A stretch of DNA of 64,000 nt from a virus. Positions within the stretch are counted from its first letter, which is position 1, and each line of letters opens with the position of its first letter. The DNA lies in the IMG/VR virus record IMGVR_UViG_3300032092_000005, positions 1 to 64,000 of that record; one strand, written 5' to 3'. A model generated the notes under the pieces. It had not been told where the DNA came from and ran no database searches. It saw nothing but the letters and a program-made list of their open reading frames with translations. Made by a program: the position numbers and the translations under genes. This document shows positions 1 to 64,000 of this stretch, one piece after another.

Positions 1-2
1 TA

Positions 3-491
3 GCTACACTAAACGCAATCAAAGATGACGAGGAACTATTGATGAAGATCAAGACGTTCAACAATTCAAAAGTCCGCCAGCAAAAACAAATCACAAATGT
101 CAGCAAGCACGTTTCGGAATTGATGCAATTCATTACCGACTACTATCAAAAAGAAGCTGATTCTAAAAAAACTGATAAGGGTAAGCTAGTGGCTACAGCA
201 AAGCGCGACAACATCCTCAAGTTCTTTTCACCTAAAAACAAAGTCCAACTAGAAAACATCTTCACACTAATGAATCTCATAGCAGAAGCTAAGTTGATTC
301 TAGTTAAGAAGATGGACGAAGTAAAAACACTAAACACATTTCTATTGACTAAAGATGGATATCAAGTCACTGGAGTTGAAGGCTATGTTGCTATCGATAA
401 GATCAAAGGCAATGCAGTCAAGCTAATTGATAGAATGCAGTTTAGCTATGCAAATTTTTCACCAAATATAATAAAGGGATGGCAAAGATGA
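3..491 (+). CDS. Conserved phage protein, C-terminal part (5' end outside window)
   Basis: The reading frame is open to the first bases of the window, upstream of the first possible start (TTG at 39), so the gene begins outside. The visible part is a lysine-rich helical protein ending in a segment with the pattern DRMQFSYANFSPNIIKGW, which I associate with a family common in marine T4-like phages (DUF6267 from memory, not checked). Function unknown. Its stop overlaps the start of the next gene (ATGA at 488-491), indicating translational coupling with the head-protein genes that follow. Confidence 0.75.
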   Translation, partial: ATLNAIKDDEELLMKIKTFNNSKVRQQKQITNVSKHVSELMQFITDYYQKEADSKKTDKGKLVATAKRDNILKFFSPKNKVQLENIFTLMNLIAEAKLILVKKMDEVKTLNTFLLTKDGYQVTGVEGYVAIDKIKGNAVKLIDRMQFSYANFSPNIIKGWQR

Positions 492-1306
492 AATCGTTCA
501 AAGAATATGGCGCGGTTGAAGAAGCAGCCGATGCGGGCCTTGCAGCTAAAGCAGCTAAGTCTGGCATTTCAATTGAAACACTGCGAAAAGTGTATCGCCG
601 TGGTGTTGCAGCATGGAATTCTGGGCATCGTCCAGGAACTACACCACAACAGTGGGGCATGGCACGTGTAAACTCTTACATCACAAAGGGTAAGGGCACA
701 TGGGGCGGCGCAGATAAAGACCTTCATGAAGCAGAAGTGCCAAAAGATAAAGAATCTGGATTACCTAAAAAATATGTTGCAGGACTTTCTGCATCTACTG
801 CAAAAGCTAGAGCAGCACATTTCGACAAAGCTGATAAATTATCAGACAAGGATCCAGAAGCATACAAGCCAGCGCCAGGCGATGCTACTGCAAAGACTAA
901 AGAATCTAAGCATACTAAAAAGTATCGTGAAATCTTTGGTGAAGATATGGACGAAGAAATCCACGAAGCGTGTTGGGCTGGATACAAACAAGTCGGTCTA
1001 AAGAAGAAGGGCGACAAGATGGTGCCTAACTGTGTGCCTGAATCTGGCGTTAAAGAAGCTACATATCAGGGCAAAGAAGTACCACTAAATAAACCTATGG
1101 CTGGAGACATTAAGAAGTCTAAGGTCTATGTTGATCCTGATGGTGACGGCAAAGCACAGAAAGTAAATTTCGGTGACAAAAACATGTCAATCAAAAAAGA
1201 TCAACCAGAAAGAAAGAAATCATATTGCGCACGTTCTAGTGGACAAGGCAATCTAACAGATAAGAGTAGTGCAAACTATTGGTCACGTAGAGCATGGGAT
1301 TGCTAA
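488..1306 (+). CDS. Putative internal head protein with capsid-targeting leader
   Basis: Start chosen at the second ATG (488): AAGGG at 474-478 is correctly spaced for it, it overlaps the upstream stop as ATGA, and it gives the leader MKSFKEYGAVEEA. This resembles T4 internal proteins (MKTYQEFIAEA), whose leader targets the prohead and is cut after Glu by the gp21 protease. Residues about 30-75 hold a domain (TPQQWGMARVNSYITKGKG) that recurs in the next gene. Later come a Cys-containing VGLKKKGDKMVPNCVPES motif and a C-terminal SYCARSSG...YWSRRAWDC motif seen in marine phage virion proteins. Molecular role unknown; packaging in the head is inferred. Confidence 0.7.
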   Translation: MKSFKEYGAVEEAADAGLAAKAAKSGISIETLRKVYRRGVAAWNSGHRPGTTPQQWGMARVNSYITKGKGTWGGADKDLHEAEVPKDKESGLPKKYVAGLSASTAKARAAHFDKADKLSDKDPEAYKPAPGDATAKTKESKHTKKYREIFGEDMDEEIHEACWAGYKQVGLKKKGDKMVPNCVPESGVKEATYQGKEVPLNKPMAGDIKKSKVYVDPDGDGKAQKVNFGDKNMSIKKDQPERKKSYCARSSGQGNLTDKSSANYWSRRAWDC

Positions 1307-1358
1307 AGCTTATTAATTCTGAGAACCCAACACTGTATTATAACAAGGCACCGAAACT

Positions 1359-1389
1359 TTGTCAAGTGAAATATAGGTAATTATAAATA
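1359..1389 (+). promoter_or_regulatory. Promoter candidate upstream of the nucleotidyltransferase gene
   Basis: TTGTCA (1359-1364), a 17-base spacer and TATAAA (1382-1387) form a good sigma70-type promoter. The same -10 reads TATAAATA (1382-1389), the T4 late consensus. A gp33-like factor is encoded at 63667, so late use is plausible. TATAAATA is expected several times by chance in a sequence this AT-rich, so the assignment rests on its intergenic place and the matching -35. Confidence 0.5.
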
Positions 1390-1460
1390 AAGATATCACA
1401 GTTAGGCTACGGCAAACCTGTACTATAATATAACGGATAAGTCTAAGGAAAACTCCAAGA

Positions 1461-3614
1461 ATGAAATCATTTAAGCAAGCATTTTCAACTTCTATCACAG
1501 AAGCGAAAAGCAAATCAAAAGTAGTTGTAGTCTATGGCGGTGGTTTTCAACCATTTCACGCAGGACACCTCAGCAGCTATACTCAAGCTAAAGCTAAATT
1601 CCGCACTCCAGACTTTTTCGTTGCGTCTAGTAACGATATCAAAGTTCGACCAATTCCATTTAAAGACAAAGAATTCTTAGCGCAGCAAGCTGGCGTTACG
1701 GATCGTTTCGTTCAAGTTGTCCAGCCTATCAATCCTATAGAGATTATGAAAGCGTATGACAAAGATACTGACATTCTAATTCTTGTTCGATCAGAACGTG
1801 ATCCGATGAAGTACACAAAGAAGGATGGCTCAGCAGCGTACTATCAACCATTCGTAAGCATCGATAAGTGTGAGTCATTTGAAAAACACGCATACATTTT
1901 TGTAACCAAGAAGTTCGACTTTAAGGTTGCAGGACAAGAAGCATTCTCTGGCAGTCAGATCAGAAAAATGTATTCCGAAGCAGATTCAGAAAATAGGGAC
2001 CAGATCATAAGCGACTTGTACCCAAAAGCAAAAAACAAAGCTAAAGTAAGAAAGCTTTTAGACAAATACATAGGAGGCGGAATGAAAGAAGAACACGAAA
2101 TTGAAGAAGCAAGAATGAGTGCTGCTGTAAAATTAAGCAGAGCGTGGGATAGACAAAAGGCTAAGAGTGACGCAAGTAGAAAGCGTGGAGAAGAATTGTT
2201 GAAGCCTAAGAAGCCAGCAGAAAGTTCCGAAACTAAAAAGAATGAGTTGAGTGAAGTTCTATCGTTATCAGCACGTAGAGCAAGAGGAATGCAATTCAGA
2301 AGAATGCAATCCAGAATTCAGACAGCAAAAAAACGCGCATCATTAAGATTTGCATCTCCAGAAAAACTTAATAATCGTGCAAGACGCGCAGCAATTAGAT
2401 TCCTCAAAGCGCGTGTAAGCAACAATAAAAGCTATGCAAGCATGTCTCCTGGTGAAAAAATAAACGTAGACAAAAGAGTTCAAAAAATGCTTCCGTCTGT
2501 AGGACGTATTGCATCTAGATTGTTGCCTCAAGTTAGAAATGCCGAAACGCAAAGAAAAACAAGTCAATCACAGGCAAAAGAATCTATTGATGTTAATCTA
2601 CAGTTCAAGACATTGTTCTCAGAAGCAGCAGATAAAGAAACTAGCCGTATTGATCAATTAGTTCGTATGGGTTTAGCTGACAAGAAGATGTTAAGTATCA
2701 TCAAGCAGGCAGTTGCTAAGTTAAAAAATGGTGACACACTAAACAACAATGAACGCAAAGCTACAAATGATCTATTGACAACACTCCTAGACATGGTAAC
2801 ATCAAGTGATGCATTGTTTAGAATGACGAAGGGTGAGTTGCAAAAAGAAGATTACAGTTATGAAGATGACGATTACTCCGATGCAGATAGCTACTATGAT
2901 GCAGCAGATAAAGCAGATGATGCTACTGATGGACTATACATGGCTAAAACTCAAGTCAATGCAATGATTGATGATGCAGAAGAAGTTCTTGCAATGCTAG
3001 ATGACATGGAAGAAGAGCCAGATGCATGGGTTCTATCTAAGGTCACACTTGCATATGACTATGTTTCTACAGTAAAAGACTATCTAGAGTTCAATTCGGA
3101 AGATGATTCGGAAGAAGATAATTCTGATGACGAAATGGATGATGAAGATATGTATGATGCAGTTTCTGGAATGTCTGAAGAAGATTTCGACAGCAGAGAA
3201 TCATACAGAGCATGGAACAGTCTATTCGAAAATAAGAATGCACTAAAGCAAAAGGCTGAGAAGTATGGCATTTCATTTGAAATCATTAGTGAAGTATACG
3301 CAAGAGGCATCGATTCTTGGGATGCAGAAATGAATGATACATTCACACCACAACAATGGGCATTTGCTAGAGTAAACTCATTCGTTGCTAGAGGTAATGG
3401 TAGCTGGAATACAGCAGACAAAGACTTAGCTGAGAAAGTTATGATCAATGAGAAGTTTTCAGATTCTATGGAATTTGGAACAGATTCGCTAAGAGCTAAA
3501 TACGCCAAAGACACTCCTGGTCAACAAGATAGTAAGCCAGCAGAATCATACAAAAAGAATTTAATTAAAAGTCTTGTAGCTAAGAAAACTGCAACACAAT
3601 CTACGGAGAAATAA
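1461..3614 (+). CDS. Nucleotidyltransferase-fold virion protein with capsid-targeting leader
   Basis: The leader MKSFKQAFSTSITEA ends in ITE/A (cut predicted after Glu14), an exact match to the T4 gp21 protease rule (L/I)xE/(A/G). A cytidylyltransferase/NMNAT-like domain follows: GGFQPFHAGH at residues 27-36 is the HxGH nucleotide site and SGSQIRKMY near residue 173 matches the family's C-terminal motif. Residues about 210-390 are very basic (many Arg/Lys) and may bind DNA; about 470-580 are very acidic. The C-terminus repeats the TPQQWAFARVNSFVARGNG domain of the preceding gene. Substrate unknown. Inferred to be packaged in the head and perhaps ejected with the DNA. Confidence 0.7.
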   Translation: MKSFKQAFSTSITEAKSKSKVVVVYGGGFQPFHAGHLSSYTQAKAKFRTPDFFVASSNDIKVRPIPFKDKEFLAQQAGVTDRFVQVVQPINPIEIMKAYDKDTDILILVRSERDPMKYTKKDGSAAYYQPFVSIDKCESFEKHAYIFVTKKFDFKVAGQEAFSGSQIRKMYSEADSENRDQIISDLYPKAKNKAKVRKLLDKYIGGGMKEEHEIEEARMSAAVKLSRAWDRQKAKSDASRKRGEELLKPKKPAESSETKKNELSEVLSLSARRARGMQFRRMQSRIQTAKKRASLRFASPEKLNNRARRAAIRFLKARVSNNKSYASMSPGEKINVDKRVQKMLPSVGRIASRLLPQVRNAETQRKTSQSQAKESIDVNLQFKTLFSEAADKETSRIDQLVRMGLADKKMLSIIKQAVAKLKNGDTLNNNERKATNDLLTTLLDMVTSSDALFRMTKGELQKEDYSYEDDDYSDADSYYDAADKADDATDGLYMAKTQVNAMIDDAEEVLAMLDDMEEEPDAWVLSKVTLAYDYVSTVKDYLEFNSEDDSEEDNSDDEMDDEDMYDAVSGMSEEDFDSRESYRAWNSLFENKNALKQKAEKYGISFEIISEVYARGIDSWDAEMNDTFTPQQWAFARVNSFVARGNGSWNTADKDLAEKVMINEKFSDSMEFGTDSLRAKYAKDTPGQQDSKPAESYKKNLIKSLVAKKTATQSTEK

Positions 3615-3615
3615 A

Positions 3616-5910
3616 ATGGCAGATTTAAAAACACAATTTGGATTTACAGATAGTCTATTTGACGCAATCAATGAAGTAAAAAAAGCTTCAGGTACTAGTC
3701 TTGCTGGCGCTGATGCGCAGATCAAAAGAGCAAAAGCAAATTTAGATGCGGCAGAATTAAGAGCAAGCCATGAAAAAGAACGCGAAAAAGTTCAAAAGAA
3801 AAAAGAATCTCTCCGTACAGAAGAAGTTGAAGAAACCTCAGAAAAGTTTGATCCTCTTAAGCACGTTAAGAATCCTACATCAGGCGAAAAGAAAGCAGCT
3901 AAAGATGTAAAGCGTAGTAGTTATGCTGACCGTGCAGCTATGTTAAAATCAGCACAAGCAGGCGGTAGACTGAAAGAAGAAGAAGAAGTTGAAGAAGAAA
4001 GTCACCAGTCTAAGACTACAATGAAGCACATTAACAATCCAAATGCTGCTGAAAAGAAAGCTGCTAAAGATATCAAGCCTGGTATTAAAGGTGTTAAAGA
4101 TAGATTGGATATGCTCAAAGCTGCAAAGGCACGCGGCGCTTTGAAAGAAGAAGAGCTAGAAGAATCGTTTAGTCCTTCACAAATTGCAGCACTGAAAAAA
4201 GAATACTCTAAGATTAATGGTATTGATCCTTCAAGCGATAACTACAAAAAGCTAATCGCTATGCTAGACAAATTAGACTTAGCTTCATTGAAGTCACTAG
4301 CTGGCGCTGATATCAAGTTTGTTTCTAGTCTTGCTAAGAATCGTGTTATGAGAAAGAGCATGAAGAAAGAAGAAGTTGAGATTGAAGAGGGCACTGGCGA
4401 TCTAAAACCAGGATGGATGCTAAAGAAAGATCCAGAGTTGGCTAAGAAAGTAAAAGAAAAACAAGACTTAGCTAAGAAACGAGAAGCTTCATACGGCGAC
4501 AAGTCTGCTGGAAAGTCTGTAGCAGAAGGCATCATGGACAAGATCAAGGCAGTAAAGCGTGGTATGGATGCTAAAGCTAAAGCTGATGATCATTTTGACA
4601 AAGCTGGTGATCCAAAAAATCCAAATAAATCTAAAGACTTGAAACGCGCAGTTAAGTACCATAACTTAGTCAACAAAGAAGAGACTGAGATTGAAGAAGA
4701 ATTGTCTCCGGCACAAAAAGCAATTGATAAGAACAAGAATGGTAAGATTGATGGGACTGACTTGGCACATCTACGTAGCAAAAAGAAACAACCTCAAGGT
4801 GCCGAATTTGCTGCTGCAAGACGCAAAGAAAGAATGGCATCAAATGGTCGTATGGATGAAGAAGTTAAAGTTGGAGACAAAGTTAGCTTTGATCATGAGA
4901 TGAAAGCGATTCCTGGCAAGACTATGAAAAAGATAGGAACAGTACACAAAGTTGAAGACGGCACTGTACACATTAAAGTTAAAGATAAATATGGCGTGAT
5001 AACTCATAAGAAAAGTGCAAGCGAACTAACTAAAGAAGAGTTTGAGTCTATTGACGAAGCGCCAAAGTACGACAACAAATATACAATCTATCACAAAGAC
5101 TATTCTAGCGCAGTTCAACATGCAGCAGTTCATGCTGGCAAACAAGGTTATGAAATCGACCATGATGATTGGGACCGTGTAGTTGCAATGGGTCCTAAGA
5201 AGCCTTCTGCTGGCAAGACAAATATTTTAAATGTGTCGCTAAAGAAAGACGGCAAAGAATCTAAGAAGAAACTTCATATGCAAGTCTACAATATGGACAA
5301 CAAAGGCTATGAGTTAAATACATACGTTGAAGAGATGGAGCAAGGTGTGGCAGAAGGCTTAATAAAAGATATCAAGCGTTTGGCTACAGGTAAAGATGTT
5401 AAGAGTCGTGCTGGACAAGAAATAGCCAAATCACAAGATGCCAGTATGAAAGGCGATACTAAAACTTCTAAAAAGCATTTTGGCCGTTTTGACAAGTTAG
5501 ATAAGTTAGCAAATAAAGAGCAAGGTGTGGCGGAAGAAGTTCAAGAATTAGATGAGTTGAACAAAGACACTGTATATTCATACGCAAAGAAGTCTGAAAA
5601 AGATCAAGATGATCAAGAGAAAAAAATGGATAAAGCATTCAAAGCTAATGATCCAAAAAAAGCTAATGATGCAGGCAGAAAGTTTCTGAATAGATTAAAA
5701 GGTTCAGAACGTGCTGAGAAAAGATTGAACAAAGAAGAAGTTGAACTAGACGAAGCAGCAAAGCAGCCTACAAAAAGATTCAAAGATATGAAAAAGAAAA
5801 ACACTGCTGGAACTAAATCGGAAGAAGGCGCAAGCAAAAAAGGTGAACCTTTAAGCGGCAAGAAAGAAGCTATCGAAGTTAATCCAGAATTGCATAAGAA
5901 TCAAAAGTAA
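3616..5910 (+). CDS. Lys/Glu-rich repeat protein, probable internal head or scaffold protein
   Basis: A 764-residue, extremely charged protein (Lys, Glu, Ala). Two related blocks near residues 76-120 and 135-178 share the pattern KH-NP--xEKKAAKD and both end in KEEE. An EF-hand-like loop DKNKNGKIDGTD lies at about 371-382. Runs such as IEEG (about 257) and VAEG (about 302 and 578) look like T4 gp21-type cleavage sites, so the protein may be cut into several peptides during head maturation. It lies two bases after the previous gene. It lacks the MKSFK leader. Composition alone would also fit a non-virion disordered protein. Confidence 0.6.
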   Translation: MADLKTQFGFTDSLFDAINEVKKASGTSLAGADAQIKRAKANLDAAELRASHEKEREKVQKKKESLRTEEVEETSEKFDPLKHVKNPTSGEKKAAKDVKRSSYADRAAMLKSAQAGGRLKEEEEVEEESHQSKTTMKHINNPNAAEKKAAKDIKPGIKGVKDRLDMLKAAKARGALKEEELEESFSPSQIAALKKEYSKINGIDPSSDNYKKLIAMLDKLDLASLKSLAGADIKFVSSLAKNRVMRKSMKKEEVEIEEGTGDLKPGWMLKKDPELAKKVKEKQDLAKKREASYGDKSAGKSVAEGIMDKIKAVKRGMDAKAKADDHFDKAGDPKNPNKSKDLKRAVKYHNLVNKEETEIEEELSPAQKAIDKNKNGKIDGTDLAHLRSKKKQPQGAEFAAARRKERMASNGRMDEEVKVGDKVSFDHEMKAIPGKTMKKIGTVHKVEDGTVHIKVKDKYGVITHKKSASELTKEEFESIDEAPKYDNKYTIYHKDYSSAVQHAAVHAGKQGYEIDHDDWDRVVAMGPKKPSAGKTNILNVSLKKDGKESKKKLHMQVYNMDNKGYELNTYVEEMEQGVAEGLIKDIKRLATGKDVKSRAGQEIAKSQDASMKGDTKTSKKHFGRFDKLDKLANKEQGVAEEVQELDELNKDTVYSYAKKSEKDQDDQEKKMDKAFKANDPKKANDAGRKFLNRLKGSERAEKRLNKEEVELDEAAKQPTKRFKDMKKKNTAGTKSEEGASKKGEPLSGKKEAIEVNPELHKNQK

Positions 5911-6401
5911 TGGACAAGCTGCCGCAGATATACTGTGACATGGACCAAGTCCTTGTCAATCTCATTGGAGGAGCTAACGAAGTCTTACGTGCGCGTGGAC
6001 TTCCAAACTTTCCTGAAGCAGATAAAGAAGAAAAGTGGAATGCACTAAAAAGCGTTCCTAAGTTTTGGGCTAATTTAAAGCCAATGCCTGACGGCCTTTT
6101 ATTATGGAAATTCATTCGTCAACACAATGCGTGGATTCTGTCTACGCCTTCAAGACGTATGGAAACGTGTAGACCTGAAAAGATTGAGTGGGTCAGAAAA
6201 AACCTAGGTAATGTCGAGCATATTTATTTGGTACCAAGAGAAGACAAGCAAAAATTTGCAATGACTGAAGATGGTAAACCAAATCTATTGATTGACGATC
6301 ACATTAAAAACATTAATGAATGGGAATCAAAAGGTGGTATAGGTATTCGTCATATAAATACAATGAAGACAATTTCACAACTAAGAAAATTAGGATACTA
6401 A
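5910..6401 (+). CDS. HAD-family 5'(3')-deoxyribonucleotidase-like phosphatase
   Basis: CDMDQVL near the N-terminus carries the two HAD aspartates (D10, D12); NLLIDDHIKNINEW near the C-terminus is the metal-binding motif, and the 163-residue length fits the deoxyribonucleotidase (NT5C) type. Such enzymes dephosphorylate (deoxy)nucleoside monophosphates, which fits the nucleotide-metabolism genes elsewhere in the window. Start ATG overlaps the upstream stop (TAATG). A second, different HAD gene lies at 47298. Exact substrate not predictable. Confidence 0.75.
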   Translation: MDKLPQIYCDMDQVLVNLIGGANEVLRARGLPNFPEADKEEKWNALKSVPKFWANLKPMPDGLLLWKFIRQHNAWILSTPSRRMETCRPEKIEWVRKNLGNVEHIYLVPREDKQKFAMTEDGKPNLLIDDHIKNINEWESKGGIGIRHINTMKTISQLRKLGY

Positions 6402-6416
6402 TAAAAGGAGAACACC

Positions 6417-6896
6417 ATGGCACTATGGGGAAAAAGAGATAGATACAGCATCACTGGTACTGCAAACGCAGTTCTAGGATCAGCTACAGTAACAGGTAAC
6501 GCAGCAGCAATTTTTACTACAGAAATTGAAGGCCGCGATAGCTTGTATATTAATGGCACACACGTTAAAGTTGAGTCTGTTACGGCAGCAAACACACTAA
6601 CATTGTCTACAGCATGGCCATCAGCTAATGCATCTGCACAGACTATTTTCGGGCAAGATTCGCCTAAAGATATTCAGTTTGATGATATTGCTAACATCTA
6701 TGGCGTTGACTTAACAGAAGCTCAAGTTGTAGCTAACCGCGCAAAAGGTTTAAACACACCAGGCTGGGTTCGCTATAAGACATACACAGATATGCATGGT
6801 GTTACACGCCACAAAGCAGAATCACTTGTTGTTATGAGAAGCATGACACAAGCAGTTGCAAGCGATTCTGAAGATACAGTTGCAGCAGATAGCTAA
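6417..6896 (+). CDS. Putative virion structural protein
   Basis: A 159-residue protein rich in Ala, Thr, Ser and short beta-prone segments (LYINGTHVKVESVTAANTL), ending in an acidic tail. The opening MALWGKRDRYSITGTA and the overall pattern are familiar from small structural proteins of marine T4-like phages. A strong ribosome site (AAAGGAGAACACC) precedes the ATG, consistent with high expression. It sits between head genes and another beta-rich protein. No catalytic motif seen. Confidence 0.55.
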   Translation: MALWGKRDRYSITGTANAVLGSATVTGNAAAIFTTEIEGRDSLYINGTHVKVESVTAANTLTLSTAWPSANASAQTIFGQDSPKDIQFDDIANIYGVDLTEAQVVANRAKGLNTPGWVRYKTYTDMHGVTRHKAESLVVMRSMTQAVASDSEDTVAADS

Positions 6897-6969
6897 AATT
6901 ACATAATTGGTCCGAGTCCCGGAGTAGAATTCCCATTTAATTGGGTTTAAATAATAAGGAAGAAATAAA

Positions 6970-7392
6970 ATGGCAGATAAAAAAGTAACGGCGCTCACTG
7001 CGCTAACGGCAGCATCCAATAACGACATTCTTTTGATTGTAGATGATCCTCTGGGAACACCAATCTCTAAGAAGATTACTGTAGAAAATGTATTTGGTAA
7101 CACAACAAAAACTGACTTAGTTAAGTTTAATGTTGGTTCATCTAATACTAATCTTAGTGGAACAGCATTGAATTTATGGCCGATGGGTGGTCCAACATCC
7201 AATGTAACCGTTCAAGGATCATTAGCTATTGCTAACTCTGGTGTATTGAGAATTAATAGTTCTACGACACCATCGTCAAACAATACTGCTACTGCTGGAT
7301 GGACTGTTGGTCAGATTGGATGGGATGCAAACTATCTTTATGTTGCAGTGTCATCTTCAGTGATTAAAAGATTTACTGCAAATACATTCTAA
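6970..7392 (+). CDS. Putative virion fibre or decoration protein
   Basis: A 140-residue beta-rich protein. The opening KKVTALTALTAASNNDILLI and the C-terminal GWTVGQIGWDANYLYVAVS with a final KRFTANTF are patterns seen in phage tail-fibre or head-fibre proteins, where the C-terminal part commonly ends a trimeric fibre. Good ribosome site (AAGGAAG). A TTTAAATA sequence 17 bases upstream resembles a T4 late promoter but is weak evidence. Which fibre it belongs to cannot be told. Confidence 0.55.
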   Translation: MADKKVTALTALTAASNNDILLIVDDPLGTPISKKITVENVFGNTTKTDLVKFNVGSSNTNLSGTALNLWPMGGPTSNVTVQGSLAIANSGVLRINSSTTPSSNNTATAGWTVGQIGWDANYLYVAVSSSVIKRFTANTF

Positions 7393-7398
7393 TACATT

Positions 7399-7749
7399 AT
7401 GTTATGCGATGAAGATTTTGATATCTACGCAATAAACAACTATCAAAATCCAAACTGTGTTTCGGTGTTAGAGTTTCTTGATGACTTAAATAGAATTAAG
7501 TACGTCAAGAGGCTCATAAACAAGTACGTAGATAAAGGCGAGTTGAGAGAAAGACTGATACTTAATCATATCATATTTCTCGCAAACGTTTTTGGGCCCG
7601 AAGCGACTGTTGCTATGTTAAGATATAAAGTTGAGAGCGAGAGTCATCCTGTTCTCAATTCATTCTTAAAATTTTTGAAATATTCTGATTCGAATGACAC
7701 TGGTCCATTAGATGATCAGCTTTTAGAAACATTAAAGAAGACGGTATAA
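7399..7749 (+). CDS. Conserved phage protein of unknown function
   Basis: An all-helical 116-residue protein with the pattern LINKYVDKGELRERLILNHIIFLANVFGPEATVAML. I recognise this pattern from small proteins conserved in marine T4-like phages near head genes, without a known function (DUF7207 from memory). It overlaps the next gene's start by one base, so the two are translationally coupled. Confidence 0.6.
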   Translation: MLCDEDFDIYAINNYQNPNCVSVLEFLDDLNRIKYVKRLINKYVDKGELRERLILNHIIFLANVFGPEATVAMLRYKVESESHPVLNSFLKFLKYSDSNDTGPLDDQLLETLKKTV

Positions 7750-8795
7750 TGGCAAATTTAGTAGACATTTACATAGTTTATAGAGTTCTAAGAAAACTCA
7801 CTACACCATTCACAGAATGGCCTGCATTTGCTGCGGGCGTGATTGATGCTGAAGGAAACATTCTTAAGAAGTCTAAAGACAGAAATACTGTAGATGAAAT
7901 GGACTCATTTACTCCTCTAGATGTAATGGTACTTAAGCTAAAGAGGATTCTTGCTAAAGTGCCAGGTGGTCAGACTAAGTTTGCAACATATGCAGCAGCA
8001 TTGCTTCTAATCAAAGAAGACAAGTCATTGACAGAAGAAAACGTAGAGCAGAGATTTTCTGAGTACATTTCTTCCGATATGATCAATGAAGACATTGCTA
8101 ATGCAGTTGGTACTGGTAACATTGCAGGAACTACAGGTGATCCTCCTGGCGGTAGTAAAGTCATGATGCGTAGATTCGCAAAGAATGACGTATTCGTTGT
8201 TGACGCAAAAAAGTTTAATCAAGCTAGATTCGGTAAGAAGAAGTATCACAAGTACGAAACCTATGTAGGCAATGATGAAGTTGGTAATGCTATTCGTGTC
8301 TACGGGCGTAAGTATCCAAAAAGACCAATCATCATTCAGGATGAGTTGACTGGCGCAATGACATTCTTGCGCCATGGTCGTTCTGGCATGTTCACTGAAG
8401 CATGGATTGAGCCTAAGAAAGCTCCTGTCGCTAAAGAAGTAACTCCAGAAGACTTAAAGAATATTGAAGCTTATGCAGATAAGCTATTCAAAGCAGTAGG
8501 AATTGATGTTGCATTCACTAAACATTTTTTAGACAGAGTAAATGATGCGAGAAATAAAACACAAATTACGCCAACGGAACTGACAAATATGTTCAGAAAA
8601 TCCTATGGCAAATATGGTAAGAAAATCGCAGAGCTTGGACCAGATGCTGAAGCAGTCATTAATGATATGCAGTCAAACATCAATATGCCGTTTGTATTGA
8701 AGTTGGATCCAAGAAGCCAAGAACTTGATTTAGTAGCAAAAACAGTCATGCGTAAAAAGAACTTTATGACGCCTGACACTAAACTAAGCGTATAA
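7749..8795 (+). CDS. Conserved phage protein, probable internal virion protein
   Basis: A 348-residue protein. The N-terminal part (MANLVDIYIVYRVLRKLTTP... KRILAKVPGGQTKFATYAAALLLIKE) is a pattern conserved in marine T4-like phages. The C-terminal 100 residues start with FTKHFLDRVNDAR, an H-x2-DR arrangement that recalls small RNase-like (BECR-fold) domains; this is only a resemblance. Coupled to the gene upstream and followed by another leader-bearing protein, so a head location is inferred. Function unknown. Confidence 0.55.
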   Translation: MANLVDIYIVYRVLRKLTTPFTEWPAFAAGVIDAEGNILKKSKDRNTVDEMDSFTPLDVMVLKLKRILAKVPGGQTKFATYAAALLLIKEDKSLTEENVEQRFSEYISSDMINEDIANAVGTGNIAGTTGDPPGGSKVMMRRFAKNDVFVVDAKKFNQARFGKKKYHKYETYVGNDEVGNAIRVYGRKYPKRPIIIQDELTGAMTFLRHGRSGMFTEAWIEPKKAPVAKEVTPEDLKNIEAYADKLFKAVGIDVAFTKHFLDRVNDARNKTQITPTELTNMFRKSYGKYGKKIAELGPDAEAVINDMQSNINMPFVLKLDPRSQELDLVAKTVMRKKNFMTPDTKLSV

Positions 8796-8798
8796 GAT

Positions 8799-9374
8799 AT
8801 GAAAACATTTAAAGATTTTATGACGGAAGGCACTAAACTTGTTGCCGATGGACCTGTTATCAATGTGCATTATGATGGAAAACATATTGGAAATATTTTT
8901 GCATCAAATAAAAAAGATACTCCACACAAAGCATACTCAAAGCATTGGGATATGACTAGGCTGTTTAAATCTAAAAAAGCCGCCGCGGATTGGCTATCTC
9001 AAACTCACCAAACTGCTATTAAAGAAGGACAAGGTGTGTTGGAAGGTGCGGATCAAAAGAAACCAACACTTCCACCACATCTACTAAAACTTATTAAAGA
9101 CAAGCAGTTGGATAAAAAGCCTATGGTACAAACTTCTAAAGTAAAAGACGTAACTCCAAAAGGATACGGACCTAACGAGGAAACAAACACTGATAGATTT
9201 AAAAAGTACACCCGTCCTGTAGTAAAGACTACACCAAAGATTGAGAAAGATACAAATCCATCTGGAAGAACTACTGATCACGTTGAGTGGAAAGTAACTA
9301 CTCACACAGGTGAAGTGCATAGACACAAGACAAAGAAAGAAGCGCAAGCTCACTTTGATTCGTTACCGAAATAA
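8799..9374 (+). CDS. Putative internal head protein with capsid-targeting leader
   Basis: Begins MKTFKDFMTEG, nearly the T4 internal-protein leader MKTYQEFIAEA; cleavage would follow Glu10 (MTE/G). An internal QGVLEG also fits the protease rule. The remainder is basic and rich in Lys, His and Thr, with a C-terminal HVEWKVTTHTGEVHRHKTKKEA segment that may form a small beta-hairpin domain. It is the third protein in the window with this leader. Likely packaged with DNA; activity unknown. Confidence 0.6.
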   Translation: MKTFKDFMTEGTKLVADGPVINVHYDGKHIGNIFASNKKDTPHKAYSKHWDMTRLFKSKKAAADWLSQTHQTAIKEGQGVLEGADQKKPTLPPHLLKLIKDKQLDKKPMVQTSKVKDVTPKGYGPNEETNTDRFKKYTRPVVKTTPKIEKDTNPSGRTTDHVEWKVTTHTGEVHRHKTKKEAQAHFDSLPK

Positions 9375-9379
9375 ACATT

Positions 9380-9952
9380 ATGTGGCTTCTAAGTTTTCTT
9401 CCTGAATATTTCTTTCATCTACTTACACTTCTTGGTTTTGTAGGAGCACTGGCTTGCTTGTTTCCTATTCCATACAAAACAATAGTGCAAGTGATATCAA
9501 TTGCAGTAATAGCATTCTCGCTATACATGGAAGGTGGCATTGCCAATGAAGCTGAATGGAAGTTGAAAGTGAAAGAAGCAGAAGCTAAAGCTGCACAGAA
9601 AGAAATTCGAGCGGCTGAGACTACAGTTCAAGTCGTGACAAAATATGTGAATAAAATTCAAACTATTAAGGAGAAGGGTGATGTTATTATTAAAGAAGTC
9701 CCAATATACATTACAAAGGTTGATGATTCTAAGTGCGCTGTGCCTAATGGTTTCGTCATGCTCCACGACAGTGCCAGTCGTAATGAAGTTCCCGACACCG
9801 CCAGAATTGCTGATGAAGGAACCTCCAAAGTTAAAATCTCTGGAGTCGCAGGAACAGTCGTTGAAAACTATACAACCTACCACGAAGTAAGCGCACAATT
9901 AAAGGCTCTTCAACAATGGGTAAAGGAACAACAAGCTATTCATAACAAATGA
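9380..9952 (+). CDS. i-spanin (Rz-like inner-membrane lysis protein)
   Basis: Two N-terminal membrane segments (about residues 10-28 and 33-48) are followed by a long Ala/Lys/Glu coiled coil and the motif CAVPNGFVMLHDSAS, a hallmark of Rz-like spanins. The spanin spans the periplasm and, with its outer-membrane partner, fuses the membranes in the last step of lysis. The partner gene is nested inside it in the +1 frame (9678-9890). Endolysin and holin follow directly. The double membrane segment is somewhat more than the usual single one. Confidence 0.8.
   Translation: MWLLSFLPEYFFHLLTLLGFVGALACLFPIPYKTIVQVISIAVIAFSLYMEGGIANEAEWKLKVKEAEAKAAQKEIRAAETTVQVVTKYVNKIQTIKEKGDVIIKEVPIYITKVDDSKCAVPNGFVMLHDSASRNEVPDTARIADEGTSKVKISGVAGTVVENYTTYHEVSAQLKALQQWVKEQQAIHNK
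9678..9890 (+). CDS. o-spanin (Rz1-like lipoprotein), nested in the i-spanin gene
   Basis: Read in the +1 frame entirely inside the i-spanin gene. It has a basic N-terminus, a hydrophobic stretch LMILSALCLMVSSC ending in a lipobox (VSSC), and a short mature part rich in Pro (FPTPPELLMKEPPKL), the typical build of Rz1 outer-membrane lipoproteins. The ATG at 9678 or a downstream in-frame start could be used. The nested arrangement matches lambda Rz/Rz1. Confidence 0.8.
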   Translation: MMLLLKKSQYTLQRLMILSALCLMVSSCSTTVPVVMKFPTPPELLMKEPPKLKSLESQEQSLKTIQPTTK

Positions 9953-9961
9953 GGTTGAATC

Positions 9962-10585
9962 ATGGAAATAACAAAAGAACAATTAAAACAATTACTTCCA
10001 AACAATAAATACGTTGATCAATGGCATGAAGTGCTTTCAAAACTTCTACCTGAGTATGAGATTAATACTCCAGAAAGAATTGCAGCATTCATAGCACAAT
10101 GTAGCCATGAGTCTGGTGGTTTCACTACACTCAAAGAAAATTTAAACTATCGTCCTGAAACACTTAGAAAGATATTTCCTAAGTACTTTCCAACGGATGA
10201 GTTAGCTAGAGCTTATTGCAGTATGCCAAATAAACAAGAAGCAATTGCAAATAGAGTCTATGCAAATAGAATGGGCAATGAAGATGAGAATTCTGGTGAC
10301 GGTTTCAAATACTGTGGCAGAGGACTCATTCAACTAACAGGAAAAGAAAACTATACTTGGTTTGCTTCAAGTTTAGAAATGTCTCCAGATGAAGCATCTG
10401 AGTACCTTCAAACATTTGAAGGTGCAGTCCAATCGGCATGTTGGTTCTGGGAGACAAACAATTTAAATCAGTATGCAGATTCTGGTGATATACTTACTAT
10501 GACAAAAAGAATCAATGGTGGAACAATAGGGCTTGAGGACAGAATCAAGCATTACGAACACGCATTACACGTTTTAGGAGTATGA
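9962..10585 (+). CDS. Endolysin, GH19 chitinase-like lysozyme
   Basis: The 207-residue protein has the family 19 layout: CSHESGGF around residues 47-54 with catalytic Glu50, a second acidic region after YANRMGNEDENSGDG, then YCGRGLIQLTGKENY. Family 19 endolysins cut the glycan strands of peptidoglycan. No signal peptide is seen, so release needs the holin encoded next. It follows the spanin genes with a 9-base gap, part of one lysis operon. Confidence 0.88.
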   Translation: MEITKEQLKQLLPNNKYVDQWHEVLSKLLPEYEINTPERIAAFIAQCSHESGGFTTLKENLNYRPETLRKIFPKYFPTDELARAYCSMPNKQEAIANRVYANRMGNEDENSGDGFKYCGRGLIQLTGKENYTWFASSLEMSPDEASEYLQTFEGAVQSACWFWETNNLNQYADSGDILTMTKRINGGTIGLEDRIKHYEHALHVLGV

Positions 10586-10589
10586 TCAC

Positions 10590-11027
10590 ATGGGAGATGA
10601 AGTAAAGGGCAGTGAAGAGTCCGATCACTGGATGCAAACTAAATGGCGTCCAGCAATGGGTTGGATGTACATGATTGTTTGTGTATGCGACTTCACATTA
10701 TTTCCTGTACTGTGGAGTCTATTACAATCATTGAGTCACGGACAAGTAACTAGTCAGTGGCAACCATTGACACTTCAAGGCGCTGGTCTATTCCATCTTG
10801 CAATGGGTGCCGTTCTTGGTATTGCTGCATTCGGTCGTACTCAAGAAAAGATTGCTAATACCGCAAGTAATATTCCTACACCATCGTTTCAACAATCGCC
10901 ACAAAACTATCAACCGATAAATACAGTATCGCAGGCGCCAGCACAATCTACCTTTAATGCTAGACCTGCACCCGTAGGATATGGCGGCAAAGCAGCACCA
11001 CCTCCAGCCCAAGAAGAATTATTATAA
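10590..11027 (+). CDS. Holin (3-TM, gene-transfer-agent type)
   Basis: Residues about 18-100 read RPAMGWMYMIVCVCDF ... QPLTLQGAGLFHLAMGAVLG, a pattern of a three-helix phage holin family first named in gene-transfer agents. The C-terminal third is disordered, rich in Gln, Pro and Ala. The holin would open the inner membrane for the endolysin encoded just upstream. Position within the lysis cassette strengthens the call. Confidence 0.8.
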   Translation: MGDEVKGSEESDHWMQTKWRPAMGWMYMIVCVCDFTLFPVLWSLLQSLSHGQVTSQWQPLTLQGAGLFHLAMGAVLGIAAFGRTQEKIANTASNIPTPSFQQSPQNYQPINTVSQAPAQSTFNARPAPVGYGGKAAPPPAQEELL

Positions 11028-11038
11028 TCGAGTAACTT

Positions 11039-11230
11039 ATGAAAAATCTATTTTGGATGCTATGCATCGTGCTAAGTGTATCATTTTTGTCTATGAATAA
11101 TGCTCACGCAGCAGAGACTAAAACTAAAAAAGTTTGTAATGTCGTAAAGGACGCTAAGACTAAAAAGTCTAAAGAAGTGTGCAAAACGATTAAGATACAT
11201 AAAAAGCTAGAACCTAGCAAGAAGAAATAA
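11039..11230 (+). CDS. Small secreted Lys-rich protein
   Basis: 63 residues: a signal peptide with probable cleavage at AHA/AE (about residue 24), then a short, very basic mature peptide with two cysteines (KKVCNVVKD... KEVCKTIKI) that could form a disulfide in the periplasm. No family recognised. Its place in the lysis operon suggests a periplasmic accessory role, which is inference only. Confidence 0.6.
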   Translation: MKNLFWMLCIVLSVSFLSMNNAHAAETKTKKVCNVVKDAKTKKSKEVCKTIKIHKKLEPSKKK

Positions 11231-11232
11231 TC

Positions 11233-11667
11233 ATGGACAATACAGCAGTAGAGCTTAAGGTGGATGTTGAAGTGCTTAAACAGCAAGTCTTGACATTAAC
11301 ACAGTTATGCAATAAGATGGACACGATCATAGAAAAGCTAATCGACAATAACGATAGACTCACTACTCAGATATATCAAGATATGGACAAAAGAAAGCAA
11401 GAAACTGTTGGTGACATTAAAGAACTTCATTCTAGAATCACTACAGTAGATAGAAACGTTTCTGATAAGATAGAACTTACTGAACGTAGGATCATGGACG
11501 AGATTAAATCTCTCCGTGATGATATTGCTGAACATAATAAAAAAGAAAGTAAAGAAATGCAAAAGATTATGGAGTGGAAGTGGATGGCTGCTGGCGCTAT
11601 TGTAGTGCTTGCATGGATAATGTCCAATATCAAAATAGAAATGGTGAGCAAGCTATTCGGCGGGTAA
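11233..11667 (+). CDS. Coiled-coil protein with C-terminal membrane anchor
   Basis: 144 residues: a heptad-rich coiled coil over about residues 5-115, followed by one membrane helix (WMAAGAIVVLAWIM) and a short tail. The layout resembles XhlA-type holin accessory proteins, although longer. Last gene of the lysis operon, followed by a hairpin terminator. Could be an antiholin or holin partner; not proven. Confidence 0.6.
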   Translation: MDNTAVELKVDVEVLKQQVLTLTQLCNKMDTIIEKLIDNNDRLTTQIYQDMDKRKQETVGDIKELHSRITTVDRNVSDKIELTERRIMDEIKSLRDDIAEHNKKESKEMQKIMEWKWMAAGAIVVLAWIMSNIKIEMVSKLFGG

Positions 11668-11705
11668 TTATCTTTTTTCAGGATAGTTTTAGATAATTCG
11701 GGAAC

Positions 11706-11734
11706 TTGACAAACGAGCGAATCTATAGTAAAAT
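11706..11734 (+). promoter_or_regulatory. Sigma70 promoter for the replication/nucleotide operon
   Basis: TTGACA at 11706-11711, 17-base spacer, TAAAAT at 11729-11734, with the primase start 37 bases further on. The -10 lies in the loop of the hairpin described in the next entry. Confidence 0.8.
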
Positions 11735-11754
11735 GTAGATTCGCTAATTTTTTT
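11717..11754 (+). terminator. Rho-independent terminator enclosing the promoter -10
   Basis: A perfect 9-bp stem GCGAATCTA (11717-11725) / TAGATTCGC (11736-11744) with a 10-base loop, followed by TAATTTTTTT. It would stop transcripts of the lysis operon while the same bases initiate the primase operon. Confidence 0.75.
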
Positions 11755-11770
11755 ATGGGACTACAACATT

Positions 11771-12793
11771 ATGAGCATGTGGATAGATCAGAAGTACATC
11801 GGTATTCTTTCCATCCGACTGGACAAATTTTCAGCTAAAGGCGACTACACATATAACTTCCGTTGCCCAGTCTGCGGCGACAGTCAAACAAATCGGAACA
11901 AAGCACGTGGCTATATCTTTCCAATGAAAGAGGGTCTATTCTATAAATGCCACAACTGTGCAGTAAGTTTGTCATTAGGTACATTGATCAACAAGATTGA
12001 TCCAGCACTTTATAAAGAATATTGCCTAGAGCGATATAAGACTGGAGAGACAGGTCGCAAAGCGCACAAAGCCCACAGTTTCGTATTCAAGCCAGTTAAG
12101 TTTGGTAGTAGCATGACTGACGATTTTAAAGGTGTGCTGACACCGCTATCAAAACTGCCTGATGATCATGAAGCTATTCTCTATGCACAATCTAGAAAAA
12201 TCCCTGTAGATAAGTACAAGACACTTTATTATATTGATGATGTACAGAAGCTAAAGTTGTTTTCACCTAACTATGAAGATAGAATCGTCACTCATGAACC
12301 AAGAATAGTTCTTCCGTTCTATGATAGTAATGATGTATTGGTTGCACTTTCATGTAGAGCAATTCGTGGTGAGAAGTTGAGGTATCTTGTAGTCAGAGTA
12401 AAAGACGAATTGCCAATTCTATTCAACATGAATAAAGTGAACAAAGAAGAAACTATATATGTTACTGAAGGTCCAATTGATAGTCTGTTTGTTCAGAATG
12501 CAGTAGCAGTTGGTAGTTCCAATCTTAGGTATGCGCTAGATCACTTTTCAAAAGAGAAGCTAGTATTGATCTATGACAATGAACCCAGAAATAAAGAAAT
12601 CGTGAAACTGCTAGGCGCAGCTATCAATGATGGCGCAGCAGTTGTAATTTGGCCAAAAACTTATGAAGAAAAAGATATAAATGATATGATACTAGCTGGA
12701 AAAACGCAGGATGAAATCCTCAATACACTAAATAATTTCACCTTTAAAGGCCCTAAAGCATTGCTTGAATATAACAATTGGAGAATGGTATGA
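11771..12793 (+). CDS. DNA primase (T4 gp61 / DnaG type)
   Basis: The N-terminus carries a zinc finger (CPVCGDSQ at about 32-39 and CHNC at about 61-64). The centre carries a TOPRIM domain: ETIYVTEGPIDSLF holds the acidic residue and LVLIYDNEPRNKE the DxD-like motif. It makes RNA primers for lagging-strand synthesis with a replicative helicase not encoded in this window. Length (340) fits T4 gp61. Stop overlaps the thyX start (ATGA). Confidence 0.88.
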   Translation: MSMWIDQKYIGILSIRLDKFSAKGDYTYNFRCPVCGDSQTNRNKARGYIFPMKEGLFYKCHNCAVSLSLGTLINKIDPALYKEYCLERYKTGETGRKAHKAHSFVFKPVKFGSSMTDDFKGVLTPLSKLPDDHEAILYAQSRKIPVDKYKTLYYIDDVQKLKLFSPNYEDRIVTHEPRIVLPFYDSNDVLVALSCRAIRGEKLRYLVVRVKDELPILFNMNKVNKEETIYVTEGPIDSLFVQNAVAVGSSNLRYALDHFSKEKLVLIYDNEPRNKEIVKLLGAAINDGAAVVIWPKTYEEKDINDMILAGKTQDEILNTLNNFTFKGPKALLEYNNWRMV

Positions 12794-13452
12794 ACGTTAG
12801 AATGGTAAGCTATTCCCAACCTCCTATAGACTTTGATGAAACTGATTCGACACTACAAGACCTCGTTGCATTCTGCGCAAGAGTATCTAATCCATCCAAT
12901 CAGTCCAATTCCGAAACTTCGGAACGACTTATCAAATACCTTATTAGAAACAAGCACTGGAGTCCACTTGAAATGGTCTCCGTCTGTCTTGAAGTTGAAA
13001 CCACAAGAGACATTGCTAGACAGTTCCTTAGACATAGAAGTTTTTCCTTTCAAGAATTCAGCCAACGCTACGCTGATCCAACAAAAGATTTGGACTTTGT
13101 ATTGCGAGAAGCCAGATTACAAGATACGAAAAATAGACAAAACAGTATAGAGACTGATGATGCTAATCTTCAACGCCGTTGGGAAGAGCAACAAGAATTT
13201 GTTATCGCCTCTGCAAAAAGTGCATACGATTGGGCTATCGTAAATGGTATTGCAAAAGAACAAGCTAGAGCAGTACTACCAGAAGGCAACACCGTAAGCC
13301 GTCTGTATATAAATGGAACACTCCGTTCATGGATTCATTACATTGATTTGAGAATTGAGATCGGAACTCAAAAAGAGCATAGACAGATAGCCGAAGCATG
13401 TGCTGAAGTTATCGCAAAGGTATTTCCCATTATTAAAACAATAAAAGATTAA
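12790..13452 (+). CDS. thyX: FAD-dependent thymidylate synthase ThyX
   Basis: RHRSFSFQEFSQRY is the ThyX signature RHRx7S. The enzyme makes dTMP from dUMP using FAD, NADPH and methylene-tetrahydrofolate. Start placed at ATG 12790 rather than 12778 because GGAG at 12780-12783 is correctly spaced and the ATG overlaps the primase stop. Length 220 is normal. Lies between primase and ribonucleotide reductase, a dedicated deoxynucleotide supply operon. Confidence 0.93.
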   Translation: MNVRMVSYSQPPIDFDETDSTLQDLVAFCARVSNPSNQSNSETSERLIKYLIRNKHWSPLEMVSVCLEVETTRDIARQFLRHRSFSFQEFSQRYADPTKDLDFVLREARLQDTKNRQNSIETDDANLQRRWEEQQEFVIASAKSAYDWAIVNGIAKEQARAVLPEGNTVSRLYINGTLRSWIHYIDLRIEIGTQKEHRQIAEACAEVIAKVFPIIKTIKD

Positions 13453-13463
13453 AGAGGTATTGA

Positions 13464-15272
13464 ATGACTACAGCAATTGTGCATGGCATTACGGTAGACT
13501 ATAGTAGAGACAAACTATTCGATGAATTAGGAATTAAAAGACTTAAAGAAAGTTACATGAAAGATGATGAAGTATCTCCTCAAGAAAGATTCGCCTTCGT
13601 TTCAAAGGCGTTCGGATCAAATCCAGAACATTCTCAAAGGCTTTACGATTATGCTTCAAAGCATTGGCTTAGTTATTCTACTCCCATTCTTTCTTATGGT
13701 CGTAGCAGCCGCGGACTACCTATCTCATGTTTTTTGCCTTATCTCCATGATAGTGCAAAAGGTCTTGTCGATTGTCTCGCGGAAGTAAACTGGCTATCAA
13801 TGCTTGGAGGTGGTGTTGGTATTGGTGTCGGCATTCGGTCTTCTGATGATAAGTCTGTAGGCGTAATGCCTCACCTGCGCACGTATGATGCATCCTCGCT
13901 TGCGTACAGACAAGGCAGCACACGTAGAGGTTCTTACGCAGCGTATTTGGATATCAACCATCCTGATATCATTTCATTTTTAGAAATGCGTAAGCCTACA
14001 GGTGATCCTAATCTACGCACAATGAACTTACATCACGGCATCAACATCACAGATGACTTCATGCAGATTATTGAACGTTGCATGTTAGACAAAAATGCTG
14101 ATGACAGTTGGGAACTAAAAGACCCACAAAGCAAAGTCGTTCGTGAAGTTGTATCTGCAAAGGAATTGTGGCAAAGAATTCTAGACACACGTATGCAAAC
14201 AGGAGAGCCATATCTCCACTTCATTGATGCATCAAACAGAGCACTGCCAGACTTTCAAAAGAAGATGGGTCTATCTGTTAAGCAGTCTAATCTATGTTCC
14301 GAAATCATTCTAGCTACTGATGAATTCCGAACAGCAGTCTGTTGCCTATCATCTGGCAATCTAGAATATTTTGATGAGTGGAAAGATGACAAATTATTCT
14401 TGCATGATGTTGCAGAGATGCTAGACAATGTGTTACAATACTTTATCGACAATGCGCCAGAACAAGTCTCAAGAGCAATTTACTCTGCAAGAAGAGAACG
14501 TTCTATTGGCTTTGGTGCATTAGGATTTCATGCATACTTACAGAAGAATAATCTTGCATGGGAAAGCGCATTAGCAAAATCTGCTAATTTTAGAATGTTC
14601 AAATATATTAGGACTAAACTTGATGAAGCTAATTTATCTTTGGGAAAAAGTAGAGGAGAAGCTCCTGATGCAGTGGGCACAGGGCAGCGTTTTACTCACG
14701 TTATGGCTATTGCTCCTAACGCATCAAGCAGTATTATCATGGGCAATACATCACCTTCTGTAGAGCCGTACCGCGCTAATGCATATCGCCAAGATACGCT
14801 ATCAGGTTCTTCATTACACAAGAACAAGTGGCTCGATAGAGTTATCAGAAAACACTTTAGTCTAGAAGAAGGAATGGATTCAGGAAAATATTCAGAAACT
14901 TGGTCAAGCATCATTGCCAACGATGGATCAGTCCAGCATCTAGATTGGATGGACGATTGGAACAAAGATGTATTCAAGACTTCTATGGAGATTGATCAAC
15001 GTTGGGTCATTGAACTTGCAGCAGATAGACAGCAATATATAGATCAAGCGCAATCATTAAATCTATTCTTTAGACCAGATGTGAACGTGAAGTATCTCCA
15101 TGCAGTACACTTTCAGGCATGGAAGCAAGGTCTTAAAACTCTATACTACTGCCGTTCTGAAAAGATTGGTAAAGCAGATAAAGTTTCTAAGAGAATCGAA
15201 CGAGAGATTATTAAGGAATTAAACATGACTGCACTAATCGATGGAGACACATGCCTTGCATGTGAAGGTTAA
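13464..15272 (+). CDS. nrdA: Class I ribonucleotide reductase, large subunit
   Basis: All catalytic elements are visible: the redox Cys in LPISCFLP, the NLCSE active-site loop, the second redox Cys in AVCCLSS, the radical-transfer Tyr pair in KTLYYCRSE, and the C-terminal CLAC shuttle cysteines. It reduces ribonucleoside diphosphates together with the small subunit at 16596. At 602 residues it is much shorter than about 750 in bacteria because the N-terminal ATP-cone is absent, so activity control by dATP is expected to be lost. Confidence 0.95.
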   Translation: MTTAIVHGITVDYSRDKLFDELGIKRLKESYMKDDEVSPQERFAFVSKAFGSNPEHSQRLYDYASKHWLSYSTPILSYGRSSRGLPISCFLPYLHDSAKGLVDCLAEVNWLSMLGGGVGIGVGIRSSDDKSVGVMPHLRTYDASSLAYRQGSTRRGSYAAYLDINHPDIISFLEMRKPTGDPNLRTMNLHHGINITDDFMQIIERCMLDKNADDSWELKDPQSKVVREVVSAKELWQRILDTRMQTGEPYLHFIDASNRALPDFQKKMGLSVKQSNLCSEIILATDEFRTAVCCLSSGNLEYFDEWKDDKLFLHDVAEMLDNVLQYFIDNAPEQVSRAIYSARRERSIGFGALGFHAYLQKNNLAWESALAKSANFRMFKYIRTKLDEANLSLGKSRGEAPDAVGTGQRFTHVMAIAPNASSSIIMGNTSPSVEPYRANAYRQDTLSGSSLHKNKWLDRVIRKHFSLEEGMDSGKYSETWSSIIANDGSVQHLDWMDDWNKDVFKTSMEIDQRWVIELAADRQQYIDQAQSLNLFFRPDVNVKYLHAVHFQAWKQGLKTLYYCRSEKIGKADKVSKRIEREIIKELNMTALIDGDTCLACEG

Positions 15273-15910
15273 TGGCACACATCATAGCAAACTTACCTCC
15301 AGTAAAATGTTTTGTTCGTAAAGAATTTCTTTACGATTTTGAACGTGGTCATGGTGAATTAGAATCGTGTTGGTGGGTCAGCATTAAATCTTTGCGTGGA
15401 CAAGCTTTTCGCATTGAGTCGTATTTGAATGACTACGGCGCACTATATGATAAGCTTCCTATCAGTGCATACTGCTGGAAGCCAATCGAAGGTGAGCCTC
15501 TACCACTCGACTACTTGCAGCTATGGGATTGCTTAAGCTATGACATTACAGTGTTGAAGAAAGCACAACTTCAATCGATGAAATGTAAATTCAAATTAAA
15601 GAGTGGTGGTTGGATGTATGGCGAATATATGTTCACAGTAGATTCAGCACATCCAGATTTTAATACAATCGACACTGGATTCTCAGAAGACCCAGAAGAC
15701 CACAAATCATACAATTTTATTAAATGCGATAATGGTCAATTTGCGTGTCAACCAAATAATAGATTGCTTATACTTGAACCATCAAGCAATCCTGGTGAGT
15801 TGAAACGACCAGACTTTAAAGTAGCAACAAAAAGATGGTCTGTTGAAACTGATGCTAAGTGGGCTTTGGGTGATACGGATACCGTTATGTACGAAAAAAC
15901 AGAAAAATGA
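15272..15910 (+). CDS. Conserved phage protein between nrdA and nrdB
   Basis: A 212-residue protein with many Trp and Tyr residues and the patterns VKCFVRKEFLYDFERGHGELESCWWVS and MKCKFKLKSGGWMYGEYMFTVDSAHPDFN. I recognise it as a protein often found next to phage ribonucleotide reductase genes, but not its function. Starts on the last base of the nrdA stop, so it is coupled to nrdA. Confidence 0.6.
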   Translation: MAHIIANLPPVKCFVRKEFLYDFERGHGELESCWWVSIKSLRGQAFRIESYLNDYGALYDKLPISAYCWKPIEGEPLPLDYLQLWDCLSYDITVLKKAQLQSMKCKFKLKSGGWMYGEYMFTVDSAHPDFNTIDTGFSEDPEDHKSYNFIKCDNGQFACQPNNRLLILEPSSNPGELKRPDFKVATKRWSVETDAKWALGDTDTVMYEKTEK

Positions 15911-16347
15911 AAAAACTATTAACAATCTTAGCGTTGTCTCTATTGGCAACATTGTCATTTGCAGAAAAGCAAAAACCAGGCGTCACATATGATGCTATTA
16001 TTACCAGAGTAATTGATGGCGACACAGTAGCGTTTCGTGCAGACTTTTTGCCTGAGCCTCTAAAGAAGGAACTCAGCATTCGTGTATTTGGTGTAGACAC
16101 ACCCGAAAAAGGATTTCGTGCTGCTTGCCCTAGTGAAGATGTAAAGGGTCAAGCTGCTTCGGCATTCACTAAAGCGCAAATCAATGCAGCTAAACATCGC
16201 CAAGTCATTCTAATGGATTGGGATAAGTATGGCGGTAGAGTATTGGGTGACGTTATTCTTGACGGTAAGAGTCTCCGTACAATGCTCATTCAAAATGGTC
16301 ACGCAAGAGAATACTACGGTGAAGCAAAACAATCTTGGTGCAATTGA
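15907..16347 (+). CDS. Secreted staphylococcal-nuclease-like endonuclease
   Basis: Signal peptide of about 19 residues ending at SFA/E, then an SNase (OB-fold) domain: IDGDTV, IRVFGVDTPEKG with the conserved Arg and Glu, and DKYGGRVLGDV with the second Arg. Such nucleases cut DNA and RNA with calcium. Periplasmic location is predicted, which could help degrade incoming DNA of competing phages or salvage nucleotides; that role is inference. Start overlaps the preceding stop. Confidence 0.85.
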   Translation: MKKLLTILALSLLATLSFAEKQKPGVTYDAIITRVIDGDTVAFRADFLPEPLKKELSIRVFGVDTPEKGFRAACPSEDVKGQAASAFTKAQINAAKHRQVILMDWDKYGGRVLGDVILDGKSLRTMLIQNGHAREYYGEAKQSWCN

Positions 16348-16350
16348 TAA

Positions 16351-16596
16351 ATGCAACTAATCATAAATTTATTTTTATTATTTCTATTCCTACTACTTGA
16401 TGATAGTAAAGAAGAGAAAGAAGAACTGTCCATAAAAGAAATTCTAATCGAAAAGCATAGTGAAGGATTCTATGCATGGATGAAAGAGACTAATACATTT
16501 GTAGGACAAGGCAAAACACCAGAGGAACTTTTCGCGTTGATTCGTGAGAAGTTTCCAAAACTAGACATTAAACTAACAGCGAGTGAACAACAATAA
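16351..16596 (+). CDS. Small membrane-anchored HicB-like protein
   Basis: 81 residues: an N-terminal hydrophobic segment (LIINLFLLFLFLLL) then a soluble part whose SEGFYAWMKETNTFVGQGKTPEEL resembles the partial RNase-H fold of HicB antitoxins. No HicA partner is nearby. Stop overlaps the nrdB start. The HicB likeness is tentative. Confidence 0.45.
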   Translation: MQLIINLFLLFLFLLLDDSKEEKEELSIKEILIEKHSEGFYAWMKETNTFVGQGKTPEELFALIREKFPKLDIKLTASEQQ

Positions 16597-17588
16597 TGAA
16601 CGCAAAGAAGCACACACAAACGCTGATGGATGAGAGATCATACTTCAAGCCATTTCAATATCCATGGGCATATGACGCATGGATAAAACATGAACAGAGT
16701 CATTGGCTTCATACTGAAGTTCCTATGCTTGATGACGTAAAAGATTGGAAAAACAAACTAAATGCAAATGAAAAAAAATTCCTCACACATATTTTTCGCT
16801 TTTTTACGCAAGGAGATATTGACGTTGCTGGTGGTTACGTCAACAATTACTTGCCTTATTTTCCTCAGCCTGAAGTTCGCATGATGTTGCTAGGATTCGC
16901 AGCGCGTGAAGCTTTGCACGTTGCTGCATATAGTCACTTGATTGAAACTCTAGGACTTCCCGAAACTACGTACAATGAATTCTTAGAGTATCAAGAGATG
17001 CGTGATAAGCACGAGTACCTTCTTGACATTTCAAATGAGACTAAAGACGCAACTTCTATTGCTACAGACGTTGCAGTGTTCTCAGCATTCACTGAAGGTA
17101 TGCAATTGTTTAGTTCGTTTATCATGCTGCTAAACTTTGCAAGACATGGTAAGATGAAAGGTATGGGTCAAATCATCACTTGGTCTATCGTTGACGAAAC
17201 TCAGCACACTGAAGGAATGATTAAATTGTTCCGTACATACATTGAAGAGAATCGTGAAATGTGGAATGATGATCTAAAGAGTCGTATCTACACTATCGCA
17301 GAGAAGATGGTTCAGCTAGAAGACAAGTTTATTGATCTCGCATTTGAATTAGGACCAATGCAGAATCTTACGAAAGAAGATGTTAAAGAATACATCCGTT
17401 ACATTACAGACAGACGCCTGATCAGTCTTGGCATGAAAGGCATCTTTAAGCGTAAGAAGAATCCTCTACCGTGGGTAGAAGAAATGATTAATGCGCCTAC
17501 GCATACAAATTTCTTTGAGAATAGAGTAACAGATTATTCTAAGGGTGCTCTATCTGGTAAGTGGGATGACGTTTGGGGTAAAGCATAA
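16596..17588 (+). CDS. nrdB: Class I ribonucleotide reductase, small (radical) subunit
   Basis: The di-iron ligands can be placed: Asp in FTQGDID, Glu and His in REALHVAAY, Glu in FTEGMQL, and Glu and His in VDETQHTEGM. The last Tyr of REALHVAAY sits where the radical tyrosine of E. coli NrdB (Tyr122) lies. 330 residues is normal. It provides the radical for NrdA encoded upstream; the two genes are split by three small genes. Confidence 0.93.
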   Translation: MNAKKHTQTLMDERSYFKPFQYPWAYDAWIKHEQSHWLHTEVPMLDDVKDWKNKLNANEKKFLTHIFRFFTQGDIDVAGGYVNNYLPYFPQPEVRMMLLGFAAREALHVAAYSHLIETLGLPETTYNEFLEYQEMRDKHEYLLDISNETKDATSIATDVAVFSAFTEGMQLFSSFIMLLNFARHGKMKGMGQIITWSIVDETQHTEGMIKLFRTYIEENREMWNDDLKSRIYTIAEKMVQLEDKFIDLAFELGPMQNLTKEDVKEYIRYITDRRLISLGMKGIFKRKKNPLPWVEEMINAPTHTNFFENRVTDYSKGALSGKWDDVWGKA

Positions 17589-17639
17589 AATTCTAGGAGC
17601 ATATATAGTTCTGACAGTGTTATTACTAAGGAGCTATAA

Positions 17640-17864
17640 ATGTCAAACTATCAAATTTTGTGTGATTCGTGTGGAGCAGAATACCAAATAGAAATCGTTG
17701 TAACGGGAACAGAATCGACACCAATATTTTGTGCTTGCTGCGGAGAAGAATTAGAAGATATTGTATCAGTTGATGCGTTAGATCATACAGGCGGATCGGA
17801 TGAGTGGGATAAACTTATTGAAGATGTGTATGATGAAGATGATGAATGGAAAGAACGAGAATGA
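17640..17864 (+). CDS. Small zinc-ribbon protein with acidic tail
   Basis: 74 residues with two CxxC pairs (CDSCG near residue 8 and CACCG near residue 30) that should bind one zinc ion, followed by a very acidic C-terminus. Ribosome site AAGGAG. Stop overlaps the next start (ATGA). Zinc ribbons of this kind often bind nucleic acid or transcription machinery; no specific function recognised. Confidence 0.65.
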   Translation: MSNYQILCDSCGAEYQIEIVVTGTESTPIFCACCGEELEDIVSVDALDHTGGSDEWDKLIEDVYDEDDEWKERE

Positions 17865-18415
17865 AAATAGCTGGCATCGATTATTCGATGACCTCACCAG
17901 CAATTTGCATTTTTGATACTGAAAGTTCTGAATTCACTTTTGAGAATTGTAGACTAAATTTCCTGACACAGTTGAAAAAGTATGATGTGAAAGTTAAGAA
18001 CATCATAGGAGAATATTTTGAGTATGAAGATGATATGCAGAGGTATGATGTAATCTCTTCTAAGTTCATTGACATTGTTCTATTGAATGATGTTGAAAGA
18101 GTTTTCATTGAAGACTACTCTATGGGTTCTAGAGGTAGAGTATTCAACATTGCAGAAAACACTGGCATATTGAAGTACAGATTATGGCAGTTTCAGATAC
18201 CTGTATTGGGGATTGCTCCTACAGTTATCAAAAAGTTTGCTACTGGTAAAGGCAATTCAGATAAGCAAAAGATGCAAGATGCGTTTGAGCTTGAATGTGA
18301 TTTAAAGTTGAAGCATGAGTTCAACATGACAGAGAAACAATGGAACCCATCTTCTGATATAATTGATTCTTATTATATTTGTAAGTATGGATATACAAAC
18401 ATGGAGAAATTATGA
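17861..18415 (+). CDS. RuvC-like Holliday-junction resolvase
   Basis: Start at ATG 17861 overlaps the upstream stop. The RNase-H-fold motifs are in order: KIAGIDYSMTSPA (first Asp, D7), FIEDYSMGSRGRVFN (Glu), PTVIKKFATGKGNSDKQKM, and SSDIIDSYYI (late Asp pair). Phage RuvC-like enzymes resolve recombination junctions before packaging. Length 184 is close to bacterial RuvC. Family assignment is confident, but exact substrate is not. Confidence 0.75.
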   Translation: MKIAGIDYSMTSPAICIFDTESSEFTFENCRLNFLTQLKKYDVKVKNIIGEYFEYEDDMQRYDVISSKFIDIVLLNDVERVFIEDYSMGSRGRVFNIAENTGILKYRLWQFQIPVLGIAPTVIKKFATGKGNSDKQKMQDAFELECDLKLKHEFNMTEKQWNPSSDIIDSYYICKYGYTNMEKL

Positions 18416-19044
18416 GCAAACGAAATTCGAATGAAGAGTCTTTATTAGACATTATTGATACGTCAGAGTCATTTATTACTAAACCTCTAGGCAATCTATA
18501 CACAGTATATTTGTCTGGAATGATTGAAGAACCTAAGTGCTATACAAAAGTATTTGAGATGATTAGGAATGCAGAAGATCATGACATTATCAAATTGCAT
18601 ATCAATTCTGAAGGTGGTCATCTATTCACCGCTATCCAATTTATTAGAGCTATGACAGAATCTAGAGCTACTATCGTTGCATCCGCAGAAGGTATGTGTA
18701 TGTCAGCAGCTACTATGATTTTTCTATCAGCAGATAATTTTGAGATATCAGAGCATTGCATGTTCATGTTCCACAATTACTCAGGTGGCACATTTGGCAA
18801 AGGTGGTGAAATGTATGACCAGCTTATCAAAGAGCGCAAGTGGTCGGAAAAGATCATCAATAAAATCTACAATGGCTTCTTGACAGATGAAGAAATTAAG
18901 TCTATAATGAACAATAGAGACATTTGGATGGAAGGTGATGAAGTAAAAGTCCGTCTAGAAAAACTTCTGAATAAAGAAAATGGTATTCCTGAGCCAATCA
19001 AAAAGCCTAGAGCAAAAGCAGCAGCTAAAAAAGTAGCAAGCTAA
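18412..19044 (+). CDS. ClpP-like serine protease
   Basis: A ClpP/crotonase-fold protease: SEGGHLFTAIQFIRAM matches the SPGG region, GMCMSAATMI holds the nucleophile Ser, and MFHNYSGGTFGKGGEM holds the catalytic His. An Asp lies in RDIWMEGDE. Whether it needs a host Clp ATPase cannot be told. The basic Ala/Lys tail is unusual. It could process a virion or host protein. Start overlaps the upstream stop. Confidence 0.8.
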   Translation: MSKRNSNEESLLDIIDTSESFITKPLGNLYTVYLSGMIEEPKCYTKVFEMIRNAEDHDIIKLHINSEGGHLFTAIQFIRAMTESRATIVASAEGMCMSAATMIFLSADNFEISEHCMFMFHNYSGGTFGKGGEMYDQLIKERKWSEKIINKIYNGFLTDEEIKSIMNNRDIWMEGDEVKVRLEKLLNKENGIPEPIKKPRAKAAAKKVAS

Positions 19045-19058
19045 CAAGCGAGAAACCA

Positions 19059-19784
19059 ATGCAAGACAATGTAAAAAGTGAAAGTGTATTCTTAGTATCT
19101 TCCGCAATCCATGCAAAACATGGTATATACGATGCAAAAACTAGACTTGATCAAACGATCAAAACGTGTAAGTCTATTAGGAATAAATGTGATGCAGAAA
19201 TTATTCTATTAGACGGTGGGCATGAACACATAACAGAGCAGGAGCAAGAAATCCTATCAAAGTATATCGATAAGTTTTATAGCTTTGTTGATGAAGACAA
19301 CATCAAACAGATTCAACAAGTCCCTAATCACGACATTGTAAAAAACATGATTGAGATTATTATGTTTGGATCGTTCTTTGATATGATTAATGCAGAAGGT
19401 TGGCAAAACAACTATAAGCGCATATTTAAAATGAGTGGTCGCTATACATTGAATGATAGCTTTGATTATGATAAGCATATGAAAGCTACAGATAAGATTG
19501 TCATTCGAGGACCTTTCACAAGTCAATTTGCTCCTAACATAACTGGAGATGTAACCCTTCAGTACATGAGTCGTTTGTGGAGCTTTGATACTACACTACT
19601 TTCATACGTTAAAAGTGCGTATTTTGATATGCTTAAACATATGGTAGAGCGATTGAATGCTGGTGGGTACATTGACATTGAGCATTTATTATATGACCAT
19701 CTTGATGCTAAGTTGATTGAGAACATTGGAACACTTGGTGTTCAAGGCAATATTGCTCCTAACGGAATGGGAGTTTCAGATTGA
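19059..19784 (+). CDS. Glycosyltransferase-like protein
   Basis: 241 residues. The central IFKMSGRYTLNDSFD matches the K-SGRY motif common in phage-encoded glycosyltransferase-like proteins of the GT-A type, with AEIILLDGG upstream as a possible nucleotide-binding strand. The acceptor is unknown. It stands alone here; other sugar genes are clustered at 54497-63115. Moderate confidence in the fold, low in function. Confidence 0.5.
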   Translation: MQDNVKSESVFLVSSAIHAKHGIYDAKTRLDQTIKTCKSIRNKCDAEIILLDGGHEHITEQEQEILSKYIDKFYSFVDEDNIKQIQQVPNHDIVKNMIEIIMFGSFFDMINAEGWQNNYKRIFKMSGRYTLNDSFDYDKHMKATDKIVIRGPFTSQFAPNITGDVTLQYMSRLWSFDTTLLSYVKSAYFDMLKHMVERLNAGGYIDIEHLLYDHLDAKLIENIGTLGVQGNIAPNGMGVSD

Positions 19785-20080
19785 AATATCTTCCAAAAAT
19801 ATTTGATCCCACAATTGAATGGATAAAAAATGATTACAGGTCTTACCCTCTCCGCTTTATTGTTGAGTTATTTGCTTGGGCTATCAGTATATTCTGTTCT
19901 ATCACAATGGCTCTCACCGTACCGCACCCTCCACTCATGGCATTATACCCTGTATGGATTTTGGGTTGCGTCTTGTATGCTTGGGCTGCTTACAGCCGTA
20001 AATCTTTTGGTATGCTGTCTAATTACGCCTTACTTGTAACGATAGATTCCGTTGGACTGATTCGAATGTTGACTGCTTGA
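19781..20080 (+). CDS. Small integral membrane protein
   Basis: 99 residues with about three membrane helices (FIVELFAWAISIFCSITMAL, a central segment about 52-70, and a C-terminal one). TTG start overlaps the upstream stop (TTGA). The pattern IEWIKNDYRSYPLRFIVE is familiar from phage membrane proteins of unknown function. Confidence 0.6.
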   Translation: MKYLPKIFDPTIEWIKNDYRSYPLRFIVELFAWAISIFCSITMALTVPHPPLMALYPVWILGCVLYAWAAYSRKSFGMLSNYALLVTIDSVGLIRMLTA

Positions 20081-20105
20081 CATTCCGCGTTTGTTATGAT
20101 ATACT
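20077..20105 (+). promoter_or_regulatory. Sigma70 promoter
   Basis: TTGACA (20077-20082), 17-base spacer, TATACT (20100-20105), 32 bases before the AbrB-like gene. Near-perfect match. Confidence 0.8.
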
Positions 20106-20136
20106 TACGTATCGATTAAATTTTTTGGAGAACTAC

Positions 20137-20634
20137 ATGATGATGGACAAACAAAACTGGACTATTGCTCTAGAAGAAGATAAGGAAACTGGTGACTTGA
20201 TCCTACCACTTCCAGAAGAACTTTTGGAATCTCAAGGATGGAAAACTGGTGATACACTTGAATGGATTGATAATGGAAATGGAAGCTGGACTATGAAAAA
20301 GAAAGAAGCATTGCAGTGGGTATTGGTAGAGACTATCTCTCAATTCCGTCAACGTTACATGGTACAAGTGCCTGTAGGCACTGATCAATATGGAAACAAC
20401 AAAGCTGACTGGGCACTTGATACAGTTACTCTAGAGGAAGCAAAAGAGTTTTCTCAAAAGCATTTGGGCGAAACAATTATTTCGCACCGCGTAATGTCTG
20501 AGGAAGAAGCTTTAAATTTATGTGATGAAGATAACGGATACACACAAGTTTGGAATACAGAACATAAAATCAATACGTTCTTTACCAAAGTAGATGAACA
20601 CATTTCTGGTGATGACTATGCTGGTCAAATCTGA
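20137..20634 (+). CDS. AbrB/SpoVT-like swapped-hairpin protein
   Basis: Start placed at ATG 20137 (GGAG at 20127-20130); an upstream TTG at 20077 is the promoter -35. N-terminal residues about 15-50, LILPLPEELLESQGWKTGD then WIDNGNGSWTM, fit the AbrB/MazE swapped-hairpin DNA-binding fold. The remainder (WVLVETISQFRQRYMVQVP) is a second small domain of unknown role. Probably a regulator, but no target is known. Confidence 0.6.
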   Translation: MMMDKQNWTIALEEDKETGDLILPLPEELLESQGWKTGDTLEWIDNGNGSWTMKKKEALQWVLVETISQFRQRYMVQVPVGTDQYGNNKADWALDTVTLEEAKEFSQKHLGETIISHRVMSEEEALNLCDEDNGYTQVWNTEHKINTFFTKVDEHISGDDYAGQI

Positions 20635-20779
20635 ATCTGAGATTATTAATTTTTTAAAAGAGCTTCTGAATCCTGAGGGATTCGGACACTCTGTTACTTC
20701 AGAAGTTCGCAAAGAAGCTAAACGCATTTTAGAGATAATTGATAATGAGCAAAATTCAACAGTTCGGTCGGCCATATGA
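20612..20779 (+). CDS. Small conserved phage protein
   Basis: About 53-55 residues; ATG 20612 or 20618 overlaps the end of the previous gene. It contains FLKELLNPEGFGHSVTSEVR, a short helical pattern I associate with small marine phage proteins. No function known. Confidence 0.5.
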   Translation: MTMLVKSESEIINFLKELLNPEGFGHSVTSEVRKEAKRILEIIDNEQNSTVRSAI

Positions 20780-21050
20780 AACGTTTGATCCTACAAACAA
20801 ACGTCATCGTACAATTTTTCATGAAGCGATAAAATATCGTACATGGGGCAGATCGGCAATTTGTTTTTTTCCTGAAGATGACGCTAACGGCTCTAACAGT
20901 CTTATGGACCAATTAACAAAAGCTGTCAGCAAATACTACATGGAAAAAGAATTTGGGTCACTTGTCGATGATGATCCTTTTGACGGAACATCAAAAGAAA
21001 TTCGTACTCGCCCTAATCCTCACGTATATCGAAAGTCTAAATATGCATAA
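20745..21050 (+). CDS. Small conserved phage protein
   Basis: 101 residues starting at ATG 20745 inside the end of the upstream gene. The pattern GRPYETFDPTNKRHRTIFH and TWGRSAICF is conserved in phage proteins of unknown function. Overlaps both neighbours, as is usual for this run of genes. Confidence 0.55.
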   Translation: MSKIQQFGRPYETFDPTNKRHRTIFHEAIKYRTWGRSAICFFPEDDANGSNSLMDQLTKAVSKYYMEKEFGSLVDDDPFDGTSKEIRTRPNPHVYRKSKYA

Positions 21051-21234
21051 TAACGATTTTGAAGTTCATCCAAGAGGCACAGGTGAAGAATTGCGCCTAT
21101 CACGCGAATTATCTAATGAGATTCAAAAGTCTTTAGATTGGCTTGGAGAAACACTGCCTATCAATGTTAGGCAAGCGTACAATCGTCTTTATGGTCATCA
21201 TATTAAACAACAACAGTCGAAAGAATACTCATGA
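21043..21234 (+). CDS. Small conserved phage protein
   Basis: 63 residues from ATG 21043, overlapping the upstream stop. FEVHPRGTGEELRLSRELSNEI is a recurring short pattern in phage genomes. Mostly helical; function unknown. Confidence 0.5.
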   Translation: MHNNDFEVHPRGTGEELRLSRELSNEIQKSLDWLGETLPINVRQAYNRLYGHHIKQQQSKEYS

Positions 21235-21878
21235 AAGTTTATCTAAGCGGTTACCGCAATCACTGGCTAAGTCCTTACACTATCCTTGGGGTGGTTTTTT
21301 TCTGGCGTGAGATTGATTATAACGAGCCAATCATTGAACGTCTGAGTAGCATACTAACTCCATTGTGCAATGCGTGGAAGAAGTTTCTTGATTTTGTGCA
21401 TCCTAAGATTGAGTATGTAAAGATTGATCGCTACGATACATGGAGCATGGATCATACTCTAGCGCACATCATTCTGCCTATGCTTAAGCAACTTAAGAAA
21501 GACAAGCATGGATCGCCATCTGTAGATGATGAAGACGTACCAGAAGAACTCCGTTCAACTGCTGCGCCTGCAAAAGAGAATGAATGGGACACAGACGAAA
21601 ACTGGTCCAAGCGTTGGGATTGGGTTATGGATGAAATGATCTTTGCGTTTGAATGTAAACTAGACGATTCATGGGAAGATACATTTCGTGAAGGCGAGAT
21701 TGACTGGAAGACAGTACCATCTGCATGGGATGAGAACGGTAAGCCTACAATGTATAGCATGGAAGATGGACCTAATCACACATACAAGTGTGACTACGAC
21801 GGAATGAAAGTAGTGCAAGAAAGAATTCAAAATGGATTCCGTCTGTTCGGAAAGTACTATCAAGGACTGTGGGATTGA
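21231..21878 (+). CDS. Conserved phage protein, Trp/Asp-rich
   Basis: 215 residues with the strongly conserved phage pattern KIDRYDTWSMDHTLAHIILPM, a HGSPSVDDEDVPEEL segment and WDWVMDEMIFAFE. This family is widespread in T4- and T7-like phages and, to my knowledge, has no assigned function. Overlaps the upstream stop (ATGA). Confidence 0.65.
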   Translation: MKVYLSGYRNHWLSPYTILGVVFFWREIDYNEPIIERLSSILTPLCNAWKKFLDFVHPKIEYVKIDRYDTWSMDHTLAHIILPMLKQLKKDKHGSPSVDDEDVPEELRSTAAPAKENEWDTDENWSKRWDWVMDEMIFAFECKLDDSWEDTFREGEIDWKTVPSAWDENGKPTMYSMEDGPNHTYKCDYDGMKVVQERIQNGFRLFGKYYQGLWD

Positions 21879-21903
21879 TTCGTGCTAAATAAAACTTTAT
21901 AAT
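21875..21903 (+). promoter_or_regulatory. Sigma70 promoter candidate
   Basis: TTGATT (21875-21880), 17-base spacer, TATAAT (21898-21903), overlapping the end of the previous gene and 16 bases before the next start. Confidence 0.55.
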
Positions 21904-21918
21904 CTAGGAGATAACATC

Positions 21919-22218
21919 ATGTTCGAAAAACTAAAACAACTATTTTCACGTAAGTCTGTGACTGAGCAACCTTTGCCAGTTGAAACTGTAGCCGACGTTG
22001 CAATTAAAAATGTAATTGAGACTACTACAGAAGTCGTGCCCGAAAAGGTAAAGCCTGCACCAACTACAAAGCGTGAAACGCCTAAAGAATGGCCAAGCAA
22101 AGAAGGCGCTAATTTGTCTAATACTGTGACAAAGGCACCTGCTAAGAAGAAAGCACCAGCAGTAAAGGCAGCACCAGCGGCAGGCAATAAGCCTGTGATT
22201 AGAAAAGTCAGTAAGTAA
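21919..22218 (+). CDS. Small basic Pro/Ala/Lys-rich protein
   Basis: 99 residues; the N-terminus MFEKLKQLFSRKSV may be an amphipathic helix, the rest is disordered and basic (KAPAKKKAPAVKAAPAAGNK). No family seen. It converges with the minus-strand block; its stop abuts the next gene's stop with no gap. Confidence 0.5.
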   Translation: MFEKLKQLFSRKSVTEQPLPVETVADVAIKNVIETTTEVVPEKVKPAPTTKRETPKEWPSKEGANLSNTVTKAPAKKKAPAVKAAPAAGNKPVIRKVSK

Positions 22219-23037
22219 TTAAGGCTTCAAGTCTATTCTGAATGCAAGTCCAGTAATACCGCTTCTGGACTTGCCTCGAACGTCAAACTTAACTTTGCTC
22301 TTAATGCTTTCAACATAAGCTTTATCAATGATGTAGAATCCTTTCGGACTGATAATACTGTCTGCAACTGCACCGCGGTATTGTTTTAGTGATAGCTCTC
22401 CCGTCATTGCTTCATAAAGTAATGCAGTAGCGTACTCTTTATCTGAATCGATGTATTTAAGTAGAGACTCCATTAGGAACTCTTTGTTCTCTTTCATCCA
22501 AAATTCATAGCTCTTGTCTTTAATGATTTTACCACCCTTGATAAACTCATTGATAACTTTCTCAGAGGATTCGGTAAGAATTCTTTTTTTATTGGACTCT
22601 GATAAAAGTCGTGTGGGCATTCTTTTCAATTCTGTAATTATTGATAATAGAACTTTACTCTTTGTTGCACCAGGTACTGCCTTAGCTGCGGCTTCAAATA
22701 GTTCTGCTGTAGAAGTTCCTTGTCCTGACGCAAGCTGCACACCACCTGCCATCTTGACAGATACTGAATACACTTTTGTTCCTATTTTTAATACTAAGTC
22801 TGTCTTAGGTTCTGGCTTTGCTGATATTGCAATGCCAAAAGGATTCGTAGCATCATCTGAATGCCATGCTTCTACTTTTTTAGTTCCTGCAAATTTGTAA
22901 ATATGATCAACACATTTCTTTGCTTGCTCCGTAATGTTGCTAGAAAATACTCGACTAAATTTTTTGATCTTATTGTTCTTGACCTGAATCATCTCTGCAA
23001 TTGCCCATTCTAAGTCTACGCCTTCTGATGCTGCCAT
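22219..23037 (-). CDS. Putative PD-(D/E)XK-type nuclease
   Basis: 272 residues. EPKTDLVLKIGTKVYSVSVKM fits the core D...(x)VK arrangement of PD-(D/E)XK nucleases, followed by GGVQLASGQG. The pattern is conserved in marine T4-like phages. It may be a structure-specific or restriction-like nuclease; the assignment is by motif only. Last gene of the minus-strand operon. A perfect 10-bp inverted repeat (22244-22253 / 22265-22274) lies inside its C-terminal codons. Confidence 0.5.
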   Translation of the reverse strand: MAASEGVDLEWAIAEMIQVKNNKIKKFSRVFSSNITEQAKKCVDHIYKFAGTKKVEAWHSDDATNPFGIAISAKPEPKTDLVLKIGTKVYSVSVKMAGGVQLASGQGTSTAELFEAAAKAVPGATKSKVLLSIITELKRMPTRLLSESNKKRILTESSEKVINEFIKGGKIIKDKSYEFWMKENKEFLMESLLKYIDSDKEYATALLYEAMTGELSLKQYRGAVADSIISPKGFYIIDKAYVESIKSKVKFDVRGKSRSGITGLAFRIDLKP

Positions 23038-23047
23038 AATTATCTCC

Positions 23048-23710
23048 TTATTTTTTCATTAACTCATCCACAAATTCTAACAGAAGTTTGTGGTGTTCTT
23101 TTTCGTGCCAATACTTATTTATGTAATTCCACGGCTTTTCATACCACAACTTTAAACTTTCTGGATGACACCCCATGATGCCGATTCTATTTTGTATAAT
23201 AGCCATTGCGTCACCATTAGCATAAGTCGCAACAGTTTTGAATTTGCTAGAGTCGCCTATCAAAGCACATCCATCATAGAAATACATGTTGAGTGGTTTG
23301 TCATTCCACATCACCTCAGTGACTGTTCCATAACTGCGTTTGACTGTAGCGTCAGGTTGCTTGATGTATTGTACTGCATCTACACTATCAAGAATATCAA
23401 AGTAGTAGCTGCCTGCCCAATAAGCGCCCATGCATATGCCAAGATATCTTCCACCGTTTGCAACATAATCCGCTACGGCATTCTGTGCTTTGCGTCTAAA
23501 GAATTTATCATAACTACTAGCATCACCAATACCGCCAGGAAATGCAATCATATCAAATTTGCTTAGAGTTTCTGGATTACATTCGTCTTGCGAGAACGTG
23601 GTGATATCATAGTCGTTTGATAGGCATTCTTTCATGCCATCAATACAGTCCTTAGAGCATTCTGGATGATGATAAAAAATTGCAATTGATGGTTTAATCA
23701 GATTTGACAT
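23048..23710 (-). CDS. Class I glutamine-amidotransferase-like protein (biotin-ligase N-terminal type)
   Basis: The nucleophile elbow YLGICMGAYWAG and the later GCHPES (His and Glu) form a Cys-His-Glu triad of the GATase-like fold; the length and the early FPGGIGDA match the BPL_N domain found at the N-terminus of some biotin ligases. No ligase domain is attached. Start at the second Met (MSNLIKPS) is preferred; the first gives four extra residues. Substrate unknown. Confidence 0.65.
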   Translation of the reverse strand: MSNLIKPSIAIFYHHPECSKDCIDGMKECLSNDYDITTFSQDECNPETLSKFDMIAFPGGIGDASSYDKFFRRKAQNAVADYVANGGRYLGICMGAYWAGSYYFDILDSVDAVQYIKQPDATVKRSYGTVTEVMWNDKPLNMYFYDGCALIGDSSKFKTVATYANGDAMAIIQNRIGIMGCHPESLKLWYEKPWNYINKYWHEKEHHKLLLEFVDELMKK

Positions 23711-24011
23711 TCTTAGATCCATACATTAATGACTTAGCTTCATCACCCACGCCAAGAACACATGCCATCTTACCATCAAATTGAATTATTGTCCATGTGC
23801 CAGTTTTAGAATTCATTAAAACGCCATATGTTGTCTTTGTTTGAGAATCGGCACCACTCCACACCGGCGCCTCGCCGTATTCAACCAGTGCGTTCATCAA
23901 TGTTGATGTATTATCACATATGATTTTTTTATTACCTTCTTTTGGTTCTGATCGTGCAACAGATGCTAATAAACTTAGCGTCAGAAAGATATAAATTATA
24001 ATTATTTTCAT
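23694..24011 (-). CDS. Secreted small phage protein
   Basis: About 105 residues with a signal peptide (IIIIYIFLTLSLLASVA, cut near ARS/E), a Cys pair and the pattern SKTGTWTIIQFDGKMACVLG, which is familiar in phage-encoded periplasmic proteins of unknown function. Overlaps the start region of the next minus-strand gene. Confidence 0.55.
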   Translation of the reverse strand: MKIIIIYIFLTLSLLASVARSEPKEGNKKIICDNTSTLMNALVEYGEAPVWSGADSQTKTTYGVLMNSKTGTWTIIQFDGKMACVLGVGDEAKSLMYGSKNVKSD

Positions 24012-24022
24012 TTGATTCACCT

Positions 24023-24622
24023 TTATTTTATTGCTTCTAAAGCCTCTTCTCTTTGCCTACGTTCAGCTTCTTTTGCACGTTGATATCTTATTTGATTGTT
24101 CTTTTCTACCTTTTCTTGGTATATTCGTTGTTCTTCCATTACACCATAAATACTAACACCGCCCATAATCACTGCGAATAACAACACTGAACCTCCCATA
24201 AAAAGTAGACTATTCATAAAATAATCTGCCATCTTTTGCTTATGCTTATATTTAGCTTCCTCTGCTGCTTTTTCTTCTGCATGGCGTTCCTTCATTAATC
24301 TAGTACGCTCCCTTATCATATCGTCCCAGATTTGGGGTTTACCTAACTCCCAGTAAATCATATCCTTAAGTGCTCTTTCATCCTCACGTAGTTTATTACT
24401 ATACATAGCAAACTCAAGTGCTTGCTTTGAAAGTTGAGAATCAGTTTTTCCAATTTGAGCTATTTTAGCTTTCGTGCTTGCAGCGTGGACAGCATCGGCT
24501 CCTTCGAAAAACTTACTAAAGTCCTTTACAAGACCATTTATATCTTTTCCAAGTGCGATAGCAGCCTTGATGCCCTTTACAGCACCTTGAGCCATTGCAA
24601 AGGCTGTGAATGGATCAATCAT
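24023..24622 (-). CDS. Coiled-coil membrane protein conserved in phages
   Basis: 199 residues: N-terminal DPFTAFAMAQGAVKGIKAAI, a charged helical region, one membrane helix (about 140-160) and a charged C-terminus. The N-terminal pattern recurs in marine phages. Could be a virion or membrane-remodelling protein; function unknown. Confidence 0.55.
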   Translation of the reverse strand: MIDPFTAFAMAQGAVKGIKAAIALGKDINGLVKDFSKFFEGADAVHAASTKAKIAQIGKTDSQLSKQALEFAMYSNKLREDERALKDMIYWELGKPQIWDDMIRERTRLMKERHAEEKAAEEAKYKHKQKMADYFMNSLLFMGGSVLLFAVIMGGVSIYGVMEEQRIYQEKVEKNNQIRYQRAKEAERRQREEALEAIK

Positions 24623-24846
24623 TTTTTAGGAGGTATATTATCTGGCCAATACGGGACGTGTGTCCATCGACAGACTTTGCCGCCTTTTACGTATTCATTT
24701 GCGCCGTAAGTTTCTTTCTTCTCACATACTTCTTTTAAGATTGTCCAGTGACGGTAATTTTGGGGAGGTAATACATAATCATATGGCGCACTAGATGCTG
24801 ATAGTGCTATTGCAGTGCAGCACACTATTATTAGTTTGGTGTTCAT
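24619..24846 (-). CDS. Small secreted protein
   Basis: 76 residues from ATG 24846 (minus strand): a signal peptide, then YRHWTILKEVCEK and GGKVCRWTHVPYWP with two cysteines. Overlaps the next gene's start by four bases. First gene of the minus-strand operon; a CATAAATA sequence about 40 bases upstream (24884-24891, minus) is a possible T4-like late promoter. Confidence 0.55.
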   Translation of the reverse strand: MNTKLIIVCCTAIALSASSAPYDYVLPPQNYRHWTILKEVCEKKETYGANEYVKGGKVCRWTHVPYWPDNIPPKK

Positions 24847-24953
24847 ATGTAGGTTCTGAATCAAAAAGACTTGATTTTCACCTATATTTATGATATACTA
24901 GCTTTTCATTGCTAAATATGTTGCAGAAAAACAACATCGCCCACAAATACCTA

Positions 24954-24982
24954 TTGACAGGCAGTAGGAAACCAGTTAAACT
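24954..24982 (+). promoter_or_regulatory. Sigma70 promoter candidate
   Basis: TTGACA (24954-24959), 17-base spacer, TAAACT (24977-24982), 26 bases before the glycine-zipper gene. Confidence 0.6.
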
Positions 24983-25008
24983 GTATAAATCAGATCGAGA
25001 GGAACTCT

Positions 25009-25548
25009 ATGAAACAGACAATTTTAGCACTATCCCTAGCTACAGCCGCATTGACTAGCATGGCACAAAGTAGCACGGAGTACATTCCTGTATTGAGTGC
25101 TACACCCATAATCAATCAACAAGCTTATACAGTTCGGCGTCCAGTGTGTAATACGATAACTGAGCCTGTATATCAGACACAGCCCATCTATCAACAATAT
25201 CAGAATCCTGATCAATCGGCGCCAGTCGTTGGAATGATCCTGGGTGCAGCTATTGGTGCTATGATTCCCGGCGGCTCTCAAGCATTGAATGCAGTCGTTG
25301 GTGGCACTACAGGATTTATGTTGGGTGAAGGCAGTCGCAACACTAACGTATATGTAGGTCAACAAACTGGTATCGTAGGGTACCGAAATATTCAGAACTG
25401 CCACAATATAACAGAAACACTTTACAAGGACGTAATTGTGGGTTATAATGTAACCTACGTGCATAATGAAATAACCAAGACTGTTACAATGCCGCGTAAT
25501 CCTGGTGCATCCATTCGTATCGTAACCTCTACTACAATCCAATACTAA
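25009..25548 (+). CDS. Secreted glycine-zipper (17-kDa antigen/YmgG-like) protein
   Basis: Signal peptide cut near SMA/QS, then a Gly-x3-Gly zipper hairpin VVGMILGAAIGAMIPGG...NAVVGGTTGFMLGEG (about residues 73-105) typical of outer-membrane SlyB/17-kDa-like proteins, and a beta-prone C-terminus. There is no lipobox. Such proteins insert in or stabilise the outer membrane. In a phage it could alter the infected cell surface, for example to block superinfection; that is inference. Confidence 0.65.
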   Translation: MKQTILALSLATAALTSMAQSSTEYIPVLSATPIINQQAYTVRRPVCNTITEPVYQTQPIYQQYQNPDQSAPVVGMILGAAIGAMIPGGSQALNAVVGGTTGFMLGEGSRNTNVYVGQQTGIVGYRNIQNCHNITETLYKDVIVGYNVTYVHNEITKTVTMPRNPGASIRIVTSTTIQY

Positions 25549-25551
25549 ACT

Positions 25552-26658
25552 ATGAAACGAATTTCTCCTATTGACAATATGCTCGGATCCGAACCTGTGT
25601 GGGTTGCTGACACTGAGCATGACAATAAGATTTCTACTGTCAAAGCATTGAACTGGTACAATTACAATTGTTCCAAAAAAGATGCAAAAGAATTCATTCT
25701 TGACTACCTCAAAAAAGTGAATCGTTCTAAGGATGAAGTCGCAATAATCAAAGGCTTGCCCGACACAAAGGTGTCCCTGCAAGTCGGATGGCTTGCGCGG
25801 ATGATGTGCATGGGATTCGTTCCTAGCGATAACACTAAGAAGTTTTTCTGTGAAGGATACAAAAAGCTTTTGGTCGCTGAACAAAAAGAAGTTTCTGCTA
25901 CTGCTGCACCAGTCGTTGCTGCTGCTCCTGTAGTAAACATTCAGGATCGTATCCGCGAGAAGGCAAGCGAAGTCTCTGGAGAGATTGAAGGTCTGATTGA
26001 CGATTTTGTTATCAGCCGCTGCAAGACACCGATTGACGTTGAATCCTATGTTAAGAACCTCAAGTTGAGTTCCGTTGTTCTTAAGAAGGTGTGCGACAAT
26101 TTTGTCGACCACAGCAAAGAAATTACCGAAGCTATTGCTGGTAAGGACAAACAACTGGTTGAAGGCTATTCTCAATTCAGCAAAGTTGAACTCCGTCGGT
26201 TGCGTGAATTCATGGACTCAATTGTGACTGCAACAAACAATGTCGCAGTAGTGAGTAAGACTGTACGCAAAAAGCGCGTATCAAAAGAAAAGCCTGCTGC
26301 TATCCTAGTCGCAAAGGTTCAGTACCAAAAAGAATGTGCTGAGTTAAAGCTTAAGAGTATAACACCAGACAAGATGATTGGTGCGACACAAGTATGGACA
26401 TACAACACTAAGACAAAGCTCCTTGGTATGTACAGTGCAGAAAACGCAAAAGGCTTTAGCATGAAGGGCACTACACTCCAGAATTTTGATAGTGCAACAT
26501 CTATCGGAAAACGTCTCCGTAAGCCCGAAGTTGTTCTCAAGGAAGTCCTAGAGGCTGGCAAAGTTAAGCTGAAAAAGATTCTGCCAGACCTAAAAACTAA
26601 GGAATGTGTATTGACAGGACGTATGAATTCTGATACAATTATCCTTAAAGTAACATAA
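25552..26658 (+). CDS. Conserved phage protein of unknown function
   Basis: 368 residues: an N-terminal region with conserved Trp/Asn/Tyr (KALNWYNYNCSKKDAKEF), an Ala/Val linker, a helical centre (IRDRI-like QDRIREKASEVSGEIEGLI), a basic stretch (VRKKRVSKEKPA) and a C-terminal beta-rich domain (GATQVWTYNTKTKLLGMY). I recall such proteins beside rnh in marine T4-like phages but no function. Basic regions would suit nucleic-acid binding. Confidence 0.55.
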   Translation: MKRISPIDNMLGSEPVWVADTEHDNKISTVKALNWYNYNCSKKDAKEFILDYLKKVNRSKDEVAIIKGLPDTKVSLQVGWLARMMCMGFVPSDNTKKFFCEGYKKLLVAEQKEVSATAAPVVAAAPVVNIQDRIREKASEVSGEIEGLIDDFVISRCKTPIDVESYVKNLKLSSVVLKKVCDNFVDHSKEITEAIAGKDKQLVEGYSQFSKVELRRLREFMDSIVTATNNVAVVSKTVRKKRVSKEKPAAILVAKVQYQKECAELKLKSITPDKMIGATQVWTYNTKTKLLGMYSAENAKGFSMKGTTLQNFDSATSIGKRLRKPEVVLKEVLEAGKVKLKKILPDLKTKECVLTGRMNSDTIILKVT

Positions 26659-26669
26659 ACTATACCTAT

Positions 26670-27530
26670 ATGATTCTGCTCGACCTAAACCAAGTCATGA
26701 TTTCAAACCTCATGATGCAGCCCGATATCGCTAAAGGCGTTGACGAAAACATGGTACGTCACATGGTGCTGAATAGCATTCGTGGCTACAATGTGAAATT
26801 CAAAGAAAAGTATGGTGAGATTATCATCTGTACCGATTCTACAAAGTACTGGCGCAAAGATATCTTTCCTTACTACAAAGCTGCACGGAAGAAGTCCCGA
26901 GAAGATTCTCCGTTCGATTGGAATCTAATCTTCCAGACGTTGAATAAAATTCGTGAAGAGTTGAAAGAGTATTCTCCGTACCGTGTACTGCATGTTGACA
27001 AGACGGAAGCGGATGACATTATTGGTACACTTTGCCACAAGTATGGTGTACAACTAAACAACAGTGCAACAGAAAAGATTCTGATCCTGTCTAGCGATAA
27101 AGACTTTATGCAATTGCAGAAGTACACTAACGTAGAACAATATAGTCCTATGGCTAAGAAGTTTCTCAAGGCTGATGACGCAGAAGAATTCCTGAAACTG
27201 CACATTATCAAAGGCGATACTGGTGACGGCATTCCTAACTTCCTATCAGAAGATGATGCTATTGTTGCAGGTGTGCGCCAAAAAGCTGTAACTGAGAAAA
27301 AGCTAAATATATGGCTAAAAGAAGAACCACAAGTTTTTTGCGATAGCGATATGCTGCGGAGATACAAGCGTAATGAGGCTCTAATTGACCTCAGCAAAGT
27401 TCCTGCTGAATATCAAGAAAGCATACTGAATACATACAATGGTACCCCTAAAAAAGGTCGTGAGAAACTTTTAACATACTTTATCAAGAATCGCATGAAG
27501 CTATTGATAGAACACCTACAGGAATTTTAA
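26670..27530 (+). CDS. RNase H / 5'-3' exonuclease (T4 Rnh type)
   Basis: A FEN-like nuclease: LDLNQVM (first Asp), CTDSTKYWRKDIFPYYKAAR (helical gateway region), KTEADDIIG and LSSDKDFMQL (acidic clusters), and IKGDTGDGIPN (helix-hairpin region). It removes RNA primers from lagging-strand fragments, complementing the primase. 286 residues is near T4 Rnh (305). Confidence 0.88.
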   Translation: MILLDLNQVMISNLMMQPDIAKGVDENMVRHMVLNSIRGYNVKFKEKYGEIIICTDSTKYWRKDIFPYYKAARKKSREDSPFDWNLIFQTLNKIREELKEYSPYRVLHVDKTEADDIIGTLCHKYGVQLNNSATEKILILSSDKDFMQLQKYTNVEQYSPMAKKFLKADDAEEFLKLHIIKGDTGDGIPNFLSEDDAIVAGVRQKAVTEKKLNIWLKEEPQVFCDSDMLRRYKRNEALIDLSKVPAEYQESILNTYNGTPKKGREKLLTYFIKNRMKLLIEHLQEF

Positions 27531-27531
27531 A

Positions 27532-27978
27532 ATGGCAATGGACATTACTAAGTCAACACTACCCGAACTGCTACAGCACATTTCGGAACTACCAGCATCA
27601 AAGAAAGTTGATGCACTAAGAGAAATTGGCAATCTTAAACCAGCACTTCAGGAAGCATTGATGCTAACGTATCACAATGCAATTCAATTTGATTTGCCTC
27701 CAGGTATACCTCCGTACCGACCATTAGATATGCCTGAGAATTGGGGATACAATCGTCTACCAAAAGAGTTACGTAAGTTTAAATATTTCGTAAAAGGATT
27801 TAACGTTACTCCTCTAAAGCGCGAAACAATTTTCATCGAAATGCTTGAATCGGTTTCTCCAGAGGAAGCAAAGCTTGTTCTTATGATCAAGGATAAAAAG
27901 CTAACATACAAAGGCATCACTAAGAAGGTTGTCATGGAAGCAATGCCACAGATTTTTTACGGAGAAGTCGCTGAGTAA
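27532..27978 (+). CDS. Conserved phage protein (DUF6433-like)
   Basis: 148 residues; DLPPGIPPYRP... and FKYFVKG... with RETIFIEMLESVSPEEAKLVLMIKD are patterns of a small phage family often placed beside replication genes (DUF6433 from memory). Follows rnh by one base. Function unknown. Confidence 0.65.
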   Translation: MAMDITKSTLPELLQHISELPASKKVDALREIGNLKPALQEALMLTYHNAIQFDLPPGIPPYRPLDMPENWGYNRLPKELRKFKYFVKGFNVTPLKRETIFIEMLESVSPEEAKLVLMIKDKKLTYKGITKKVVMEAMPQIFYGEVAE

Positions 27979-27981
27979 TAT

Positions 27982-28182
27982 ATGTCTAAGACTAATAAAG
28001 ATAAGAAGAGTTTTCAAGGTTTCCGTGAGTTTTATGCGGATGATGATCGACCTAAAAAGAAGCCGAATGCAATTAGAGAATCCTCAAAAGATAAGTTGAG
28101 GTTCAAAGAGAGAATTAAGAATATCGATATCAATAAACTTCATGATGAAGATTTTGATGAAGATGATTACTGCAACGTTTAA
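27982..28182 (+). CDS. Small highly charged protein
   Basis: 66 residues, Lys-rich N-terminal half and Asp/Glu-rich C-terminal end (HDEDFDEDDY). Probably disordered. No family recognised; kept because of its tight spacing after the preceding gene. Confidence 0.5.
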   Translation: MSKTNKDKKSFQGFREFYADDDRPKKKPNAIRESSKDKLRFKERIKNIDINKLHDEDFDEDDYCNV

Positions 28183-28206
28183 CAACACACACACTGAGGA
28201 TTTATT

Positions 28207-28398
28207 ATGAAAAACAACATTATCGCAATGGTTTTGATTTTGGTAGCAATTATTGCTATTGTTTTTGGACCGCTTGCATTGATCTGGGCGCTGAATACAC
28301 TATTCGGATTAACAATTGAATACGGATTCTTTCAATGGCTAGCTGCACTCATTTTGGCTGGCGCAGTAAAGGCTAACGTAAACGTAAACAAGTCTTAA
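28207..28398 (+). CDS. Small two-helix membrane protein
   Basis: 63 residues with two hydrophobic helices (IIAMVLILVAIIAIVFGPLA and about 40-56). Ribosome site TGAGGA. Directly followed by a strong terminator. Function unknown. Confidence 0.6.
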   Translation: MKNNIIAMVLILVAIIAIVFGPLALIWALNTLFGLTIEYGFFQWLAALILAGAVKANVNVNKS

Positions 28399-28412
28399 AA
28401 AACTGACCCGAT

Positions 28413-28457
28413 AAGAGCAAAATGCTTACTTTTTAAGCATTTTTGCTCTTTTTTGTT
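28413..28457 (+). terminator. Rho-independent terminator
   Basis: Stem 28413-28428 / 28434-28450 (16-17 bp with one bulged base) closing on a CTTTT loop, then TTTTGTTT. Outer bases GACCC (28405-28409) and GGGTC (28464-28468) also pair. Ends the rnh operon before the early-gene region. Confidence 0.9.
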
Positions 28458-28471
28458 TCTATAGGGTCAAA

Positions 28472-28532
28472 GTTGCATAAAAACAACACTGCTGAAAATA
28501 GTTGTTGACACTGGTTCGGATCCTGCTATACT
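28472..28532 (+). promoter_or_regulatory. Early promoter module A with GTTG-N8-CAAC operator
   Basis: Palindrome GTTGCATAAAAACAAC (28472-28487), 17-base gap, TTGACA (28505-28510), 16-base spacer, TATACT (28527-28532), then a leader containing AGAGCCTTAGACAGACAAAA shared with module E. Confidence 0.85.
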
Positions 28533-28561
28533 AGAGCCTTAGACAGACAAAAGGACTCTAT

Positions 28562-28972
28562 ATGGCTTACATGAACCAAGAACGCAAAGCGAAAATCAAA
28601 GCAAACCTCGACAAGGCTCTTAAGGGCACTGGTGTGAAGTACTCCTTGAAGTGCTCCAACTTGTCTATCACATGCACTATCAAGTCGGCTCCTGTTGACT
28701 TCATTGCAAACTCCAACGAAACTTGCGGCGCTGACTTCTACCAAGTTTCACGCGGTTTTCAGCCAGAGAAGTCTGGTTATTCTCAAGTGAATCCCTACCA
28801 CTTCAAAGACCATTATTCTGGCAAAGCTCTGGAATTGATGACTAAGATTGTGAAGTCTATGTACTCAGCCGACTACTACGACAATTCGGACGCTATGACC
28901 GACTATTTTGACACCGCATATTATGTGAACGTAAATGTTGGTCGTTGGGACAAACCTTTCGTGGTAGCCTAA
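28562..28972 (+). CDS. LPD29-like small protein
   Basis: 136 residues. MAYMNQERKAKIKANLDKAL, KYSLKCSNLSITCTIKSAPVD and a C-terminal DYFDTAYYVNVNVGRWDKPF fit the LPD29 domain found in phages and mobile elements. Biochemical role unknown. First gene behind promoter module A, so presumably expressed early. Confidence 0.65.
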   Translation: MAYMNQERKAKIKANLDKALKGTGVKYSLKCSNLSITCTIKSAPVDFIANSNETCGADFYQVSRGFQPEKSGYSQVNPYHFKDHYSGKALELMTKIVKSMYSADYYDNSDAMTDYFDTAYYVNVNVGRWDKPFVVA

Positions 28973-28976
28973 TCAT

Positions 28977-29207
28977 ATGGCTAACATGCAATTCCTGCGG
29001 AAGCTTGCGTATGATGAACTTTATGATACGCTATTTTTCGCTACTGGTGAAATTCCAGTCCGTACAAAAACTGATGAATTCTGGACTGTGACTGCGGGTC
29101 CGTTCAGTCTCAAGATTGTAAACAATCGGAATATCACCGTGAATGGCGAACGGTGCAAGTCTGCTCCAGAAGCCAAATTCGTTATCCAAGACCTCTTGGT
29201 AGTGTGA
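28977..29207 (+). CDS. Small hypothetical protein
   Basis: 76 residues, mixed alpha/beta, TKTDEFWTVTAGPFSLKIVNN. Three bases after the LPD29-like gene, same operon. No family recognised. Confidence 0.5.
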   Translation: MANMQFLRKLAYDELYDTLFFATGEIPVRTKTDEFWTVTAGPFSLKIVNNRNITVNGERCKSAPEAKFVIQDLLVV

Positions 29208-29234
29208 CATTTTTACAACACTTTTGAAAAAAGC

Positions 29235-29264
29235 TTGCACAAAGCACCAAAAGTGTGGTATAAT
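29235..29264 (+). promoter_or_regulatory. Promoter candidate
   Basis: TTGCAC (29235-29240), 18-base spacer, TATAAT (29259-29264). A CAAC half-site (29216-29219) lies 15 bases upstream, so it may be a degenerate member of the early promoter family. Confidence 0.6.
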
Positions 29265-29299
29265 AGAACTTGTTTCTAAGACTAATAAAGGAATTTGAT

Positions 29300-29431
29300 A
29301 TGGATATTATAGATATTGAACTGACACTAGAAGAATACGTTGAGGCACAAGTCCTCGCGTACCTTGATGAACTGCGTGAGCAAGAGGTTGTATTTACTAT
29401 GCTGACGGTTTCTGGTTGGGACTGTGCTTGA
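29300..29431 (+). CDS. Acidic 43-residue protein
   Basis: ATG 29300 after a good ribosome site (AAAGGAA). Sequence pattern DIIDIELTLEEYVEAQVLAYLDEL, helical and acidic. Its stop overlaps the -35 of the next promoter. Small acidic early proteins often act on host targets; no evidence for a specific one. Confidence 0.55.
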   Translation: MDIIDIELTLEEYVEAQVLAYLDELREQEVVFTMLTVSGWDCA

Positions 29432-29456
29432 CAAAGCCGTGTTCCCGTTGTATAAT
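29428..29456 (+). promoter_or_regulatory. Consensus sigma70 promoter
   Basis: TTGACA (29428-29433), 17-base spacer, TATAAT (29451-29456): a perfect consensus match. Confidence 0.85.
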
Positions 29457-29493
29457 GAACCTGTAAGTTAAATTTTTGATTAAGGAAAACATC

Positions 29494-29976
29494 ATGAGTA
29501 AATTGTCCCACCAAGCTAAAGTCTATAACGCACTAGCATCCGCTGGTCTTGGCGTTCCTGTAACCGTTGAGAGTCTGTTGGCTATCGAAGGTATTCTGCC
29601 CTACAAGTTGTCGGCTTATGTTCTATATGCTAAGATCGATTACGGCGCTGGTATTGCTCCGATTCGTGACGGTCGTAAAGTAACTGCGTACCAAATGTTT
29701 GACCTGGGTCGAGGCTTGCCTGCTGCTGGCGCTGTTAAAGCTAAAGCTGCCAATGTTCCTAATCCCAACAAGCCTCAGGCTAAAAAAGTGTCGATACCCA
29801 AGGCACCTAAAGTTGTAGCTGTTAAAGCTCCTAAGGCAGTCAAGGCACCTAAGCGTGAGATTACTGCCGAAATGATGGCTGATGACCGAATCGTTGATGT
29901 TCTGGATGATTTGATGGGCGATATTCAATATGCAGAAGATCGTGCCTTTGCCAGCTCTTATGTTGCATCTATGTAA
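29494..29976 (+). CDS. Hypothetical protein with basic Pro/Ala/Lys linker
   Basis: 160 residues from ATG 29494 (TAAGGAAAAC ribosome site). N-terminal helical domain (SHQAKVYNALASAGLGVPV), then a repetitive basic linker (KAPKAVKAPK), then an acidic helix (ADDRIVDVLDDLMGDI). The N-terminal part could be a small winged helix. No family assigned. Confidence 0.55.
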   Translation: MSKLSHQAKVYNALASAGLGVPVTVESLLAIEGILPYKLSAYVLYAKIDYGAGIAPIRDGRKVTAYQMFDLGRGLPAAGAVKAKAANVPNPNKPQAKKVSIPKAPKVVAVKAPKAVKAPKREITAEMMADDRIVDVLDDLMGDIQYAEDRAFASSYVASM

Positions 29977-29984
29977 AGAATGAA

Positions 29985-30149
29985 ATGTCTCCTGAACTTG
30001 AAGCTGTAGTTACTCAATTGATCCTAGAAGCATGGAACTATTGTCTGTTTGATGAGGAAGTTGTTGACTACGTGTGTGCCCGCTGTGATGCTACTCCTTC
30101 GGAAGTAGAAGAAATTTCCGATGCACTATACAATGATATGCGTGATTGA
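29985..30149 (+). CDS. Small acidic protein with Cys pair
   Basis: 54 residues, ATG 29985 just after the upstream stop. Helical and acidic, with VCARCDATPSEVEEISDAL: one CxxC and a helix-turn-helix-like end. Function unknown. Confidence 0.5.
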   Translation: MSPELEAVVTQLILEAWNYCLFDEEVVDYVCARCDATPSEVEEISDALYNDMRD

Positions 30150-30165
30150 TTAAAAAAGGATTGCT

Positions 30166-30474
30166 ATGATAGATGAATTAGAAGTTGATAAGGTACGAAA
30201 GATTGGTGACTGGACCGAGTCCGAAAAGGCTGAGTTTGTGTCATGGATTTATGGTGTGCTTAAGTCTACAGAAAAGGTAACTGTAACCTTTGAGAAGAAG
30301 GACGGGACTGTCCGGGAGATGAACTGTACCCTAAAAGATGTTCCAGCCTACGTTCCCAAGACGGATATCGTAAGGAAAAAGAGCGAATCCACGATTTCAG
30401 TATATGATATTGACAACCAAGACTGGCGGTCCTTCAGGATCGATTCGGTCCGGCAAGTAGGATTCACCCTCTGA
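30166..30474 (+). CDS. DUF2693/SH3-like small protein
   Basis: 102 residues. KVTVTFEKKDGTVREMNCTL and ISVYDIDNQDWRSFRIDSV fit the small SH3-like beta-barrel of phage DUF2693 proteins. Molecular role unknown. Followed by a terminator. Confidence 0.65.
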   Translation: MIDELEVDKVRKIGDWTESEKAEFVSWIYGVLKSTEKVTVTFEKKDGTVREMNCTLKDVPAYVPKTDIVRKKSESTISVYDIDNQDWRSFRIDSVRQVGFTL

Positions 30475-30493
30475 AAAACTGGCCAGACCACTC

Positions 30494-30519
30494 AAAACCG
30501 CCGCTCCAGGCGGTTTTTT
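30494..30519 (+). terminator. Rho-independent terminator
   Basis: AAAACCGCC, loop GCTCCA, GGCGGTTTTTT. The bases 30520-30580 that follow show no gene. Confidence 0.9.
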
Positions 30520-30581
30520 ACGTCTATACGTACTCTCCTATTCCCCACCAGCCTAAAGTCGCCGGTGCCCTCTCCTGGCGC

Positions 30582-30651
30582 GTTGTTTTTATGCAACAAA
30601 ACCAAAAATAGTTAAAATAGTTGTTGACAATGGCACTGGACCTGTTATTAT
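30582..30651 (+). promoter_or_regulatory. Early promoter module B
   Basis: GTTGTTTTTATGCAAC (30582-30597; the exact reverse complement of the operator in modules A and E), TTGACA (30624-30629), 16-base spacer, TATTAT (30646-30651). Here the gap from palindrome to -35 is 26 bases, about one helical turn more than in the other copies. Confidence 0.8.
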
Positions 30652-30680
30652 AGAGTCTTAGAGATTGAAAAGGAACTGAA

Positions 30681-30761
30681 ATGACTATCTTACTTGTGAT
30701 TTTTGCTGTTTTTGTGACTGTTGGTGCCTTGGCTAGTTCGTCTGTTAAGACGCTAGGCTGA
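30681..30761 (+). CDS. 26-residue hydrophobic peptide with its own promoter
   Basis: ATG 30681 behind AAAGGAAC; the peptide MTILLVIFAVFVTVGALASS plus a six-residue basic/polar end is a single membrane helix. It sits alone between two copies of the early promoter, which argues that it is really expressed. Small phage membrane peptides often inhibit host membrane enzymes; no target known. Confidence 0.6.
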   Translation: MTILLVIFAVFVTVGALASSSVKTLG

Positions 30762-30821
30762 GTTGTAAAAAAACAACACTATGAAAATAGTTGTTGACAA
30801 ACCCACCAGACCTGTTATTAT
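30762..30821 (+). promoter_or_regulatory. Early promoter module C
   Basis: GTTGTAAAAAAACAAC (30762-30777), 16-base gap, TTGACA (30794-30799), 16-base spacer, TATTAT (30816-30821), leader AGAGTCTTAGAGATTGAAAA identical to modules B and D. Confidence 0.85.
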
Positions 30822-30850
30822 AGAGTCTTAGAGATTGAAAAGGAACTGAT

Positions 30851-31192
30851 ATGTTTGAAGTAGTTGACGGAATGAATGAATATCTTGAATGCATCAAGGC
30901 TGACTATTACAGTTGGATCGGACCAAATGCTAACGATATTCAACGTGATATGGCAGCCGACTTTTGTGCTGGCTTGACAGTTGAAGTTGGTTCCCGTTAT
31001 GCCAAAGTTGTCTCTGGTCGCAACGGTGGTCAGCGTACAGTCCACTCCTTTGTTTGCTTGCGTGATATGGGCAAATTTACTAAGGGTGACATTCTGAAGG
31101 CTGCTGGTTGGGCTGCACCGGCACGAAATTTTGCCCGTGGTAACACAATGGCTCGAACCTTCCAAAACGTCCGTTGGACTGGTGCTATGTAA
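30851..31192 (+). CDS. Conserved small phage protein
   Basis: 113 residues. YAKVVSGRNGGQRTVHSFV and KFTKGDILKAAGWAAPARN followed by FARGN and VRWTGA are patterns of a small family widespread in marine phages. Alone behind promoter C. Function unknown. Confidence 0.6.
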   Translation: MFEVVDGMNEYLECIKADYYSWIGPNANDIQRDMAADFCAGLTVEVGSRYAKVVSGRNGGQRTVHSFVCLRDMGKFTKGDILKAAGWAAPARNFARGNTMARTFQNVRWTGAM

Positions 31193-31195
31193 GCT

Positions 31196-31256
31196 GTTGC
31201 AAAAAAACAACAACTGTGAAAATAGTTGTTGACAAACCTACCACTCCTGTTATTAT
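31196..31256 (+). promoter_or_regulatory. Early promoter module D
   Basis: GTTGCAAAAAAACAAC (31196-31211), 17-base gap, TTGACA (31229-31234), 16-base spacer, TATTAT (31251-31256). Confidence 0.85.
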
Positions 31257-31285
31257 AGAGTCTTAGAGATTGAAAAGGAACTGAA

Positions 31286-31552
31286 ATGCGTACCAAAACC
31301 TACATGCCCGGCTTCAAAAATTCCCAAAAGATGCGGATCATTCTGCGTAAGAATGACGTTTCGATTGGTATGTATTTGACAGTTAAGGATATCGTTTTCA
31401 ACTTTGCAACTACCTCCGCTGCCGAGGCTGCATATGAGGCTCTGTATTACTTGGCTCAGATGCGTAGGCTGGAGAAAAGTGCTGGTGGTTTAGTTCCTAC
31501 TGGCTTCGGTCGGAAGTGTGGGCAGTTTGACGTTCAATTAGATTTGGTTTAA
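31286..31552 (+). CDS. Small hypothetical protein
   Basis: 88 residues, basic N-terminus, helical centre (SAAEAAYEALYYLAQMRRLE). Start ATG 31286 after AAAAGGAACTGAA. No family recognised. First gene of the operon from promoter D. Confidence 0.55.
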   Translation: MRTKTYMPGFKNSQKMRIILRKNDVSIGMYLTVKDIVFNFATTSAAEAAYEALYYLAQMRRLEKSAGGLVPTGFGRKCGQFDVQLDLV

Positions 31553-31562
31553 GGAGTTTAGA

Positions 31563-31757
31563 ATGAATAGTTATGCAATGTATACGGATGCTGGCAATGC
31601 TGCTGTTGGTGCTATCGTCACCTTGGCTATCTCTCAAAATCTGTCATGGTCCGTTACTAACGGATTGCTAGAGGCTTTGAGTCAGGACGAGCGATTCTCC
31701 GAAGCTACTGACACCGCAGTCCGCGAGACTGTTTATTCCGCTTGTGATTTTAGTTGA
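31563..31757 (+). CDS. Small hypothetical protein
   Basis: 64 residues, Ala-rich helical (AAVGAIVTLAISQNLSWSV). Ribosome site AAGGAG. Same operon as 31286. Confidence 0.5.
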   Translation: MNSYAMYTDAGNAAVGAIVTLAISQNLSWSVTNGLLEALSQDERFSEATDTAVRETVYSACDFS

Positions 31758-31766
31758 AAGAAAAAA

Positions 31767-32000
31767 ATGGCTAATTTAGTTTATTGGTATGCTCAGTGTT
31801 TGGATGATGCCGATGCATACTCCATTGTTGCTAAAACAAAAAAGGAAGTCAAGGCGCAATTGGCTGACCGTAATGATTCTCGCTACGGTCCTATAGAACG
31901 TAAGGTTCTGCAATACCGTGATGCGTTTGACTTGTTTGACTGGGCTACTAGTGAAGGTGGTGGACGTGGTTGTGGTATGACTACTAATGATGTTGTTTAA
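31767..32000 (+). CDS. Small hypothetical protein
   Basis: 77 residues: VYWYAQCLDDADAYSIVAKT, a mixed fold, ending with a Gly-rich stretch (SEGGGRGCGM). Function unknown. Confidence 0.5.
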   Translation: MANLVYWYAQCLDDADAYSIVAKTKKEVKAQLADRNDSRYGPIERKVLQYRDAFDLFDWATSEGGGRGCGMTTNDVV

Positions 32001-32021
32001 TATTTTTTTTTGGAGCATGTA

Positions 32022-32228
32022 ATGAAATTTGAAACAACAATGGATCCTAAATTCCAATTTTGGATTTTTGCTGAGTATAAACCGGGCAAGCGAGTTACTA
32101 ATGATATGATAACTTTTGATACTAACCGACCGGATGTTCATGTAAACAAGTATGGCGTGATATTATTCCGATATCGGGATACAGCACAGAGATTGTTGGA
32201 AAAAGATTTCCCCAATACTCGACATTAA
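32022..32228 (+). CDS. Small hypothetical protein
   Basis: 68 residues from ATG 32022 (GGAG at 32012-32015). Beta-rich: FQFWIFAEYKPGKRV, then VHVNKYGVILFRYRD. No family recognised. Confidence 0.5.
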   Translation: MKFETTMDPKFQFWIFAEYKPGKRVTNDMITFDTNRPDVHVNKYGVILFRYRDTAQRLLEKDFPNTRH

Positions 32229-32247
32229 ATGGTTTTGGGTATATAAT
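32219..32247 (+). promoter_or_regulatory. Promoter candidate
   Basis: TCGACA (32219-32224), 17-base spacer, TATAAT (32242-32247), with the AGAGTCTTA leader typical of the early promoters but no palindrome upstream. Confidence 0.6.
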
Positions 32248-32272
32248 AGAGTCTTAATTAATTGGAGTTTGT

Positions 32273-32734
32273 ATGGGTACTCGGTCTTTTATCGGTGTGA
32301 TGCATGGTGATGTGTGCAAGGTTGTCTATTGCCATTGGGATGGATATCTCGAATACAATGGAAAAATTCTGTTTGAAAATTATGACAGTCCAAAAGCGAA
32401 CCATTTAGTTTCTCTTGGCAACTTGTCTATCTTGGGTCCGAACATCGGCGAAAAGCACGAATTCGAATGTTCTTATGCTTATGGTACTCCTGAGTATACC
32501 GCATGGCGTGAGAAAAAGTCCACTATGTGTACGTTCTATGGACGTGACCGTGGTGAAGCGGATACGGAATTTAAAACGTATACATCATTTTCTGCATTGG
32601 TTGATGCATTTGAAGGATCGTGGTGCGAGTACTGCTACATCATGAAGGACGGCGTCTGGTACATGTTTAATTCTGGAAATACTAGTCTCCGCCCACTGGC
32701 TGACGAACTGGCGAAATTGGACGCTGTTGCATAA
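32273..32734 (+). CDS. Conserved phage protein (GTRS-type)
   Basis: 153 residues. The opening MGTRSFIGVMHGDVCKVVYC followed by HWDGY is the start of a widespread phage/bacterial family of unknown function. Several aromatic and Cys residues. ATG 32273 after TTGGAG. Confidence 0.65.
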   Translation: MGTRSFIGVMHGDVCKVVYCHWDGYLEYNGKILFENYDSPKANHLVSLGNLSILGPNIGEKHEFECSYAYGTPEYTAWREKKSTMCTFYGRDRGEADTEFKTYTSFSALVDAFEGSWCEYCYIMKDGVWYMFNSGNTSLRPLADELAKLDAVA

Positions 32735-32786
32735 AAACAACAGAACCAAAAATAGTTGTTGACATTGATTCCAGGTGTGGTATAAT
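32726..32786 (+). promoter_or_regulatory. Early promoter module E
   Basis: GTTGCATAAAAACAAC (32726-32741, inside the end of the upstream gene), 17-base gap, TTGACA (32759-32764), 16-base spacer, TATAAT (32781-32786). Confidence 0.88.
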
Positions 32787-32817
32787 AGAGCCTTAGACAG
32801 ACAAAAGGAACATCAAA

Positions 32818-33063
32818 ATGCAAACAGTTAACGAGCAGTCTCTTTGGGAAATCCAAGCTTACGGTGCCAAAAAGTCTGAAATTCTTGAATCGGTTACAGA
32901 ATCGATTACATTCAAGCTTTCAGGTGTCGGCATGGTGATTGCTTCTTATTTGTCCGATGCACAGGAAATGATTGAACATGGTTCGTCCAATGATGCACGA
33001 CAATACATCAACATTGCAAAAATGCTGATGATGGAATTCAACCTCGGTTTTAAGGATCGTTAA
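32818..33063 (+). CDS. Small helical hypothetical protein
   Basis: 81 residues, almost all helix (SLWEIQAYGAKKSEILESV). First gene behind promoter E. No family recognised. Confidence 0.5.
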   Translation: MQTVNEQSLWEIQAYGAKKSEILESVTESITFKLSGVGMVIASYLSDAQEMIEHGSSNDARQYINIAKMLMMEFNLGFKDR

Positions 33064-33067
33064 TATC

Positions 33068-33412
33068 ATGATGCTAGTTATCACTACCCAAGTCTATGAG
33101 AATTATGGCGCCCATGATTGGGACGGTGAGGGCGAGTGTCCTCAGTACTGGAAAGCTAAAGGTGGTTCTGAGTACAAGGTACTTGACATACCTCTAAATA
33201 TCGACTATAATAACCTTGTGAAGTTTGCATTGTCTGGTATTGAACAGGACAATGAACACTACCGCGAGACTATGATTAGCTGGAGCATACAGTCTGATGA
33301 CTACCTTTCATGGTTCGAAATTTCGCAGTTGGAGTATGATGGCACTATTGCGTATCCAGAACCGTCAATGACATATGAACAAGTAATGGAAAAACAGAAG
33401 GAATTAGCATGA
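33068..33412 (+). CDS. Conserved small phage protein
   Basis: 114 residues; LVITTQVYENYGAHDWDGEG then CPQYWKAKGGSEY is a pattern repeatedly seen in phages. Two adjacent ATGs (33068, 33071). Stop overlaps the next start (ATGA). Function unknown. Confidence 0.6.
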   Translation: MMLVITTQVYENYGAHDWDGEGECPQYWKAKGGSEYKVLDIPLNIDYNNLVKFALSGIEQDNEHYRETMISWSIQSDDYLSWFEISQLEYDGTIAYPEPSMTYEQVMEKQKELA

Positions 33413-33591
33413 GTAAAATGGCAAGTCTCCACATGGAAATGATGGAGTTAATTGAACAGGGATATGGTCCAGCTGCAATTGCTGCAATGACTAATGCTCC
33501 TCTTAATGTAGTGCAAGACTTTTTTGATACAGCTATGCGAGATAGCTGGAATGGACAAGACTATGATGAAAGTGAAATTGGAATTACCTAA
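33409..33591 (+). CDS. Small helix-turn-helix-like protein
   Basis: 60 residues; EQGYGPAAIAAMTNAPLNVV has the spacing of a helix-turn-helix, as in small regulators. No proof of DNA binding. Overlaps both neighbours. Confidence 0.5.
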   Translation: MSKMASLHMEMMELIEQGYGPAAIAAMTNAPLNVVQDFFDTAMRDSWNGQDYDESEIGIT

Positions 33592-33697
33592 GCGAAATTT
33601 TGTTGCTAAGGATTTGCGTACTCCAAAATACCGAATGCGAGTAGTGATGGATAAACGCAAAAGAAAAGAGAAATATCCATCTAAGGAATTTGTATGA
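33566..33697 (+). CDS. Small basic conserved phage protein
   Basis: 43 residues from ATG 33566, read within and beyond the end of the previous gene. LELPKRNFVAKDLRTPKYR then VVMDKRKRKEKY matches the K/R-rich small phage protein pattern (RNxVAK...KxRVVKDKK) common in T7- and T4-like phages. Function unknown. Confidence 0.6.
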   Translation: MKVKLELPKRNFVAKDLRTPKYRMRVVMDKRKRKEKYPSKEFV

Positions 33698-33867
33698 ATA
33701 CACTAGAAGAATTAAAAGCAAAAGCTGCTGCTATTCTGGAGTCCTGTGAGGGCTGGAAAAAGTGTCAGGATGGCTCCTACGAGATGGCACTCCATTATGC
33801 AGGATTTAATGAAGTGATGAAGCAAATACGGGAATACAAGGAATGTTGGAATGAACGAACAAATTGA
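33694..33867 (+). CDS. Small hypothetical protein
   Basis: 57 residues from ATG 33694 (ATGA overlap). Helical, with three Cys (ESCEGWKKCQ ... KECW). Same operon. Confidence 0.5.
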   Translation: MNTLEELKAKAAAILESCEGWKKCQDGSYEMALHYAGFNEVMKQIREYKECWNERTN

Positions 33868-34081
33868 AAAACTTTTAGACCAGTGTCAAATTGAAACATA
33901 TGGTGTAAATGGTGAATTGTTAGAGTTTGGATTTGATGCTGAAAAGTTTGCCGAGTTGATTGTGCGGGAATGTAAAGAGAACTTTGCCAAAGTTTGGTAT
34001 GAACAAGGTTTGGATATTCGTGGTGCAGAACTTGGTAAGTTTCTGACACGGTTTGAGGAACATTTTGGAGTTGAAGAATGA
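33851..34081 (+). CDS. Paralogue 1 of a small phage family (KFAELIV type)
   Basis: 76 residues: MNEQIEKLLDQ at the start, AEKFAELIVRECKENF in the centre and a final FEEHFGVEE. Two more copies follow at 34078 and 34483. The pattern is frequent in phage early regions; function unknown. Confidence 0.6.
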   Translation: MNEQIEKLLDQCQIETYGVNGELLEFGFDAEKFAELIVRECKENFAKVWYEQGLDIRGAELGKFLTRFEEHFGVEE

Positions 34082-34302
34082 ACGAACGAATTCAAAAACT
34101 TGCTGAACAGGCTACAACAACAGTATCAGCCGTGCCCAACGAGTCAATGGCCTGGACTTATTTCGATACTGAAAAGTTCGCCGAGTTGATTGTGAAAGAA
34201 TGTGCTGATGTTGCTTGGATGAATACTCCAGAAACTGAAGAACTAGAATATAGTCATCTAATTAGTAACAAAATTAAACAACATTTTGGAGTTGAAGAAT
34301 GA
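34078..34302 (+). CDS. Paralogue 2 of the KFAELIV family
   Basis: 74 residues with the same frame: MNERIQKLAEQ, EKFAELIVKECADV and KQHFGVEE. Start overlaps the stop of paralogue 1 (ATGA). Only the two ends and the core are conserved between copies; the segment between them differs. Confidence 0.6.
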   Translation: MNERIQKLAEQATTTVSAVPNESMAWTYFDTEKFAELIVKECADVAWMNTPETEELEYSHLISNKIKQHFGVEE

Positions 34303-34472
34303 AAGTATATACAGTTATTGTTATTGATCCCGCAGGTGATATTCACGAGTTATTTGTATTCACAGATGAGACTGCATCAATTAATTGTGACCGCGACATG
34401 AGGTTATCTGAATTTTACAAAGATTGGAACATTATCTGGGGATTTTCAGAAGTAGATTCATATTTAGGTTAG
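34299..34472 (+). CDS. Small hypothetical protein
   Basis: 57 residues from ATG 34299, overlapping paralogue 2. VYTVIVIDPAGDIHELFVFT suggests a small beta-sheet; C-terminus with two Trp. Sits between paralogues 2 and 3. Confidence 0.5.
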   Translation: MKVYTVIVIDPAGDIHELFVFTDETASINCDRDMRLSEFYKDWNIIWGFSEVDSYLG

Positions 34473-34482
34473 GAGTTGTACC

Positions 34483-34740
34483 ATGAACGAACGAATTAAA
34501 CAACTTTGGTCGCAGGCTGGAGGTCGCTATGATAGCGGCAATCAACATACTTGGCCAGAGTATACAATTGATGATCCTAAAAAGTTCGCCGAGTTGATTG
34601 TGCGAGAATGTATGCAAGTTTGTAAAAAGACTGAACAATACGAAGTCGGCAATCAAGATCCGGTTGAAGTTGGGTGTATACGAGCAGGTGCTGTATTCTG
34701 TCGTGAAGAGATTAAAGAACATTTTGGAGTTAAAGAATGA
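34483..34740 (+). CDS. Paralogue 3 of the KFAELIV family
   Basis: 85 residues: MNERIKQLWSQAGGRYDSG, KKFAELIVRECMQV and a final KEHFGVKE. Slightly longer variable segment with extra cysteines. Confidence 0.6.
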   Translation: MNERIKQLWSQAGGRYDSGNQHTWPEYTIDDPKKFAELIVRECMQVCKKTEQYEVGNQDPVEVGCIRAGAVFCREEIKEHFGVKE

Positions 34741-34940
34741 GCAGAGGATTAGAAATTGATTATGAGACTGCGGATCGAATTACAGTCTTGACTTTAAAAG
34801 AACATGTAGAATATCTGAAAGAGGAATTGCGTCAGCACGTTGAACAAGAAACGTGGATGCATTCAGAAGATGTAGTTGATACTCCTATACGTATTTCTCA
34901 ACTAGAAGCCGTCATCAAGTATTTTGGTGGTTCGGTATAA
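34737..34940 (+). CDS. Small helical protein
   Basis: 67 residues, helical (TLKEHVEYLKEELRQHVEQE), coiled-coil-like. Start overlaps the previous stop. No family recognised. Confidence 0.5.
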   Translation: MSRGLEIDYETADRITVLTLKEHVEYLKEELRQHVEQETWMHSEDVVDTPIRISQLEAVIKYFGGSV

Positions 34941-35017
34941 AAATATTTTTAAAAATGTATAGTAATTTACATTCCGAATGCATATATACTATACATGGTT
35001 ATACATTATGAAAAGAG

Positions 35018-35311
35018 TTGAATGTGAATGAAATTGAAAATGAAATTTTGCTGATTGCACAAGAAGAATGCGCAGAAGTAACGCAAGCAATTAGTAAAGT
35101 TTTTAGATTCGGCATTGATGGTAAACACTTAGGTGTAACCAACAGAAGCCGATTAGAAGAAGAGTGTGGAGATTTGCTATGCATGATTTCCCTAATGATC
35201 GATAAAGGTATCATTAGCGAGACTGCAACATATCAAGCATCCATGGATAAAAAAGATAAGTTAATTAAATGGTCTGGTATTTTTAAGGAAGAAAAAGTTG
35301 AAACAACCTAA
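35018..35311 (+). CDS. MazG-like nucleotide pyrophosphohydrolase, small
   Basis: About 95 residues. LIAQEECAEVTQAISKVFRFG and RLEEECGDLLCMISLMID reproduce the ExxE...ExxD metal-binding layout of all-alpha NTP pyrophosphohydrolases. Start uncertain: TTG 35018 or GTG 35024. Such enzymes hydrolyse non-canonical NTPs or lower ppGpp. A different MazG-like gene is at 52755. Confidence 0.6.
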   Translation: MNVNEIENEILLIAQEECAEVTQAISKVFRFGIDGKHLGVTNRSRLEEECGDLLCMISLMIDKGIISETATYQASMDKKDKLIKWSGIFKEEKVETT

Positions 35312-35465
35312 GAGTTTATCGTTAGTCAGTATAGCAAGACATATGCCAAAATCATGGCAGGGATGCACACGCTATAATATGGCAACGGCAACATTGGGCG
35401 CGGACTTTAATAACTCCCTTATTGCTGAACCTAGTCAGAGGCTTTTTGAAAGCGCAGTCGAATAA
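35298..35465 (+). CDS. Small hypothetical protein
   Basis: 55 residues from TTG 35298 (AAGGAAG upstream; overlaps the MazG-like gene), or 40 residues from ATG 35343. HMPKSWQGCTRYNMATATLG and FNNSLIAEPSQRLFESAVE look like real protein. Followed by a terminator. Moderate confidence. Confidence 0.45.
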   Translation: MKQPKSLSLVSIARHMPKSWQGCTRYNMATATLGADFNNSLIAEPSQRLFESAVE

Positions 35466-35490
35466 CACAACACCCGACTACCCTACCAAA

Positions 35491-35524
35491 AAGCCTCAAG
35501 ACAAAAAATCTTGAGGCTTTTTTT
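35491..35524 (+). terminator. Rho-independent terminator before the tRNA region
   Basis: AAGCCTCAAGA / TCTTGAGGCTT, a perfect 11-bp stem with a CAAAAAA loop and a T7 tail. Separates early protein genes from the tRNA transcript. Confidence 0.92.
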
Positions 35525-35534
35525 ATTGTGACTT

Positions 35535-35589
35535 AAAAACAACACTTCTTAAAAAAAGTGTTGACAACCAAGAAGATGCATGTTATCAT
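35535..35589 (+). promoter_or_regulatory. Promoter F of the tRNA cluster
   Basis: TTGACA (35561-35566), 17-base spacer, TATCAT (35584-35589). Upstream only the right half of the operator (AAAAACAAC, 35535-35543) is kept, at the usual 17-base distance. AACACTT / AAGTGTT forms an inverted repeat just before the -35. Confidence 0.75.
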
Positions 35590-35598
35590 ACGTGTATC

Positions 35599-35633
35599 GA
35601 TTGAGAAATCAATCACTTGCTCCTTAACAATTT
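35599..35633 (+). promoter_or_regulatory. rrn-like boxB hairpin and boxA antitermination site
   Basis: A small hairpin GATTG-AGAAAT-CAATC (35599-35614) is followed by TGCTCCTTAACAATTT (35618-35633), which differs in one base from the E. coli rRNA boxA (TGCTCTTTAACAATTT). The boxB-then-boxA order is that of rRNA operon leaders, so NusB/S10-dependent antitermination over the tRNA cluster is expected. Confidence 0.75.
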
Positions 35634-35649
35634 GTATCCATATTTTTAT

Positions 35650-35723
35650 TCCCGAGTAGTGTAGTGGTAACACACCAGACTTTGACTCTGTTATTGTAAG
35701 TTCGATTCTTACCTCGGGTGCCA
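35650..35723 (+). tRNA. tRNA-Gln (TTG)
   Basis: Acceptor CCCGAG/CTCGGG, anticodon loop CTTTGAC, T-loop TTCGATT, CCA encoded. First tRNA behind promoter F. Confidence 0.9.
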
Positions 35724-35724
35724 G

Positions 35725-35800
35725 TGGTGATATAGCACAGTGGAAGTGCAACTCCTTCATACGGAGTAGGTCGTTGGTTCGAATCCAACTATCACCACCA
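35725..35800 (+). tRNA. tRNA-Met or tRNA-Ile2 (CAT)
   Basis: Acceptor TGGTGAT/ATCACCA, anticodon loop TTCATAC, CCA encoded. One of three CAT tRNAs; elongator, initiator or lysidine-modified Ile cannot be settled from sequence alone. Confidence 0.88.
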
Positions 35801-35840
35801 TATAAAAACACATTCCTATTTTTAGTGTGTTTCTATATGG
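35798..35840 (+). repeat. tRNA-spacer hairpin 1
   Basis: CCATATAAAAACACA (from the CCA end of the upstream tRNA) pairs with TGTGTTTCTATATGG. Arms related to those of spacer hairpins at 36139, 39045 and 39327. Confidence 0.7.
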
Positions 35841-35869
35841 TTGACATGCAATCATTACCGTGTTACAAT
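35841..35869 (+). promoter_or_regulatory. Promoter upstream of the tRNA-Lys pair
   Basis: TTGACA (35841-35846), 17-base spacer, TACAAT (35864-35869). The -10 lies in the palindrome GTGTTACAATAACAC. Confidence 0.75.
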
Positions 35870-35896
35870 AACACATCAACAAAAAAAGGAAGCGAC

Positions 35897-35920
35897 ATGA
35901 AACGTTCAGGTAAACGATAG
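35897..35920 (+). CDS. Seven-residue Lys/Arg mini-ORF (possible leader peptide)
   Basis: ATG 35897 with an excellent ribosome site (AAAGGAAGCGAC) encodes MKRSGKR and a stop. Both Lys codons are AAA. It lies between a promoter and two tRNA-Lys genes and is followed by a hairpin, the layout of an attenuation leader. No other protein frame follows in this transcript. Speculative. Confidence 0.4.
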   Translation: MKRSGKR

Positions 35921-35958
35921 TGTCAACTTTTGATCCCATGTATGGTCTTAAGTTGGCA
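35921..35958 (+). promoter_or_regulatory. Hairpin whose loop is complementary to the tRNA-Lys junction
   Basis: TGTCAACTT (35921-35929) pairs with AAGTTGGCA (35950-35958). The loop carries GATCCCATGTATGGTC (35932-35947), the exact reverse complement of 36056-36071, the junction of the two tRNA-Lys genes. Confidence 0.6.
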
Positions 35959-35985
35959 CGTAAAAGAAAATTCAATACGTAACAA

Positions 35986-36060
35986 CCACTCTAAACTTTG
36001 GCGGTGAAGTCCTGCCTCTTAAGCAGCGAGAATTGAGTTCGAATCTCAAAGAGTGGACCA
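35986..36060 (+). tRNA. tRNA-Lys (CTT)
   Basis: Acceptor CCACTCT/AGAGTGG, anticodon loop CTCTTAA on a four-pair stem (CTGC/GCAG), T-arm TTGAG/CTCAA, CCA encoded. The anticodon arm is slightly irregular, so the aminoacylation identity is a little less certain than for its neighbour. Confidence 0.75.
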
Positions 36061-36065
36061 TACAT

Positions 36066-36141
36066 GGGATCGTGGTGAAATGGTTATCACAGCAGACTTT
36101 TAATCTGCCAGTTTCGGGTTCGAGTCCCGGCGGTCCTACCA
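36066..36141 (+). tRNA. tRNA-Lys (TTT)
   Basis: Acceptor GGGATCG/CGGTCCT, anticodon stem GCAGA/TCTGC with loop CTTTTAA, CCA encoded. Confidence 0.92.
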
Positions 36142-36226
36142 TATAAAAACACATTAAGCACCTCGTACGGTGTTAGGGAAGTTCATGCATGGCGACTCGG
36201 CGCAGGCTATAATGTGTTTCTATATG
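36139..36226 (+). repeat. tRNA-spacer hairpin 2 with 50-base insert
   Basis: Arms CCATATAAAAACACATTA and TAATGTGTTTCTATATGG join the CCA end of tRNA-Lys to the first base of tRNA-His. The enclosed segment contains a small AGCACC/GGTGTT hairpin but no tRNA or gene. Confidence 0.65.
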
Positions 36227-36300
36227 GTGACGTTAGTTTAGTGGCAAAACCGCGGGTTGTGATTCCGCTATCATGGGTTCGATTCCCATACGACACCCCA
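36226..36300 (+). tRNA. tRNA-His (GTG)
   Basis: Includes G-1 opposite C73, the His identity feature. Anticodon loop TTGTGAT, T-arm ATGGG/CCCAT, CCA encoded; one A-A mismatch in the acceptor. Confidence 0.92.
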
Positions 36301-36311
36301 AAGATTTTTAT

Positions 36312-36386
36312 GCCTCGTTAGCTCAGTGGTAGAGCAGTGCTTTTACACGGCGAAGGTCGGCAGTTCGAAACTGTCACGAGGTACCA
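36312..36386 (+). tRNA. tRNA-Val (TAC)
   Basis: Acceptor GCCTCGT/ACGAGGT, D-arm GCTC/GAGC, anticodon loop TTTACAC, CCA encoded. The anticodon stem is weak (two GT pairs, one mismatch). Confidence 0.9.
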
Positions 36387-36391
36387 ATAAT

Positions 36392-36467
36392 GCCAGGATA
36401 GCTCAGTTGGTAGAGCACTTGTTTGAAGCACAAGGTGTGGGCGGTTCGATCCCGTCTCCTGGTACCA
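36392..36467 (+). tRNA. tRNA-Phe (GAA)
   Basis: Acceptor GCCAGGA/TCCTGGT, anticodon stem CTTGT/ACAAG with loop TTGAAGC, CCA encoded. Confidence 0.94.
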
Positions 36468-36477
36468 GAAATGATAT

Positions 36478-36552
36478 GTGCCTTTAGTAAAATGGATATT
36501 ACACAACGCTACGAACGTTGGAGTGGGAGTTCGATTCTCTCAGGGCGCACCA
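36478..36552 (+). tRNA. tRNA-Arg (ACG)
   Basis: Acceptor GTGCCTT/AGGGCGC, anticodon stem CAACG/CGTTG with loop CTACGAA, CCA encoded. ACG needs A34 deamination to read all CGN codons. Confidence 0.92.
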
Positions 36553-36562
36553 AGAGATATAT

Positions 36563-36654
36563 GGAAGATGATGCAGCGGGGTTGGTCCTGCGACTGGCCT
36601 TGAAAACCAGGTTCTCAGAAATGGGATGGGGTTCGACTCCTCCGTCTTCCGCCA
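36563..36654 (+). tRNA. tRNA-Ser (TGA)
   Basis: Acceptor GGAAGAT/GTCTTCC, anticodon loop CTTGAAA, long variable arm, T-loop TTCGACT, G73, CCA encoded. Confidence 0.92.
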
Positions 36655-36655
36655 G

Positions 36656-36693
36656 TTGACAATGAAGCTTGATTGTGATACAATAGCTTCATT
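36656..36693 (+). promoter_or_regulatory. Promoter of the Y-RNA-like/Ro60 transcript, -10 inside a palindrome
   Basis: TTGACA (36656-36661), 17-base spacer, TACAAT (36679-36684). AATGAAGCT (36661-36669) and AGCTTCATT (36685-36693) flank the -10. Transcription would start just before Y-RNA-like element a. Confidence 0.78.
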
Positions 36694-36699
36694 GTAGAG

Positions 36700-36875
36700 T
36701 TTTAGGATAGGTACAGCAACCCACTAATACCGAATCGTTTAGTCACTGTGGTAAAAAACTGGAGTACGGAGTCTTGACCGAGTACGTTGAAGGTTTGACA
36801 CTGAAACATACTAAGCAAGGAGAGTTTCGATTTTCTCTCTGTAAACAAAAAGTAGACAACTATCCTGTTATATTT
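36700..36875 (+). ncRNA. Y-RNA-like element a
   Basis: TTTT, AGGATAG (36704-36710), bulge GTACAGCAA, a 140-base interior, AAAAAGTAGA, CTATCCT (36860-36866), GTTATATTT. The ends pair, leaving the conserved CAGCAA on the 5' side. The interior holds several hairpins, the last being T-arm-like (GAGAG...TTTCGA...CTCTC). First of three head-to-tail elements in front of the Ro60-like gene. Confidence 0.65.
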
Positions 36876-36880
36876 GAAAG

Positions 36881-37024
36881 TTTTAGGATCGGTACAGCAA
36901 CATTAATCTTTACTAAAAGATGGTTCGAGCTAGTTTAAGGCAATAACACCCTTATTTCTTGAACCCACGTGAGTTTCGAATTCTCACTCGAAAGAAAAAG
37001 TAGAAACCGATCCTGTTGTATTTT
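36881..37024 (+). ncRNA. Y-RNA-like element b
   Basis: TTTT, AGGATCGGT (36885-36893), bulge ACAGCAA, interior, AAAAAGTAGAA, ACCGATCCT (37006-37014), GTTGTATTTT. The 9-bp terminal stem is perfect. The interior has a D-arm-like segment (GTTTAAGGCAATAAC) and a T-arm-like hairpin (GTGAG...TTCGAA...CTCAC), with TTCGAG/CTCGAA able to pair around them. Confidence 0.68.
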
Positions 37025-37155
37025 AGGTTAAGTTCCGCAAAACAAAATATGCAAACATAAACCGAAAGTCTGGTTCGATTCCAGCTAGGGCACGTAGTGT
37101 CTTAGTAGTGTAATGGCAGCACATTGGTACGCAAAAAGTTTAACCTGTTGATTTG
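37021..37155 (+). ncRNA. Y-RNA-like element c with permuted tRNA mimic
   Basis: TTTT, AGGTTAA (37025-37031), bulge GTTCCGCAA, interior, TTAACCT (37140-37146), GTTGATTTG. The interior reads in the order T-arm (TCTGG-TTCGATT-CCAGC, 37069-37085), acceptor helix TAGGGCAC/GTGTCTTA closed by a GTA triloop (37086-37104), then a D-arm GTGT-AATGGCA-GCAC (37108-37122). This is a tRNA elbow with closed acceptor, opened at the anticodon end, which is how bacterial YrlA Y RNAs are described from memory. Ends 12 bases before the Ro60-like start codon. Confidence 0.75.
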
Positions 37156-37167
37156 AAAGGAAATATT

Positions 37168-38607
37168 ATGTCAACATTTGTAGAAGCCGTAGTAAACCAA
37201 GAAGCCCGTACTGCCAATGGCATGAAGGCACGTAAGTCCACTGCTAATGCGGTTGTAGATTTATTCTACAATGCAGGTGCAAGCCGTGGTAAGAATATTG
37301 TTCCTGCATTCGCAGCAGCATTTGCGCAAGACCGTGATCTAGCATTGCGCGTAGCCGCCTGGTTGCGTGATGTGCGTAGCGGTGCAGGTGAACGTCAATT
37401 GTTCCGTGATATCTTAGGGTATCTGGAAAACAATGATCGTGTAGCAGCAAAGGCACTTGTTGCAAAGGTTCCTGAATTGGGACGTTGGGATGACTTGTTC
37501 ATCTTCAATTCTAAGGAAATGAAGGAAGCAGCATACACATTGCTTGGTGACGCATTGCGTGAAAAGAATGGCCTTGCAGCTAAGTGGACACCTCGTCAAG
37601 GCAAGCTTGCAGCAGAAATTCGTACATTCTTCGGAATGTCGCCAAAGTTCTACCGCAAGTCTCTAGTTGAAATGACTAACGTTGTTGAAACTAACATGTG
37701 TGCAAAGGACTGGGACGGGATTAACTTCTCGCATGTTCCATCTGTAGCAGCATCGCGGTACAAGAAGGCATTCAACCGTAACACTCCAGCTTATGCAGCA
37801 TACGTTGCAGAGTTGATGAAGGATCCAAAAGATCGTACAGTTGAAGTGAAGGTTAATGCTGGTGCAGTGTACCCATATGATGTACTGAAAGGTCGCATCT
37901 CTGGTTATGGTGTGTCGTTTGACAAGACAGAATTGGATCTGATCCAAAAGCAATGGGAAGCACTACCTAACTTTGTTGGGGATGCAAACATTCTGCCTTT
38001 GGTTGACGTTTCTGGTTCTATGACTTGTCCAGCAGGTGGATCAGGCTCAAAGTCTAAGCTGACTTGCCTGGAAGTTGCAGTCTCTCTGGGATTGTATCTT
38101 GCAGACAAGAACAAGGGTAAGTTCAAGGATACGTTCTTGACTTTTTCTAACAAGCCAGAGTTGATGACTTTGAAGGGCAACATCAATGAGAAGATCAGCC
38201 AAATGGTTTCTTCTGATTGGGGAATGACTACTGACTTGAATCGTGCGTTTGACAAAATCCTTAGTGTAGCAATTAAGGGCAATGTGCCAAACAGTGAAAT
38301 GCCAGAAATGTTGCTGATCCTTTCGGACATGCAATTCAATTCTTGTGTTGCACATGACGATTCGGCTATCGAAATGATGGCACGTAAGTACGAAGCAGCA
38401 GGATACGCCTTACCAAAGGTTGTGTTCTGGAACTTGAATGCTGCATACGGCAATGCGCCTGTGAAGTTTGACAAGTCTGGCACTGCATTGGTTTCGGGGT
38501 TCTCTCCAGCCATTGTTAAGCCTCTGCTATCTGGCGACATGGAAGACTTTTCACCAGAGGCTGTGATGTTGAAGACAATCATGGATGACCGTTATACTGT
38601 GATTTAA
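37168..38607 (+). CDS. Ro60/TROVE-like RNA-binding protein with vWA domain (DUF2828 type)
   Basis: 479 residues from ATG 37168 (AAAGGAAA ribosome site). The N-terminal two-thirds are helical repeats with LRVAAWLRDVRSGAGERQLF and VPELGRWDDLF, the shared signature of TROVE and DUF2828 proteins. The C-terminal vWA domain has a full metal site: DVSGS (280-284), Thr near 354 and Asp387. Ro60 proteins are RNA-binding rings that hold Y RNAs and misfolded RNAs and work with exonucleases. Three Y-RNA-like elements directly precede the gene and three lie further along the tRNA cluster. Confidence 0.85.
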   Translation: MSTFVEAVVNQEARTANGMKARKSTANAVVDLFYNAGASRGKNIVPAFAAAFAQDRDLALRVAAWLRDVRSGAGERQLFRDILGYLENNDRVAAKALVAKVPELGRWDDLFIFNSKEMKEAAYTLLGDALREKNGLAAKWTPRQGKLAAEIRTFFGMSPKFYRKSLVEMTNVVETNMCAKDWDGINFSHVPSVAASRYKKAFNRNTPAYAAYVAELMKDPKDRTVEVKVNAGAVYPYDVLKGRISGYGVSFDKTELDLIQKQWEALPNFVGDANILPLVDVSGSMTCPAGGSGSKSKLTCLEVAVSLGLYLADKNKGKFKDTFLTFSNKPELMTLKGNINEKISQMVSSDWGMTTDLNRAFDKILSVAIKGNVPNSEMPEMLLILSDMQFNSCVAHDDSAIEMMARKYEAAGYALPKVVFWNLNAAYGNAPVKFDKSGTALVSGFSPAIVKPLLSGDMEDFSPEAVMLKTIMDDRYTVI

Positions 38608-38644
38608 AAATCTAAGTATAACTCCGAGGATTCGAAAGAGTCCT

Positions 38645-38679
38645 CATTTTGAAGTGTGCTGATAGTGCATTTCAAAATG
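38645..38679 (+). terminator. Long hairpin after the Ro60-like gene
   Basis: CATTTTGAA (38645-38653) and TTCAAAATG (38671-38679) form a perfect 9-bp stem extended by four weaker pairs. There is no T-tract; it may be a processing or 3'-stability hairpin that separates the mRNA from the next tRNA rather than a terminator. Confidence 0.5.
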
Positions 38680-38687
38680 AAAAATAA

Positions 38688-38775
38688 GGAAGACTCCCAT
38701 AATGGTATTGGAGCGGCTTGCTAAGCCGTCGGTCGTTAAATCGGCTTCGGGGTTCGAGTCCCCGGTCTTCCGCCA
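38688..38775 (+). tRNA. tRNA-Ser (GCT)
   Basis: Acceptor GGAAGAC/GTCTTCC, anticodon stem GCGGC/GCCGT with loop TTGCTAA, long variable arm, G73, CCA encoded. Confidence 0.92.
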
Positions 38776-38851
38776 TACACAATGTACGCTATAATGTACA
38801 TTAACAGTGGTTTTTGTTCATAATGGGCGTTTTTATGCCTCTTATGACAGT

Positions 38852-38911
38852 GTTGTATTTTTGCAACAGACACAAAAAAAGTGTTGACAAATCTTCTGAT
38901 CCTGTTATACT
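38852..38911 (+). promoter_or_regulatory. Promoter module G of the second tRNA block
   Basis: GTTGTATTTTTGCAAC (38852-38867), 16-base gap, TTGACA (38884-38889), 16-base spacer, TATACT (38906-38911). Same architecture as the early protein promoters. Confidence 0.82.
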
Positions 38912-38923
38912 AGATTCTGTTGA

Positions 38924-38959
38924 GTTGATAGTGATTCAACAAAAGTTCTTTAAAAAGTT
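38924..38959 (+). promoter_or_regulatory. Second boxB/boxA-like leader
   Basis: Hairpin GTTGA-TAGTGA-TTCAAC (38924-38940) then GTTCTTTAAAAAGTT (38945-38959), a degenerate boxA. Weaker than the copy at 35599 but at the same place relative to promoter and first tRNA. Confidence 0.5.
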
Positions 38960-38972
38960 AAGTGTGATTTTT

Positions 38973-39047
38973 GCTCAGTTCGACTATCGGTCAGGTCGCT
39001 AGACTTTCAATCTGGAAAGACGGGTTCGACTCCCGTACTGAGCACCA
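38973..39047 (+). tRNA. tRNA-Glu (TTC)
   Basis: Acceptor GCTCAGT/ACTGAGC, anticodon loop CTTTCAA, T-arm ACGGG/CCCGT, CCA encoded. Confidence 0.92.
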
Positions 39048-39157
39048 TATTAAAGCATATTTCAGGTTGGGCTAGATTCGCGGTTTAGCTATTTGGGTAT
39101 CATGGACTAGGTAATTACTAGCACCGGTACTAAGATACGAAATGTGTTTTAATATGG
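39045..39157 (+). repeat. tRNA-spacer hairpin 3 with about 75-base insert
   Basis: CCATATTAAAGCATATTTC, starting in the CCA of tRNA-Glu, pairs with GAAATGTGTTTTAATATGG (three mismatches). The insert contains a CTAG/CTAG hairpin and no gene. Confidence 0.6.
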
Positions 39158-39163
39158 TAGTTT

Positions 39164-39240
39164 GCCCTGGTGACGGAATTGGTATACGTACTGGTCTTAG
39201 AAACCAGGTTTTGCGAGTTCGAGTCTCGCCTAGGGCACCA
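39164..39240 (+). tRNA. tRNA-Leu (TAG) with short variable loop
   Basis: Acceptor GCCCTGG/CTAGGGC, anticodon stem CTGGT/ACCAG with loop CTTAGAA, Leu-type D-arm (GGAATTGGTA). The variable region is only GTTTT (5 bases) where tRNA-Leu normally has a long arm. CCA encoded. Confidence 0.88.
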
Positions 39241-39252
39241 AAAGTATTTTAT

Positions 39253-39329
39253 GCGTCTGTAATTCAATTGGACAGAAATTCAGTCTTCGAAACTGAAAGT
39301 TGGGAGTTCGAATCTCTCTAGACGCACCA
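39253..39329 (+). tRNA. tRNA-Arg (TCG)
   Basis: Acceptor GCGTCTG/TAGACGC, anticodon stem TCAGT/ACTGA with loop CTTCGAA, CCA encoded. Confidence 0.92.
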
Positions 39330-39425
39330 AATTAAAACATACTGCTTGCCTGACTGCAAAAGTCGTGGTAAACTACAAGAGAAAGAGGTTCGAATCCTCG
39401 GGACTGGTAGTGTGTTTTAATTTGG
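39327..39425 (+). ncRNA. tRNA-spacer hairpin 4 enclosing a tRNA-like cloverleaf
   Basis: Arms CCAAATTAAAACATACT (39327-39343) and AGTGTGTTTTAATTTGG (39409-39425) pair. Inside are three short hairpins, GACT/AGTC, GTGG/CTAC and a true T-arm (GAGG-TTCGAAT-CCTC). It resembles a decayed or reduced tRNA with an over-long acceptor. No usable anticodon loop is seen, so it is not called a tRNA. Confidence 0.5.
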
Positions 39426-39498
39426 GCTGATGGTATAATTGGGAACACAGTGGCCTTGCAAGTCACAGTTGGGGGTTCGATTCCCCCTCGGTCCACCA
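39424..39498 (+). tRNA. tRNA-Ala (TGC)
   Basis: Acceptor GGGCTGA/TCGGTCC, anticodon stem GTGGC/GTCAC with loop CTTGCAA, T-arm GGGGG/CCCCC, CCA encoded. Its first two bases are also part of the spacer arm. Confidence 0.92.
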
Positions 39499-39695
39499 AA
39501 TCTCGTTACTACTTTCGTTAAAGTAGCGTTTGATTAGCGATAGAGATCCGGTGGCAGAAAACCGTTAGCGAGGTCAAACTCAGGCTCTGATAGGCAGAAT
39601 CTCAACTGCACACAGACACACAGAATAAATGGAGATGGACAGAGTAACTGCTCAATTAAGGGCTGGCGTAGAACCCAGTAGCTTATCCTATTTAA
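39499..39695 (+). ncRNA. Structured non-coding segment of unknown type
   Basis: About 195 bases without a tRNA or protein gene but dense in hairpins: ATCTC...GAGAT around CTACTTT-CGTT-AAAGTAG; CGGT/ACCG; GCAG/CTGC; GGG/CCC. Between two tRNAs, so it would be released by tRNA processing. It does not carry the CAGCAA signature of the Y-RNA-like elements. No family recognised. Confidence 0.4.
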
Positions 39696-39770
39696 GGCTC
39701 GTTCATATAATGGTCATTATCGCGGATTGTCTATCCGTAGATGGGAGTTCGATTCTCCCACGAGTCGCCA
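39696..39770 (+). tRNA. tRNA-Asp (GTC)
   Basis: Acceptor GGCTCGT/ACGAGTC, anticodon stem GCGGA/TCCGT with loop TTGTCTA, G73, CCA encoded. Confidence 0.92.
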
Positions 39771-39778
39771 GTTTTAAT

Positions 39779-39852
39779 CCTCCGTTAGCTCAATGGTAGA
39801 GCAATCGGCTGATAACCGATAGACAGAAGTTCAATTCTTCTACAGAGGACCA
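39779..39852 (+). tRNA. tRNA-Ile (GAT)
   Basis: Acceptor CCTCCGT/ACAGAGG with one mismatch, anticodon stem ATCGG/CCGAT with loop CTGATAA, CCA encoded. Confidence 0.9.
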
Positions 39853-39863
39853 AAAAGTATTTC

Positions 39864-39947
39864 GGAGTGAATGGAACAATGGTGTTCTAGCCGGCTGTAA
39901 CCCGGTGGCCTTCGGGCAGGTAGGTTCGATCCCTACTCACTCCACCA
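39864..39947 (+). tRNA. tRNA-Tyr (GTA)
   Basis: Acceptor GGAGTGA/TCACTCC, anticodon stem GCCGG/CCGGT with loop CTGTAAC, medium variable arm, CCA encoded. Confidence 0.92.
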
Positions 39948-39949
39948 GA

Positions 39950-40020
39950 TTTTAGAATGCGTTCAGCAAAAAAATACATTGAACTTTTAATTCAAACCGT
40001 AAAAAAGCATTCTGTTGTTT
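39950..40020 (+). ncRNA. Y-RNA-like element d (short)
   Basis: TTTT, AGAATGC (39954-39960), bulge GTTCAGCAA, inner hairpin TTGAA/TTCAA, AAAAA, GCATTCT (40007-40013), GTTGTTT. The closing stem differs in sequence from the other copies but still pairs perfectly, evidence for selection on structure. Begins two bases after the CCA of tRNA-Tyr. Confidence 0.68.
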
Positions 40021-40038
40021 ACATATATAATACGTTGT

Positions 40039-40114
40039 GTACGTGTGCGCCGAACGGCTAGGTAGCGGATTGCAAATCCGTATAATGCAGGTTCGAATCC
40101 TGTCACGTACTCCA
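40039..40114 (+). tRNA. tRNA-Cys (GCA)
   Basis: Acceptor GTACGTG/CACGTAC, anticodon loop TTGCAAA, T73, CCA encoded. A TATAAT at 40026 just upstream has no good -35. Confidence 0.92.
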
Positions 40115-40128
40115 CACAAAAGATTTAT

Positions 40129-40207
40129 TCCGTAGAACCCGAGCATGGTGCATGGGCTTGACTGTTAATCAATGTTTAGCTGGGATCGTTACCCAGATAC
40201 GGAGCCA
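40129..40207 (+). tRNA. tRNA-Asn (GTT), divergent
   Basis: Acceptor TCCGTA/TACGGA, anticodon stem TTGA/TCAA with loop CTGTTAA, T-stem CTGGG/CCCAG. The T-loop ATCGTTA and the D-arm are unusual. G73, CCA encoded. Confidence 0.78.
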
Positions 40208-40217
40208 AAAGTTATAT

Positions 40218-40293
40218 TGCGGGTAGTGCCCAGTCAACAGTCCAGTCTCATAAGCTCGGATCATCGGAGGTGCGAATCCTTCACCCGCAACCA
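40218..40293 (+). tRNA. tRNA-Met or tRNA-Ile2 (CAT), divergent
   Basis: Acceptor TGCGGGT/ACCCGCA, anticodon loop CTCATAA, T-loop TGCGAAT (lacks the usual T55, like the tmRNA at 54141). The D-arm is irregular. A73, CCA encoded. T1-A72 pairing and the absence of three GC pairs argue against an initiator. Confidence 0.75.
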
Positions 40294-40294
40294 G

Positions 40295-40362
40295 TTTTAG
40301 GATCAGTTCAGCAAACTTAAAAATTTCTCTTGTTCGGAAAAAAAGTTGATCCTGTTGTTTTT
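40295..40362 (+). ncRNA. Y-RNA-like element e (short)
   Basis: TTTT, AGGATCA (40299-40305), bulge GTTCAGCAA, ACTT...AAGT as a second helix, TGATCCT (40347-40353), GTTGTTTTT. Lies exactly between the CCA of tRNA-Met (40293) and the first base of tRNA-Thr (40364), so tRNA maturation alone would release it as a roughly 70-base RNA. Confidence 0.7.
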
Positions 40363-40363
40363 C

Positions 40364-40437
40364 GCCCTATTAGTATAATGGTATTACACCTGTTTTGTAA
40401 TCAGGTTACGGCAGTTCGATTCTGTCATGGGGCACCA
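40364..40437 (+). tRNA. tRNA-Thr (TGT)
   Basis: Acceptor GCCCTAT/ATGGGGC, anticodon stem CCTG/CAGG with loop TTTGTAA, CCA encoded. Confidence 0.92.
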
Positions 40438-40447
40438 AGTCATTTTT

Positions 40448-40521
40448 GCGGGGTTCATTTAATGGTAGGATTTCAGCCTTCCAAGCTGATAGTGCGAGTT
40501 CGATTCTCGCACCCCGCTCCA
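40448..40521 (+). tRNA. tRNA-Gly (TCC)
   Basis: Acceptor GCGGGGT/ACCCCGC, anticodon stem TCAGC/GCTGA with loop CTTCCAA, T73, CCA encoded. Confidence 0.93.
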
Positions 40522-40528
40522 ATATTTT

Positions 40529-40602
40529 CTCGGTGTGGTGAAATGGTATCACTCTTGGTTTGGGACCAAGGAGCGCAAGTTCGATTCTTGCCACCGAGAC
40601 CA
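40529..40602 (+). tRNA. tRNA-Pro (TGG)
   Basis: Acceptor CTCGGTG/CACCGAG, anticodon stem CTTGG/CCAAG with loop TTTGGGA, A73, CCA encoded. Confidence 0.93.
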
Positions 40603-40606
40603 CAAG

Positions 40607-40679
40607 TTTTAGGATAGTTACAGCAAAAAACAAAGCTAACTATTGGTTGTCTAGCGACAAAAGCTATCCTGTTGTTTAA
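40607..40679 (+). ncRNA. Y-RNA-like element f (short)
   Basis: TTTT, AGGATAG (40611-40617), bulge TTACAGCAA, inner hairpin GCTA/TAGC, CTATCCT (40664-40670), GTTGTTTAA. Follows the CCA of tRNA-Pro by four bases and ends ten bases before the HNH gene. Confidence 0.68.
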
Positions 40680-40688
40680 TGAGGCTAT

Positions 40689-41234
40689 ATGAAAAAATGT
40701 CCAAAGTGTAATAGTACACATGAAAAAAATGGAAATTTTTGTTCCAGAAAGTGTGGTAATTCTAGGACATGGTCTGAAGAAGATAAGAAAAAAAAATCAG
40801 ATTCTGCTAAAAAATACTACGATGAAAATGTCCACCCAGGATTAGGAAAACCTGGATGGAAACATAGTGATGAACAGAAATTACTCAAAAAGAAATTGTC
40901 TCTTGAAATGTGGGATAAAATTGGTAGAAAATCGTCTGAGCATTATAGACTTGCAAATATTCACACAGTAAACAAATACAGAGCAAGAAGGTATGATGCT
41001 ATAACCGAATCTACAGACTTAAATCTAATTAAAGAGATTTATAAGTACTGTCCTAAAGGTTATGAAGTTGACCATATAATAGCTCTTGCATGTGAAGGCG
41101 AACATCATCAAGATAATTTACAATACCTTCCAGCAATAGAAAATAGAAAGAAAAACAAAACACAAAATTATAACAAGGATCTTGCCGTTCGTTGGCAAGA
41201 TGTATTAAAAATAAGTACAAGGAGTTCACTATGA
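40689..41234 (+). CDS. HNH homing-type endonuclease
   Basis: An N-terminal zinc finger (CPKCNSTHEKNGNFCSRKC, residues 4-22) precedes a helical DNA-binding region and an HNH domain: GYEVDHIIALACEGEHHQ then NLQYLPAIENRKKN. Such genes are mobile in T4-like phages and cut intron-less or gene-less alleles. Its insertion in the tRNA array suggests it may have moved tRNAs or the neighbouring gene. No weak-start signs. Confidence 0.82.
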   Translation: MKKCPKCNSTHEKNGNFCSRKCGNSRTWSEEDKKKKSDSAKKYYDENVHPGLGKPGWKHSDEQKLLKKKLSLEMWDKIGRKSSEHYRLANIHTVNKYRARRYDAITESTDLNLIKEIYKYCPKGYEVDHIIALACEGEHHQDNLQYLPAIENRKKNKTQNYNKDLAVRWQDVLKISTRSSL

Positions 41235-41476
41235 GTAATGACGAAAAAGGTTCTAAGGCAAGACCGTTCAGCGTGTCTCAGCATGAATATGATACAAGAT
41301 GGGATGCAATTTTCGCAAGAGAATTGCAAGAAAAAGCACTTGATGAATTAGTTCGTGAAAGCGAACGATTAGGACTTTATGATATTCCTATTGTAGAAAA
41401 AGATTTTATAAATGCTAATACAATTTTAGAAATGCCCGGAACAATCGGTAGCGCAAAAGTTATTCTAAAAGGTTAA
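41231..41476 (+). CDS. Small conserved phage protein
   Basis: 81 residues from ATG 41231 (AAGGAGTTCACT), overlapping the HNH stop. GSKARPFSVSQHEYDTRWD followed by AIF is a short pattern widespread in phages. Function unknown. Confidence 0.6.
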   Translation: MSNDEKGSKARPFSVSQHEYDTRWDAIFARELQEKALDELVRESERLGLYDIPIVEKDFINANTILEMPGTIGSAKVILKG

Positions 41477-41477
41477 T

Positions 41478-42236
41478 ATGAGAATTGTGATTGTAACGGG
41501 CGGCTTTGATCCACTTCATAGTGGACATGTTGCTTACATTAAAGCAGCTAGAGAACTAGGCGACAAATTGATTGTCGGTATAAACTCTGATGAATGGCTA
41601 TCGCGCAAAAAGGGGCGTCCCTTTATGTCGTGGCAAGAACGTGCAACTATCGTTTCAGCTATCGCAGAGGTTGACAGAGTTATCTGTTTTAATGATGGTG
41701 ACAATACTGCAATTGATGCAATTCGAAAAGCTAAAAAGATTTTTCCTAATCATGATATCATCTTTGCAAATGGCGGTGACAGGACAAAAGAAAATATACC
41801 CGAAATGGTATTTGATGATGTAGAGTTTGTGTTCAGCGTTGGCGGTGATAACAAAGCGAATTCTTCTAGTTGGATTTTAGAAGAATGGAAAACACCTAAG
41901 ACAGAACGGACATGGGGTTACTATCGTGTACTGCATGAAGTCGGTTCACAGGTTAAACTAAAAGAGTTGACGGTAATGCCTAAAACATGTTTGAGTATGC
42001 AGAGACATGATCAACGTGCAGAGTTCTGGTTTGTAGCTGAAGGAGAAGCCACGGTGTACACCTTGAATGAAGCTTCAACTGATCAAGAAGTTAAATGTCA
42101 ATTAATTGCACATGAGCATACATTTATCAAAACAAACGAATGGCATCAATTATGTAATGAAACTACAGAGCCTTTAAAGCTCATTGAAATTCAATACGGC
42201 AAAGCTTGTATTGAAGAAGACATAGAACGGTTATAA
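41478..42236 (+). CDS. Nucleotidyltransferase-cupin fusion
   Basis: Residues 1-135: GGFDPLHSGHVAYI (HxGH) and a later SSSWIL segment match HldE/RfaE-type adenylyltransferases for sugar phosphates. Residues about 145-252: HEVGSQVKLKELTVMP, LSMQRHDQRAEFWFVAEG and HQLCN match the cupin of mannose-6-phosphate isomerases. The fusion suggests activation and isomerisation or epimerisation of a sugar. Placed among tRNAs, away from the sugar cassette at 54 kb with which it may cooperate. Confidence 0.75.
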   Translation: MRIVIVTGGFDPLHSGHVAYIKAARELGDKLIVGINSDEWLSRKKGRPFMSWQERATIVSAIAEVDRVICFNDGDNTAIDAIRKAKKIFPNHDIIFANGGDRTKENIPEMVFDDVEFVFSVGGDNKANSSSWILEEWKTPKTERTWGYYRVLHEVGSQVKLKELTVMPKTCLSMQRHDQRAEFWFVAEGEATVYTLNEASTDQEVKCQLIAHEHTFIKTNEWHQLCNETTEPLKLIEIQYGKACIEEDIERL

Positions 42237-42239
42237 TAT

Positions 42240-42313
42240 ATCTCGCTAGTGTAACGGCAGCATACGGGTCTCCAAAACCCTTGGTGGGAGTTCGAATCTC
42301 TCGCGGGATGCCA
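42240..42313 (+). tRNA. tRNA-Trp (CCA)
   Basis: Acceptor ATCTCGC/GCGGGAT, anticodon loop CTCCAAA, G73, CCA encoded. Confidence 0.92.
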
Positions 42314-42319
42314 AATTTT

Positions 42320-42393
42320 GCGTGGTTAGTTAAATGGTAGAACCAAACGTTGCCAACGTTTAGACAGGAGTTCGATTCTCCTACCCCGCACCA
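42320..42393 (+). tRNA. tRNA-Gly (GCC)
   Basis: Acceptor GCGTGGT/ACCCCGC with one mismatch, anticodon stem AAACG/CGTTT with loop TTGCCAA, CCA encoded. Confidence 0.92.
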
Positions 42394-42404
42394 AAAACTC
42401 ACAC

Positions 42405-42433
42405 TTGACAGAGTATCACTATGATGATACAAT
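42405..42433 (+). promoter_or_regulatory. Promoter of the last tRNA group
   Basis: TTGACA (42405-42410), 17-base spacer, TACAAT (42428-42433). GTATC / GATAC inverted repeat spans the spacer. Confidence 0.75.
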
Positions 42434-42448
42434 AGTCTATCAAATATT

Positions 42449-42523
42449 CTGGCGTTAGTACAATGGATAGTACAGTAGGCTTCTACCCTTCTAATGGGAG
42501 TTCGATTCTCTCACGCCGGACCA
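42449..42523 (+). tRNA. tRNA-Arg (TCT)
   Basis: Acceptor CTGGCGT/ACGCCGG, anticodon loop CTTCTAC, T-loop TTCGATT, CCA encoded. Reads AGA/AGG. Confidence 0.9.
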
Positions 42524-42530
42524 AAAATAT

Positions 42531-42616
42531 GCGAGTGTGGTGGAACGGTATACACAACAGACTTAAAATCTGTCGCCTTAACGGGCTTGCGGGTTCGAAT
42601 CCCGCCTCTCGCACCA
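42531..42616 (+). tRNA. tRNA-Leu (TAA)
   Basis: Acceptor GCGAGTG/CTCTCGC, anticodon loop CTTAAAA, normal long variable arm (GCCTTAACGGGC), CCA encoded. Contrast with the short-armed Leu tRNA at 39164. Confidence 0.92.
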
Positions 42617-42624
42617 AGTTTAGT

Positions 42625-42699
42625 GCCTTGGTAGCTTAATGGTAAAGCAGGCGACTCATAATCGCTTGAGTGGGAGTTCAATTCTCTCCCAAGGCACCA
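42625..42699 (+). tRNA. tRNA-Met or tRNA-Ile2 (CAT)
   Basis: Acceptor GCCTTGG/CCAAGGC, anticodon stem GGCGA/TCGCT with loop CTCATAA, CCA encoded. Last tRNA of the region. Confidence 0.9.
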
Positions 42700-42717
42700 T
42701 TTAAAAAGGAAAGTAAA

Positions 42718-43188
42718 ATGCGTAAATTAGATTTGAATGAAGTTAGAGAATACATCGAATCGCAGTCACCTGATACAAAAATTTATATCGGATGTGATTC
42801 CGAAAGATTGAATGTTGCGGGACAATGGTACGCAGATTACATTTTAGCAATTGTAGTACACATTAACGGAAGACATGGATGCAAATTGTTTGGAGAAATC
42901 CAACGTGAACGTGACTATGACCAGAAAGTCAGTCGCCCTAGATACAGGCTAATGACAGAAGTTTATAAAATTTCTGAATTGTACCTAAAACTAGCCGATG
43001 TGCTTGAAGGTAGACATGTTGAAGTCCATCTGGACATTAACCCTAATGAAATGCATGGATCATCATGTGTTATCAACGAGGCAATAGGCTATATCAAAGG
43101 AACATGTAATGTAGTTCCTATGGTAAAGCCAAAGGCGTTTGCAGCATCATATGCAGCAGACAGATATAAGAGTTTACACGTAGCTTAA
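42718..43188 (+). CDS. YkuK-like RNase-H-fold protein (DUF458)
   Basis: 156 residues from ATG 42718 (AAGGAAAG). IYIGCDSERLNVAGQW, HINGRHGCKLFGEIQRE, EVHLDINPNEMHGSS and AFAASYAADRY fit the DUF458 (YkuK) family, which has an RNase-H-like fold with conserved Asp residues. Nuclease activity is assumed from fold only. Directly behind the tRNA array, so it may be co-transcribed with it. Confidence 0.72.
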   Translation: MRKLDLNEVREYIESQSPDTKIYIGCDSERLNVAGQWYADYILAIVVHINGRHGCKLFGEIQRERDYDQKVSRPRYRLMTEVYKISELYLKLADVLEGRHVEVHLDINPNEMHGSSCVINEAIGYIKGTCNVVPMVKPKAFAASYAADRYKSLHVA

Positions 43189-43198
43189 AGGATTTATT

Positions 43199-43564
43199 AT
43201 GAAACATTGGAACACATTGACGGAACTAGAAAGCTCCCTTATTCGGTTGGGAGAATTCAAAAATTTGTTTGAGTTGCTAACGGCTGGAGTAGATAACGGA
43301 TGTAGTCGGGAAGTGATTAATTCGGCTATCTATACCATGCACGGCATGATAGATAATATCAATGACGAAGCTATAGCTAATTTTCATACGCTATGGGAAG
43401 AAATTCGTCAGGATTCTTCTGATTCGGTGCCAGAGTTTGAGGGCGAGCCTGAACCTTTCCCCTACAGTAACGAAAAAGAGCCTTACAATCCTGACGAGGA
43501 AGAAGCATTTCAGCGCCTTGAGAATGCTCTCCGGACATGGAAAAATACTAGCCCAGGAGACTGA
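43199..43564 (+). CDS. Acidic hypothetical protein
   Basis: 121 residues, helical N-terminal half and very acidic, Pro/Glu-rich C-terminal half (PEFEGEPEPFPYSNEKE). Ribosome site AAGGA. No family recognised. Followed by an AGCGGGTTT / AAACCCGCT inverted repeat (about 43580-43636) and a terminator. Confidence 0.5.
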   Translation: MKHWNTLTELESSLIRLGEFKNLFELLTAGVDNGCSREVINSAIYTMHGMIDNINDEAIANFHTLWEEIRQDSSDSVPEFEGEPEPFPYSNEKEPYNPDEEEAFQRLENALRTWKNTSPGD

Positions 43565-43636
43565 TCCAAACGGTCCACCAGCGGGTTTCCGTACTACATA
43601 AGTACATTACCCTTAGCTGACGCGCCAAACCCGCTC

Positions 43637-43663
43637 CAAACCGCCTCCAAGGGCGGTTTTTTT
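43637..43663 (+). terminator. Rho-independent terminator
   Basis: CCAAACCGCC / GGGCGG with a TTTTTTT tail that runs into the operator of promoter H. Confidence 0.88.
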
Positions 43664-43724
43664 GTTGTTTTTTTGCAACAAACCTCTAAATAATGCTTGA
43701 CTGCCAGCTGGATTCATGTAAAAT
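43664..43724 (+). promoter_or_regulatory. Early promoter module H
   Basis: GTTGTTTTTTTGCAAC (43664-43679), 17-base gap, TTGACT (43697-43702), 16-base spacer, TAAAAT (43719-43724). Confidence 0.78.
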
Positions 43725-43748
43725 TAGTACTTATTAGAGAGGTTCCCC

Positions 43749-43892
43749 ATGAATTACATTCTGATTACTCCTAATGGACGGGTCGTCCCGTTCTACTTGC
43801 TATCCGTAGCACAAACCTACCAGACGGCTTACGGTGGTACTCTAATAGACACTACTGTTGTATTTGCACAACAAACTGAAAATATTTCTTGA
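43749..43892 (+). CDS. Small hypothetical protein between two early promoters
   Basis: 47 residues from ATG 43749 (GAGAGGTTCCCC). NYILITPNGRVVPFYLLSVA, then AQTYQTAYGG. Its stop TGA forms part of the -35 of promoter I. Function unknown. Confidence 0.5.
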   Translation: MNYILITPNGRVVPFYLLSVAQTYQTAYGGTLIDTTVVFAQQTENIS

Positions 43893-43916
43893 CAGGGTTC
43901 CAAAACCTGTTATTAT
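43857..43916 (+). promoter_or_regulatory. Early promoter module I
   Basis: GTTGTATTTGCACAAC (43857-43872), 16-base gap, TTGACA (43889-43894), 16-base spacer, TATTAT (43911-43916), leader AGAGACTTAGATTGATTGAA. Confidence 0.82.
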
Positions 43917-43947
43917 AGAGACTTAGATTGATTGAAAAGGTTTTGTT

Positions 43948-44697
43948 ATGAAGTTGCTCTCCACTGGTAATCCTAAAGTGCTTAAAGGTATGGCTCAAGG
44001 CTATAACACTTACATTCTGCACCTCGCGCCTGCCAGTCTGAGCGGCTACAATACCTGCGCCAAAGCTACTACAGGCTGCAAGGCTGCTTGCCTGAATACT
44101 GCTGGTCGTGGCGGTATGTTCAAAAGAGGCGAGACTACTAACGTGATCCAAAAAGCACGGATTCGGAAGACTGTTATGTTTTTCGAGGACCGTGAAGTGT
44201 TCATGGCTTTGCTAGTCAAGGACATTGAATTAGCTATCAAGCAAAGCATCCGCATGGACCTGATTCCTGTAGTTCGCTTGAACGGCACTTCGGACATCCC
44301 ATTTGAAAAGTATGAAGTCGTGCGCAACGGCATTACTTACCGTAACATTTTTGCTGCCTTTCCTGACCTGGAATTCTATGACTACACCAAGATTCTTGGT
44401 CGTAAAGTTGATCACATTGAAAACTATAGCCTGACATTCTCAGCCGCTGACGGCAACGATATGGATGTTCTCCGTGCTATGCAACAAGGCTACAATATCG
44501 CTACTGTTTTCGGCATCAAGAAAACTCTGCCGATGCCTGAGACTTACATGGGTCGTCCTGTGTTCAATGGTGACGAATCCGACCTGCGTTTTCTTGATCC
44601 GCATGGCGTGATTGTCGGCTTGTATGCTAAAGGCAAAGCTAAAAAAGACACTTCTGGTTTTGTGAAATACCCAACAATTATGTTGATGGCTGCTTGA
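43948..44697 (+). CDS. Conserved phage protein (mycobacteriophage gp88-like)
   Basis: 249 residues with TCAKATTGCKAACLNTAGRG near residue 38, three conserved cysteines, and RLNGTSDIPFEKY. I recall this as a gp88-type phage family of unknown function; the Cys cluster could bind metal. Has its own early promoter (I) and is followed by another promoter. An unusual enzyme is possible but not shown. Confidence 0.6.
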   Translation: MKLLSTGNPKVLKGMAQGYNTYILHLAPASLSGYNTCAKATTGCKAACLNTAGRGGMFKRGETTNVIQKARIRKTVMFFEDREVFMALLVKDIELAIKQSIRMDLIPVVRLNGTSDIPFEKYEVVRNGITYRNIFAAFPDLEFYDYTKILGRKVDHIENYSLTFSAADGNDMDVLRAMQQGYNIATVFGIKKTLPMPETYMGRPVFNGDESDLRFLDPHGVIVGLYAKGKAKKDTSGFVKYPTIMLMAA

Positions 44698-44731
44698 CAA
44701 GACTTCTGCAACACTGTATAATAACAGTGTT
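44694..44731 (+). promoter_or_regulatory. Consensus promoter of the RNA ligase gene with palindromic -10
   Basis: TTGACA (44694-44699), 17-base spacer, TATAAT (44717-44722). AACACTG (44710-44716) and CAGTGTT flank the -10. Confidence 0.85.
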
Positions 44732-44761
44732 GGTTGTTGATAATGTATTAAGGAATTAATT

Positions 44762-45781
44762 ATGAGAAAATTAGCTACTATTCGAAAGATTGATGCATTG
44801 AATCCTATTGAGGGTGCTGATGCTATTGAATGCGCAACCGTAGGTGGTTGGAAAGTTGTTGTTAAGAAAGGTGAATACAATGTAGGAGACCGTGTTGTCT
44901 ACTGCGAGATTGACTCATGGATTCCTACTGAGTTAGCACCATTCCTATCAAAGGGAAAAGAACCTCGAGAATTCGAAGGCATCAAAGGTGAACGTCTTCG
45001 TACCATCAAGCTGCGCGGTCAGTTGTCACAAGGTTTGCTGTTGCCGTGGACTGTAGGAGGCGGCGTGCTGGACATGGCGCAGATGTTTGCAGGCGAAGGC
45101 GATGATGTATCGGAACTGCTTGGTATTGTGAAGTGGGAAATGCCCATGAATGCACAACTTGCGGGCATGGCACGTGGTAACTTTCCATCTGCAATTCCTA
45201 AGACTGACCAAGAACGTGCGCAAAATCTTGTTGGAGAAATTCTTGCTGCTGCACAAGCTGGTACTCAATTTGAGATTACCGAAAAGCTTGAAGGCTCTTC
45301 AATGACTTGCTACTTGATTGATGGAGAATTTGGTGTTTGCTCACGTAACCTCGACTTGAAGGAAACTGAAGGCAATGCATTCTGGCAAGTTGCGCGGCGT
45401 GATGACATTGAGGCAAAAATGCGTATCGGCCGAAATTTTGCTATTCAAGGCGAGTTGATTGGTCCTGGCATTCAAGGTAATATCTACAAACTACGTGAAC
45501 CAGAGTTCCGTGTGTTTGATGTATACAATATTCAAGGTGGTTGCTATTTGGATCCAGCTGACCGGCGTGAGTTGATTGAGAGCATGGGACTGAAACATGT
45601 TCCTGTTATGTACGTTGACAAGGATCTTGGTGTTGGCTCTGTAGAAGAAATTCTGCAATGGGCTGAAGGTGCATCAAAGCTGAACGAAAAGCAAGAACGT
45701 GAAGGTATCGTATTTAAGGAAGTGAATGGCGGTATGTCATTCAAGGCTATTTCAAATAAGTATCTGCTAGGAGAAAAGTAA
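44762..45781 (+). CDS. RNA ligase (Deinococcus DraRnl / Rnl5 type)
   Basis: 339 residues. An N-terminal OB-like domain (VGGWKVVVKKGEYNVGDRVV) precedes a nucleotidyltransferase domain: motif I EKLEGSS with lysine K175 as AMP acceptor, motif III-like FDVYN, motif IV EGIVFK and motif V FKAISNKYLL. The N-terminal OB plus ligase order is that of DraRnl, which seals 3'-OH/5'-P RNA nicks. Phage RNA ligases repair host-cleaved tRNAs, which fits the tRNA array and Ro60-like gene nearby. Confidence 0.85.
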   Translation: MRKLATIRKIDALNPIEGADAIECATVGGWKVVVKKGEYNVGDRVVYCEIDSWIPTELAPFLSKGKEPREFEGIKGERLRTIKLRGQLSQGLLLPWTVGGGVLDMAQMFAGEGDDVSELLGIVKWEMPMNAQLAGMARGNFPSAIPKTDQERAQNLVGEILAAAQAGTQFEITEKLEGSSMTCYLIDGEFGVCSRNLDLKETEGNAFWQVARRDDIEAKMRIGRNFAIQGELIGPGIQGNIYKLREPEFRVFDVYNIQGGCYLDPADRRELIESMGLKHVPVMYVDKDLGVGSVEEILQWAEGASKLNEKQEREGIVFKEVNGGMSFKAISNKYLLGEK

Positions 45782-45782
45782 A

Positions 45783-45911
45783 ATGGCAGCCCTCCAGCAT
45801 TCCTTTATCCGAAAATTGGTCTGCGGATACGTATATTGCGCACATTGTGGACTGGTTAGACTGAATAATAGGGCTACAGAGCAAGCTATCCGAGCCGCTT
45901 GTCCACGATAA
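45783..45911 (+). CDS. Small zinc-binding phage protein
   Basis: 42 residues one base after the ligase gene. HSFIRKLVCGYVYCAHCGLV then RLNN and a C-terminal Cys matches a widespread tiny phage protein with CxxC. Role unknown. Confidence 0.6.
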   Translation: MAALQHSFIRKLVCGYVYCAHCGLVRLNNRATEQAIRAACPR

Positions 45912-45922
45912 AACTTCAAGGT

Positions 45923-54100: not shown

Positions 54101-54165
54101 TATAGTTGTATGAAGCAAAGAGAAACAGGTTCTGGACGGGGGTGCGAATCCCCCCACCTCCACCA
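54101..54165 (+). ncRNA. ssrA: tmRNA acceptor piece (3' half, encoded first)
   Basis: T-arm GGGGG-TGCGAAT-CCCCC followed by acceptor strand CACCTCC, A and an encoded CCA (54163-54165), preceded by GGTTCTGGAC as in the E. coli tmRNA 3' end. CACCTCC pairs fully with GGGGGTG at 54307-54313, the 5' end of the coding piece. 5' boundary estimated from the promoter. Confidence 0.88.
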
Positions 54166-54176
54166 AAAGTAAATAT

Positions 54177-54305
54177 ATGATTGATAAACCATTACCACCA
54201 GCAACAAAGTATTGGTGTGACTCATGCGGAACTTTAGAAAGTCCAGATAAACACAAAAATATTTTTTGTAAGTTGTTTAAATGGTTAGATAGTGTTTTCT
54301 TTTGA
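54177..54305 (+). CDS. Small Cys-containing ORF in the tmRNA intervening segment
   Basis: 42 residues, ATG 54177 to TGA 54305. PATKYWCDSCGTLESPDKHK, then IFC; three Cys could bind zinc. It fills the spacer between the two tmRNA pieces exactly. No good ribosome site, so it may be chance. Confidence 0.35.
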   Translation: MIDKPLPPATKYWCDSCGTLESPDKHKNIFCKLFKWLDSVFF

Positions 54306-54306
54306 T

Positions 54307-54470
54307 GGGGGTGCATAGTTTCGACAGGGCAAAGAGTAACAGAGTGGACAACTCACCAGAGTAGGTGTAAAAACTAAATCAAAGTAAACGCAAACGACTC
54401 ACAGTTCGCATTAGCAGCCTAAACGCCGCTTAGGGTTTCGATAGCTTTCCTCGTAACAGAATAAGCTATC
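54307..54470 (+). ncRNA. ssrA: tmRNA coding piece (5' half with proteolysis tag)
   Basis: Begins GGGGGTGCATAGTTTCGACA, the tmRNA 5' end with its acceptor strand and TTCGAC motif. GTAAACGCAAACGAC is the resume region; codons 54390-54422 encode ANDSQFALAA and TAA. CCTAA/TTAGG follows as helix 5, and GATAGCTT (54440-54447)/AAGCTATC (54463-54470) ends the piece. The tag's ALAA end is the ClpXP/ClpAP signal. Confidence 0.92.
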
Positions 54471-54496
54471 ACTTTTATTAACATGGAGATATACAT

Positions 54497-55531
54497 ATGA
54501 AAAAAACTGCGTTGATTACAGGCATTACTGGTCAAGACGGAAGTTATCTAGCTGAATTTTTACTAGAAAAGAATTATGAAGTTCATGGCATTGTTCGCAG
54601 ATCAAGCACTGGCGTAAACACTACCAACATTGATTCGATTAAAGATAAAGTGCATTTGCATTATGGTGATCTAAGTGATGCTGCTAATTTAGAAGCAATT
54701 GTTATGCGAGTAAAGCCAGATGAAATTTACAATCTAGCTGCACAAAGCCATGTTAGCGTTAGCTATGAATGTCCTACATACACAGGTGATGTAAATGCAC
54801 TGGGCGTGTTGAAAATTTTAGAAGCTGCTAAAAAACTTTGCACAGAAAAACGAGTTAAATTTTATCAAGCATCGACAAGCGAACTCTACGGATCAGTTAG
54901 AGAAACTCCGCAAACAGAAAGTACTCCATTCTATCCTAGAAGTCCATATGCAGTTGCAAAATTGTATGCATACTGGATCACTGTAAACTATCGTGAGAGC
55001 TACAACATGTTTGCGTGTAATGGTATTCTATTCAACCATGAAAGTCCACGTAGAGGACCAGAATTTGTTACAAGAAAAATTGTTCAAGGAATGATTAGAA
55101 CGCATCTTGGCATGCAAGACATATTGCAATTAGGCAATTTAAATGCATACAGAGACTGGGGTCATGCTAAAGATTATGTTCGTGCAATGTGGTCAATGCT
55201 TCAACAAGATACGCCAGATGACTATGTTCTTTCAAGTGAAGAGCAACATTCAGTAAAAGACTTCTGTAATGACGTTGCTAAATATCTTGGCTTTGAAATT
55301 GAGTGGCAAGGCACTGCTGAAGATGAAGTTGGCTTTAATAAGACAACAGGTAAAAAGATCATTGAAGTGAATAAGACTTTTTATAGACCTGCAGAAGTAC
55401 ATACACTTTTAGGGGACTGTACTAAAGCAAAGAAAATACTTAATTGGAAGCCAGAGTACACTTTTAAAGATTTAGTTTTTGAAATGTGTGATGTTGAAAT
55501 GAAAAGTTTGATTGGAGATAAAAATGAGTAA
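54497..55531 (+). CDS. gmd: GDP-mannose 4,6-dehydratase
   Basis: 344 residues. NAD(P) site [15 protein letters not shown], substrate motif [12 protein letters not shown] with the catalytic Thr/Ser and Glu, and [12 protein letters not shown] with the YxxxK pair, all typical of Gmd. Converts GDP-mannose to GDP-4-keto-6-deoxymannose. No fucose synthase follows; a C-methyltransferase does, so a branched or 6-deoxy sugar may be made. Starts the sugar cassette, ribosome site GGAG. Confidence 0.9.
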
Positions 55532-56753
55532 TCTCGTATTAAAAATGGATGATCACTATGTTAGTGATTTTATTAAGAATGATAGTGACGGCGAAGGTCG
55601 TAAGAAATATAGTCTAGATTTGTATCAAGATAGTAGATTTGGTGCGGTACGTCTAGAAGGTATTGCACCAGCAGAAACTATGTGGGGTCAGTATTGGTAT
55701 AGAAGTGGTATCAATGCAAGCATGACTAAAGAATTGCAAGGCATTGTTGCAGAAGTAACATCAAGAGTTAAGACTAAAGATGGTGATATCTGGCTTGACA
55801 TTGCATGTAATGACGGCACACTATTGAAGAATGTTCCTGATAACATGATCAAACTTGGTATTGATCCATGTGATGATAGCTTCCATGCAGAAAGTTCTAA
55901 AGTAGCAACTAAGGTTGTTCAAGATTATTTCAGCTATGATGCATGGCAGAAAACAGGATTCGGACACACTAAAGCTAAAGTAATTACTTGCATTGCAATG
56001 TTCTATGACTTAGATGATCCAGTTCCATTCGTACAAGATTTACACAAAGTTCTTGATGACAATGGCACATTAGTGCTTCAAATGAGCTACACACCATTAA
56101 TGGTAAAACAACTTGCGTTTGACAATATCTGCCACGAACACGTTTACTACTATGACTTGAAGAGTATCACTAAACTCTTTGCTGAGAATGGATTCGTAGT
56201 TGTTGACTGTAGCATCAACGACACTAACGGTGGCAGCTTTAGAGTGTATCTCCAAAAGAATGTTGCAGAAGTTTCTAGCTTTGCTACAGCACCTTTGCGT
56301 GACGTATGTAACTTCAGAATTAATAGCATTCTCGCATATGAAAGAATGGAGAACGATATCTCTGATCCAGAAACATGGAATCTTTTCGGACGAAGACTCG
56401 CCAAACTAAAAACTAATGTTGTAACATTCATTGAACAGGCTATCAAAGATGGCAAGACTGTTTATGGTTATGGCGCAAGTACAAAGGGCAACACATTGCT
56501 TCAATACTTTGGATTAGATCACAGGCATATTACTGCTATTGCAGAACGTAGCCCATACAAATTCGGCATGAAGACTATCGGCACAAACATTCCAATTATC
56601 AGTGAAGAAGAAATGCGCCTTGCAAAACCAGACTACATGTTAGTATTGCCTTGGCACTTCATCGATGAATTCGAGAAGCGTGAACAAGAGTACTTAAAAG
56701 GCGGCGGCACATTCATTGTTCCTTGCCCAGCATTTAAATTGATCACGGGCTAA
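55524..56753 (+). CDS. SAM-dependent sugar C-methyltransferase
   Basis: 409 residues from ATG 55524 overlapping gmd. The SAM site [12 protein letters not shown] and the C-terminal domain ([33 protein letters not shown]) match NDP-keto-sugar C-methyltransferases (TylC3/Methyltransf_14 type). The usual N-terminal Cys zinc motif is not visible. Likely acts on the keto sugar from the Gmd step. Confidence 0.82.
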
Positions 56754-56754
56754 T

Positions 56755-57393
56755 ATGTACAACATCATTACATCTGTCGGAAGACTAAAGAATATTCCAC
56801 TAATCAAGAACCACATTGAGCCACATAACATTAAGTGGCATGTGATTACTGATGAAGACATTGGATTTAGTTTAAAATTCATTGAGCCATGGATATCGAA
56901 TTATGTATGTCCAAATGATCGAGTAGCATTTTGGGCGAGGTGTCATGGCGCATTAAATTGGTTTATTGAAACTCAAGAAATCAATGATGATGAAATGTAT
57001 TGCTTCATGAATGATGATGATGGTTATGAGTCGGACTTCTTTTCTAAAGTTACTAATGTTATTTCGGAAGTAAAGTCTACTCATAGCGTTGACGTTGATG
57101 TAGTTATTGTCAGTATGAAAAGAGGAGATGCAACTCCCCACGATGCTGGTCCAGGTAGAGGTCACGGCACTAGTACGCTTTTTGCGCATCCTGATAATAT
57201 GAGAATTGGTAGTGTTGGACTTGAACAGATTGTTGTTAGAGGTAGAGTATTGAAAAACTATAGACTTGGTATGCATATTGCTGGTGATGGAGAAATGATC
57301 AGTAGAATCACTCAAGAGAATCCTGTCGCGTATGCGCAAGATGTATATGCATTATTTAATTATTTTGAACCTGGACGTTGGAGTAAAGTATGA
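56755..57393 (+). CDS. Putative GT-A glycosyltransferase
   Basis: 212 residues. WHVITDEDIG and CFMNDDDGYESDFF (DxD-like) suit a GT-A enzyme; GPGRGHGTSTLF and HIAGDGEMISR are further conserved-looking segments. Family not identified. Lies within the sugar cassette, overlapping the next gene by four bases. Confidence 0.6.
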   Translation: MYNIITSVGRLKNIPLIKNHIEPHNIKWHVITDEDIGFSLKFIEPWISNYVCPNDRVAFWARCHGALNWFIETQEINDDEMYCFMNDDDGYESDFFSKVTNVISEVKSTHSVDVDVVIVSMKRGDATPHDAGPGRGHGTSTLFAHPDNMRIGSVGLEQIVVRGRVLKNYRLGMHIAGDGEMISRITQENPVAYAQDVYALFNYFEPGRWSKV

Positions 57394-58361
57394 ACGGATT
57401 ATTCATTAACACTATAAAAGCTAGTTGTAGCATCTATAGCAGTGGACTAATGCTGCATCAATATCTTCAATCTTCTGAATGGAATTTAGACTATGTAGAG
57501 GTTGATAAACTGTCGGTCAATGATCTACATGAGGGAAAAATTGTTTCTGATAACTTATCTGAAGCTTATGATTTCTATATTTTTAACTATCATCCTTGGA
57601 CTATGCGACAAATGGCAGGAGTTGATGCATCACGACTATCAAAACTTCCTGGTAAAAAATATTCTATCATATTAGAAATGAATAAGAATGATGCATTCCC
57701 CAGTCACATAGGCATGAACAGATCAGGATTCGATGGATGCTTAATTATCGATCCGACATTTAAATCGGATGATCCAAAGCTTCATGCATTTCCTAGACCA
57801 ATTATAAATTGCTTACCTATGAAGAAGATAGAAGTTATTCCTGAAATTCCTATGATAGGTAGTTTTGGTTATGCAACAATAGACAAGAATTTTGAATTGA
57901 TTGTTCAACAAGCTTCTAAAGAATTCGAAAAAGCAATTGTAAGAATAAATTTACCAGTAGCACACTATGTTCCTAATGATGAATTTAATAAGATTAAGTT
58001 TGATTGTGAAAAGTATGTACGCCCCGGAATTGAATTGAGACTTACTAGAGATTACATGAGTGATAGTGACTTGGTCCAATGGTGTGGAGAAAATGATTTA
58101 AATTGTTTCATGTATAATAGAAATCTTACTGGTCTAGCAGCAACGCCAGATCAGAGTATAGCTTCAGGTGCGCCATTAGCAGTATCGGATAACACTACAT
58201 TTAGGCACTTGCATGACTACATTCGTCCATTCCCTGAGTGGACATTTAAAGACTCTATGTTAAAAAGTCAAGATGGAATTGCTAGAATGAGAGAAGCGTG
58301 GAGTAGTGAAGCTTGCGTTAACAGATTTAAAGAAATACATTTTAGCGGAGAAAATAAATGA
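57390..58361 (+). CDS. Glycosyltransferase-like protein, paralogue 1
   Basis: 323 residues. Shares layout with the next gene: an N-terminal segment with YNxHPW/YNWHYV, a central GSFGYATIDKNF / GTSGVGHDGKNI turn, and a C-terminal CFMYNRNLTGLAATPDQSIA that corresponds to LYMYNNYDCDGVSASVDKAL. This is the GT-B-like donor-site pattern. Sugar unknown. Confidence 0.6.
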   Translation: MNGLFINTIKASCSIYSSGLMLHQYLQSSEWNLDYVEVDKLSVNDLHEGKIVSDNLSEAYDFYIFNYHPWTMRQMAGVDASRLSKLPGKKYSIILEMNKNDAFPSHIGMNRSGFDGCLIIDPTFKSDDPKLHAFPRPIINCLPMKKIEVIPEIPMIGSFGYATIDKNFELIVQQASKEFEKAIVRINLPVAHYVPNDEFNKIKFDCEKYVRPGIELRLTRDYMSDSDLVQWCGENDLNCFMYNRNLTGLAATPDQSIASGAPLAVSDNTTFRHLHDYIRPFPEWTFKDSMLKSQDGIARMREAWSSEACVNRFKEIHFSGENK

Positions 58362-59305
58362 AACAGATTGCGCTAGTTAGTGGACCAGTACAAGCATGTG
58401 GTATTTTTTATTGGGGTAGTAATGTATATGATATATTAAAGAACAGCGAGAAGTATAAATTTTATTTTGTAACTGCATCAAGCTATCAAGAATTCTTAGC
58501 AAAGACACATGATGCCGATTTAATTATCTATAATTGGCATTATGTAACTATGCCATGGTGTACGACAGAAGTTTTTACGAATACTCTAAAACCCCAATTT
58601 TTAATTCATGGCCACACATTAAATTCGGAACTAATTGATTTCACTGGCATAGATGAATTCATTACCGTAGATCCGTCAATGAATTATGGACTTAAAAACT
58701 TTCATTCTGGTTATAGACCTATTGCATATTATGATGATATCGTGTATAATAAACCCAACAGCGTATTAAAGATAGGAACTAGTGGCGTAGGTCATGATGG
58801 CAAGAACATAAATTCGATGCTAAATTTGATCAACGAGCAGTTTGATGAACCAGTCATATTCAATATTCATTGGAGCTTAGGTGACTATGCTGGAGGCACT
58901 GCCGCCGGACTAGAACAGAAGTTGAATGCATTGAAATCATTAGCAAAGCCTAACGTAGAATTAAATTTTACTATAAAACGACTGTCGGAATATGATAACG
59001 TAAAATGGCTCAACAATAATGATATCAATCTATACATGTATAATAATTATGATTGTGATGGTGTAAGTGCTAGTGTAGATAAAGCATTAGCAGCAAAGAA
59101 GCCCATCGGCGTAAACACTACAGGATATTTTAGACACATCATATCAGACGAAATTAACATAGATAAAACACCCATTAAAAACATTATCAATAGTGGAATA
59201 GCTCCAATAGAAAAATATTATAATATGTGGAACCCTAAAACATTTTTAAAACAATACGAAGATATCTTTGATGAATTCTTCAAACGAGACTATGTTAAAA
59301 TTTGA
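58358..59305 (+). CDS. Glycosyltransferase-like protein, paralogue 2
   Basis: 315 residues, paralogous to the preceding gene (shared N-terminal SGPVQACGIFYWGSN-type start, central GTSGVGHDG and C-terminal LYMYNNYDCDGVSASVDKAL then PIGVN). Start overlaps the upstream stop (ATGA). Probably a GT-B-type enzyme adding a sugar to a shared glycan. Confidence 0.6.
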   Translation: MKQIALVSGPVQACGIFYWGSNVYDILKNSEKYKFYFVTASSYQEFLAKTHDADLIIYNWHYVTMPWCTTEVFTNTLKPQFLIHGHTLNSELIDFTGIDEFITVDPSMNYGLKNFHSGYRPIAYYDDIVYNKPNSVLKIGTSGVGHDGKNINSMLNLINEQFDEPVIFNIHWSLGDYAGGTAAGLEQKLNALKSLAKPNVELNFTIKRLSEYDNVKWLNNNDINLYMYNNYDCDGVSASVDKALAAKKPIGVNTTGYFRHIISDEINIDKTPIKNIINSGIAPIEKYYNMWNPKTFLKQYEDIFDEFFKRDYVKI

Positions 59306-60020
59306 TATCGTATTGCAGGGCGAATTCACACCCTTTACAAAAGTAATTATTGAGGAGTATCAAAAGCTTCCATTTGTAGAAAATATTATACTTTCCACAT
59401 ACGAAACTTCAGACATACCGAATGATGTAAACGTTATCTTCAACGAATTGGTTTTTCCTAGAGGATTAGGCAATCGCAATCTTCAAATCAATACATCAAA
59501 GAATGGACTATCATTAGTGCAAAGTAAATACTGCATTAAGATGAGAACGGATCAACTCATTAGAGACATGCCATTAATGTATGAGTACTGGAACAAAGAC
59601 AGAAGAGAAGATGGTAAAGTATTTGTTATGGGAATGTATAAAGCATTTCCATATCATCCCAGAGATCATGTATTTTGGGGTAGAACAGAAGACGTAGTAA
59701 ATGTATTTGATGTTCCCTTTGATATTGAAAGAGGCTCAAATCAAGATTATACATACAATACAAGAGCAGAAACCTATATTGGGCAGTATTATTATGCAAG
59801 ATTCGATTCATCTATATGGGATCATATAAACGATCCACTCACGTTCCTAGTTGATAGTGCAATAAGAAAAAATGAAGCACTTGAAAAAGATTATAAACTT
59901 AGAGATAGAGTTTTTGTTCCTTTTCCTAGAGTCAGCATGGCATGGCCTAAACATGGACTGAACGAATATCATTATCACATCGGACAAACGCTTACGGAGT
60001 ATTGGGGAAAAAATGATTAA
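59292..60020 (+). CDS. WavE-family glycan biosynthesis protein
   Basis: 242 residues from ATG 59292 (inside the end of the previous gene). FDIVLQGEFTPFTKVIIEEY, STYETSDIP and YCIKMRTDQLIRD fit the WavE lipopolysaccharide synthesis family. Suggests the cassette builds or alters a surface polysaccharide. Overlaps the next gene. Confidence 0.72.
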   Translation: MLKFDIVLQGEFTPFTKVIIEEYQKLPFVENIILSTYETSDIPNDVNVIFNELVFPRGLGNRNLQINTSKNGLSLVQSKYCIKMRTDQLIRDMPLMYEYWNKDRREDGKVFVMGMYKAFPYHPRDHVFWGRTEDVVNVFDVPFDIERGSNQDYTYNTRAETYIGQYYYARFDSSIWDHINDPLTFLVDSAIRKNEALEKDYKLRDRVFVPFPRVSMAWPKHGLNEYHYHIGQTLTEYWGKND

Positions 60021-60549
60021 ACTTATTCTTCTTGATGTTGATGGTGTAATGACAGATGGTAGAAAATACTACGACAAAGATGGCGCCGTCATACTTAAAA
60101 CATTTTGTGATAAAGACTGGACTGCAATCAAGCGATTCCGAGCGTTAGGAATTGAAGTTGCTTTTCTTTCTGGTGACGGCTTCAATGCAAATATTGCAAA
60201 AAATAGAAACATACCATTCTATCTAAATCGAAGTAATGGAAAACATTCTGATAAATTAGGATTTCTTCCTAAAATATGTGATGATTTTAATGTAGAAGCT
60301 GAAAATATTCTTTATGTTGGTGATGATATCTTTGATGTAAGAATTGCAAAAGCAGTAGGACATGCATATTGTCCATGTGATGCAGTATTTGATATGATAT
60401 ATGAATGTAAAATATTATCTCGAAATGGCGGTGATAATGTTATTGAAGCTTTATTTGAAGAGTTAACTGTAAATGAGTTAATTCCAAGTTATGATTTTGA
60501 TGGACATTTAGATGCAGTATATGAATTGGACGAGAAAGAGAAATTCTAA
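60013..60549 (+). CDS. KdsC-like HAD phosphatase
   Basis: 178 residues. LLDVDGVMTDG (HAD acids), FCDKDWTAIKRFRALGIEVA, LSGDGFNANI and YVGDDIFDV are in KdsC order. KdsC removes phosphate from Kdo-8-phosphate; related phosphatases act on acyl-nonulosonate or heptose phosphates. The C-terminal 35 residues are extra. Substrate unknown. Confidence 0.78.
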   Translation: MIKLILLDVDGVMTDGRKYYDKDGAVILKTFCDKDWTAIKRFRALGIEVAFLSGDGFNANIAKNRNIPFYLNRSNGKHSDKLGFLPKICDDFNVEAENILYVGDDIFDVRIAKAVGHAYCPCDAVFDMIYECKILSRNGGDNVIEALFEELTVNELIPSYDFDGHLDAVYELDEKEKF

Positions 60550-61205
60550 TGCATGACATAGCACTATATGGACATTTAGTATTTGATACAATTAATGATT
60601 ATTCAAAAACTGAAAACGAAATTGGTGGCATAGTAAATGTTTGGAAAGCATTAACTAGTTTCAACACGACATTAAAACTTTATGTTTGTCCAACAAATAT
60701 TGGCACATCAACTATTACAATCGATAAAGAAAATAGTCAACGCACTAGCGAATCACAATTAAATTCTATTGTAGTTAATGTAAAATGCGAACCAAGTATT
60801 ATCAGTCATATTGCATATATCAATTATATTGACGATTTAAGCTTTTTAGAAAATATAAAGTCGAATTTAATTTTTGCTGATGTATGTTCTGGTAAAGAGA
60901 TAGACAAAGAAGCATACAAATACTTAGATTATATTTTTGTATCAGAAGAAGATATAGGCATATTAAAAGATATTGAAGAGTTTGATGGCATAGTTATTAC
61001 ACATTCACCAATGAAGAGTTATGACAATAAAGGTAAGTTTTTTGTTCTTGATGAAGATAGATATATAAAAGGTGTAAACGTATTGGGTGCTGGAGATTAC
61101 TATGCAGCACGTTTCATGCATGAAAAGTTGCATCATAAATCGGATTATCAGTCTATGGTAGCTTCTCACATATCAACCACAAACTATTTGAAAAGTAAAT
61201 TATGA
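60549..61205 (+). CDS. Small PfkB-type sugar kinase
   Basis: 218 residues, short against about 300 for the family. LYGHLVFDTI and EIGGIVNVWKAL at the N-terminus, FADVCSGKEI centrally, and GVNVLGAGDYYAARFM with the catalytic Asp at the C-terminus. Likely phosphorylates a sugar or sugar phosphate, as HldE's kinase half does for heptose. Overlaps both neighbours. Confidence 0.72.
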   Translation: MHDIALYGHLVFDTINDYSKTENEIGGIVNVWKALTSFNTTLKLYVCPTNIGTSTITIDKENSQRTSESQLNSIVVNVKCEPSIISHIAYINYIDDLSFLENIKSNLIFADVCSGKEIDKEAYKYLDYIFVSEEDIGILKDIEEFDGIVITHSPMKSYDNKGKFFVLDEDRYIKGVNVLGAGDYYAARFMHEKLHHKSDYQSMVASHISTTNYLKSKL

Positions 61206-62362
61206 AAACAAATGTATTGGTACCTATGGCAGGTTTGGGTAGTCGCTTTCAAAAAGAAGGCTTTACTGTACCTAAACAATTAATTAATATTAAAGATAGA
61301 CAATTAATTGATATCTCATTAGACTGTTTAAATACTACAGACTGCAATTTAATTTTTATTATTCGTGATGACCATGTTTATAATTTTAGAATGGATGAAA
61401 TTCTAAGAATGAAATTTGGTGATGATATTAAAGTTGTTGTTCTAGATCACTTAACTAGAGGCTCGGTTGAAAGTTGCTTATATGCAGCCGAGTATATTGA
61501 TAATGATGCGCCTCTTGTTATTCATACATTAGATATCGAATTTAGTCCAGTATTTGATCCAAAAACTGTTGGTGAAATCATTGATGCTGATGGCGTATTA
61601 TTAACATTCAAATCAAATAGTGCAAATTATAGTTATGCTAAATTAGATAAAGATGGTTATTACGTAACTGAAACTGCTGAAAAGAAAGCAATTAGTTCTG
61701 ATGCGTGCGTAGGTATTTATGGATTCAAACGCGGATCAGATTTTTGTAATTATGCAAGAAAAATGATTGAAAACGATATTCGTACAAACAATGAATTTTA
61801 TATTGCACCACTATACAATCTTTTAATTAATAATGGACTTAAGATTATTACAGTACCAGTAGAAAAAATGCATGTATTTGGTACGCCTGATGAATTTAGA
61901 TTTTATAAAAAGAATGTCATGAAGCGTTTTGGTGATAAGCCTGTTGCTTTATGTAGCGACCATTCTGGGTTTGAAGCTAAAGAATTATTTAAATCTATTT
62001 TGAGTGATATGGATGTACCGTATATTGATTATGGAACTGTTGTTAATCGTGACTGCAATTACAAAGACTTTATTAGTCAAGCAGTTAAAGGAATAGAAGA
62101 TGGTGATTGTGACTTTGCATTTAGTTTCTGTAGAACTGGTCAGGGTGTAAATATATGTGCAAACAAATATAAAGGAATTCGTTCTGCATTGATCTATGAT
62201 AATAATGCTATGGAAATGGCAATACGCCATAACTGCGCAAACTTCTTTGCTATACCTGCAATAAATGCTACAGTAGAAAACTTACAAGAGTATATTGAAA
62301 TTGGATTTCAGCATTCATTTGATGGAGGCAGACACCAAATTAGAATACAGGAACTTGAATGA
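61202..62362 (+). CDS. Sugar nucleotidyltransferase fused to an RpiB-like isomerase
   Basis: Residues 1-235: VLVPMAGLGSRFQKEGF and PKQLI (nucleotide-binding), DHLTRGSVESCLYAAEY, a HTLDIEF acidic motif. Residues about 240-380: ALCSDHSGFEAKELFKSIL, DYGTVVNRDCNYKDFI, SFCRTGQGVNICANKYKGIR and DGGRHQIR match RpiB/LacAB isomerases. One protein may isomerise and activate the same sugar, an arrangement I do not recall as standard. Confidence 0.78.
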   Translation: MKTNVLVPMAGLGSRFQKEGFTVPKQLINIKDRQLIDISLDCLNTTDCNLIFIIRDDHVYNFRMDEILRMKFGDDIKVVVLDHLTRGSVESCLYAAEYIDNDAPLVIHTLDIEFSPVFDPKTVGEIIDADGVLLTFKSNSANYSYAKLDKDGYYVTETAEKKAISSDACVGIYGFKRGSDFCNYARKMIENDIRTNNEFYIAPLYNLLINNGLKIITVPVEKMHVFGTPDEFRFYKKNVMKRFGDKPVALCSDHSGFEAKELFKSILSDMDVPYIDYGTVVNRDCNYKDFISQAVKGIEDGDCDFAFSFCRTGQGVNICANKYKGIRSALIYDNNAMEMAIRHNCANFFAIPAINATVENLQEYIEIGFQHSFDGGRHQIRIQELE

Positions 62363-62688
62363 AAGTATCAAACATAAATGATTATGTAAAAGGATGGTTT
62401 GTAGGAGACTTTAATCCATCTATTTTTAATAATTCATTTTTTGAGGTCGGTCACCACAAACACAGAAAAGGTGAAGACACATTTCCACACTATCATAAAG
62501 TCACAACAGAACTTAACTACATTGTCCGAGGAGAACTTATTGTATCCAGCAAACATCTCAAAGAAGGTGATATGTGGACATACGAAAAGAATGAAGTTTC
62601 TGATGTAGAATTTTTAACTGATGTTGAATTGATAGTAATTCGTTGGCCCAGCATACCGAGTGATAAATATGAAATTAATTGCACATAG
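62359..62688 (+). CDS. Cupin protein
   Basis: 109 residues: a single cupin barrel with FPHYHKVTTELNYIVRGEL (metal His and Glu) and GDMWTYEKNEV. Perhaps a sugar epimerase/isomerase or sensor in the cassette. Overlaps the next gene. Confidence 0.65.
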   Translation: MKVSNINDYVKGWFVGDFNPSIFNNSFFEVGHHKHRKGEDTFPHYHKVTTELNYIVRGELIVSSKHLKEGDMWTYEKNEVSDVEFLTDVELIVIRWPSIPSDKYEINCT

Positions 62689-63115
62689 AGGACTACTTAA
62701 TGGTCCAGATGTTAACCTTGAGAATCGTCCCGAACAAATTGAATTGGCACTGTCTCTAGGATTTGATTGTGAAATTGATCTTTGGTTAGTTAATTCTGAA
62801 TTTTATTTAGGACACGATAGACCAGACTATGCAGTTGATAAATCATTCTTAAATAATTTTGGACTGTGGATACATGCCAAAAATTTATCGGCATTACGTT
62901 GGCTAACTGATACCACCGGGCTGTGCTATTTCTGGCATGAAAAAGACCAATTCACTTTAACAAGCAATAAATTTATCTGGACTTATCCAGGCAAAGAACT
63001 AACTCAACGTAGCATAGCAGTTCTACCAGAATTGCTTGATCCTGAATTTAAAAATCTACCAACCAACTGTTTTGGTATATGTTCAGATTACGTAGAAAAA
63101 ATGCAGTCTAAATAA
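62669..63115 (+). CDS. GDPD-like phosphodiesterase domain protein
   Basis: 148 residues from ATG 62669. AHRGLLNGPDVNLENRPEQI then GFDCEIDLW reproduces the HRG...ENxxE...ExDxx metal site of glycerophosphodiester phosphodiesterases. It is roughly half the usual length, so it may be a reduced enzyme acting on a glycan-linked phosphate. A TCCACC/GGTGGA hairpin follows. Confidence 0.68.
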   Translation: MKLIAHRGLLNGPDVNLENRPEQIELALSLGFDCEIDLWLVNSEFYLGHDRPDYAVDKSFLNNFGLWIHAKNLSALRWLTDTTGLCYFWHEKDQFTLTSNKFIWTYPGKELTQRSIAVLPELLDPEFKNLPTNCFGICSDYVEKMQSK

Positions 63116-63164
63116 ATGTCCACCCTGCGGTGGATATTTCAAAACCACAACGAAAGGAAATGAT

Positions 63165-63653
63165 ATGAAAGCTATCATGGCTTTACTATCTTCATTATTT
63201 TTGTGTGTACTAATGGCATCATCAAGCTATGCCAACACAAATGCAATTAAATTATCAGCAGACTCAAGCAAGTCTGACGTATATTGGATGGCAATGAACA
63301 TCTATTACGAAGCAGGCAATCAACCACTAATCGGAAAGATTGCAGTTGGTGTAGTCACACTGAACAGGCTTCACGACAAACGTTTTCCAAAAAACATCCG
63401 TGACGTAGTTACTCAACCATCACAGTTTTCTTGGTACTCAGCTAAGAGTGCAGCGCCACCTGCCAATAACAAAATGTGGAAAGAATCGTATCGTGTCGCT
63501 AGTTTGCTATTGACAAAAGCTGCTGGAAATGATATAATAGATATTCTCGAAGGTGCAACACATTTTCATGCTAACAACATAAAACCTATCTGGGTTAGTA
63601 CTGTCACTAAGATTGCGACTATTGAAGGTCACACATTCTATCGAATGAAATAA
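63165..63653 (+). CDS. Secreted SleB-like cell-wall hydrolase
   Basis: 162 residues. Signal peptide cut near SYA/NT, then WMAMNIYYEAGNQPLIGKIA with the catalytic Glu, VTLNRLHDKRFP and QFSWYS, and HFHANNIKPIW: the Hydrolase_2 (SleB lytic transglycosylase) family. A second muralytic enzyme beside the GH19 endolysin, possibly for cell-wall entry or lysis. Confidence 0.82.
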   Translation: MKAIMALLSSLFLCVLMASSSYANTNAIKLSADSSKSDVYWMAMNIYYEAGNQPLIGKIAVGVVTLNRLHDKRFPKNIRDVVTQPSQFSWYSAKSAAPPANNKMWKESYRVASLLLTKAAGNDIIDILEGATHFHANNIKPIWVSTVTKIATIEGHTFYRMK

Positions 63654-63666
63654 AAAGGAATTAATT

Positions 63667-63906
63667 ATGGATTTAAAGATTTTGACACAGAAGGAATTTG
63701 AAGCTGAAATAAAACAGATTCAAAAAGACAAGCATCCGATACCTCTTATCGATGCTATTCTAGAGTTTTGTGACAAAAAGAATATTGAGATTGAAACAGC
63801 AGCATCATTGATTACGCCTAGAATGAAAACTGCACTTGAAGGCGAAGCTATGAAAGCTCGCATGATTACACCTAAGGCGCGATTACCTATAGAACTTGAG
63901 GACTAA
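63667..63906 (+). CDS. gp33-like late-transcription coactivator
   Basis: 79 residues. HPIPLIDAILEFCDKKNIEI then ETAASLITPRMKTALEGEAM and a short LPIELED tail match the T4 gp33 pattern (helical core with a C-terminal hydrophobic-acidic clamp-binding tail). gp33 links RNA polymerase to the sliding clamp for late promoters. The sigma partner gp55 is not in the window. Confidence 0.68.
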   Translation: MDLKILTQKEFEAEIKQIQKDKHPIPLIDAILEFCDKKNIEIETAASLITPRMKTALEGEAMKARMITPKARLPIELED

Positions 63907-63909
63907 CAT

Positions 63910-64000
63910 ATGCAATGGAAAATTACACCGTCAACTAAAAAATCTATTCTCGACAAGACTTATTGGTACAAAGGGGACATGCGAGTTTGCCAAGAAACTG
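63910..64000 (+). CDS. Hypothetical protein, cut by the window end
   Basis: ATG 63910 opens a frame reading MQWKITPSTKKSILDKTYWY that is still open at base 64000. Too short to classify. Confidence 0.5.
   Translation, partial: MQWKITPSTKKSILDKTYWYKGDMRVCQET

What the first reader, a model, noticed from the sequence alone, without database searches (positions are those of the whole stretch)
36700..38607. Phage Ro60/TROVE-like gene preceded by three head-to-tail Y-RNA-like elements
Elements a, b and c share TTTT-AGGNTNN, a 5' bulge ending CAGCAA (CCGCAA in c), AAAAAG and NNANCCT-GTT. The closing stems differ in sequence between copies but always pair (AGGATAG/CTATCCT, AGGATCGGT/ACCGATCCT, AGGTTAA/TTAACCT), which is covariation in the raw sequence. 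They lie directly before a TROVE/vWA gene with an intact metal site. Known Ro60 proteins hold Y RNAs whose ends pair into a stem; a phage Ro system with an array of such RNAs inside a tRNA cluster would be new to me.
Basis: partly seen in the sequence, partly recalled or inferred. Interest (0 to 1): 0.95.

Follow-up and report, generated by a model that had tools for sequence, protein, structure and literature searches.

The report
Phage Ro-like protein with tRNA-mimic RNAs
A large phage carries a relative of the Ro60 protein together with six small RNA genes that share one conserved handle but carry swappable heads copying pieces of transfer RNA, and the same arrangement recurs in phages of many bacteria, which suggests an unrecognised phage RNA-protein machine that displays fake tRNA parts.

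Summary
The window has six elements (a-f) with one handle: a 7-bp closing helix, NNNCAGCAA on the 5' side, A-rich on the 3' side. The helix covaries strongly: 183 of 198 anchored elements pair at all four variable positions, against 21±4 after shuffling. The gene encodes a DUF2828/DUF7788 protein whose predicted fold matches the TROVE domain and Deinococcus Rsr, with an intact vWA metal site. Gene-independent searches show co-occurrence: 65 of 81 contigs with a paired element encode the protein, against 2 of 39 without. The handle also flanks this gene in E. coli, mycobacterial, Listeria, Enterococcus, Campylobacter, Bacillus, rhizobial and cyanobacterial phages. The heads mimic tRNA: circularly permuted tRNA (c; YrlA-like), tRNA lacking its acceptor stem, or a bare anticodon stem-loop whose loop equals a real tRNA's (d = Lys UUU). 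Best reading: a phage Ro ribonucleoprotein with modular Y-RNA-like tRNA mimics, perhaps decoys or tethers for tRNA-acting enzymes. Binding, expression and function are inferred. Phage Ro proteins and YrlA-type RNAs were known; the common handle, the arrays and the anticodon-loop heads appear new.

The parts
37168..38607 (+). DUF2828/DUF7788 protein, 479 aa: predicted TROVE (HEAT-like helical) + vWA Ro60-like protein with intact MIDAS
   Evidence: Pfam DUF7788 2.6e-46, DUF2828 2.8e-20; phrog_850 'RNA-binding protein' 1.9e-138; AF2 pLDDT 78.7; Foldseek 9kop Trove domain E 7e-9, 2nvo Rsr E 9e-8; MIDAS residues invariant in 40 relatives
36704..36866 (+). element a (163 nt): handle AGGATAG...CTATCCT, GTACAGCAA; type I head with a T-arm-like hairpin GAGAGTTTCGATTTTCTCTC
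   Evidence: sequence; homologous type I elements before the gene in other contigs
36885..37014 (+). element b (130 nt): handle AGGATCGGT...ACCGATCCT; type I head with conserved T-arm-like GTGAGTTTCGAATTCTCAC
   Evidence: alignment A5 of 16 relatives and consensus fold
37025..37146 (+). element c (122 nt): handle AGGTTAA...TTAACCT, TTCCGCAA; circularly permuted tRNA head: T-arm 37070-37084, acceptor 3' strand 37087-37093, GTA loop, acceptor 5' strand 37097-37103, D-arm 37106-37122, then TTGGT able to pair with ACCGA upstream
   Evidence: alignments A2/A3; RNAalifold recovers outer stem, T-stem, acceptor hairpin and D-stem, 16/21 pairs with compensatory changes
39954..40013 (+). element d (60 nt): handle AGAATGC...GCATTCT; head is an anticodon stem-loop TTGAA-CTTTTAA-TTCAA (Lys UUU loop), starting 6 nt behind tRNA-Tyr
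   Evidence: CM R1 (trained without the window) 64.3 bits, E 1e-13; tRNA distance
40299..40353 (+). element e (55 nt): handle AGGATCA...TGATCCT; 5-bp/7-nt hairpin TTTCT-CTTGTTC-GGAAA (degenerate anticodon-loop-like)
   Evidence: CM R1 50.4 bits, E 3.2e-10; follows the CCA of a tRNA-Met not called by ARAGORN
40611..40670 (+). element f (60 nt): handle AGGATAG...CTATCCT; head GCTAACTATTGGTTGTCTAGCGAC (recurrent class, possible pseudoknot, identity unknown), 8 nt behind tRNA-Pro
   Evidence: CM R1 40.7 bits, E 9e-8; same head class in many contigs
36656..36684 (+). extended -10 sigma70-like promoter TTGACA-17-TACAAT directly before element a
   Evidence: 11 of 12 consensus matches, TG before the -10; a consensus match only
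35650..42699 (+). tRNA cluster in which the elements and the gene are embedded (25 tRNAs called)
   Evidence: ARAGORN, Rfam
44762..45781 (+). RNA ligase of the DRB0094 (Deinococcus Rnl) family, possible functional partner in tRNA repair
   Evidence: TIGR02306 1.2e-57, above cut-off; phrog_968 RNA ligase 7e-95

Best explanation
The locus encodes a phage Ro-type ribonucleoprotein. The DUF2828/DUF7788 protein is a TROVE + vWA ring-like protein (predicted fold). It recognises a common RNA handle made of the 7-bp closing helix and its internal loop with CAGCAA (inferred from covariation and strict co-occurrence). The RNAs are released from the tRNA-cluster transcript, partly by cleavage of the tRNA directly in front of them (inferred from their position 5-6 nt behind tRNA 3' ends). 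Beyond the handle each RNA carries a swappable head that copies part of a tRNA: a permuted tRNA body, a tRNA without its acceptor stem, or a bare anticodon stem-loop (shown by sequence and covariation). The most likely job is to present fake tRNA surfaces on a stable protein scaffold, so that enzymes acting on tRNA (host anticodon nucleases and other RNases, or repair and modification enzymes) are captured or tethered. That would protect or repair the phage and host tRNA pool during infection (inferred). Rough odds: phage Ro RNP with handle RNAs about 0.8; tRNA mimicry as the purpose of the heads about 0.75; decoy or tether for tRNA-cleaving or tRNA-repair enzymes about 0.4.
For: Fold: AF2 model matches 9kop 'Trove domain' (E 7e-9, TM 0.56) and D. 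radiodurans Rsr 2nvo (E 9e-8); MIDAS invariant. Handle: unbiased covariation 183/198 versus 21±4; anticodon-loop class: covariation score 0.624 versus 0.141±0.022 shuffled, all slid controls at most 0.101. Association: 65/81 contigs with a paired element encode the protein versus 2/39 chance pattern hits; all 137 elements are on the strand of the gene; 70/76 gene loci have one within 600 bp upstream, and in those loci 181 elements lie on the gene's strand and none on the other. Generality: finder hits within 1.5 kb of the gene are 37-fold enriched in 15 isolate phages and 70-fold in 12 MAG/SAG contigs, including E. coli phage Bas63, Mycobacterium, Listeria, Enterococcus, Campylobacter, Bacillus and Sinorhizobium phages; a Synechococcus phage element is found by the model. 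Heads: permuted tRNA with 16/21 compensatory pairs and YrlA model hits at Enterococcus and Mycobacterium phage elements (47.8 and 39.8 bits; alignment); anticodon loops in 16/87 non-redundant short elements versus 1.0±0.9 shuffled, loops being Lys UUU, Thr UGU, Ser UGA, Arg UCU, Asn GUU, Cys GCA, Tyr GUA, Met CAU and others. Position: 73/150 short elements start within 15 nt of a tRNA 3' end, mostly 5-6 nt.
Against: No expression or binding data. The protein does not match Pfam TROVE by sequence, and no PDB chain is found by profile search. The handle differs from that of Rfam YrlA and no element reaches an Rfam threshold. The strict finder finds no handle element near the gene in 7 of 15 isolate loci (SEP9 and Synechococcus have model hits). 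The heads of class f and of the 190-260-nt class are not explained as tRNA mimics. In Listeria phage CKA15 the hyper-expressed non-coding regions near the Ro-like gene (CKA15_059-061) are not the handle elements (PMC12282133). No defence system or nuclease target has been linked to the heads.
Confidence: 0.72

Rival explanations
1. The elements are cis-acting leader structures: the Ro-like protein binds the handle in its own mRNA leader (and in the tRNA operon) to control translation, stability or processing, and the tRNA-like heads only aid folding or processing by RNase P/Z.
For: 70/76 loci have an element within 600 bp upstream of the gene; element c ends about 20 nt before the start codon; 73/150 short elements sit within 15 nt behind a tRNA, mostly 5-6 nt.
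Against: Many elements are 1.5 to >4 kb away from the gene among tRNAs, several lie downstream of the gene (L206, L207, L216, L227), and the heads are diverse yet keep functional tRNA features such as anticodon loops, which a mere leader would not need.
Confidence: 0.13
2. The Ro RNP is a tRNA-repair or surveillance scaffold, not a decoy: it holds cleaved or misfolded tRNAs for the phage RNA ligase, and the heads compete with or gate tRNA access, as Y RNAs are thought to do for Ro60.
For: RNA ligase of the DRB0094 family in the window; RNA ligase two genes before the gene in Munch; RtcB and RNA ligase in the same region of Listeria phages; Ro-like, RNA ligase and PNK genes are all toxic when overexpressed from LeBron (PMC13148394); bacterial rsr/Y RNA genes lie in RNA repair operons (PMC7790460, PMC8394870).
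Against: The ligase is not next to the gene in most loci read; anticodon-loop heads specific for many tRNA identities are not needed for a simple gate.
Confidence: 0.3
3. The elements are RNA stability or processing units of phage tRNA operons that merely travel in the same phage lineages as the DUF2828 gene, without contact to it.
For: Both often sit in tRNA clusters; no binding data exist.
Against: The association holds across unrelated phages of several host groups, including loci in which no tRNA is annotated within the stretch read (Mycobacterium phages L207, L216), with 37- to 70-fold enrichment next to the gene.
Confidence: 0.08
4. The elements are decayed tRNA genes or mobile DNA repeats.
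For: They contain tRNA-like pieces and occur in several copies.
Against: Closing helices covary, acceptor/T/D stems covary in permuted order, strand bias is total, copies differ in sequence, and no direct-repeat or transposase context was seen in the loci read.
Confidence: 0.02

Closest known systems
Bacterial Ro60 (Rsr) with YrlA Y RNA (Deinococcus, Salmonella; Rfam RF02553)
   Same: TROVE + vWA fold by structure comparison; RNAs whose 5' and 3' ends pair; permuted T-arm/acceptor/D-arm tRNA-like head in c and relatives; RNAs encoded next to the protein; RNA ligase in the neighbourhood.
   Different: Protein is DUF2828/DUF7788, not detected by the TROVE model; handle is a 7-bp helix plus CAGCAA/A-rich loop instead of the YrlA handle; several RNAs per genome; heads also include bare anticodon stem-loops and tRNAs lacking the acceptor stem; encoded by phages.
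Mycobacteriophage 'Ro-like RNA binding protein' and reported mycobacteriophage Y RNAs (Chen et al. 2014 as cited in PMC12282133)
   Same: Homologous protein; JoeDirt has a permuted-tRNA element just downstream (L216:7528-7649).
   Different: Here six elements, arrays in tRNA clusters, non-YrlA heads; I could not read Chen 2014, so which RNAs it listed in phages was not checked.
Listeria phage CKA15 abundant non-coding RNAs near an Rsr-like gene (PMC12282133)
   Same: Same protein family; three handle elements directly before CKA15_055 (L209 6058-6322); protein found in purified virions.
   Different: The abundant RNAs named there (CKA15_059-061) are other sequences about 1 kb upstream.
Phage tRNAs that evade anticodon nucleases (PMC10264068, PMC11555353)
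   Same: Phage-made RNAs carrying anticodon loops in tRNA clusters.
   Different: Those are whole tRNAs; these lack an acceptor stem or any tRNA body and carry a conserved handle.
Circularly permuted tRNA genes (PMC3978253)
   Same: Order T-arm, acceptor, D-arm.
   Different: No sign of splicing to a mature tRNA; acceptor strands are closed by a short loop, usually without CCA; ends are locked in the handle.

Membership tests
Ro60/TROVE protein | Match to Pfam TROVE (PF05731) by sequence | tested here: not met
   No match in the own genome while the control genome Deinobacterium rang; Pfam gives DUF2828 + DUF7788
Ro60/TROVE protein | Helical-repeat TROVE domain followed by a vWA domain (fold) | tested here: met
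   AF2 model; Foldseek best hits 9kop and 2nvo, probability 1.0 over about the whole length, TM 0.56 and 0.38
Ro60/TROVE protein | MIDAS metal site DxSxS...T...D | tested here: met
   D280, S282, S284, T355, D387 invariant in 40 relatives
Ro60/TROVE protein | Binds Y RNA and 3' ends of misfolded RNA | not testable with these tools
   needs binding assay or CLIP
Bacterial Y RNA (YrlA, RF02553) | 5' and 3' ends pair into a stem adjoining an internal loop | tested here: met
Bacterial Y RNA (YrlA, RF02553) | tRNA-like head with T, acceptor and D arms in permuted order | tested here: met
   met for element c and 20 relatives; not seen in a, b, d, e, f
Bacterial Y RNA (YrlA, RF02553) | Rfam curated score | tested here: not met
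   best 47.8 bits against 69 (L212); element c no hit at E <= 10
Bacterial Y RNA (YrlA, RF02553) | The YrlA handle sequence | tested here: not met
   In the RF02553 alignment head columns match but the closing strands do not, and the CAGCAA handle is outside the YrlA pattern
Bacterial Y RNA (YrlA, RF02553) | Encoded next to a Ro-family gene | tested here: met
Bacterial Y RNA (YrlA, RF02553) | Stable RNA bound by the Ro protein | not testable with these tools
   no expression or binding data held
tRNA | Cloverleaf with acceptor stem and CCA end | tested here: not met
   ARAGORN and the Rfam tRNA model call none of a-f

The most novel reading that the evidence does not exclude
Phages carry evolving libraries of handle-bearing mini-RNAs that display individual anticodon stem-loops (Lys UUU, Thr UGU, Ser UGA, Arg UCU, Asn GUU, Tyr GUA and others) and other tRNA parts on a Ro-like protein, as baits that soak up or sense host anticodon nucleases: an RNA-based counter-defence whose target range is set by swapping heads.
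Probability: 0.35. Interest if true: 0.95.

Novelty: new variant of a known kind. Interest (0 to 1): 0.87.

Why it matters
Ro60 and Y RNAs are conserved from bacteria to humans, yet what the changeable end of a Y RNA is for remains largely open. Here a single protein family, found in hundreds of phage records, is paired in the loci examined with RNAs that keep one handle and swap heads, and many heads can be read by eye as a particular tRNA's anticodon loop. That makes the tether-or-decoy question testable in laboratory phages of E. coli K-12 (Felixounavirus, e.g. Bas63) and ties the unexplained tRNA clusters of large phages to a protein-RNA machine. It may also explain one family of unannotated sequence in those clusters and give DUF2828 an RNA partner.

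Tried and rejected
(1) Rfam at curated and relaxed thresholds on the window: no family at a-f. YrlA hits at 42561-42674, 36271-36335 and 39727-39829 are cross-hits over neighbouring tRNAs (3' part of one tRNA plus 5' part of the next), which fits YrlA being a permuted tRNA. (2) Pfam TROVE in the own genome: none; sequence search of the PDB: none. (3) The idea that the highly expressed CKA15_059-061 RNAs are the handle RNAs: rejected by coordinates. (4) A loose inverted-repeat scan of isolate loci gave many coding-region chance hits; replaced by a strict finder with an enrichment control. (5) A first chance test of anticodon loops used a faulty end filter, redone; there the Lys UUU loop shows no matching tRNA only because of how my script located TTT. 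(6) Exceptions with elements but no gene: the two large contigs carry the elements within about 4 kb of a contig end, most others are short fragments; no DUF7788 by profile in seven of them, so these stay open. (7) attC-like, transposon and terminator readings were considered and set aside on sequence grounds.
Full report
WHAT WAS CHECKED. The three elements a (36704-36866), b (36885-37014) and c (37025-37146) are in the sequence exactly as described, on the + strand between a tRNA-Ser(UGA) at about 36563-36650 (missed by ARAGORN; the Rfam tRNA-Sec model scores it 35.3 bits, below cut-off) and the gene 37168-38607. The window is part of a 152,320-base virus record. A good extended -10 promoter match (11/12) lies directly before a. 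Three further elements with the same ends are in the tRNA cluster: d 39954-40013, e 40299-40353 and f 40611-40670. A covariance model built from 24 short elements of other contigs, none from the window, finds d, e and f at E = 1e-13, 3.2e-10 and 9.1e-8 with all filters off.

THE HANDLE. Across 340 distinct elements in related contigs the common part is a 7-bp closing helix AGG-NNNN / NNNN-CCT, 1-5 nt, then C(A/C)GCAA on the 5' side and an A-run on the 3' side, usually with TTTT before and GTT after. To avoid circularity I anchored elements on the invariant ends only, without using the pairing. Of 198 non-redundant elements, 183 pair at all four variable positions, against 21.1±4.2 (maximum 42 of 1000) when partners are shuffled; 26 different arms occur and the inner two pairs use all four Watson-Crick types. 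On the anticodon-loop class, helix and head hairpin give a covariation score of 0.624 against 0.141±0.022 for shuffles and at most 0.101 for slid partners (these members had been picked by their pairing, so one search is the unbiased test).

THE PROTEIN. It is Pfam DUF2828 + DUF7788, phrog_850 'RNA-binding protein', with relatives in 682 phage records. The Pfam TROVE model does not see it and profile search of PDB sequences finds nothing. The AlphaFold2 model from 40 window and contig sequences (pLDDT 78.7, pTM 0.69) has as its only two significant PDB matches the 'Trove domain' 9kop (E 7e-9, TM 0.56/0.57) and Deinococcus Rsr 2nvo (E 9e-8). The metal-site residues D280, S282, S284, T355 and D387 are invariant in the 40 sequences. 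So it is a Ro/TROVE-fold protein by structure, not by the sequence family.

ASSOCIATION OF RNA AND PROTEIN. Of 81 that hold a properly closed element, 54 encode the protein in the same stretch and 11 more elsewhere on the contig. Of 39 chance hits without a closed element only 2 do, and looser criteria found closed elements in both. The 16 contigs with elements but no gene are mostly short; the two large ones (114 and 211 kb) have the elements close to a contig end. All 137 elements measured lie on the strand of the gene. In the 80 gene-found loci 181 elements are on the strand of the gene and none on the other, and 70 of 76 loci have one within 600 bp upstream.

OTHER PHAGES. The motif was learned on one group, yet the strict finder, with a different closing sequence each time, finds elements next to the gene in E. 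coli phage Bas63 (four), Mycobacterium phages Nicholasp3 and JoeDirt, Listeria P61/cka15 (three each), Enterococcus PEF1, Campylobacter CP39, Sinorhizobium phiM12 and Bacillus PJN02. The covariance model adds a Synechococcus phage and MAG contigs. Within 1.5 kb of the gene on its strand the finder's hits are 37 times denser than elsewhere in 15 isolate loci (17 in 45 kb against 3 in 345 kb) and 70 times denser in 12 MAG/SAG contigs (7 in 30 kb against 0 in 150 kb) (phiM12's main element lies further off, at 2.5 kb). The strict finder found no near element in seven isolate loci (Synechococcus BUCT-ZZ01, Ahp1, DLP6, Munch, nt-1, SEP9, Ci1), though the model adds the Synechococcus phage and weak SEP9 hits.

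THE HEADS MIMIC tRNA. (i) Permuted tRNA: c and at least 23 non-redundant relatives have a T-arm (GGTTCGANTCC), then both acceptor strands as one closed hairpin, then a D-arm (TAGCTCAATGGTAGAGC). RNAalifold on 21 sequences of this class, including c, Bas63, PEF1, phiM12 and JoeDirt, returns outer stem, T-stem, acceptor hairpin and D-stem unprompted, with compensatory changes in 16 of 21 pairs. Several keep an anticodon stem-loop before the T-arm, for example Arg UCU in L026 and Phe GAA in L179. This is the head of YrlA RNA: the Rfam model scores PEF1 and JoeDirt elements at 47.8 and 39.8 bits, below its cut-off of 69, and the alignment shows head agreement but a different handle. A review states that YrlA carries D, T and acceptor arms and that its basal stem tethers Rsr while the head binds PNPase (PMC8394870). 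(ii) About 97-nt elements hold D-arm, anticodon arm and T-arm with the acceptor stem replaced by the handle (L006, L011, L146); L228 from a distant MAG contig appears to be another. (iii) The commonest class (150 of 340) is 45-70 nt. In 69 of these the head is a 5-bp hairpin with a 7-nt loop of anticodon-loop form, nearly always the loop of a real tRNA: Lys UUU 17, Thr UGU 15, Ser UGA 8, Arg UCU 6, Asn GUU 4, Cys GCA 3, Tyr GUA 3, Met CAU 3, Ser GGA 2 and single others. After removing redundancy, 16 of 87 carry such a loop against 1.0±0.9 (maximum 4 in 300) for dinucleotide shuffles. Campylobacter CP39 and Mycobacterium JoeDirt have their own, Ser GCU and Thr GGU like. In the window d is Lys UUU. 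(iv) a and b belong to a type with a conserved T-arm-like hairpin GTGAGTTTCGATTTCTCAC. The head of f and the 190-260-nt class remain unexplained.

POSITION. 73 of 150 short elements begin within 15 nt of the 3' end of a tRNA, 48 of them exactly 5 nt behind it, so cleavage at the tRNA end would give their 5' ends; this step is inferred.

HOW IT PROBABLY WORKS. Shown here: a TROVE-fold protein gene (predicted structure), a covarying handle, strict co-occurrence and tRNA-mimicking heads. Inferred: the protein binds the handle, the RNAs are stable, and the heads present tRNA surfaces. For the last step two readings are close: decoy or tether for tRNA-cleaving enzymes, or scaffold of tRNA surveillance and repair. 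The window has an RNA ligase of the DRB0094 family, Munch has an RNA ligase just before the gene and Listeria phages have RtcB and RNA ligase nearby, which suits either. Anticodon nucleases are known antiphage effectors and phage tRNAs are known to evade them (PMC10264068, PMC11555353, PMC11042736, PMC12409363; abstracts), which favours a role for anticodon-loop heads there, but nothing here tests it.

WHAT IS KNOWN AND WHAT IS NEW. Known: phage Ro/TROVE proteins (PMC7824862, PMC7765460, mycobacteriophage annotations), Y RNAs in mycobacteriophages (Chen 2014 as cited in PMC12282133; not readable here), and the suggestion of Y RNAs beside an Rsr-like gene in Listeria phage CKA15, whose Ro-like protein is found in virions (PMC12282133). 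The abundant RNAs named there are not the handle elements. Apparently new, within the papers I could search: the common CAGCAA handle of DUF2828-linked RNAs across phages, arrays with several head types, and Y-RNA-like RNAs whose head is a single anticodon stem-loop. I therefore call it a new variant of a known kind, and do not file the RNAs as YrlA members because the Rfam score and handle tests failed.

Noticed in passing
window 35800-35843, 36139-36226, 39045-39158, 39328-39424: A second class of unannotated inserts in the tRNA cluster, closed by 14-17-bp A/T-rich stems of consensus AAAACAYA...TRTGTTTT; the one at 39328-39424 holds a Cys(GCA)-like anticodon loop (GACTGCAAAAGTC) and a T-arm.
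   Followed up: no
window 54052-54477: A phage-encoded tmRNA that matches both the permuted and the betaproteobacterial tmRNA models; the Synechococcus phage BUCT-ZZ01 locus L201 1737-2137 has one too and Enterococcus PEF1 has an ordinary tmRNA.
   Followed up: no
window 36563-36650, ~40130-40210, ~40220-40295: Three tRNAs missed by ARAGORN: Ser(UGA), Asn(GUU) and Met(CAU), read by eye from sequence.
   Followed up: partly
window 39499-39695: About 190 nt of non-coding sequence of unknown nature between tRNA-Ala and tRNA-Asp.
   Followed up: no
window 40611-40670; L001-L200: Recurrent head class GCTAAC...GTCTAGCGAC with two mutually exclusive or pseudoknotted pairings (GTC-TAGC-GAC and GCTA with TAGC), kept in divergent copies (CGCTAA...GTCTTAGCGGAC); what it mimics is unknown.
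   Followed up: partly
L007:1141-1348, L064:3686-3921, L076:3690-3918: Handle elements of 190-260 nt (AGGATGG / AGGATGA) before the gene with a large structured insert and a T-arm-like hairpin near the 3' end; not resolved.
   Followed up: partly
L209:4913-5223 (Listeria phage cka15 OR088597.1): The loci CKA15_059-061, two of which take up about 67% of phage transcripts late in infection (PMC12282133), carry no handle element; a different abundant phage non-coding RNA of unknown function.
   Followed up: partly
L213:3332-3459 (Sinorhizobium phage phiM12): A handle element whose permuted tRNA-like head even keeps a CCA after the acceptor strand.
   Followed up: no
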